Origin: a bacterium
GTDB lineage: Bacteria; Vulcanimicrobiota; Vulcanimicrobiia; Vulcanimicrobiales; SCRA01
Direction of reading: 5' to 3'
Length of the DNA stretch: 30,156 bases
Assembly: GCA_004298675.1 (NCBI GenBank)
Contig: SCRI01000009.1
Span: 1 to 30,156 of the forward strand
Made by a program: the position numbers and the translations under genes. Of this stretch, positions 1 to 30,156 are shown one piece after another; position 1 is the stretch's first letter; each line of letters opens with the position of its first letter. The notes under the pieces are model-generated. The model was given only the letters and a program-made list of their open reading frames with translations, had not been told where the DNA came from and made no database searches.

Positions 1-11
1 GCGCCGTCTGC

Positions 12-30
12 GCGAGCACCCAGCGCTCGC
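12..30 (-). terminator. Short hairpin downstream of rqcH
   Basis: Six-base arms GCGAGC (12-17) and GCTCGC (25-30) around a 7-base loop lie just past the rqcH stop codon. No T-tract follows, so it is a weak terminator candidate at best. I see nothing else in bases 1-41. Confidence 0.2.
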
Positions 31-41
31 CGCGGCCGCCC

Positions 42-1625
42 TCATCCCGGTGCGACATGGATGGTGCGTTCGCCGTCGTACCACACGAGGCCCGGGGGCG
101 CACCGCGCTGCTTGCGCACGCGCTTGCGCTTGGTGTAATCGACGGCGACGCTGGCGCTCAGCCGTGCCTTGGAGTGCAGCGCCGCAGCCCGCGCGGCGCG
201 CTCGATGTCGGCGCTTTGCGGCTCGCTGCCGGCGGCCGTCCGCAGGATCACGTGCGCCCCCGGGACGCCCTTGGCGTGGAACCAGAGATCGTCGGCCCCG
301 GCCACCTCGAATGTGACGTGCGCGTTCTCGCTAGGGGAGCGGCCGATGAGGATGCGTGCTCCGGAGGGCAACTCGATCGCCAGTGGTGCACGCCTGCGCT
401 TGTGCGCAGGCTCCGGGGGGCTCGCGTGGCCCTTGCCGCGTCCGCCCGCGAGTGCCGCGAGCGCCGCTTCGACGTCGGCGAGATCCTCGGCTGCGACGCG
501 TTCGGCCTCCCAACGCAGGGCGTTCAACTGCTCGCGGCGCCGCTCCAGCTCGGCCAGCCGGCGCTCGATGTGCGGAAGCGCCGCAGCTAACTTGCGGTAA
601 CGGACGAAGAACGCCGCGGCATTGCCCTTGGCGTCCAACTCCGGGTCGAGCTCGATCTCCAGATCGGGCCGGCTGGGCGGAACGAAGCGGCGCGCTCGCG
701 CCGGAACGTCGTGCAGGTGCGCGTACAGCGCGTTGCCCCACGCTAGCAGCCGCTCGCGCTCCGCACCCTGGGTCAAGCGCGCGCGCAACGTTTCGCACTC
801 GGCGTCGATGGCATCCGCCGCCTTGGCGGCGCCTCGCTGCAAGCGCTCGCGCCGCCGCGCGAGTTCCTCGTCGAGCGCCAGACCGCGCGCCTGGGCGTGG
901 CTCTCTGCCAACACCTCCAGCAGTGAGCCGGCTTGCTCCAACGAGGCTCCCTCCAACTGCGGCAGCGGCAGCAGGTGGGCGCCGACGATTCGCCGCGAGA
1001 CGGGCTCGCGATAGACCAGGACCGGAAGGCGGCGCAGCTGCTCGGGGTCGTCGATGACACCCGCCAGCGCCTGGGCCCGCGCGGCCAGGTCGGGACGTTG
1101 CGGCGGTGGTGGGGGCGGCTGGTAGCGCCGGCCGGGCAGTGCCTCGCGCAACTCGTTCTCGGCGCGGGTGAATTGGCGCGCCAGGGCCACGATCGTCTCG
1201 CCCCGCAACGCCAGCAGATTGCCGAAGCGGGGCACCAGCTCCGCCACCAGCTGCGCCTCGCTGCGCACGCCGAACGCACTGCCGCGCCCCAGTTCCAAGA
1301 TCAGCACGCGATCGCCGCGGATGGTGGTCACGCCGGTCACGCTCCAGCCGATCACGGCGGCGGCGAGGGGCCGGACCCACCCCGGAGCCCCCGCGCCCAA
1401 TGCCAGCTCGCCGCGCTGCAAGAGGGCGCCCGGTTGCGGGCCAAAGGGATCGAAGACCAGCAGCTGGTCCCCGCCGCGTCCCCCGAAGGCTAGGGCAAAA
1501 CGTCCATCGGCCAGGGTCCCGGCATCGCGGATGCGTGCGCCGCGCAGCTCCGCCTCCAACTCCGCGGCCTCGCGCCGCAGCAGGAGCCAGTCTCCTCGCA
1601 CGCCGGCGCGTTTGGTCATCTCCAT
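42..1625 (-). CDS. rqcH: NFACT family protein, RqcH/FbpA-type ribosome quality control factor
   Basis: A 527-residue protein with the NFACT layout: an N-terminal NFACT-N domain (about 10-200), a long charged coiled-coil middle (about 235-400) and a C-terminal NFACT-R RNA-binding domain (about 420-520) with the typical run DLWFHAKGVPGAHVIL. RqcH binds stalled 50S subunits carrying peptidyl-tRNA and recruits tRNA-Ala to add C-terminal Ala tails that mark nascent chains for degradation. The Asp-Arg pair required for tailing in Bacillus RqcH appears to be present as D105-R106 (IRGDRVLIL), so an active enzyme is plausible. Older annotations call this family fibronectin-binding protein. Two ATGs lie close together (1625 and 1619); either could start translation. 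It diverges from gmk across 85 bases. Confidence 0.9.
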   Translation of the reverse strand: MEMTKRAGVRGDWLLLRREAAELEAELRGARIRDAGTLADGRFALAFGGRGGDQLLVFDPFGPQPGALLQRGELALGAGAPGWVRPLAAAVIGWSVTGVTTIRGDRVLILELGRGSAFGVRSEAQLVAELVPRFGNLLALRGETIVALARQFTRAENELREALPGRRYQPPPPPPQRPDLAARAQALAGVIDDPEQLRRLPVLVYREPVSRRIVGAHLLPLPQLEGASLEQAGSLLEVLAESHAQARGLALDEELARRRERLQRGAAKAADAIDAECETLRARLTQGAERERLLAWGNALYAHLHDVPARARRFVPPSRPDLEIELDPELDAKGNAAAFFVRYRKLAAALPHIERRLAELERRREQLNALRWEAERVAAEDLADVEAALAALAGGRGKGHASPPEPAHKRRRAPLAIELPSGARILIGRSPSENAHVTFEVAGADDLWFHAKGVPGAHVILRTAAGSEPQSADIERAARAAALHSKARLSASVAVDYTKRKRVRKQRGAPPGLVWYDGERTIHVAPG

Positions 1626-1710
1626 GCCCGCCAGGGTTCACGAAGTCATGGTGCGAACCTTGTAGTTTTGGCGCCGTGATTTACGGCGACAGCGGGAGGA
1701 GGTTTCGCGA

Positions 1711-2331
1711 TTGACCGGCCCCGGTTTGCTCTTCGTCGTCTCCGGTCCCTCCGGAGCGGGCAAGGACACCTTGGTGGATGGTCTCTTGCGGAGCTCCAGC
1801 GCTCTGAAGTATTCCGTCTCGGCCACCACACGCCCGCCGCGCGAGGGCGAGCGCGAAGGTGAGGACTACTTCTTTCTCACGCGCGCAGCGTTCGAAGAGG
1901 GCATGCGCGAGGGTGAGTTCCTCGAGACGCGCGAGTACAACGGCAATCTCTACGGCACGCCGCGCGGTTTCATCAAGCAGACGCTGGCCGCCGGCTACGA
2001 CGTGGTCGCCAAACCCGAGGTCAACGGCGCGCTACGAGTGAAGGCGGCGTTTCCGGACGCCGTCTCGATCTTCATTCTCCCGGACAAGTTCGCCGATCTC
2101 CGCCGCCGGCTCGAGGCTCGCCGCACCGAGACCAACGCGGAGATCGCCGCGCGCCTGGCCATCGCACACGAAGAGGTCAAGTCGATCCGCAGCTTCGATT
2201 ACCTCGTCATCAACGCCAACGAGCAGTACGAGGCGGCTATCGCCGACTTGCGCGCGATCGTGCGGGCGGAGAAGCTGCGCATCCACCGCTACAACGACGG
2301 CCGCATCCAGGCGATCGTCACGGCATCATAA
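1711..2331 (+). CDS. gmk: Guanylate kinase
   Basis: A 206-residue enzyme that phosphorylates GMP to GDP with ATP. The P-loop GPSGAGKDT is at about residues 12-20, followed by the GMP-binding region YSVSATTRPPREGE and the segment FLETREYNGNLYGTPRG with the usual Glu, Tyr and Ser/Thr GMP contacts. The start is TTG, chosen because a strong Shine-Dalgarno (GGGAGGAGG, 1694-1702) sits 8 bases upstream and the P-loop then falls at the normal distance. The segment normally reading LDIDVQGA or LEIEVQGA reads AKPEVNGA here, which changes one of two conserved acidic positions to Lys. First gene of the plus-strand run; 17 bases separate it from rpoZ, an arrangement common in bacteria. Confidence 0.95.
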   Translation: MTGPGLLFVVSGPSGAGKDTLVDGLLRSSSALKYSVSATTRPPREGEREGEDYFFLTRAAFEEGMREGEFLETREYNGNLYGTPRGFIKQTLAAGYDVVAKPEVNGALRVKAAFPDAVSIFILPDKFADLRRRLEARRTETNAEIAARLAIAHEEVKSIRSFDYLVINANEQYEAAIADLRAIVRAEKLRIHRYNDGRIQAIVTAS

Positions 2332-2348
2332 AGGAGCACTACAGCGCT

Positions 2349-2570
2349 ATGGCATCTGATACGGTCTTCACCGATCTCGAAGCTCTTCTCAAACACGTCG
2401 ATTCGAAATTCACGCTGGTCAACGTCATCACCAAGCGCACGCGCCAGTTGAACAACGGCGTGCCGCCGCTGGTGGACGACGCCAACCCCAACAAGCCCGT
2501 CAGCACCTCGTTCGAAGAGGTCGGCGAAGGGAAGATTCACTACCATCGCGTCAAGGAAGGGCCGAAGTAA
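2349..2570 (+). CDS. rpoZ: DNA-directed RNA polymerase omega subunit
   Basis: A 73-residue protein recognised by the omega core: DSKFTLVNVITKRTRQLNNG near residues 18-37, and PVSTSFEEVGEGKI toward the C-terminus, matching the KPVTIALEEIAEGKI region of the family. Omega promotes assembly of RNA polymerase by holding the beta-prime subunit. Length is normal. A Shine-Dalgarno AAGGAG (2331-2336) precedes the ATG, and the position right after gmk is conserved in many bacterial phyla, which supports a sequence call that is otherwise hard for so short a protein. Confidence 0.92.
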   Translation: MASDTVFTDLEALLKHVDSKFTLVNVITKRTRQLNNGVPPLVDDANPNKPVSTSFEEVGEGKIHYHRVKEGPK

Positions 2571-2610
2571 CCCGCCGAATCAACCAGGGCCAAGAAAGGG
2601 CGGAGATCGT

Positions 2611-4446
2611 ATGTGCGGCATCGTCGGTTACATCGGGCAGCGCGACAGCGTACCCATCATTCTCGACAGCCTGGCGCGGCTTGAGTATCGTGGCTACGAT
2701 TCGGCGGGCATCGCCGTCATCAACGAGCAGGGGCTCCGAGGGAGCAAGAGCGTGGGGAAGCTTGCACGTTTGGTCTCGCTGCTCCACGACGATCCGCTGC
2801 ACGGCTCGATTGGCCTGGGGCACACGCGCTGGGCCACGCACGGCCGCCCCAACGACGTCAACGCCCACCCGCATCTCGATTGCAGCGGCAGCATCGCCGT
2901 GGTCCATAACGGCATCATCGAAAACTACGCCGAGCTGCGCGAGCGCCTGAAGGCGCAGGGGCATCGTTTCGTCTCCGAGACCGACACCGAGGTGATCTCG
3001 CACCTGATCGAGTCGCACGACAAAGGCGATGTCGTGGAGGCCGTCCGGCGGACGTTGGCGGAGTTGCGCGGTGCCTTTGGTCTGGGCGTCATCTCCTCCA
3101 AGGATCCCTCCCGGCTCATCTTCGCGCGCAACGGCGCCTCGCCGCTGATCGTGGGGGTGGGCGAGAACGAGATGTTCGTCGCGTCGGACATTCCGGCGTT
3201 GCTGCAGTACACGCGCGAGACCGTCGTGATCCAAGAGGGTGAGATGGTGGTCGTCGGCAGCGACGGCTACAAGCTCACGTCGTTCGAGGGCGCGCCCATC
3301 GAACGCAAGGCGCTGCGCATCACGTGGAACGCCGCTCAGGCGGAGAAGAGCGGCTACAAGCACTTCATGCTCAAGGAGATCTTCGAACAGCCCAGCGTCG
3401 TCAAGGAGACCCTGGCGGGGCGTATCGACGAGGACTACGACGTCCGTCTCGAGCCGGAGCTGGGCTCGATCGACGACGAGCTGCTGCGGAGCATCTCCAA
3501 AATCTGCATCACGGGCTGCGGTACCGCGTACCATGCCGGCATGGTTGGCATGTACCTGCTGCGGTCGCTGGTAGGGCTGCCGGTGGAGATGGAGCTGGCC
3601 AGCGAGTTCCGCTATGGCGATCCCGTCGTGGATCCCGCCACGCTGGTGCTCGCGATCTCGCAGTCCGGCGAGACCGCCGACACCATCGAGGCCGCGAAGA
3701 TCGCCAAAGGCCGCGGAGCCACGCTGCTGGGCGTCTGTAACGTCGTGGGCTCGCATCTCACGCGGCTCGACGACGGTACCCTCTACACGCGCGGCGGCCC
3801 CGAGATCGGCGTCGCCGCCACCAAGACGTATACGGCGCAGGTCACGGCGATGATTCTCGCTGCGCTGCACCTGGCTCGCGTGCGCGGGACGGTGCCGCCG
3901 CAGCGCCTGCGCGAGATCGCGCGGGCCACCAGTCTGCTGCCGGCAGCCGTCGACGTGGTGCTCAACGAGAGCGACCGGATCAAGCGTATCGCGCGTACCA
4001 TGAGCGAGGCGCAGAGCGTGCTGTTCCTGGGCCGCTACATCAACTATCCCACGGCGCTAGAGGGAGCGCTCAAACTCAAGGAGATTTCGTACATTCACGC
4101 CGAGGGCTATGCCGCGGGCGAGATGAAGCACGGGCCGATCGCGCTGCTCGATCGGCGCACCCCCGTGGTGGCCGTGGTGACCTCGGGGCACGTGCGCGAG
4201 AAGATCCTCTCCAATGTAGCCGAGGCCAAGGCGCGCGAGGCGCCGATCATCTGCGTCGCGCATGCCGACGACGCCGACGTGGCGGATATCGCCGACGAGA
4301 TCATCCCGGTGCCGCGCGTGGATCCGTTGTTGGCGCCGATCGTCAACGTGGCCCCGCTGCAACTGCTGGCCTACCACATCGCGGACTTCAAAGGCTGCGA
4401 CGTCGATCAGCCACGCAATCTCGCCAAGACCGTTACCGTGGAATGA
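2611..4446 (+). CDS. glmS: Glutamine--fructose-6-phosphate aminotransferase (isomerizing)
   Basis: A 611-residue enzyme, the usual length. It makes glucosamine-6-phosphate from fructose-6-phosphate and glutamine, the entry to UDP-GlcNAc for peptidoglycan and lipopolysaccharide. The protein begins MCGIVGYIG, so removal of Met exposes the nucleophilic Cys of the class II glutamine amidotransferase domain (about 1-230, with [10 protein letters not shown] and [11 protein letters not shown]). Two SIS sugar-isomerase domains follow ([11 protein letters not shown] and [10 protein letters not shown] in the first; [19 protein letters not shown] in the second), and the C-terminus LAKTVTVE is the family hallmark. 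The 40-base gap from rpoZ is too short for a glmS ribozyme. The stop overlaps the rph start by 4 bases. Confidence 0.98.
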
Positions 4447-5174
4447 GCACCGCAACGATGACGCGGAACGATGGCCGGGCGCGCGATCAGCTCCGTCCGC
4501 TTACGATCGAGACGGGGGTGCTCGCACACGCGGAGGGGAGCGCGCTGATCACGCTGGGTGGCACCAAAGTGCTCTGCGCCGCGACGGTGGAACCGGAGGT
4601 TCCACGCTGGCTGCGCGGGCGCGGCAGCGGCTGGGTCACCGCCGAGTATGCGATGCTCCCACGTGCCACTGCGGAGCGCACGCCGCGCGAGTCGGTCAAA
4701 GGGCGCATCGGCGGTCGCACGCACGAGATCCAGCGACTCATCGGCCGTTCGCTGCGCGCCGTTACCGATCTCACCAAGTTGGCCGAGCGCAACGTGATTC
4801 TCGACTGCGACGTGATTCAAGCCGACGGCGGCACCAGGACCGCCTCGATCAGCGGCGCCTACGTCGCGCTCGCACTGGCCCTGCGCAAACTGCAGGCGGA
4901 CGGCGTGTTACGCGCCTGGCCGCTAGCGGGGCTCGTGGGCGCCGTCAGCGTGGGGTACGTCGGTGGCTGGCCGTTGCTCGATCTGGCCTACGAGGAAGAT
5001 AGCCGCGCGCAGACGGACATGAACGTGGTGATGACGGACGCCGGAGCGTTCGTGGAGATTCAGGGGACGGCGGAGGCGGCGCCGTTCTCGCGCCCGGACC
5101 TAGAAAAGATGCTGGCGCTGGCCGAGCAGGGGATCCGCTGCATCTTCGAAGAGCAGAGGCGCGTCTTGGGATGA
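4443..5174 (+). CDS. rph: Ribonuclease PH
   Basis: A 243-residue phosphorolytic 3'-exoribonuclease that trims tRNA and other RNA 3' ends. Recognised by the N-terminal [19 protein letters not shown], the internal [11 protein letters not shown] and [18 protein letters not shown], and the signature [20 protein letters not shown] (about residues 120-140). Length is typical. Start ATG overlaps the glmS stop as ATGA, so translation is probably coupled. In many genomes rph is followed by the rdgB/yggV ITP pyrophosphatase gene; here that place is taken by an unrelated small coiled-coil gene. Confidence 0.97.
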
Positions 5175-5518
5175 TGCCGATTGCCGTCGATCTCGCGGCC
5201 CTCGTAAGCCGCATCGGGGCCTACCGCATCAGCGACCGTGCCTTGCGCGCGAGCGTGGAGCGGATGCAAGCCACGCTGCAGCGCGGGGAGACGCCCGCGC
5301 CGGCGGAAGTGCGCGCCTTCCTGCGCGACGCACGCCGCTACTTCGAGGCCCTGGAGCGGGAGGCACGCGCGCAGCTCAAAGACCTCGACCGCAGGCTGGA
5401 CGATCTCTTCCAGCAGCAGTACAACCTCCAAGCCGAGCGTGGCGTGGCGCAGCGCCGCCTGGCGGGCGCCGGCGAGACGCTCGAGCTGGTGGATCAGGCG
5501 GACCGCGCGGCACCATGA
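5171..5518 (+). CDS. Small predicted coiled-coil protein of unknown function
   Basis: A 115-residue protein I do not recognise. Residues about 1-40 are mixed, while about 40-105 are rich in Ala, Arg, Glu, Leu and Gln with heptad-like spacing (for example [22 protein letters not shown]), which suggests a long helix or coiled coil. No signal peptide, membrane segment or cysteine is visible. It overlaps rph at its start (ATGATG at 5171) and mlaE at its end (ATGA at 5515), so it is firmly embedded in the operon. Sitting directly before mlaE it could belong to the lipid transporter, but that is position only. The tight overlaps and in-frame length make it very likely a real gene. Confidence 0.7.
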
Positions 5519-6285
5519 ACGCGCTGGAGTCGGTCGGGCGCGCCACCCTCCGCTTCCTCGAGTACGCCGGGGGCCTGGCGGCGCTAGCGGCGGATACGGC
5601 CGGCTACATCGTGCGCCTGCGCGTGCGCGTCGTCGAGATGATCAATCAAGCCTATCTGTTGGGCACGCAGAGCAACGTCATCGTCTTGCTCACGTCGCTT
5701 TTCACCGGGATGGTGATCTCGCTCGAATCCGCCGTCCAAGCCGTGCAATACGGATTCGGCAACGTAGTCGGCGGCGCCGTCGCGTACGGGACCGTGCGTG
5801 AGCTGGGACCGATGCTGACGGCGGTCGTGGTGGCGGGGCGCGCCGGCGCGGCGATCGCCGCGGAGATCGGCTCGATGACGGTGACCGAGCAGGTGGAGGC
5901 GCTGGAGGCGCTGGGACTCTCACCCACGCGCATGCTGGTCGTGCCGCGGCTGCTGGGGCTGCTGCTGACCCTCCCGGTACTCACGGTCTTCGCCGACATC
6001 GTCTCCGTGGGCGGCGGGATGTGGGTGGCGCAGGCGGTGGCGAACATCTCGCCTCAGGACTATCTCACCTCGGTTCGGCAGACGATCAATATGACCGACG
6101 TGGCCAAAGGGCTGCTCAAAACGCTGATCTTCGCCGCCATCATCGTGCTGATCGGCTCGTATCAGGGGTTGACCACGCGTGGGGGCGCGGCGGGTGTCGG
6201 CAAATCCACGACGGGGAGCGTGGTGCTGGCGATCATCCTCATCTTCATCGCCAATTTCACCATGAGTTTCCTGCTCTTTCGATGA
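5515..6285 (+). CDS. mlaE: MlaE-family ABC transporter permease
   Basis: A 256-residue integral membrane protein of the MlaE/TrmE (YrbE) permease family that works with an MCE protein and an ATPase to move phospholipids between the inner and outer membranes. The family block VRELGPMLTAVVVAGRAGAAIAAEIGSM continuing into TEQVEALEALG lies at about residues 92-132, and about five hydrophobic segments are visible (around 52-72, 100-118, 140-160, 165-185 and 205-255). Length is normal. It overlaps the upstream small gene and mlaF by 4 bases each. No mlaB (STAS) or mlaC gene accompanies it. Confidence 0.93.
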   Translation: MNALESVGRATLRFLEYAGGLAALAADTAGYIVRLRVRVVEMINQAYLLGTQSNVIVLLTSLFTGMVISLESAVQAVQYGFGNVVGGAVAYGTVRELGPMLTAVVVAGRAGAAIAAEIGSMTVTEQVEALEALGLSPTRMLVVPRLLGLLLTLPVLTVFADIVSVGGGMWVAQAVANISPQDYLTSVRQTINMTDVAKGLLKTLIFAAIIVLIGSYQGLTTRGGAAGVGKSTTGSVVLAIILIFIANFTMSFLLFR

Positions 6286-7043
6286 CACGCGGCGAACCGA
6301 TCATCGAATTGCAAGACGTCGAGCTAGCCTTCGGCGACAAAATCGTGCTCTCAGGGCTCTCGCTGCGCGTCCCCGCGGGCATGATCACCTGCATCATCGG
6401 CCTCTCCGGTTCGGGCAAGAGCACCACGCTGCGGCTCATCAACGGTTTGCGCTTACCGCAACGCGGCCGCGTGATCGTGAAGGGCGCCGACGTTTGCGGC
6501 CTGTCGCCGGCGGAGCTGATCGCCTTGCGCCGGTCGATCGGGTTCGCCTTCCAGTTTGCCGCGCTCTTCGACTCTCTGACGATTGGGGACAACGTGGCGC
6601 TGCCGCTGCGTGAGAATACCTCGATGAGCGACGAAGAGATCACCGCAACCGTGCGCGAGACGCTGGAGTCGGTGGGTTTGGCGGACTCCGTCGACCGGCT
6701 TCCGGCGGAGCTCTCCGGCGGTATGATGAAGCGGGCAGGCTTCGCGCGCGCGGTGGTGACCAAGCCGGAGATCGTGCTCTTCGACGAGCCCACGTCGGGC
6801 CTGGACCCCATCGTGACGCATCTGCTGACCAATATCATCATCGACATCAACCGCCGCTTGGGGGCCACGGTCGTGGTGGTCTCGCACGACATGCAGAGCG
6901 TCTACCAGATGGCGGATCGTGTCGCCCTGCTCTTCGAGGGAGCCATCATCGCCGAGGGGACGGTAGAGGAGATCCGTTCCTCGGACAACCCGATCGTCCA
7001 GCAATTCCTTCAGGGACGGGACCAGGGACCGATACCACTGTAG
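6282..7043 (+). CDS. mlaF: MlaF-like ABC transporter ATP-binding protein
   Basis: A 253-residue ATPase subunit that powers the MlaE/MCE lipid transporter. Walker A GLSGSGKST is at residues 40-48, the Q-loop at about Q91 (FAFQFAALFDSLT), the ABC signature LSGGMMKRAGFARA at about 144-157, Walker B IVLFDEPTSGLD at about 164-175 and the switch His at H202 (VVSHDM). LSGGMMKR and the FAFQ..ALFDSLT run are typical of the MlaF/Ttg2A branch. The start is the ATG overlapping the mlaE stop (ATGA, 6282-6285); the open frame extends upstream, but that part is only the shadow of mlaE. A 63-base gap follows before the MCE gene. Confidence 0.95.
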   Translation: MTRGEPIIELQDVELAFGDKIVLSGLSLRVPAGMITCIIGLSGSGKSTTLRLINGLRLPQRGRVIVKGADVCGLSPAELIALRRSIGFAFQFAALFDSLTIGDNVALPLRENTSMSDEEITATVRETLESVGLADSVDRLPAELSGGMMKRAGFARAVVTKPEIVLFDEPTSGLDPIVTHLLTNIIIDINRRLGATVVVVSHDMQSVYQMADRVALLFEGAIIAEGTVEEIRSSDNPIVQQFLQGRDQGPIPL

Positions 7044-7106
7044 CGGTATGTAGCACACGAACCTGTCGGCAAGGAGCGAGGAGAGGTCTCTGATGGAGCA
7101 TCGCAG

Positions 7107-8627
7107 GTGAGCAATCAAGCCCGCGTCGGACTCTTCACGCTAGCCGGTCTGTTGGCGCTGCTCTTCGTTTTCTACGTCGTCACCAATTTGGGGGCGCGCC
7201 GCGGGTACCAGATCGGCGTCCATTTCTCCAACGTAGCCGGGCTCAAGCAAGGCGGTTACGTGATGCAGCAGGGCGTGATCATCGGCACCGTGGCCGACGT
7301 CCAGCTGCTGCCCGACTACACCGTGGAAGCCGTGCTCAACATCCGGCGCACGGTCGACATTCCAAGTAACGCCGAGTTCTTGATTCAGAGCCCGATCACG
7401 GGCGATCCGTTCCTCAACATCAAGCTGCCCAAGCACGCGGAGGGTGGGCCGGTACCGCCGCCGATGGCGCGCGCGGTGCTGCCGCTGGATCAGCAGCCAC
7501 GTGGAAAGGCACCGATCACGATCTCGGACTTGCTGTCGACGGGGCAGAGCGAAGCCGTGCGCATCGACACGATGCTGGCGGACCTGGAGCGCCGCGAGCC
7601 GCATATCATGGACTCGCTCGAGGACAGCGCGCGCAACGTCAATCTGATGACCAGGCAGACCAATGCCGCCGTGGGTAACCTCGCCGATCGCTCCAACAGC
7701 ATGGCCTCCCAACTGCAGCAGAGCCTCACGGTCATCAGCGGTAATTTGGTGGCGCTGAGCGCCTCGCTGCGCAATACCACCGAGACCAAGAGCGGCCAGG
7801 TCTCAAAGATCGTCGACAACCTGACGCAGATCTCCAACAGCCTGCTCAAGACCGCCGGCAGCGTGCAGCAGCTAGCCGCGGACCCTACGCTCCACCAGAA
7901 CGTCGTCGACACCACCACGCAGCTGAAGAACACCGCCGCCTCGATCGCGGGCATCGCTTCCGATCTCCACCATTTGACGGGCGATCCGCAGACGCAGGCG
8001 CAGCTACACGACACCGTGGCCAACATCGATGCTGTCTCGCAGCGGTTGAGTGCGATTCTCGCGCGCTGGGGGGGGCGCTCCAGCGTCTACGGAGTCGATG
8101 CCGGCGCGACGCCTGCACCCGCCGGGCGTGCGGTACCTGCGGTGCAGCCCGAGCCCGCGGCCACGCCGCAGGCGCTGCATGAGGGTCCCAGTGGACTCTT
8201 CGCGCTGCAAATGCGCGTGAGCGAGCTCTCCAAGAGCAAAGGAGCGGGTTTCTCCACGCCATTGCTTTCGCGCGATCGCGGTCCGCAGTCGGACGTCAAT
8301 CTCTGGATCGCGCCGTATTCGTCGACCAGTGTGAAACTCGGCGCCAACGACATCGGCGCCTACTCCACCGTCAACGCCGCGATCTTCAAGCGCCTCACTC
8401 CGTCCTTGCGCCTGGGCGGCGGCGTACTCTACTCGCGCGTGGGCGTGGAGGGTAGCGCCGGCAGCGGAGCGCTCGGCTTGGATGCGCTGCTCTACGATCT
8501 GCGCCATCCGACGCTCGACGTCTACGGCCGCTTGCGCATGAGCCGCGGGGTGGACGGCTTCGCCGGCGAGCGCGACCTCACCAGCGGCGATCGCCGCACC
8601 GTGTTCGGGCTGGAGCTGACCTGGTGA
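7107..8627 (+). CDS. MCE (MlaD-like) lipid-transport protein with an extra C-terminal beta-rich domain
   Basis: A 506-residue protein. A single N-terminal membrane anchor (about 7-28) is followed by one MCE domain (about 34-112: VHFSNVAGLKQGGYVMQQGVIIGTV and later SPITGDPFLNIKLP). A helical Gln/Asn/Ser/Thr-rich region covers about 140-330, a Pro/Ala linker about 338-365, and a final ~135-residue segment alternates polar and hydrophobic residues, ending in the aromatic run FGLELTW. E. coli MlaD is only ~180 residues, so this one is far longer. The tail resembles outer-membrane beta-strand sequence, which would let the protein span the periplasm; that is inference. The start is GTG, chosen for the GGAG (7095-7098) eight bases upstream and the immediate membrane anchor. 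MlaE and MlaF lie just upstream. Confidence 0.88.
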   Translation: MSNQARVGLFTLAGLLALLFVFYVVTNLGARRGYQIGVHFSNVAGLKQGGYVMQQGVIIGTVADVQLLPDYTVEAVLNIRRTVDIPSNAEFLIQSPITGDPFLNIKLPKHAEGGPVPPPMARAVLPLDQQPRGKAPITISDLLSTGQSEAVRIDTMLADLERREPHIMDSLEDSARNVNLMTRQTNAAVGNLADRSNSMASQLQQSLTVISGNLVALSASLRNTTETKSGQVSKIVDNLTQISNSLLKTAGSVQQLAADPTLHQNVVDTTTQLKNTAASIAGIASDLHHLTGDPQTQAQLHDTVANIDAVSQRLSAILARWGGRSSVYGVDAGATPAPAGRAVPAVQPEPAATPQALHEGPSGLFALQMRVSELSKSKGAGFSTPLLSRDRGPQSDVNLWIAPYSSTSVKLGANDIGAYSTVNAAIFKRLTPSLRLGGGVLYSRVGVEGSAGSGALGLDALLYDLRHPTLDVYGRLRMSRGVDGFAGERDLTSGDRRTVFGLELTW

Positions 8628-9346
8628 TTCCGTTACGGGACGCCGGGGGACGACTCCCGATCTTCCCCTTTGCCGTCTACGGCTTGATCGCGGCGAACGT
8701 GATCGTCTTTCTGCACGAGCTTTCGCTGGCGCAGGTGTGCGGGCCGGTCTGCATGGACGGATTCATCAGCGGTTACGGAGCCGTGCCCTACAACCTCGTC
8801 CACGGTATCGCGGCTGCGGGCTCCCCGCAGCCGTTCTTTCTGACGCTCGTCACCGCGCTCTTCATCCACGCGGGCTGGCTGCATCTGTTGGGCAACATGC
8901 TCTATCTCTTCGTGTTCGGGCCGGAGGTGGAGTACCTCACGGGTTCGCTGCGCTTCATCGTGTTCTATCTCGTCGTCGGGATCATCGGCGGCTTGGTGCA
9001 GACCTGGGCGGCGCCGGGGAGCCATATCCCCACGGTGGGCGCCTCCGGCGCCATCGCCGGCGTCCTCGGCGCGTATCTACTCACCTTCCCCACGCGCTCG
9101 ATCAGCACGGTGGTTCCGATCGGCTGCTTTCCACTCTTTCTGCGCCTGCCGGCGCTCGTGGTCATCGGGTTCTGGGCCGCGCTCCAGTTCATTCATGCGG
9201 GGGCCCTCACGAGCCGGACCATGGAAGACCAGGGCGGGGTTGGGTACTTCGCGCATATCGGCGGATTCGTCGCCGGGCTCGTGCTGATCGCACTCTTCCG
9301 CGTCCGGCGGACACGCAGCGCGCGAAGGTTCCGCTATCATTACTGA
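8624..9346 (+). CDS. Rhomboid family intramembrane serine protease
   Basis: A 240-residue polytopic membrane protein. Rhomboids cleave transmembrane segments inside the bilayer with a Ser-His dyad. The nucleophile is S141 in the motif TVGASGAIAG, the catalytic His is H211 in YFAHIGGFVAG, and the oxyanion-hole segment HAGWLHLLGNMLYLFVFG (about 82-99, with N91) is intact, so it should be active. At least six hydrophobic segments are visible, and there is no GlpG-like N-terminal cytoplasmic domain. GTG start overlapping the MCE stop (GTGA). Substrates cannot be told from sequence; the operon position next to an envelope transporter is suggestive only. Confidence 0.95.
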   Translation: MIPLRDAGGRLPIFPFAVYGLIAANVIVFLHELSLAQVCGPVCMDGFISGYGAVPYNLVHGIAAAGSPQPFFLTLVTALFIHAGWLHLLGNMLYLFVFGPEVEYLTGSLRFIVFYLVVGIIGGLVQTWAAPGSHIPTVGASGAIAGVLGAYLLTFPTRSISTVVPIGCFPLFLRLPALVVIGFWAALQFIHAGALTSRTMEDQGGVGYFAHIGGFVAGLVLIALFRVRRTRSARRFRYHY

Positions 9347-9373
9347 GCGAAACGTCCCGGCGTGGATGCAACG

Positions 9374-10297
9374 ATGAGTAGACCGCGCGTGGGCCTCGTC
9401 GGGGGCGGAGCGATGGGGTCGCTCTTTGCGTGGATGCTGGCGCCCGTGGCGGACGTCAGCGTGCTCGACGTACGTCCGGCGCAGGTAGCCGCGCTCGGGC
9501 AGGGCGTGCGAGAGGAACAAGGCGAGGCGCGTACGGTGCGCGCGACACTGCACCCGCAAGATCTCTTCGCCTCCGAGATGCTCTTCGTGTTCGTGAAGGC
9601 GCAGGACACGCTGAACGCGCTGCGCCCCCTCGCGGGGAAGACCGATCCCGCGTGCGTCGTCGTCAGCCTGCAGAACGGATTAGGCAACGAGGAGGCGCTC
9701 AAGGCGACGCTGGGCGGACGCCTGGCGCTGGTGCTAGGCGTCACCACCGAAGGCTGCACGGAGCTTGCGCCGGGGTTGGTGCGGCGGGCGGGAGCCGGGA
9801 TCACGATGCTGGGGGGAGCCGGTGCCTCACCCGCCACGGTTGCGGGCGTGCGCGACATGCTCGTAGCGGCAGGCTTGTCCGCGCAGGCGGTTTACGATAT
9901 CAAGCCGCAGATCTGGGGCAAGCTGGTCGCCAATGCGGCGATCAATCCGGTCACGGCGCTGTTGGACGCCCCCAACGGCGTGCTCCTGCAGGATCCCGAC
10001 GCGCACGCGCTCGCACGCGCCATCGCGCTCGAGACGGCGGCCGTGGCAGAGGCCGCGCAGATCGGGCTGCCCTTTCACGATCCCTGCGACTACGTCGATT
10101 CCGTCGCCTCCGCCACGGCGCAAAACATCTCGTCGATGCTGGCGGACCTGCGTGCCGGACGCCACACCGAGATCGAAGCCATCAACGGTGCCGTCGTCGC
10201 GATGGCGCGGCGCCACGGCTTGAGCGTGCCCAACAACGAAGCCATGCTGCATCTCGTGCGCGCGCGCGAGCGCACCCGCGCCGGCGATCGTGGCTGA
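9374..10297 (+). CDS. panE: 2-dehydropantoate 2-reductase (ketopantoate reductase)
   Basis: A 307-residue NADPH-dependent enzyme of pantothenate synthesis that reduces ketopantoate to pantoate. The N-terminal Rossmann motif VGLVGGGAMGS is at residues 6-16, the family segment VKAQDT (catalytic Lys region) follows SEMLFVF, and the C-terminal helical domain has WGKLVANAAINPVTAL. I chose ATG 9374 because it places the Rossmann strand at the N-terminus; a GTG at 9362 in frame would add four residues, and neither has a strong Shine-Dalgarno. It overlaps panB by 8 bases, which supports the pantothenate assignment over other 6-phosphogluconate-dehydrogenase-like reductases. Confidence 0.92.
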   Translation: MSRPRVGLVGGGAMGSLFAWMLAPVADVSVLDVRPAQVAALGQGVREEQGEARTVRATLHPQDLFASEMLFVFVKAQDTLNALRPLAGKTDPACVVVSLQNGLGNEEALKATLGGRLALVLGVTTEGCTELAPGLVRRAGAGITMLGGAGASPATVAGVRDMLVAAGLSAQAVYDIKPQIWGKLVANAAINPVTALLDAPNGVLLQDPDAHALARAIALETAAVAEAAQIGLPFHDPCDYVDSVASATAQNISSMLADLRAGRHTEIEAINGAVVAMARRHGLSVPNNEAMLHLVRARERTRAGDRG

Positions 10298-11078
10298 GCG
10301 CCGCCTGACCGCCGGCGCCGTCGCGGCGCGCAAGGGCGGAGCCCCGCTGGTCATGATCACGGCCTATGACGCCCCCTTTGCGCACGCCGCCGAGGAGGCC
10401 GGCATCGACTTGCTGCTGGTGGGTGACTCGCTGGGCATGGTGGTCTTGGGTTACGAATCCACCACACCCGTGACGCTGCAGGACATGCTGCGCCACACGG
10501 CGGCGGTGATCCGGGGAACGCGGACGGCGCACGTCGTGGCCGATCTGCCGTTTCTCTCGTATCAAAGTTGCGACGAGGACGCGGTGCGTTCGGCAGGGAC
10601 GCTCGTGAAGGATGCCGGGGCGCTCTCCGTCAAGCTGGAGGGCGGCGCCGATGCCGCGCCGCGCATCTGCGCGATCGTGCGCGCCGGGATCCCGGTGATG
10701 GCGCACATCGGCTTGCTCCCGCAGACCGCGGGCCTGGGTCCAGGCTACCGCACGCGCGGCGATCGCGAGCGCCTGCTGGCCGATGCCCGCGCGGTGGAGT
10801 CCGCGGGCGCCTACGCCGTGGTGCTGGAGAAGGTGGATGGCGAGATCGCCGCTGAGGTCACCCGAGAGCTGCGCATCCCCACGATCGGCATCGGCTCGGG
10901 TGCTGCTTGCGACGGACAGGTGCTGGTGATGCACGACGTGTTGGGTCTGGTGGCCTCGCCGCCGCCGTTCGCGAAGGCTTATGCCCGGATCGGGGAAGTC
11001 GCGCGCGAGGCGCTGGCCGCGTACGCCGGGGAGGTGCGCGCCGGAGCGTTTCCACCACACGAAGCCGCGCGAAAGTAA
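10290..11078 (+). CDS. panB: 3-methyl-2-oxobutanoate hydroxymethyltransferase
   Basis: A 262-residue enzyme that transfers a hydroxymethyl group from 5,10-methylenetetrahydrofolate to 2-oxoisovalerate, giving ketopantoate, the substrate of the PanE encoded just upstream. Family motifs are all present: MITAYDAPFA, LLVGDSLGMVVLG (metal-binding Asp), ADLPFLSYQ, SVKLEGG, VMAHIGLLPQ and GIGSGAACDGQVLVMHD. Length is standard. GTG start within the end of panE (8-base overlap). panC and panD are not in this window. Confidence 0.97.
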   Translation: MAERRLTAGAVAARKGGAPLVMITAYDAPFAHAAEEAGIDLLLVGDSLGMVVLGYESTTPVTLQDMLRHTAAVIRGTRTAHVVADLPFLSYQSCDEDAVRSAGTLVKDAGALSVKLEGGADAAPRICAIVRAGIPVMAHIGLLPQTAGLGPGYRTRGDRERLLADARAVESAGAYAVVLEKVDGEIAAEVTRELRIPTIGIGSGAACDGQVLVMHDVLGLVASPPPFAKAYARIGEVAREALAAYAGEVRAGAFPPHEAARK

Positions 11079-11096
11079 CGGGAGAAGGAGAAGAGG

Positions 11097-12068
11097 ATGC
11101 ACGCGATTCGCATCGAGCAGCACGGTGGGCCGGAGGTTCTGGCGTACCGGCAGGTGCCCGTTCCGGAGCCCGCTCAGGGGCAGGTGCTCGTGCGCATCCT
11201 CGCCGCCGGCGTCAACTTCATCGATACCTATCAGCGCGAAGGCCTGTACCAGATGACGTTGCCCTTTACGCCGGGTCTGGAGGCCTGCGCGGTCGTCGAG
11301 CGCGTAGGCCCAGGCGTGAGCGGCCTCAAGCCCGGAGACCGCGTGGCCTATGCCTCCGGCCGCGGCAGTTACGCCGAGTACAACGTCGTCGACGCGGCGA
11401 TCCTCGTGCCCGTGCCCGCCGGAGTCGACGATCGCGCCGCGGCGGCCGTGCTGCTGCAGGGGATGACCGCCCACTACTTGGTACACTCGACGTTCCCGTT
11501 GCAGCGCGGGCAGACCGCGCTCATCCACGCCGCCGCAGGCGGCACGGGCCTCCTATTGACGCAGTTAGCCAAGCGCTGCGGCGCGCGCGTGATCGCGACG
11601 GTGGGCACCGATGAAAAAGCGCAACTCGCGCGCCAGGCCGGCGCCGACGACGTCATCATTTATACCCGCGAAGAGGTGGCGCCGGCCGTGCGCAAGCTGA
11701 CCGATGGCGAGGGCGTGCACGTCGCCTACGACTCGGTGGGAAAGAGCACCTGGGAGGCTAGCCTCTCCTCGCTGCGCCGGCGCGGCATGCTGGTGACGTT
11801 CGGCAACGCCAGTGGACCCGTTCAACCGTTTGCGCCGCTAGAGTTGATGAAGCACGGCTCGCTCTACGTGACCCGGCCCACGCTGTTCGACTACACGGCA
11901 ACGCGCGCGGAGCTGCTCGAGCGCGCGGGCGCCGTGCTCGGGTGGGTAGCCGCCGGCGAGCTCGCCGTTCGCATTGGAGGGACCTATCCCATGGAGCGCG
12001 CGGCGGACGCCCAGCGCGATCTGACCGGGCGCAAGACGACTGGAAAGCTGCTGCTGCTGCCGGGGTGA
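11097..12068 (+). CDS. qor: Quinone oxidoreductase, zinc-independent MDR family
   Basis: A 323-residue NADPH-dependent oxidoreductase of the medium-chain dehydrogenase/reductase superfamily. The N-terminal GroES-like domain starts with HAIRIEQHGGPEVL and contains VNFIDTYQREGLY, the quinone-oxidoreductase hallmark. The nucleotide-binding domain has LIHAAAGGTGLLLTQLAK (AAGGVG type). The zinc-ligand Cys set of alcohol dehydrogenases is lacking, as expected for QOR. The C-terminus TGRKTTGKLLLLPG is typical. A good Shine-Dalgarno (GGAGAAGGAGAAGAGG, 11081-11096) precedes the ATG. It probably reduces quinones or other enones; the physiological substrate is unknown. The TDT transporter gene overlaps its stop. 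Confidence 0.93.
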   Translation: MHAIRIEQHGGPEVLAYRQVPVPEPAQGQVLVRILAAGVNFIDTYQREGLYQMTLPFTPGLEACAVVERVGPGVSGLKPGDRVAYASGRGSYAEYNVVDAAILVPVPAGVDDRAAAAVLLQGMTAHYLVHSTFPLQRGQTALIHAAAGGTGLLLTQLAKRCGARVIATVGTDEKAQLARQAGADDVIIYTREEVAPAVRKLTDGEGVHVAYDSVGKSTWEASLSSLRRRGMLVTFGNASGPVQPFAPLELMKHGSLYVTRPTLFDYTATRAELLERAGAVLGWVAAGELAVRIGGTYPMERAADAQRDLTGRKTTGKLLLLPG

Positions 12069-13135
12069 GCGTTGTGGAGGAACGTGCCAAGGCGCAGAGG
12101 ATGCTGTTGAACAGGCGGCTGGACGGGTTACGCAATCTGTATCCCGGGTATTTCGCCTTGGTGATGGCGACCGGCATCGTCGCGCGCGCCTGCGATCTGC
12201 TGCACGTTACCTTACTTGCCAACGCGCTCTTCGCGGTGAACGTGGTCGCCTTTCCGGTGCTCGTGGCCGCGACGGTGGCGCGTGCCGTGCTCTACCCTGC
12301 CGCCTTCTGGAGCGACCTCATCGATCCCAAGCGGGTCTTCGCGTTCTTCACGATCGTCGCGGCGGCGGACGTGCTGGGCATTCAGTGCGTCGTGCACGGG
12401 CAGCCGGCAGTCGCGTGGACGCTGTGGAGTCTCGCGCTCGTGGTGTGGGTGCTCTTGAGTTACCTCAGCTTTTTCGTGCTGACGCTGCGCAACGAACAGG
12501 GCGGGGCGGATGTCGTCCGCGGTGGCTGGCTCGTCGCGATCGTCGGCGCCGAATCGCTGGTCCTGTTGCTGTTGAAATTTCCGGCCGGCGCGCTGGGTAA
12601 CGCGCAATATCTGATAGCCGTGATGTTTTGGGGCGTCGGCGCGGTGATGTACGCGATCTACGTGACGATCTTCAGTTTCCGGCTGTACTACGCGCGCGTC
12701 ACGAGCGAGGATCTCTCGCCGTTATTTTGGGTGATCATGGGCGCTGCGGCGATCAGCGTGAACGCCGGGGTCGCCTTGGTGCTCGATGCACCCGCGACCC
12801 CGTTCGCGGTAGCGATGCGTTCCTTCGTCAGCGGATCGACGAGCGTGTTTTGGGGCTGGGCCACCTGGTGGATCCCGTTCCTGGTCATCCTCGGGGTCTG
12901 GAAGTACGTCGTCAAACGGGATCGCCTCATCTACGACCCCGCGATGTGGAACGTCGTCTTTCCGCTGGGGATGTATACCGTGGCGACGTACCACTTTCAC
13001 CGGATGGTCGATGTTGCGCAACTCGAGATCATCCCAAAAGTTATGATCTGGGCCGCCGTCATCGCTTGGACCGCGGGAGCGGCGGGTCTACTGGCGAGCT
13101 TCGTGTCGTCGCTCGCGCAGACCAGCGCGGAGTAA
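12065..13135 (+). CDS. TDT/SLAC1-family membrane transporter (tellurite-resistance/dicarboxylate transporter type)
   Basis: About 356 residues with roughly ten hydrophobic segments, beginning with YPGYFALVMATGIVARACDLL, which matches the first helix of the TehA/SLAC1/Mae1 family (anion channels, dicarboxylate and sulfite exporters). I place the start at GTG 12065, overlapping the qor stop as GTGA; GTG 12074 or ATG 12101 are alternatives, and the longer in-frame extension upstream is a shadow of qor. Substrate cannot be assigned: the family covers malate, sulfite and anion channels, and the tellurite label is historical. Last gene of the plus-strand run; it converges on the VOC gene 32 bases downstream. 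Confidence 0.85.
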   Translation: MSVVEERAKAQRMLLNRRLDGLRNLYPGYFALVMATGIVARACDLLHVTLLANALFAVNVVAFPVLVAATVARAVLYPAAFWSDLIDPKRVFAFFTIVAAADVLGIQCVVHGQPAVAWTLWSLALVVWVLLSYLSFFVLTLRNEQGGADVVRGGWLVAIVGAESLVLLLLKFPAGALGNAQYLIAVMFWGVGAVMYAIYVTIFSFRLYYARVTSEDLSPLFWVIMGAAAISVNAGVALVLDAPATPFAVAMRSFVSGSTSVFWGWATWWIPFLVILGVWKYVVKRDRLIYDPAMWNVVFPLGMYTVATYHFHRMVDVAQLEIIPKVMIWAAVIAWTAGAAGLLASFVSSLAQTSAE

Positions 13136-13167
13136 GACTCCGCCGCGGCGGTGCCCGCGCGCCACGA

Positions 13168-13536
13168 TCAGGTCTTGGATTGGTGCAGCATGAACTGGTT
13201 GCCCTCGGTGTCTCGACAGAAGGCCATCATGCAGCCTGGACTGTCGTAGATCTCACCTTCGATCTCGACGCCGCGGTCGCGGAAATGCGGCACCGCGGCT
13301 TGGATATCCGGCACCGAGAACATGACCCAACCGCTCGCGTGGAACGCCTCCTCGGTGGGCTTCCAGAGCCCGAACGCGGAGCCGTCGGGCAGCTCGAATT
13401 CGGCGCCCTGATCGAATTGCGCGGTGAGTTTGAGGTTCATGACGTCGCGCCAGAAGGACGTGGCGCGTTCGACGTCTTCCACCGGGTAGTACGTGGCGGC
13501 GATGCCGCTGATGGACGTGGTTGTCGTTGTAGCCAT
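13168..13536 (-). CDS. VOC (glyoxalase/bleomycin-resistance/dioxygenase superfamily) protein
   Basis: A 122-residue single-domain protein: two beta-alpha-beta-beta-beta modules, with YYPVEDVERATSFWRDVMNLKL opening the first and FSVPDIQAAVPHFRDRGVEI opening the second, ending in the typical DTEGNQFMLHQ (metal-ligand Glu region). VOC proteins include lyases, epimerases and resistance proteins, so the reaction is not predictable. Start ATG 13536 is preferred over GTG 13542. A TATACG element (13543-13548) stands only 6 bases ahead of that ATG on the minus strand. The upstream region is filled by a tandem hairpin repeat shared with the divergent Lrp-like gene. Confidence 0.85.
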   Translation of the reverse strand: MATTTTTSISGIAATYYPVEDVERATSFWRDVMNLKLTAQFDQGAEFELPDGSAFGLWKPTEEAFHASGWVMFSVPDIQAAVPHFRDRGVEIEGEIYDSPGCMMAFCRDTEGNQFMLHQSKT

Positions 13537-13553
13537 GCGCACCGTATACCCCC

Positions 13554-13685
13554 GCTCGACTGCGTCGAGCGGGGTCCCCGAAACTTGAAAGGTTCCGGAC
13601 CACCCGGTCCGGGTTGCACATAGCTCGACTGCGTCGAGCGGGGTCCCCGAAACTTGAAAGGTTCCGGACCACCCGGTCCGGGTTG
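13554..13685. repeat. Tandem 63-bp hairpin-rich repeat, two copies
   Basis: Two copies, 13554-13616 and 13623-13685, identical by eye, separated by 6 bases (period 69). Each holds three inverted repeats: GCTCGAC-TGC-GTCGAGC (7-bp stem; in copy 1 extended to 11 bp by flanking C and G runs, 13550-13574), GGGG-T-CCCC, and CCGGACC-ACCC-GGTCCGG (7-bp stem, 13595-13612 in copy 1). The block lies between the divergent starts of the VOC and Lrp-like genes. It looks like a REP/MITE-type extragenic element; I cannot tell whether it recurs elsewhere in the genome. Confidence 0.9.
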
Positions 13686-13691
13686 AGCCCC

Positions 13692-13713
13692 ACCACCCGG
13701 TCCCGAGCGGGGT
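13692..13713. repeat. Rearranged fragment of the same repeat
   Basis: ACCACCCGGTCC (13692-13703) matches the third inverted repeat of the unit, and is followed directly by CGAGCGGGGT (13704-13713), which matches the first inverted repeat. The two pieces are in a different order from the full copies, consistent with a third copy that lost its middle by recombination. Confidence 0.65.
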
Positions 13714-13724
13714 ATCTGGCTTTT

Positions 13725-13952
13725 ATGAAAGCCTATATCCTCATCCATGCGCGCACGGGCAAGACCGGCGGCCTGGCGGCCAGGGTACGCGACGTCCGCG
13801 GCATCACCGCGGCCGACGCCGTGACCGGCGATTACGACGTGATCGCAGCATGCGAGGTGGCGGACGTCAAAGCCTTAGGCGACCTCATCCTCGACGGACT
13901 GCATCACGTGGAGGGCGTGGAGAAGACCTCCACCTGTATCGTCGTCGGGTAG
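13725..13952 (+). CDS. Stand-alone Lrp/AsnC ligand-binding (RAM) domain protein
   Basis: A 75-residue protein equal to the C-terminal effector domain of Lrp/AsnC regulators without the helix-turn-helix: MKAYILIHARTGK, then AADAVTGDYDVIAACEV, then VEGVEKTSTCIVV, the usual beta-alpha-beta-beta-alpha-beta order. Such proteins form ring-like oligomers and are thought to bind amino acids or partner regulators. ATG 13725 was chosen because the conserved fold begins there; the open frame upstream runs only through the hairpin repeat. TATCTG (13713-13718) sits 6 bases before the ATG, with no Shine-Dalgarno. It ends one base short of the convergent recombinase gene. Confidence 0.85.
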   Translation: MKAYILIHARTGKTGGLAARVRDVRGITAADAVTGDYDVIAACEVADVKALGDLILDGLHHVEGVEKTSTCIVVG

Positions 13953-13953
13953 G

Positions 13954-14856
13954 CTAGCGATCCTGCCGGTCGCGCGGATGCGCCTCCTCGTACGTCTTGC
14001 GCATGTGCTCGAGCGAGACGTTCGTGTAGATCTGCGTGGTCGCGAGGCTTTCGTGACCGAGCAGCTCCTTGATCGTCATCAGGTCGGCTCCGTGCTCCAG
14101 CAGATGGGTAGCGAAGGAATGCCGTAGAACGTGCGGCGTGGCGTGCTTGGCTAGGCCCGAGAGGCGCACGAAGAGCCGGAAGATCTGGCCGGCGTAGTCG
14201 CCGTTGAGCCGCCGGCCCGTCCGCCCCACGAAGAAGGCCGGATCGGCGCTGCGCGGCCGCAGGCCCAGGTACTGGGCCATCGCGTCGGCAGCGGCATGGT
14301 TGAAGAAGACCACCCGCTGCTTGTTGCCCTTGCCCAGCACGCGCATCCGCCGGCGCTCCAGGTCGACGTCGTCGAGGTTCAGCCCCACCAACTCCGCGCG
14401 CCGGATGCCGCTGGCGTAGAGCAGCTCCAGAATGGCGCGATCCCGCAGCCGCGTGAAGTCGCTGCGCCCGGCGATGCGGGTGGCAAGCAGCTGCTCCACC
14501 TCACCCTCGTTCAGAACGTTGGGTAAGCGCTTTTCAGCTTTGGGCGGCCGGATCTCGGCGCTGGGATTGTCGGCGCGTTTACCCTCACGCCGCTGCCAGG
14601 CAAAAAAGGCGCGCAGCGCGGCGATCTTGCGCCGCACCGAAGCCACCGTAAAGCGGCGCTCGCCCATCAGGTACATCACGTAGCGGCGCAGGTCCGAGGC
14701 GCTGGCTTGCCACAGCGGCGTGCCGCCCAGCCACTGCCGGAACGCGTCCACGTCACGGCCGTACTCACTGGCGGTGCGCTCGCTCTGGCCGCGCTCCAGC
14801 CGGATCGACGCTTGGAAATCGGCCACCTCGCCGGCGGACGATCGGTAGAGACTCAC
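13954..14856 (-). CDS. xerD: Tyrosine recombinase, XerC/XerD type
   Basis: A 300-residue site-specific recombinase, the standard Xer length. The N-terminal SAM-like core-binding domain is at about 10-95, the catalytic domain at about 115-295. The full catalytic set is visible: R152 (ASGIRRAEL), K176 (LGKGNKQR), H242 and R245 (HVLRHSFATHLLE), H268 (LLGHES) and the nucleophile Y277 (IYTNVS). Xer recombinases resolve chromosome dimers at dif. XerC and XerD cannot be separated from sequence alone. GTG start supported by GGAAGGAG about 6 bases upstream. No attachment site, integron attC or phage gene is nearby, so it is likely the housekeeping enzyme. The MarR gene lies 66 bases upstream on the same strand. 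Confidence 0.93.
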   Translation of the reverse strand: MSLYRSSAGEVADFQASIRLERGQSERTASEYGRDVDAFRQWLGGTPLWQASASDLRRYVMYLMGERRFTVASVRRKIAALRAFFAWQRREGKRADNPSAEIRPPKAEKRLPNVLNEGEVEQLLATRIAGRSDFTRLRDRAILELLYASGIRRAELVGLNLDDVDLERRRMRVLGKGNKQRVVFFNHAAADAMAQYLGLRPRSADPAFFVGRTGRRLNGDYAGQIFRLFVRLSGLAKHATPHVLRHSFATHLLEHGADLMTIKELLGHESLATTQIYTNVSLEHMRKTYEEAHPRDRQDR

Positions 14857-14922
14857 GCCCGGCTCCTTCCGTGCTCCACGTATACTCGCATAATGGATGT
14901 TTGACGAGATTACGTCTAGTTC

Positions 14923-15372
14923 CTAGCACCCCGGCCTTGACTCCTCCAGTGCCGCCACCAAGGCCGTGAGGTCTCCCGCCAAGCGCTCGCGGCGTTCCGG
15001 ATCCAGGTGCTCGAGTGCGTGGCTGACCACCCGATCGGCGACCCCCGGCAGCACCTCACGCAGGCGCGCGCCCTTGGGCGTGAGGCCGATCAAGCAGCGG
15101 CGGTGATCCGCCGGATCGTCGCGACGTTTGATGAGTCCTGCTTGTTCCATACGCCCCAGCATGCGGCTCATCGGTGGCCCCTCGACGTGCGCACTGCGTG
15201 CCAGCTCCGCGGGCGTCCGTTCCGCGCCCTCCCAGAGCGCCTCCAGCACCGGCCACTGGGCCGCGGAGCTGCCAAGGACCGCGAGCGCTCGGTCGACGGC
15301 CCGGCTCAGGCGCCGCTCCGCCAGGCCCAAAAGGCGGGCTACCTCGGCGCCGCCGTCCACAGGTCTCTCCAC
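14923..15372 (-). CDS. MarR-family winged-helix transcriptional regulator
   Basis: A 149-residue protein with the MarR fold: an N-terminal dimerisation helix, the recognition region RTPAELARSAHVEGPPMSRM, then LGRMEQAGLIKRRDDPADHRRCLIGLTPKG (wing), and C-terminal helices. MarR proteins bind palindromic operators and release on binding phenolic ligands or on oxidation. No paired target gene is obvious; the downstream xerD and the upstream unknown gene are the nearest candidates. GTG start at 15372; another GTG at 15360, preceded by GGAGAG, is an alternative four codons in. Confidence 0.88.
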   Translation of the reverse strand: MERPVDGGAEVARLLGLAERRLSRAVDRALAVLGSSAAQWPVLEALWEGAERTPAELARSAHVEGPPMSRMLGRMEQAGLIKRRDDPADHRRCLIGLTPKGARLREVLPGVADRVVSHALEHLDPERRERLAGDLTALVAALEESRPGC

Positions 15373-15386
15373 AAGCCGCTCAATGG

Positions 15387-15412
15387 AGACGGCCGCTCGC
15401 TGGCGGCCGTCT
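15387..15412 (-). terminator. Perfect 10-bp hairpin between the unknown gene and marR
   Basis: AGACGGCCGC (15387-15396) and GCGGCCGTCT (15403-15412) flank a 6-base loop. It lies in the 76-base gap between the minus-strand 150-aa gene and the MarR gene; a second short hairpin GCCGGC-TGCG-GCCGGC follows at 15428-15443. No T-tract, so it may be a terminator, an RNA-stability element or a regulator site. Confidence 0.35.
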
Positions 15413-15448
15413 TGCGTGCGTTGGAGGCCGGCTGCGGCCGGCTTCGGG

Positions 15449-15901
15449 CTAGCTTACGTAGGAGACGCTGACGGGGACGCCTGCGGCCTCCGCCTTCTGC
15501 AGGCAGACCAGCACGGCGTCGATCTCGCTCTCCACGGCGATGAGGTCGCCCGCGCTGATGCCCACGGGCCCAGCATGGAGCCATAGGATCGTGCGTGCGG
15601 TCTCCAGGGCCTCGCGCAGCCGGCGCGGCGTCGTCTCCAATACGGGCCAGTCGCTCTGGGCCACCGGCCGGACGACGCGCCAGCCCTCGCCGCTGGCCTC
15701 TTCTTCGTCCAGCAGCGCGTGCGGAACGGCTGCCAGCATCGCGAGCGAGCGGCGTTCGGCCGCTCCCAAGGGCAGTTCAGCCTCGTCTAGGTGGAGGACG
15801 AAATCGACGAAGGCCGCCTGCTCGACGATGTATCCGCCAGCTCGCGAGCCGACGGTCACGGAGGCGGGCCCTCGCATGAATTCCCGCACGTCGTATCCCA
15901 T
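15449..15901 (-). CDS. Hypothetical protein of 150 residues
   Basis: I do not recognise this protein. It is acidic and soluble, with no signal peptide or membrane segment. Residues about 25-75 (VEQAAFVDFVLHLDEAELPL onward) and 95-125 look helical; the last third, GISAGDLIAVESEIDAVLVC ending VPVSVSYVS, looks like an alpha/beta segment. It diverges from the nicotinamidase gene. ATG 15901 has no clear Shine-Dalgarno; Met10 at 15874 is an alternative start. Codon use matches the neighbours and the frame is open over its whole length, so it is probably expressed, but its function is unknown. Confidence 0.55.
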   Translation of the reverse strand: MGYDVREFMRGPASVTVGSRAGGYIVEQAAFVDFVLHLDEAELPLGAAERRSLAMLAAVPHALLDEEEASGEGWRVVRPVAQSDWPVLETTPRRLREALETARTILWLHAGPVGISAGDLIAVESEIDAVLVCLQKAEAAGVPVSVSYVS

Positions 15902-15974
15902 CTAAGCGCAAGTGTTGGACGCCGCCGCACGTTGGCCCTTGGGAGTTGCCGGCGCGGCGGCGAATCGCAACATC

Positions 15975-16547
15975 GTGAATGCGCCCGCGATCGCGACCGG
16001 CGATGCCTTGATCATCGTCGATCCGCAAAACGACTTTCTCCCCGGCGGCACGCTTGCCGTAGCCGAGGGCAATCGGATCTTCGCGCCGATCAACGCGCTG
16101 GCGCCTCGCTTCCCGCGCGTCTACGCCACGCGCGATTGGCATCCGCGCGATCACGCCTACTTTCAAGCGCAAGGCGGACCGTGGCCGTATCACTGCATCG
16201 CGAACACGCCCGGCGCCGAGTTCTCAGCTCTACTCGAGCGTGCGCACGTGGACGTGGTGATCAGCAAAGGGACCGAACGCGAAACCGACGGTTACAGCGG
16301 CTTCGCCGGCACGGATCTCGCGCAACGCCTACAGCACGACGGCGTGCGCAGGCTCTTCGTCTGCGGTCTGGCAACGGACTATTGCGTGAAGGCTACCGCG
16401 TTGGAAGGCGTGGCACACGGCTTCGAGGTGTACGTGCTGGTGGACGCGATCGCCGCCGTCAACCTCGCGCCGGGCGACGAGGAGGCGGCACTCGAAGCCA
16501 TGCGCCGCGGCGGTGCGCGCTTGATCGTCAGCGCGCATCTGCGGTAA
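15975..16547 (+). CDS. pncA: Nicotinamidase/pyrazinamidase
   Basis: About 190 residues. It hydrolyses nicotinamide to nicotinate for NAD salvage. All catalytic and metal residues are visible (numbered from GTG 15975): D16 (IIVDPQNDF), K98 (VISKGTE), C137 (ATDYCVKATALEG), and metal ligands D54, H56 and H60 (TRDWHPRDH) and H73 (PYHCIANTPGAEF). The frame is open to a GTG at 15912, which would add 21 low-complexity residues and leave only 10 bases to the divergent gene; the shorter start matches normal family length. No Shine-Dalgarno is clear at either. The CoA-transferase promoter begins 35 bases after the stop codon. Confidence 0.93.
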   Translation: MNAPAIATGDALIIVDPQNDFLPGGTLAVAEGNRIFAPINALAPRFPRVYATRDWHPRDHAYFQAQGGPWPYHCIANTPGAEFSALLERAHVDVVISKGTERETDGYSGFAGTDLAQRLQHDGVRRLFVCGLATDYCVKATALEGVAHGFEVYVLVDAIAAVNLAPGDEEAALEAMRRGGARLIVSAHLR

Positions 16548-16582
16548 GTCTTTGTTGCGCGCGTTACAGCCAGCGAAATTCG

Positions 16583-16611
16583 TTTACATTCCGGCGGGGT
16601 GTTCCTATAAT
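16583..16611 (+). promoter_or_regulatory. Near-consensus sigma-70-type promoter for the CoA-transferase operon
   Basis: TTTACA (16583-16588) and a perfect TATAAT (16606-16611) are separated by exactly 17 bases. Transcription should begin about 7 bases past the -10, at 16617-16620, essentially on the ATG at 16619. No Shine-Dalgarno lies before that ATG, so a leaderless mRNA is likely. Confidence 0.8.
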
Positions 16612-16618
16612 CGAGCAC

Positions 16619-17278
16619 ATGCCCGCCGTACGAATGCTCGGCGCCGATGCCGCCATGCAGCTCGTCCAGACCGGCGCCACCATCATGGTGGGCGGCTTCG
16701 GCCTGGTTGGAGCTCCGCTCGCGCTCTTGGAGGCGTTAGGGCGCTCCGGCGCGAGCGAACTCACCGTTATCTCCAATAACCTCGGTGAGCCCGGCCAGGG
16801 CTTGGGTGCTCTGTTGCGCCAAGGGCGTATCGCACGAGCCATCGGTTCGTACTTCACCACCAACCCCGAGGTGATCGCTGCGTACCACGCAGGCCAACTC
16901 GAGGTCACGCTGCTGCCGCAAGGCACCATGATCGAGGCGATCCGCGCGGGGGGCGCGGGCATTCCGGCCTTCTTCACGCCGACCGGAGCGGGCACCGCGC
17001 TCGCGCAGGATAAGGAGACGCGCCGCTTCGGAGAGCGTCTGTGCGTGCTCGAGCAGGCGCTCTACGCCGACGTCGCACTCGTCAAAGCGCATCTGGCCGA
17101 TCGTCTGGGAAACCTCGTCTACGAGAAAACCGCGCGCAACTTCAACCCCGTCATGGCCACCGCTGCGCGTTGCGTGATTGCGGAGGTTGACCGTATCGTG
17201 GAGGTGGCGGAGCTCGATCCCGAGACGATCGTCACACCGCAGCTCTACGTGGACGTGCTCGTGGAGCGCGCGGCGTGA
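16619..17278 (+). CDS. scoA: 3-oxoacid CoA-transferase, subunit A
   Basis: A 219-residue alpha subunit of a family I CoA-transferase, which moves CoA from succinyl-CoA (or acetyl-CoA) to a 3-oxoacid. The family start VGGFGLVGAPLALLEAL and ELTVISNNLGEPGQGLGALL are clear, followed by YFTTNPEV and LLPQGTMIEAIRAGGAGIPAFFTPTGAGT. ATG 16619 was chosen as the first codon giving the conserved start; the open frame upstream is a shadow of pncA. It could be succinyl-CoA:acetoacetate (ScoAB) or 3-oxoadipate (PcaIJ) transferase. The IclR regulator in the same operon, a class that often controls 3-oxoadipate genes, slightly favours the latter, but no other aromatic-degradation gene is here. Confidence 0.92.
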   Translation: MPAVRMLGADAAMQLVQTGATIMVGGFGLVGAPLALLEALGRSGASELTVISNNLGEPGQGLGALLRQGRIARAIGSYFTTNPEVIAAYHAGQLEVTLLPQGTMIEAIRAGGAGIPAFFTPTGAGTALAQDKETRRFGERLCVLEQALYADVALVKAHLADRLGNLVYEKTARNFNPVMATAARCVIAEVDRIVEVAELDPETIVTPQLYVDVLVERAA

Positions 17279-17925
17279 GCGCGGAGATGCGGGAGCGCAT
17301 CGCGCGTCGCGCCTTGGAGGAGTTGCCCGCCGGCAGCGTCGTCAATCTGGGCGTCGGCATCCCCACGCTCATCGCCACGCTTGCGCAGGCGCGCGGGCGC
17401 ATCTTCATCCACTCCGAGAACGGCATCCTCGGCGCGGGTCCGCGCCCGCCCGAAGGCGCGATCGATCCCATGCTGGTCGACGCCGGAAAACGCCCGATCA
17501 CCGCGAGCCCCGGAGCCTCGTATTTCGACTCGGCGCTCTCCTTCGCGATGATCCGCGGCGGACACATCGACGTCGCCGTTCTCGGCGCGCTGCAAGTCGA
17601 CGCTCGAGGCCGCGTCGCCAACTGGGCCATGCCCGGGCAGCCGATCCTCGGCGTGGGCGGGGCCATGGATCTGCTCGGCGGAGCGCGGCGCGTCGTGGTC
17701 ACGATGACGCACCTCTCCAACGCGGGCGAGCCGAAGATCGTGCCGGAGCTGACGTTGCCGATCGGGAGCCTGCGCAGTGTCGACGTCATCGTCACCGACT
17801 ACGGCGTGCTCGACGTCACCGACGGCGCGCTGGTCTTGCGCGAGTTGGCGACGGACGTCACGCTGGAGCACTTCACGCAGGCGACGCCCGCGCCGTTCAG
17901 CCTTGGCGTGCAGCGCACGCGATGA
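17275..17925 (+). CDS. scoB: 3-oxoacid CoA-transferase, subunit B
   Basis: A 216-residue beta subunit, partner of the gene it overlaps by 4 bases (GTGA). The catalytic Glu that forms the glutamyl-CoA thioester is E48 in IHSENGILG. Further family motifs are VVNLGVGIPTLIA, YFDSALSFAMIRGGHIDVAVLGALQVD, and AMPGQ with GVGGAMDLL. Ends by overlapping the IclR start (ATGA at 17922). Both subunits are full length and carry all recognisable motifs. Confidence 0.94.
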   Translation: MSAEMRERIARRALEELPAGSVVNLGVGIPTLIATLAQARGRIFIHSENGILGAGPRPPEGAIDPMLVDAGKRPITASPGASYFDSALSFAMIRGGHIDVAVLGALQVDARGRVANWAMPGQPILGVGGAMDLLGGARRVVVTMTHLSNAGEPKIVPELTLPIGSLRSVDVIVTDYGVLDVTDGALVLRELATDVTLEHFTQATPAPFSLGVQRTR

Positions 17926-18743
17926 AAGATCGCGGGGAGCGAGCGACACCCACGGAACTCGAGCGCTACCGCGTGGGGTCCCTCAGCAAGGGCCTGCGCA
18001 TCCTCGCGCTACTGTGCAGCAGCGAACGGGCGATGTCGCTCTCCGAACTGGCCGAGCGTCTAGGGTGGAACCGCACCACCGCCTATCGCTTCATGGCGAC
18101 GCTGCAGGCCGACGGCTACGTCGATCAAGATCCCGTCACCAAGACGTACGCGTTAACGGCGCGCGTCATGGACCTCGGCTTCAGCTACCTCAATGCGTTG
18201 AGTTTTCCCGAGCGCAGCCTGCCCTATCTCAACCGCCTCTCGGCGGTCACCGGTCACTCCTGCAATCTCTCCGTGCTGGACGGCGCCGAGATCGTCTACG
18301 TCGCGCGCGTGGCCTCGCGCTCGTTGCTCTCCATCAACCTCCACGTAGGGTCGCGCCTGCCGGCGTACTGTACCTCGATGGGCAAAGTCTTGCTGGCCTG
18401 GCTCCCGCCGCGGGAGCTGCGGAGCGTTCTCGCCGGCCTGCGCATCGAGGCGCGCACCGCCAAGACGGTTCGCAACGCCGAAGAGCTCTTGCGCCTGCTC
18501 GGCACGACGCGGCGCAACGGCTACGCCGTCAACGACCAGGAGCTGGAGATCGGCGTGCGCTCCGCTGCCGCCCCAATTCGCGACGGCAAACAGCGCGTCA
18601 TCGCCGCGCTCAACGTCTCCGTACCCGCCGCGCACTGCACGCTCTCACAGCTCATGCGCGACGTCGTGCCGCGCGTTCTCGAAGCGGCACGCGACATCTC
18701 AACCGCGATTGGACAGCGAACTCCAGAAAGGCTGCATCGATGA
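17922..18743 (+). CDS. IclR-family transcriptional regulator
   Basis: A 273-residue regulator. The N-terminal winged helix-turn-helix starts at about residue 18 with the family phrase VGSLSKGLRILALL, followed by MSLSELAERLGWNRTTAYRF as the recognition region. The C-terminal effector domain (about 95-265) has SVLDGAEIVYVARV, LPAYCTSMGKVLLAWL and NDQELEIGVRSAAAPI, all standard. It resembles the PcaR/PobR branch, which senses 3-oxoadipate or aromatic acids, but the ligand is not certain. It lies inside the scoAB transcript (4-base overlaps on both sides), an unusual place for an IclR gene and consistent with autoregulation of the operon. Confidence 0.92.
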   Translation: MKDRGERATPTELERYRVGSLSKGLRILALLCSSERAMSLSELAERLGWNRTTAYRFMATLQADGYVDQDPVTKTYALTARVMDLGFSYLNALSFPERSLPYLNRLSAVTGHSCNLSVLDGAEIVYVARVASRSLLSINLHVGSRLPAYCTSMGKVLLAWLPPRELRSVLAGLRIEARTAKTVRNAEELLRLLGTTRRNGYAVNDQELEIGVRSAAAPIRDGKQRVIAALNVSVPAAHCTLSQLMRDVVPRVLEAARDISTAIGQRTPERLHR

Positions 18744-20011
18744 ACGACAACCGGATCTCGCGCTCGACGTTCGCCAAGGGCCTCGGCCTCGGGGCCGTCG
18801 TAGCCGCCGCCGGCTTCCCCGCCTTTATCCCTAGGATCGGCGAGGCCGCCGATACGATCAAAATCGGTCAAATCGAGGAGCTCACCGGCGTCTATGCGGC
18901 TCCCGCCGGCAACGAGGTGCGCGGCGCGCAGCTGGCCGTCGACGCGTGGAACAGACGCGGCGGCGTACTGGGCCGCAAAGTCGAGGTGGTCCTCGAAGAC
19001 GACGGCAACAACCCCGGCAACGCCGTCTTGAAGGCTCGCAAGCTCGTGAATCAGGACAGGGTCGACGCGCTGCTGGGCACGCTCAACAGCGGCTCCTCGC
19101 TCTCGGTCAGCGGAGCCGCCAATACGATGGGCGTCTTCTTCATGGATTCCGGCGGACACGCCGACGAGATCTCGGGCAGCAAGTGTCACTGGAACACCTT
19201 CCAGGTCCCTCATACGACGTGGATGCTGGCTCAAGCCACCGGCTACTCGATCGCGAAGAAATTCGGCAAGAAGTGGTACATGATCACGCCGGACTACGCC
19301 TTCGGCCACGCCTTGGCCGCGGCGTACGAAGATCTCGCCAAACGCATTGGCTGCACCATCGTCGCCAACGAGCTGACGCCGCTGGGGACGAGCGACTTCA
19401 GCCCCTATCTCACGAAGGTCGAGGGTGCCAAGCCCGATTGCCTCTTGGTGCTGGTGCAGGGAGCCGACTGGGTGAACTGCATGAAGCAAGCCAGCTCGTT
19501 CGGCCTCTTCAAGAAACTGCCGGTCGCCGGTCCCTATGTGGAGATGGAGAACGTGTGGGCGCTCTCGCCCGAGCTGCGGGTCGGGTACTGGGGCTGCGAG
19601 TGGTACTACAAGCACGATCTCGTCCTCGGCAAAGGCAACACCACAGGGCGGCAATTCGTCGACGCCTATCGCAAGCAGTTCGGTACTCCGCCCACCGAGC
19701 GCAACTGTTTCGCCTACGTGGCCATGGATCGGCTGCTCTGGGCGATGAGCGACGCCAAGTCCACCGATCCGGTGAAGGTTGCTCGCGCGCTCGAAGATAC
19801 CAAGTTTCACTCGCTCTGGCAGGGCACTCCGTACTTCCGCAAGGCCGACCACTCCCTGATGTGGCCGATGTGGTTCGGGCGCCTGCGTCCGAACGGCACG
19901 CCCGAGGACAAGTACGACGTCGTCGAGATCATCGACCGTCAGGAGCCGGAGGCGATCGCCAAGAGCGCCGCCGATCAGGCGACGCTCTGCCGGCTCGACT
20001 ATCCGTCGTAG
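18740..20011 (+). CDS. ABC transporter substrate-binding protein, branched-chain amino acid/amide type
   Basis: A 423-residue periplasmic binding protein of the LivJ/AmiC type I fold. The N-terminus ISRSTFAKGLGLGAVVAAAG is an export signal resembling Tat signals but with only one Arg of the pair, so Sec or Tat is open. The mature part starts with TIKIGQIEELTGVYAAPAGN and continues with NEVRGAQLAVDAWNRRGGVLG, the family opening. Substrate may be an amino acid, amide, urea or aromatic acid. ATG overlaps the IclR stop (ATGA). No permease or ATPase gene accompanies it, so it must share a transporter encoded elsewhere or act as a sensor partner. With the CoA-transferase it suggests uptake of the compound whose 3-oxoacid product is activated, by inference. 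Confidence 0.9.
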   Translation: MNDNRISRSTFAKGLGLGAVVAAAGFPAFIPRIGEAADTIKIGQIEELTGVYAAPAGNEVRGAQLAVDAWNRRGGVLGRKVEVVLEDDGNNPGNAVLKARKLVNQDRVDALLGTLNSGSSLSVSGAANTMGVFFMDSGGHADEISGSKCHWNTFQVPHTTWMLAQATGYSIAKKFGKKWYMITPDYAFGHALAAAYEDLAKRIGCTIVANELTPLGTSDFSPYLTKVEGAKPDCLLVLVQGADWVNCMKQASSFGLFKKLPVAGPYVEMENVWALSPELRVGYWGCEWYYKHDLVLGKGNTTGRQFVDAYRKQFGTPPTERNCFAYVAMDRLLWAMSDAKSTDPVKVARALEDTKFHSLWQGTPYFRKADHSLMWPMWFGRLRPNGTPEDKYDVVEIIDRQEPEAIAKSAADQATLCRLDYPS

Positions 20012-20024
20012 TGCCCCAAATCCA

Positions 20025-20954
20025 TCAGGCACCTACGAGGCGGCGCTCGTTGCTCGCGCGATCGTGAACGAGCGCCCCTTCGCGGGCCAAGCCCAAGACC
20101 CACGTCTCACAGGCCACGCGGTGGCGTGCGAAGCAGGCGCGCATCGACGCCGCAATCTCCATAGCGTTGCCGTCGACCAGCGCCAAGACACTGGGGCCGG
20201 CGCCGGAGAGTGCGATGCCGAGCAGACCGCTGTGCTCCAGGCGCAGTGCTTCATCCAAACCCGGCACGAACGCCGAGCGGTACGGCTGGTGGAGGCGATC
20301 CTGCATCGCTACGCGCAGGTGCGCGAGGTTACCGCTCGCGAGCGCCGCCCCCAAGAGCGCGGCACGCTGCACGTTGTAGACGCTGTCCTCCTTTGCGTAG
20401 GCCTGCGGCAGCACGGCGCGGGCCTGCGCTGTGGCGAGCTCCAGCTGCGGCACCGCGATGATGGCGCGCACGCCCGCGGGCGGATTGAAGCGCAGATAGG
20501 TCGGCATCGCGTCGCCTTGCTGCGCCGCCACGACGATGCCGCCCAGGAGCGCCGGGGTGGAGTTGTCGGGATGCCCCTCCAGTCCGCAGGCCAATTCCAC
20601 CAAACGCTCGGCGGGCGTCTCCAGCTCGTTCGCGGCGTCTGCCACCAGCAGACCTAACACCAGCGCCGCCGCGCTCGAGCCCAGGCCCTTGCCCAACGGT
20701 AGCGGGTTCTCCACGACCAGCTCGCCGCACGGCAGCTCGGCGTCGGCGCCAAGCAACGCGCGCATGCCGCGCACGATCTCGCCTTCGAAGCCGCCATGCG
20801 TCGGCATCTGCGGGCCGGGGAGAAAACGCGTGCGAAACGGCCCTTCGTCACGATGCAAGGTGGCGCGCAAGCGCAACTCGAGGGCGATGCCGACGGCATC
20901 GAACCCGGAGCCGAGATTGGCGCTTGAGGCGGGCACCTCGAAATCGATGCGCAT
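20025..20954 (-). CDS. thrB: Homoserine kinase
   Basis: A 309-residue GHMP-family kinase that phosphorylates homoserine to O-phosphohomoserine. N-terminal VPASSANLGSGFDAVGIAL and the ATP-binding loop PLGKGLGSSAAAL (residues 85-97) are diagnostic, as are the C-terminal GIALSGAGPSVLAL and the substrate segment EGHPDNSTPALLGG. ATG starts 3 bases after the thrC stop; GGAGAAG inside the end of thrC serves as ribosome-binding site. Together with thrC it completes the last two steps of threonine synthesis. Homoserine dehydrogenase is not in this window. Its stop lies 13 bases from the convergent binding-protein gene. Confidence 0.96.
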   Translation of the reverse strand: MRIDFEVPASSANLGSGFDAVGIALELRLRATLHRDEGPFRTRFLPGPQMPTHGGFEGEIVRGMRALLGADAELPCGELVVENPLPLGKGLGSSAAALVLGLLVADAANELETPAERLVELACGLEGHPDNSTPALLGGIVVAAQQGDAMPTYLRFNPPAGVRAIIAVPQLELATAQARAVLPQAYAKEDSVYNVQRAALLGAALASGNLAHLRVAMQDRLHQPYRSAFVPGLDEALRLEHSGLLGIALSGAGPSVLALVDGNAMEIAASMRACFARHRVACETWVLGLAREGALVHDRASNERRLVGA

Positions 20955-20957
20955 CGG

Positions 20958-22277
20958 TTACTTCTTCTCCTTCAGCATGGCAGAGAGCACGGCGTCGACC
21001 GACTTGGCGACCGGCTCCGGTGTCAGGGGCTCGACCACGGACGAGTCCTTGAGGACATGGCCGGTCAAGATGCAGACGACGTCCTCGCCGCCGCTGAGCA
21101 CGCCTTGCCGGCGCAGCACGCGCACGCCCGCCAGCGAGGCGGCTGAGGCCGGCTCGCAGCCTAAGCCGTCGCTGCCGATCGCCCGGCGTGCCTGCAGGAT
21201 CTCGTCGTCGGAGACGGCCAGCGCCAAACCGTCGCAGGCACGCAGCTCCCGCCGCGCCTTGCGCCAGGAGACGGGGTTGCCGATCCGGATGGCACTCGCC
21301 ACGGTCTGCGCCTTCACCGGCTCGAGGTCCGCGCCGCTCTGCCAGGCCTTGGCGAACGGTGCCGCTCCCTCGGCCTGTACCACGCACAGCCGCGGGAGCC
21401 GGTCGGCTAGGCCCAGCGCCAACGCCTCGCGGAAGCCCTTGCCCAGTGCGCTGACGTTGCCGAGGTTCCCGCCCGGCAGCACCACCCAGTCGGGGGCGCG
21501 CCAGCCACGCTGCTCGAGCAGCGCAAAGGCCACGCACTTCTGCCCTTCGATGCGATACGGATCCACGGAGTTCACCACCGCGACCTCGCGTGAGGCCGCG
21601 CCCACCGCGCGTGCCAACTCCAGCGCGTCGTCGAAGTCGCCCTCGACCGTCAACACGTGTGCACCGTATGCCAGCGTCTGCGCGATCTTGGCCTGCGAGA
21701 CGCCGCCGGCCGGGGCTAAGACGAAGGCTCCCATGCCGGCCCGCGCGGCATAGGCCGCCATCGCCGCCGAGGTGTTACCGGTGCTCGCGCAGAGTGCGGC
21801 GCGCGAGTTGCGCGCCGCCGCGAAGGAGATCGCGACGGTCATCCCGGCATCCTTGAACGACCCGCTGGGGTTGCGTCCGCAGTGGTAGACGTTCAGGCGC
21901 TCCACGCCGCCGAACGCGGCGCTGCGCGGTGCCTCTTGCAGCGGAATCTCGTTCTCGTCGAGCGAGACGATGCGCGCGGGATCCAGGTGCGGCAGCAGCT
22001 CGCGATAGCGCCACACCCCGCTGCGATCGGCGGCGCTGGAACCCTTGCTGCGCTCGCGCAGGATCTGCACCAGCGCCTCGCGGCCGATGCCGCGCGGCGC
22101 CGCGAACTCGAGCAGCCCGCCGCAGCGCGGACAGGCCGTGCCGTCGATCGCCTCGCCGCCACACCCGGCTTCAGCGCAGCGCAGTGGCTCCGGCCCGCCC
22201 ACTCCGTCCCAGCCTGCGCCGGTGCCGGCTGCAGCTTCGGGGTCGGCGCACCGCAGGCGCGCCAACGTCTTCTCCAT
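20958..22277 (-). CDS. thrC: Threonine synthase
   Basis: A 439-residue PLP enzyme converting O-phosphohomoserine to threonine. The PLP Lys is K142 in NPSGSFKDAGM; the phosphate-binding and family segments CASTGNTSAAMAAYAARAG and LPGGNLGNVSALGKGF follow. An N-terminal four-cysteine cluster (C34, C39, C49, C52) looks like a zinc ribbon, as in several bacterial and archaeal threonine synthases, and the length fits. ATG 22277 has GAGGAG (22287-22292) 9 bases upstream. The gene is preceded by the leader peptide and terminator described separately, and by thrB immediately downstream. Confidence 0.96.
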   Translation of the reverse strand: MEKTLARLRCADPEAAAGTGAGWDGVGGPEPLRCAEAGCGGEAIDGTACPRCGGLLEFAAPRGIGREALVQILRERSKGSSAADRSGVWRYRELLPHLDPARIVSLDENEIPLQEAPRSAAFGGVERLNVYHCGRNPSGSFKDAGMTVAISFAAARNSRAALCASTGNTSAAMAAYAARAGMGAFVLAPAGGVSQAKIAQTLAYGAHVLTVEGDFDDALELARAVGAASREVAVVNSVDPYRIEGQKCVAFALLEQRGWRAPDWVVLPGGNLGNVSALGKGFREALALGLADRLPRLCVVQAEGAAPFAKAWQSGADLEPVKAQTVASAIRIGNPVSWRKARRELRACDGLALAVSDDEILQARRAIGSDGLGCEPASAASLAGVRVLRRQGVLSGGEDVVCILTGHVLKDSSVVEPLTPEPVAKSVDAVLSAMLKEKK

Positions 22278-22295
22278 CGTGCCCTACTCCTCGTG

Positions 22296-22338
22296 AAACA
22301 AGCAGAGACGCCCCCGGCCTGTGAGCCGGGGGCGTCTC
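22296..22338 (-). terminator. Intrinsic terminator of the thr attenuator
   Basis: Read on the minus strand: GAGACGCCCCCGGC, loop TCACAG, GCCGGGGGCGTCTC (a perfect 14-bp stem, 22338-22305), then TGCTTGTTT. It lies between the leader peptide stop and the thrC ribosome-binding site, where it can only be useful if conditionally bypassed. Confidence 0.88.
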
Positions 22339-22362
22339 GTGGGTCCGCTCGATCGCGCCGAC

Positions 22363-22440
22363 CTACTGCAACGCCGCTCCCGCCCACAGTCCGAAACCGC
22401 GGGTAATCGTCGTAGTAGTCGTAATAATCATCGCGTACAT
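22363..22440 (-). CDS. thrL: thr operon leader peptide
   Basis: A 25-residue open frame, ATG at 22440 to TAG at 22363. Residues 4-13 read MIITTTTTIT: six Thr codons (ACG, ACT, ACT, ACG, ACG, ACC) and three Ile codons (ATT) within 13 residues, against eight Thr and four Ile in E. coli ThrL. The remainder, RGFGLWAGAALQ, is ordinary. Its role would be control by ribosome stalling rather than as a protein. It happens to lie in frame with a long open stretch antisense to glcD, which hides it from gene finders. A weak GAAGCG lies just before the ATG; a -10-like TATACT ends 10 bases upstream, so the 5' leader would be only a few bases long. Confidence 0.85.
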   Translation of the reverse strand: MYAMIITTTTTITRGFGLWAGAALQ

Positions 22441-22560
22441 CGCTTCGCACAGTATATCGGCAGCGGCAGCAAATTCCTTCACCCTGGCGGGTGATCTCTG
22501 CCCGTCGCCGCGAGCCGCCGCGCGCGAAGGCGCGACCGCCCAGGTGCGGAACACCTTGCG

Positions 22561-23988
22561 ATGCTGCACAGCGCTCCACTCCCCGCGCGCCTCCTCGACG
22601 AGCTGCGGCGCATCCTCCCACGCCCTGGTGCCGTGCTCGACGCGCGCGAAGACCTCATGGTCTACGGTTACGACGGCACCTGGTACGAAGGCTTTCCCCA
22701 GGTCGTGGCGATCCCCGATAGCGCCGAGCAGATCGCGCAGATCGTGCAGCTGGCCAATCGGGAGCGCCTGGCCGTGACGCCCCGCGCCATGGGTTCGAGT
22801 CTCTCCGGCGGACCGGTGCCGCTGCGCGGCGGGATCGTGCTGGACACCAAGCGCATGAACCGCATTCTCGAGATCGACGAGGTGAACTTCCTGGCGGTGG
22901 TGCAGCCCGGTGTCATCAATGCCGATCTGCAGGCCGCGGTGGAGCGCCGCGGCCTCTTCTATCCGCCGGATCCAAGCTCGATGCGCCAGTCGGCGATCGG
23001 TGGCAACGTGGCGGAGAATGCCGGCGGGTCGCGGTGTCTGAAGTACGGCGTCACCTCGGACTACGTCATGGGGCTGCAAGTCGTGCTGCCCACCGGCGCG
23101 ATCATCCGCACCGGCGGCAAGATGGTGAAGAACGTCACCGGCTACAACTTGCGCGCGCTCTTCACCGGAGCTGAGGGGACGCTCGGAGTGATCACTGAGG
23201 CGACGCTGCGTCTGCTGCGCAAGCCGCCGTTCTCGCTGACCGCCATGGCGGTCTTCGCCTCGATCGCGGATGCCGCGCGCTGCGTCACCGAGATCATGAG
23301 CGCGGGCCTGACGCCGTGCGCCCTCGAGATGATGGACGACGTCACGATGGCGTGCGTCGAGGAGATGTTCCACCTCGGTCTGCCGGTCGAGCGCGAAGCG
23401 ATCCTGCTCGTTGCCGTCGACGGCGGCCAGCGCGAGCTCGTCGAGGCGGAGATGGAGGCGGTTTCGGGACTTGCGCGAGCGGCCGGCGCCGTGGAGGTCC
23501 GCGTCGCCGCCGACGCCGCGGAGTCCAGCGCGCTGTGGCAGGCGCGCCGCGGCATCAGCCCCGCGCTGGCGCGCAAGCGGCCCAACAAGCTGGGCGAAGA
23601 CGTCTCCATCCCGCGCTCCGAGATTCCGCGCATGGTGCGCGCGGTGCGCGCGATCGCCTCCAAGTACGCGCTGACCATCCCGCTCTTCGGGCACGTCGGC
23701 GATGGGAATCTCCATCCCAACATTCTCTGCGACCGTCACGACGCCGCAGAGTTGGAGCGCGTGGGTGCGGCCGCGCGCGAGATCTTCGAGGCCGCTGTGG
23801 CCTGCGGCGGGACGCTCTCGGGGGAACACGGCATCGGTTTGCTCAAGAAGCAGTTCATCGAGCTCGACTTGGGCAGCGAACAGGTCGAGGCGATGCGCCG
23901 TATCAAGGCGGCGCTCGATCCCAACGGCATCATGAATCCCGGGAAGATCTTCCCCGAGCCCGGCGGGGTCGGCGCCTTCAAGTTGTAA
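22561..23988 (+). CDS. glcD: FAD-linked oxidase, glycolate oxidase subunit GlcD type
   Basis: A 475-residue flavoprotein of the FAD-binding PCMH/VAO superfamily, predicted to oxidise glycolate or D-lactate. The FAD domain (about 35-215) has PRAMGSSLSGGPVPL, PPDPSSMRQSAIGGNVAENAGG and the hallmark YGVTSDYVMGLQVVLPTG. The C-terminal cap domain (about 230-470) includes IPLFGHVGDGNLHPNI (catalytic His), GGTLSGEHGIGLLKKQF and the ending ALDPNGIMNPGKIF, all typical of GlcD. No strong Shine-Dalgarno precedes ATG 22561; a small hairpin GGTG-CGGAA-CACC lies at 22537-22549. The gene diverges from the thr operon and is followed 26 bases later by glcF. D-lactate or 2-hydroxyglutarate dehydrogenases of the same family are alternatives. 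Confidence 0.92.
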   Translation: MLHSAPLPARLLDELRRILPRPGAVLDAREDLMVYGYDGTWYEGFPQVVAIPDSAEQIAQIVQLANRERLAVTPRAMGSSLSGGPVPLRGGIVLDTKRMNRILEIDEVNFLAVVQPGVINADLQAAVERRGLFYPPDPSSMRQSAIGGNVAENAGGSRCLKYGVTSDYVMGLQVVLPTGAIIRTGGKMVKNVTGYNLRALFTGAEGTLGVITEATLRLLRKPPFSLTAMAVFASIADAARCVTEIMSAGLTPCALEMMDDVTMACVEEMFHLGLPVEREAILLVAVDGGQRELVEAEMEAVSGLARAAGAVEVRVAADAAESSALWQARRGISPALARKRPNKLGEDVSIPRSEIPRMVRAVRAIASKYALTIPLFGHVGDGNLHPNILCDRHDAAELERVGAAAREIFEAAVACGGTLSGEHGIGLLKKQFIELDLGSEQVEAMRRIKAALDPNGIMNPGKIFPEPGGVGAFKL

Positions 23989-24014
23989 GGTGCTCTGGCG
24001 AGGAGTTCGAGCGC

Positions 24015-25481
24015 ATGGATCAGCAGGTTGACGGCAGCGCGGGCCACCCGGAGGCACGCTACGGCGGAGCGGGGCGGATGAGCGACGCCACCGTTGCCGC
24101 CCACGAGCAGGCCGCGGCGGCGCTAGCCGATTTCGTCCCCGCCGCCAACGGCTTCAGCGGGCGCGACGTCCCCGCCGACGACATCTTCAATCGCTGCGTG
24201 CGCTGCGGACTCTGTCTTCCCACCTGCCCCACCTACGTGGAGACGATGGTCGAGACGTCGAGCCCGCGCGGGCGCATCGCGCTAATCAAATCCGTGGCCG
24301 AGGGACAGTTGGACATGCTCTCCCCGGGCTTCGTGCACCAGATGTCGGAGTGCTTGGATTGCCGCGCCTGCGAGGCCGTCTGTCCCTCCGGAGTGGAGTA
24401 CGGAAAACTGCTCGAGCCGGCGCGCACCCAGATCAACCGCGCGCTCGAGCAGCAGCGTGGACCGGTGCGGAACTTCGTGCGCCATCTGCTGCTGCACGTG
24501 CTGTTCGGCAACCTCGCCGTGATGCGCGTGGTCTCGCGCCTGCTCTGGCTCGTGCAGCGCCTGGGGCTGCAGGCCATGGTGCACAAGAGCGGTCTGGCAC
24601 GCCTCTTGGGCATGCAGCAGATGATCGAGCTCGCGCCGCGCGTCAGCGACAAGTTCTTCGTTGCGCGCGATCAGCGCTGGGAGGCCAAAGGCGCCAAGAA
24701 AGCCACGGTCTTTCTGCATGGCGGCTGCATCATGGCTACCGCCTTCGCCGAGATCGACTTCGCGACCGTGCGCGTGCTGCAGCGCGCCGGCTGCGAGGTG
24801 CTGGCACCGGCGGCACAGGGCTGCTGCGGCGCCATCACCGTGCACGCCGGCGACATGGACGCGGGGCGCGAACTGGCCAAACGCAACATCGATGCGTTCG
24901 AGCGGTCGGGCGCGGACTACTACGTCATCAACGCCGCCGGCTGCGGCTCCACGCTCAAAGAGTACGGCCACCTCTTCCACGAGGACCCCGAGTGGCATGC
25001 CCGCGCCGTGCGCTTCTCCGCCAAGGTGCGCGACGTCACGGAGTTTCTGGATCAGATCGGCATCGACGAGAACCTCGGCCGCATCGAGACCACCGTGACC
25101 TACCAGGAACCTTGCCATCTCGTGCACGCGCAGCGCATCACGCAGGCGCCGCGTAACTTGCTGCGCAAGATTCCAGGCCTGACGCTGGTCGAGATGAACG
25201 AGAGCTCGCTGTGCTGCGGCAGCGCGGGCATCTACAACGTCACGCAGCCGGAGATGTCGCAGCGTCTGATGGAGCGCAAGGCCAAGAATGCCGCGGCCAC
25301 GGGAGCCTCCTGCTGCGCGACCGCGAATCCCGGCTGTCAGCTTCAGGTGCAGGCCGGTCTGCGCCGCGAAGGCAGCACGATGAGCGTGCGTCACGTCATC
25401 GAGCTGCTCGACGAATCCTACCGTATCGCCGACGCCGTGCCGGCTCCGGCAACTAGCCGCGGTACTCCCGCCACTCGGTGA
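24015..25481 (+). CDS. glcF: Glycolate oxidase iron-sulfur subunit GlcF type
   Basis: A 488-residue electron-transfer subunit. Two 4Fe-4S ferredoxin motifs are complete: C61, C64, C67, C71 (CVRCGLCLPTCP) and C113, C116, C119, C123 (CLDCRACEAVCP). Two CCG (cysteine-rich) domains follow, with QGCCGAITVHAGD and SSLCCGSAGIYNV as core motifs, suggesting heterodisulfide-reductase-like clusters. It passes electrons from GlcD to quinone. ATG 24015 has AGGAG (24001-24005) at good spacing; ATG 24078 is an alternative, and the open frame before 24015 is a shadow of glcD. At ~490 residues it is longer than E. coli GlcF (~407), partly from an N-terminal extension. No GlcE subunit gene is present here. Confidence 0.93.
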   Translation: MDQQVDGSAGHPEARYGGAGRMSDATVAAHEQAAAALADFVPAANGFSGRDVPADDIFNRCVRCGLCLPTCPTYVETMVETSSPRGRIALIKSVAEGQLDMLSPGFVHQMSECLDCRACEAVCPSGVEYGKLLEPARTQINRALEQQRGPVRNFVRHLLLHVLFGNLAVMRVVSRLLWLVQRLGLQAMVHKSGLARLLGMQQMIELAPRVSDKFFVARDQRWEAKGAKKATVFLHGGCIMATAFAEIDFATVRVLQRAGCEVLAPAAQGCCGAITVHAGDMDAGRELAKRNIDAFERSGADYYVINAAGCGSTLKEYGHLFHEDPEWHARAVRFSAKVRDVTEFLDQIGIDENLGRIETTVTYQEPCHLVHAQRITQAPRNLLRKIPGLTLVEMNESSLCCGSAGIYNVTQPEMSQRLMERKAKNAAATGASCCATANPGCQLQVQAGLRREGSTMSVRHVIELLDESYRIADAVPAPATSRGTPATR

Positions 25482-25797
25482 CGCACGCGCCGCTGAAGCG
25501 CACCAGCGCCCCCATCTCGCTCGGCCCGGCGATGGCGCCGGCGTGCCCGCGCACGCTGAAGGTGAAAGCGACGAAGGCGACGTCGCCGTCGACTAGCACG
25601 TCGCCAACGACCATGCGCGCCGCCTTGCCGCTCTGAAAGAAGGCGCGCATGAAGTCGCGGATCGCGGTGCGTCCCTGCAAGGGCTCGCGGCCAGCTTCGC
25701 GATAGACGGCGTCGGGTGCGAAGAGTGCGGCAGCGGCATCGGCGTCGCCGGCGTGCCAGGCCTCGAGCAGCCGTTGCAGCAGGGCGTAGAAACTCAC
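25453..25797 (-). CDS. SnoaL-like / NTF2-fold protein
   Basis: A 114-residue small protein with the NTF2-like cone fold pattern: YALLQRLLEAWHAGDADAAAALFAPDAVYRE (helices then strand), GRTAIRDFMRAFF, then four beta strands with VDGDVAFVAFTFSVRG. The family includes polyketide cyclases, ketosteroid isomerases and many binding proteins with no known reaction. GTG start overlaps the Nudix stop (GTGA at 25794-25797), so the two are translationally coupled. The 3' end overlaps the end of glcF by 29 bases on the opposite strand, a convergent overlap. Function unassigned. Confidence 0.8.
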   Translation of the reverse strand: MSFYALLQRLLEAWHAGDADAAAALFAPDAVYREAGREPLQGRTAIRDFMRAFFQSGKAARMVVGDVLVDGDVAFVAFTFSVRGHAGAIAGPSEMGALVRFSGACVTEWREYRG

Positions 25798-26354
25798 GCC
25801 GACAGCGCTCCAACCAGCTCCTTCAAGATGCGTCCGGTGGCGCCCCAGATACGGTGCGCTCCATAGTCGAGGGCGATCACGTTGCGCTCCGTGCCACGCA
25901 CCACCACGGTCGAGTAGCGCACGGCCCCCGCGCGCAAGATCTCCGCCAGCGGCACCTCAATGACCGCGTCGATTTCGCCATCGCTGCAGCGCCACAGTTG
26001 CCGCTGCGCGAGATACCCCACGAACGGGGCGATGGCGAAGTCGGTGACCACGGTCGAGACGTCGGGCAGGCGACCGAGTACCTGCACGCGCTGGGGAGCG
26101 ACGCCGAGCTCTTCTTCCAGCTCGCGGAGCGCGGTCTGCTCTAAGGCGACGCCGTCGCCAGGCTCCCACTTTCCACCGGGCAGGCTGATCTCGCCGGGAT
26201 GCAGGCGCAACTGATAACTGCGGCGAGTGAAGGGTAAGATCAACTCGCCGCGCTCGTCGCGCGTCAGCAGCGCGATCACCGCCGCGCGCCGTCCGCGCAC
26301 CGCGGGTGCAGGCTCCAGCGCCGCCAAGCGCCGCGCGATCGCCTCGATCTCCAT
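25794..26354 (-). CDS. Nudix hydrolase, CoA pyrophosphatase (NudL/NUDT7) type
   Basis: A 186-residue enzyme. The Nudix helix reads TALRELEEELGV (REUXEEXGU), preceded by RLHPGEISLPGGKWEPGD, the HxGEISFPGG phrase of CoA pyrophosphatases (older name UPF0035), which split CoA into 4'-phosphopantetheine and 3',5'-ADP. The spacing between the GG and the REUXEE block is about two residues longer than in MutT-type boxes, as also seen in this subfamily. ATG 26354 was chosen; a GTG immediately before it is possible. The start lies 17 bases past the CCA end of a tRNA-Gln on the same strand, so they are probably one transcript. Confidence 0.9.
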   Translation of the reverse strand: MEIEAIARRLAALEPAPAVRGRRAAVIALLTRDERGELILPFTRRSYQLRLHPGEISLPGGKWEPGDGVALEQTALRELEEELGVAPQRVQVLGRLPDVSTVVTDFAIAPFVGYLAQRQLWRCSDGEIDAVIEVPLAEILRAGAVRYSTVVVRGTERNVIALDYGAHRIWGATGRILKELVGALSA

Positions 26355-26371
26355 CACGTCTCGCTTAGGAA

Positions 26372-26446
26372 TGGCTGGGGCGGATGGATTCGAACCATCG
26401 CATGGCGGTTCCAAAGACCGCTGCCTTACCGCTTGGCTACGCCCCA
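26372..26446 (-). tRNA. tRNA-Gln, anticodon UUG (TTG), CCA encoded
   Basis: Read on the minus strand: acceptor TGGGGCG pairs with CGCCCCA, D-arm with AGCCAAGCGGTAAGGC, anticodon stem GCGGT/ACCGC around the loop CTTTGGA giving anticodon TTG, T-loop GTTCGAATC with stem GATGG/CCATC, discriminator G and an encoded CCA (26374-26372). A U1-A72 end pair is typical of bacterial tRNA-Gln. Length 72 without CCA. Upstream in the 261-base gap to the acyl-CoA ligase I see no clear promoter for it. Confidence 0.97.
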
Positions 26447-26594
26447 CTCCCGGCGGGGTTTGTGCTACCTCCCCACAACGATTACCTGCCGTGCCGGCCG
26501 AACGCCCCACGTGCACAATCCTTCGTCTCGCATTCTCACAGTGTGGGTACACTAAGCGCACGCGAAAGCGGGGCCGCCGGACAGCGGCGGCCGG

Positions 26595-26650
26595 CACAAG
26601 GCGCGGTGGCGGAGACTTGGGGGAGTGCGCCGTCACCGCGCCTTTGTCTG
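26595..26650 (+). terminator. Terminator-like hairpin in the leader of the acyl-CoA ligase gene
   Basis: AAGGCGCGGTG (26598-26608) pairs with CACCGCGCCTT (26634-26644); the stem extends inward by a G-T pair and three more pairs (GCGG with CCGT-type ends), giving about 15 bp, and is followed by TGTCT. A smaller hairpin GCCGCC-GGACA-GCGGCGGC precedes it. It stands about 60 bases before the acyl-CoA ligase start. A weak -10-like TACACT is at 26548-26553. No plus-strand gene precedes it that would need a terminator. Confidence 0.45.
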
Positions 26651-26707
26651 CCGGGAAGACGGGTTGCAGCGCCCAGCGACGAAGGCCCGCTTGGGAGGAT
26701 GCATCCG

Positions 26708-28327
26708 ATGATCGACCCGAGCCCCGCACGGCCCGTTCACCTCGATCCCCTAACGCCGCTGCAGTTCCTCGAACGCGCCGCCTTCGTGTACCGCGAGAAG
26801 GCCGCGGTGCGCTACGGGCAGACCACCCTCACCTATCCGCAGTTGTATGCCCGTGTGCGCCGGTTCGCCCGCGCACTCACGGCGGCCGGCATCGAGCCCG
26901 GAGACCGCGTCGCGGTGTTGCTCCCCAACATTCCGCCGATGCTCGAAGCGCACTTCGGCGTCCCGCTCGCGCGCGCGGTTCTGGTTGCGATCAACACGCG
27001 TCTGCTAGCTGATGAGATCACGTACATCCTCCAGCACTCCGGCAGCAAGCTGCTCATCTACGACGCAGAGTATGCCGCGGTGGCGGCTCAAGTGCGCGCA
27101 ACGCTCCCGCTGCTGCGCTGCGTGGCCTACGACGATAGCGGCGCCGTTCACGCCGATATGGATTACGAAGCGCTGCTCGCCGCAGCTTCCGAAGAGCCGA
27201 TCGCCTTCGACACCGTGGATGAAGATGCCACCATCTCCATCAACTACACCAGTGGTACCACCGGGCGCCCGAAAGGCGTGATGTACACGTATCGCGGCGC
27301 TTTCCTCAACGCGCTGGGCGAGGCGCTCGAGACCGGTTTGGACGCGACCAGCAACTATTTGTGGACGCTGCCCATGTTCCACTGCAACGGCTGGTGCTTT
27401 CCCTGGGGTGTCACCGCCATGGGCGCCACGCACGTGATGCTGCGGAAGATCGATCCCGCGCTGATCTGGCGGCTGATCGCCGAAGAGGGCGTTACCCACT
27501 TCAACGGCGCACCCACGGTACTCACCGCGCTCGTCAACGACCCCAGCGCGCGGCGCGTCGCGCGCCCCTTGACCGTAGCCACCGCGGGTGCGCCGCCTTC
27601 GCCGCGCATCATCCGGCAGATGGAGGAGTTGGGCGCCGAGATCGTCCACGTCTACGGCTTGACCGAGACCTACGGACCGATCACGGTCTGCGCCAAGCAG
27701 CCGGAGTGGGAGCGCCTCAGCGATAGCGAGCGCGCCCAGCTCAAGAGCCGCCAAGGCGTGGGCTACGTCAGCGCCGGTAACGTGATTCGCGTGGTCGAGC
27801 CGAGCGAGGACGGTGTGCTGCGCGACGTCCCGCGCGATGGCGAGACCCTGGGCGAGATCGTCATGCGCGGCAACAACGTCATGAAGGGCTACTACGAAGA
27901 CCCGGCGGCCTCGGCGCGCGCCTTTGCCGGCGGCTGGTTTCACTCCGGCGATCTCGCGGTGTGGCACCCCGACGGCTACGTGGAGATTCGCGACCGCGGC
28001 AAAGACATCATCATCTCCGGCGGCGAGAATATCTCCACCCAACAGGTCGAGAAAGTAGTCGTCGAGCATCCCGCCGTGCTGGAAGTCGCCGTCGTGGCCA
28101 TTCCCGACGAACGCTGGGGCGAGGTTCCCAAGGCCTTCGTGACCCTGCGCTCCGGCAGCGAAGTCAGTGCGCGCGAGCTCGAGCTCTTCTGCCGCGAACG
28201 GCTGCCCGGCTTCAAAGTTCCCAAGGCCTTCGAATTCTGCGATCTGCCGAAGACGTCGACGGGGAAGATTCAGAAGTTCGTGCTGCGTGAACGCGAATGG
28301 AGTGGGCGCGAGCGGCGCGTCAACTGA
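26708..28327 (+). CDS. Acyl-CoA ligase (AMP-forming acyl-CoA synthetase)
   Basis: A 539-residue adenylate-forming enzyme that activates a carboxylic acid with ATP and couples it to CoA. The phosphate loop INYTSGTTGRPKGVMYTYRG is followed by MFHCNGWCFPWGVTAMGATHV, the A5 motif VYGLTETYGP, WFHSGDLAV, and GKDIIISGGENIS, ending with the catalytic Lys motif PKTSTGKIQKFVLRE. FHCNGWCF..W is typical of the branch containing 3-methylmercaptopropionyl-CoA ligase (DmdB) and plant AAE enzymes; medium-chain or short aromatic acids are likely substrates. Of two close ATGs, 26708 is preferred because GGAGG (26694-26698) lies 9 bases upstream. Its stop overlaps the convergent flavoenzyme gene by 8 bases. Confidence 0.92.
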   Translation: MIDPSPARPVHLDPLTPLQFLERAAFVYREKAAVRYGQTTLTYPQLYARVRRFARALTAAGIEPGDRVAVLLPNIPPMLEAHFGVPLARAVLVAINTRLLADEITYILQHSGSKLLIYDAEYAAVAAQVRATLPLLRCVAYDDSGAVHADMDYEALLAAASEEPIAFDTVDEDATISINYTSGTTGRPKGVMYTYRGAFLNALGEALETGLDATSNYLWTLPMFHCNGWCFPWGVTAMGATHVMLRKIDPALIWRLIAEEGVTHFNGAPTVLTALVNDPSARRVARPLTVATAGAPPSPRIIRQMEELGAEIVHVYGLTETYGPITVCAKQPEWERLSDSERAQLKSRQGVGYVSAGNVIRVVEPSEDGVLRDVPRDGETLGEIVMRGNNVMKGYYEDPAASARAFAGGWFHSGDLAVWHPDGYVEIRDRGKDIIISGGENISTQQVEKVVVEHPAVLEVAVVAIPDERWGEVPKAFVTLRSGSEVSARELELFCRERLPGFKVPKAFEFCDLPKTSTGKIQKFVLREREWSGRERRVN

Positions 28328-29456
28328 CGAACCGTTGCGGGGCGAAGAGATCGATGGCGTGAGGGCTCGCGCCGTCTACGACCAGGCCGGCGACGGCCTC
28401 ACCGATGACCGCACAGAACTTGTATCCATGGCCCGAGAAGCCGCCGGCGAGAACGACGTGCGGATGCGTGGGATGGCGACCGATCACGAAGTGCTCGTCG
28501 GGCGTCACCGTATACATGCAGACGCTCGAGCGCAGGTGGCGCCCCACGGCGTCCGGCGCCCAACCTTCCAAGGCGTGTTTGAGCGCCGCGATCTCCTCCG
28601 CCGCGACGTCGCGCGCGAGGTGCTCGAGGTCGGTATACTCCTGGCTGTGGTGGAAGGCTGCCTTGATGCCTTGGCCGGGGAGATCGGGGAAGCCGTAGAG
28701 CATAGGGGTGCCCTCGCGCTCCAGCAGATACACGGGAAAGCGATCCGCAGCGAAGTCCTCGCGGTGGGCCAGCGGCTCGAACCAGTGGAGGACGTTACGC
28801 TCCACACGCAGGGGCAGCGCCGCGTCGCGGGCCGTCTTCCCGAGCCAAGCCCCCGCCGCGACGATCAGTTGTTCGGCCTGAATGCGTTCGCCGCCGGCTA
28901 GCTCCAGCTCGACGCCACGTCCCGTCTCCCACCACGAACGGACCTGCGTGCCGAAGCGTGCCTCGGCGCCGGCCTCAACGGCCCAGCGTAGATGCGCCAG
29001 CACGCACGCTTCCGGGAAGAGCAGCCCCGCCTGCTCCTCGTAGAGCGCTACCTCATGTTGCAGCGGGCGCAGCACGGAGAAGCGCCGGCGCAGATCCGAA
29101 GCCTCCAGGAGTTGGTGCACCAGTCCGTGTTCGCGCGCACTGCGCAATGCGCCGCTCACCACCTTGCTCTCGGGCGCGCCAACCATCAAGCCGCCCGTTC
29201 GCAGCAGCAAGTGCTCGCCCGAGCGCCGCTGCAGCTCATCCCACAGCTCGTACGCGCGCAGCAAGAGCGGAACGTACGCCGGATGCTCGTAATAGGCTTG
29301 ACGGATAATGCGGGAACCGCCGTGCGAAGCGCCCAACGCATGCGCCGGCCCGTATTGCTCCAGGCCCACCACATGCGTACCGCGCGCGGCGAGATGGGCC
29401 AGGATGGCGCTGCCCATGCCGCCTAGCCCGATCACCGCCGCTTCGTACGACCTCAT
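28320..29456 (-). CDS. FAD-dependent oxidase of the sarcosine oxidase/N-methyl-L-tryptophan oxidase family
   Basis: A 378-residue flavoprotein, the normal length for monomeric sarcosine oxidase or SolA. The FAD dinucleotide fold starts at once with YEAAVIGLGGMGSAILAHLA, followed by LEQYGPAHALGASHGGSRIIRQAYYE. The covalent-flavin Cys is likely that in SSVCMYTVTPDEHFVIG, and the C-terminal GGFSGHGYKFCAVIGE is standard. It would oxidise N-methyl amino acids, releasing formaldehyde and hydrogen peroxide, or a related secondary amine. ATG 29456 overlaps the stop of the upstream dapA-like gene (ATGA), so the two formed an operon. Confidence 0.9.
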   Translation of the reverse strand: MRSYEAAVIGLGGMGSAILAHLAARGTHVVGLEQYGPAHALGASHGGSRIIRQAYYEHPAYVPLLLRAYELWDELQRRSGEHLLLRTGGLMVGAPESKVVSGALRSAREHGLVHQLLEASDLRRRFSVLRPLQHEVALYEEQAGLLFPEACVLAHLRWAVEAGAEARFGTQVRSWWETGRGVELELAGGERIQAEQLIVAAGAWLGKTARDAALPLRVERNVLHWFEPLAHREDFAADRFPVYLLEREGTPMLYGFPDLPGQGIKAAFHHSQEYTDLEHLARDVAAEEIAALKHALEGWAPDAVGRHLRSSVCMYTVTPDEHFVIGRHPTHPHVVLAGGFSGHGYKFCAVIGEAVAGLVVDGASPHAIDLFAPQRFVS

Positions 29457-30038
29457 ACGCGGGCGCTTCGGCGAACCTGCGGCGGCCTACTTCTCAGCGC
29501 CGTGTCGATCACGACGCGCGCCGCGGCCAGCTCCGTCCCCACGAGCTCGAACCGCGGCGGGCGCACGCGCGCGCTGCCGATGCCAGCCGCCTCTTGTGCC
29601 AGCTTGATGAGCTGGACGAATTTCGGCACCGTGTCTAGGCGCAGCAACGGCAGGAACCAGCGGTAGAGCTCGAACGCCTCCCGCTCGCGCCCCTCCATCG
29701 CATCTTGGAAGAGCGCCACCGACTCCGCGGGGAAGGCGCTGACCAGTCCCGCGATCCAACCCACGGCGCCCGCGGCGATCCCCTCCACGATGGCATCGTC
29801 GACGCCCACCAGGATCTCCAAGCGCTCGCCGATCAACGCGCGAATAGCCGTCACGCGGCGCGTCGGTGGACGACTCCTTGACGGCCTCGAGATTAGCGTG
29901 TTCCGCGGCAAGCTCCGCGATCTGCTCGGGCAGGAAGTCCGTCTTGTAGGCCACGGGGTTGTTGTACAGCATGCACGGCAGGTCCGTGGCCGCGATCACC
30001 GTGCCGACGTGCGCCTTCATCTCGCGCCAATCCGTGCG
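29453..30038 (-). pseudogene. Dihydrodipicolinate-synthase/N-acetylneuraminate-lyase family gene, frameshifted and lacking its 5' part
   Basis: Two adjacent minus-strand frames together spell the middle and C-terminus of a DapA-family aldolase. The first (from about 30038, reading TDWREMKAHVGTVIAATDLP then CMLYNNPVAYKTDFLPEQI) reaches the Schiff-base Lys motif EAVKESSTD near 29862. The protein then continues in another frame with RRVTAIRALIGERLEILVGVDDA to the stop at 29453. One base more or two fewer at about 29861 explain the switch. The first ~100 residues are absent: beyond 30038 the DNA encodes an unrelated AraC domain on the other strand. It is a decayed gene or an assembly/sequencing artefact at a contig end. 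Substrate unknown; many family members act on hydroxyproline or sugar acids. It overlaps the oxidase start. Confidence 0.8.
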
Positions 30039-30043
30039 GCAAG

Positions 30044-30156
30044 ACGCGGATCGATCATGCGGAACGCCTCTTACGCAGCAGCGCGATGGCGGTGGCAGAC
30101 GTGGCCCATGCCTGCGGCTTCTACGACCACTCCGCCTTCTCGCGCCAGTTCAAGGC
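30044..30156 (+). pseudogene. Fragment of an AraC-family helix-turn-helix domain
   Basis: Frame starting at 30044 reads TRIDHAERLLRSSAMAVADV then AHACGFYDHSAFSRQFK to the window edge. This is the second helix-turn-helix of AraC/XylS regulators (IADVALACGFSDQSHFSRxFK). The part before it is missing, because the sequence to its left belongs to the dapA-like gene, with the junction between 30036 and 30043. The C-terminus is cut by the window end. Only 37 residues are visible, but the motif is distinctive. Confidence 0.75.

Follow-up and report, generated by a model that had tools for sequence, protein, structure and literature searches.

Is thrCB in a bacterium outside the Proteobacteria controlled by a leader peptide of the kind that E. 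coli thrL encodes? This question is raised by the region upstream of thrC in the 30,156-nucleotide stretch of DNA analyzed here (the window), for which the original prediction had proposed a thrL-like attenuator in an apparently non-proteobacterial host. The host assembly (G000) is a 3.03-Mb MAG that is 98.5% complete, and the similarity of its thrC to that of a named Candidatus Eremiobacterota MAG places it in the Vulcanimicrobiota (formerly Eremiobacterota), in agreement with that proposal. A search of the assembly for a 16S gene gave no match.

Organization of the thrC upstream region

Examination of the locus confirmed a 25-codon ORF rich in Thr and Ile codons, a hairpin, the thrC Shine-Dalgarno sequence and thrC-thrB, all in this order and at the expected places on the minus strand. 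The leader promoter contains a -10 box (TATACT, 22451..22456), read from the sequence and identical in two congeners, which ends 10 nt before the leader ATG as had been claimed; inspection of the promoter sequence revealed no good match to a -35 element. The leader ORF MYAMIITTTTTITRGFGLWAGAALQ (22363..22440, ATG at 22440, stop codon TAG at 22365-22363) was delineated by ORF calling, comparison with congeners and shuffles. Its codons 5-13 (22402..22428), ATT ATT ACG ACT ACT ACG ACG ATT ACC, form an uninterrupted Ile/Thr run (IITTTTTIT) and represent the control codons. The leader had been described as sitting inside a long antisense frame over glcD. This frame does exist, spans 564 aa (22363-24057, minus strand, ORF list) and has the leader as its in-frame end, but the leader itself lies outside glcD, in the intergenic gap between thrC and the divergent glcD-like gene (start 22561; 502.6 bits, under the NCBIfam cut-off of 567.9).

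The leader ORF is followed by a predicted intrinsic terminator, the hairpin GAGACGCCCCCGGCTCACAGGCCGGGGGCGTCTC (22305..22338, minus strand), which was identified by folding and scores as terminator-like. With 15 contiguous pairs and a 4-nt loop it is one pair longer than originally counted, and the sequence directly 3' of it, TGCTTGTTTC, constitutes a tail that is T-rich as predicted but imperfect. The Shine-Dalgarno sequence of thrC (GAGGAG, 22287..22292) is located outside the hairpin and precedes, on the same strand, thrC (threonine synthase, 20958..22277; NCBIfam TIGR00260, 259.8 bits, cut-off 167.1) and thrB (homoserine kinase, 20025..20954; NCBIfam TIGR00191, 216 bits, cut-off 168.25).

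The divergent region between thrC and glcD also harbors a perfect palindrome, TCACCC-N4-GGGTGA (22479..22494), just upstream of the -35 position. It occurs only once in the host assembly, is present in the congeners L003 and L004 and may serve as an operator or activator site.

Threonine leaders in related genomes

Comparison with related genomes revealed that both the Thr run and the hairpin are kept upstream of thrC, and this conservation supports the reading of the locus as a thrL-like attenuator of thrCB, which survives the check on relatives that had been suggested with it. In two congeners thrC is preceded by the leader MYCTIITTTTTTITRSQGLWAGAALR with a near-identical terminator, synonymous changes in Thr codons and one extra Thr codon, while the contig of a third congener ends too early upstream of thrC to show the leader region. 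In nine genomes from other genera, thrC is preceded by a Thr-run leader together with a terminator; the other family of the order has, for instance, MISAFVSTTSTTTTTTTTVVRCRVDVG and MTIFGLAATTTTTTTTLRAFGVGLM at this position, and a degenerate Thr run is found there in three more genomes (e.g. MYASAMISTSQTTVTST). Another 13 Thr-run leaders precede hom (homoserine dehydrogenase) instead of thrC. In the genus of G004, thrC is mostly located downstream of ilvD and a Thr/Ile leader such as MPALCVIMTTTITTTTTLGEGRSGSTSA precedes hom. Outside the order, 30 loci with thrC-like genes, 27 of them with several hundred bases of upstream sequence, yielded no Thr leader ahead of the gene.

The thrC leaders L048, L049 and L050 (genomes G052, G007 and G046) have a degenerate run (MISTSQTTVTST and similar) and an intact terminator. 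Their runs may be in decay or may confer an altered sensitivity.

At the RNA level, the hairpin and the T-rich tail are common to the leaders of the relatives. A consensus structure computed for 12 thrC leaders retained the terminator hairpin and contained six pairs with changes on both sides between clades, mainly within the terminator. The RNA segment GGTGT(A/T)GGGTTGACGTA is conserved in the sister family although its reading frame varies (FGVGLT vs RCRVDVG), which suggests that selection acts on RNA pairing and not on the peptide.

The composition of these runs bears on the amino acid that is sensed, for which both Thr and Ile had been put forward. Ile derives from Thr and three Ile codons are part of the run, so that Ile instead of Thr might be the main signal; the mixed runs of the window and of its congeners (IITTTTTTIT) are in line with this, as is the run of E. 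coli thrL, which is likewise a mixture of Thr and Ile codons. The thrC leaders of the sister family, however, mostly consist of Thr runs without Ile, and the Ile-run leaders of relatives precede ilvA, not thrC. With Ile being scarce or absent in the runs of most thrC relatives, isoleucine sensing is at best secondary, and we consider Ile very unlikely to be the main signal. Thr, the constant codon, is the part of the original assignment that holds, and tRNA-Ile perhaps makes a smaller contribution to the attenuation of thrCB.

Relationship to E. coli thrL

Like E. coli thrL (RF00506), the window combines a Thr/Ile run in a short leader ORF with a terminator before thr genes and an alternative pairing, the latter being predicted for the window. 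In contrast to thrL, the leader precedes thrC-thrB without thrA (thrC or hom in the relatives), its start codon follows the -10 box by 10 nt and its host belongs to a different phylum. A search of 601 bases with the Rfam model RF00506 (Thr_leader) yielded 25.1 bits (E 0.018) at a gathering score of 55, and the leader is therefore not a member of this family.

Convergent and ancient origins had both been considered for the leader. Descent from a common ancestor with gamma-proteobacterial thrL, by inheritance or transfer and not by convergence, would be compatible with the attenuator mechanism, and the weak RF00506 match does span the full model. The score, however, is far under the gathering score, the gene set differs, the search upstream of thrC-like genes outside the order detected no such leader, and the closest RNA relatives to emerge are same-lineage leaders that carry other codons. 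Homology with thrL is, in our estimation, very unlikely. The Thr_leader score below the cut-off favors an independent origin, and the attenuator of the window has probably evolved independently, as a variant form.

Start of the leader ORF

In 44 of 50 related leaders a -10-like box ends 6-12 nt before the start codon, compared with 10 nt in the window; the box was chosen automatically as the best promoter-like match and is misplaced in several of the remaining six. A Shine-Dalgarno-like motif upstream of the leader start was apparent in three of the 50. The promoter spacing and the usual absence of a Shine-Dalgarno sequence suggest that translation of the leader is probably leaderless. The nearly leaderless start initially noted for the window was therefore correct with respect to promoter spacing, but it is a rule across the whole leader set and not a quirk of this locus.

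Leaderless leader ORFs have precedents in mycobacteria (Cys) and S. meliloti (Trp) and are thus not in themselves a novelty. The mycobacterial polycysteine ORF attenuators (Canestrari 2020, cited in PMC13236596) resemble the window, where the start is probably leaderless, in that a leaderless ORF carries a run of codons for the sensed amino acid, but differ in that they sense Cys and, according to PMC13236596, act by translation attenuation. Conserved terminator hairpins were not seen in mycobacterial cys leaders (PMC1262725). In S. meliloti the leader ORF of trpL has its ATG at the very 5' end of the RNA (PMC7298713); like the probable arrangement in the window, trpL joins a leaderless ORF to transcription attenuation, but it responds to Trp, belongs to an alpha-proteobacterium and gives rise to an RNA that also acts in trans. 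The branched-chain amino acid (BCAA) attenuator of M. tuberculosis ilvB1NC (PMC13236596) parallels the arrangement proposed here with a stalled ribosome, an antiterminator and an intrinsic terminator outside the Proteobacteria, and is distinguished from it by a 166-nt leader, BCAA codons and its actinobacterial host. Cys and Phe leader ORFs have been described as well (PMC8632094). A survey of 2010 regarded leader-peptide systems as demonstrated in Proteobacteria and Actinobacteria alone and extended them to the Firmicutes (PMC2965389).

Predicted alternative folds of the leader RNA and proposed mechanism

Folding with a masked ribosome placed the 5' strand of a predicted antiterminator (region 2) at about 22370..22386 on the minus strand, within leader codons 19-24 and beginning about 15 bases past the last Thr codon. 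Region 3 (22322..22338, minus strand), the 5' arm of the terminator, is common to antiterminator and terminator. When the ribosome was masked at the Thr run, region 2 was free and predicted to pair with region 3 (about 14.6 expected pairs and -34.5 kcal/mol with the polymerase just past region 3), and masking at the stop codon yielded only the terminator. Once region 4 is transcribed, the terminator is the more stable structure in every ribosome state, and the choice between the two folds must therefore be kinetic. The equilibrium fold without a ribosome also favors the 2:3 pairing once region 3 has been made, which lends little weight to a protective 1:2 hairpin.

For the window leader alone, the 2:3 complementarity was not above that of shuffled sequences (z -0.84, p 0.20). 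Over 50 leaders the mean z for this complementarity was -2.1, with p below 0.05 in 54% of them. In two groups of relatives the antiterminator helix was paired in 96% and 88% of cells, compared with 30-58% for slid versions, and column pair counts in these groups detected no antiterminator covariation above control. For the window leader the antiterminator is therefore plausible, with support that comes from the leader set as a whole.

Based on folding and comparison, thrCB is very probably under the control of a ribosome-mediated transcription attenuator that answers to charged tRNA-Thr. Transcription would start a few bases upstream of the leader start codon, and the ribosome would load straight onto the nearly leaderless end of the RNA. 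With Thr plentiful, the ribosome would reach the stop codon and cover region 2 (codons 19-24), leaving region 3 to pair with region 4 and transcription to terminate before thrC. With Thr in short supply, it would stall at the Thr codons, short of region 2, which would then pair with region 3 as soon as the latter is made and pre-empt the terminator. The resulting read-through would allow thrCB to be transcribed and to be translated from its own Shine-Dalgarno sequence.

The combination of leader ORF and hairpin ahead of thrC is also compatible with a translational mode, in which the leader alters access to the thrC ribosome-binding site and not termination. This mode appears highly unlikely, as the Shine-Dalgarno sequence (22292-22287) is not part of the hairpin, which itself is terminator-like and is shared, together with its T-rich tail, by the relatives.

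Among short ORFs in the 300 nt upstream of thrC, the best 9-residue stretch consists of Thr or Ile in all nine positions, while 5000 dinucleotide-preserving shuffles of the thrC upstream region reached a maximum of six and never seven. No other short ORF on either strand of the 30-kb window attains seven Thr/Ile per nine residues, and the fold of the leader RNA surpasses that of shuffles (z -3.3). Even though the leader does end a long antisense open frame, the notion of a chance Thr/Ile-rich ORF in the glcD antisense frame next to an ordinary constitutive terminator, with no regulation involved, is extremely unlikely to hold, considering that the leader resides in the intergenic gap, that none of the shuffles came close and that the run is kept before thrC or hom in about 25 genomes.

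Leaders of other amino acid pathways

The attenuator proposed for thrCB has counterparts in other pathways. A covariance model built solely from thrC leaders (R1) and searched across the order matched leaders with the same layout and other codons. These comprised Ile runs before ilvA, Leu/Val/Ile runs before ilvB and ilvC, aromatic runs before aroF, aroA and pheA, as well as Met/Cys runs before hom, metY and sulfonate-type genes; Met/Cys leaders of metB and cysI were added by later searches. The host has, besides the thrC leader, five short leader ORFs with terminators (L088, L089, L090, L091 and L092), which precede aroF (MFTSPRSYFAYWYFTDAHRRSG), ilvB (MASTMSSQILVVSLILVRLEGGRWG), leuA (MRMQLLGRLLLTDGVIRRSG), ilvE (MYRSRALLPVIILLSRFARSR) and, in the case of an ORF containing Met/Cys, a sodium/solute symporter gene. 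In f3, a sister family within the class, aroF was preceded by an aromatic leader and hom by a Cys/Met leader. The codon class corresponded to the pathway in 46 of 49 leaders, compared with at most 25 in 20000 label permutations, a figure that is descriptive since the leaders were chosen by visual curation and hom was assigned to a Thr or a Met group only after its leaders had been seen.

A second model (R2) had a match at E 0.01 or better in 93 of the 149 genomes of the phylum. The R2 matches inspected in distant families appear to be plain terminators. The weak candidates L137, L140, L143, L147, L148, L158 and L162 from distant families resemble ordinary terminators or coding sequence, and the weak model matches L068 and L081 were dropped as not leader-like.

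Several genomes carry a Thr leader at thrC and a Met/Cys leader at hom about 2 kb away. On contig 23 of G023 (76265-78566; L025 and L069), a Thr-run leader precedes thrC, and hom with its Met/Cys-run leader follows about 2 kb downstream.

Leaders with Met/Cys runs (L072, L074, L165, L181, L175, L069, L079, L083, L086, L138, L154 and L178) were observed before metY, metB, hom and genes encoding sulfonate-type binding proteins and sulfite reductase. From their sequences, they are apparent methionine/cysteine attenuators. RNA-level control of methionine genes has been listed as riboswitch-based (PMC1262725). Our literature search, for which subscription journals were mostly outside reach, found neither Thr attenuation in Vulcanimicrobiota nor methionine-codon attenuators.

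Two leaders precede genes of other kinds. A Tyr-run leader, MMLVAIGTAYYYYGRFEMNRPGVPLP, with a terminator (L066:1501-1638, G021) is located upstream of a gene encoding a 262-aa protein, which has no Pfam or NCBIfam match and by eye resembles a TenA/CADD-type helical protein. A Cys-run leader (MCCCLCR; L176, G030) precedes a gene that by eye resembles a peroxiredoxin gene.

Overall, we consider it reasonably likely that in this order of the Vulcanimicrobiota, and partly in the class, much of amino acid biosynthesis is under the control of leaderless leader-ORF attenuators of similar layout with pathway-matched codons, including Met/Cys leaders that precede metY, metB, hom and sulfur-uptake genes.

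Significance

The window represents a familiar type of control that now appears in a new phylum, in a variant form. Short and probably leaderless leader ORFs such as this one are easily overlooked by standard annotation. Vulcanimicrobium alpinum WC8-2, a relative that has been brought into culture and whose 3.50-Mb genome is gap-free (PMC9758169), makes the predictions directly testable. Of greater interest than the single thrCB attenuator is its membership in the set as a whole, which adds leader-peptide attenuators to a little-studied phylum where they span many pathways and occur several to a genome. How attenuators originate and are retuned can thereby be compared within one lineage and, where a Thr leader at thrC is accompanied by a Met/Cys leader at a nearby hom, the logic of the branch point can be read from the codons.
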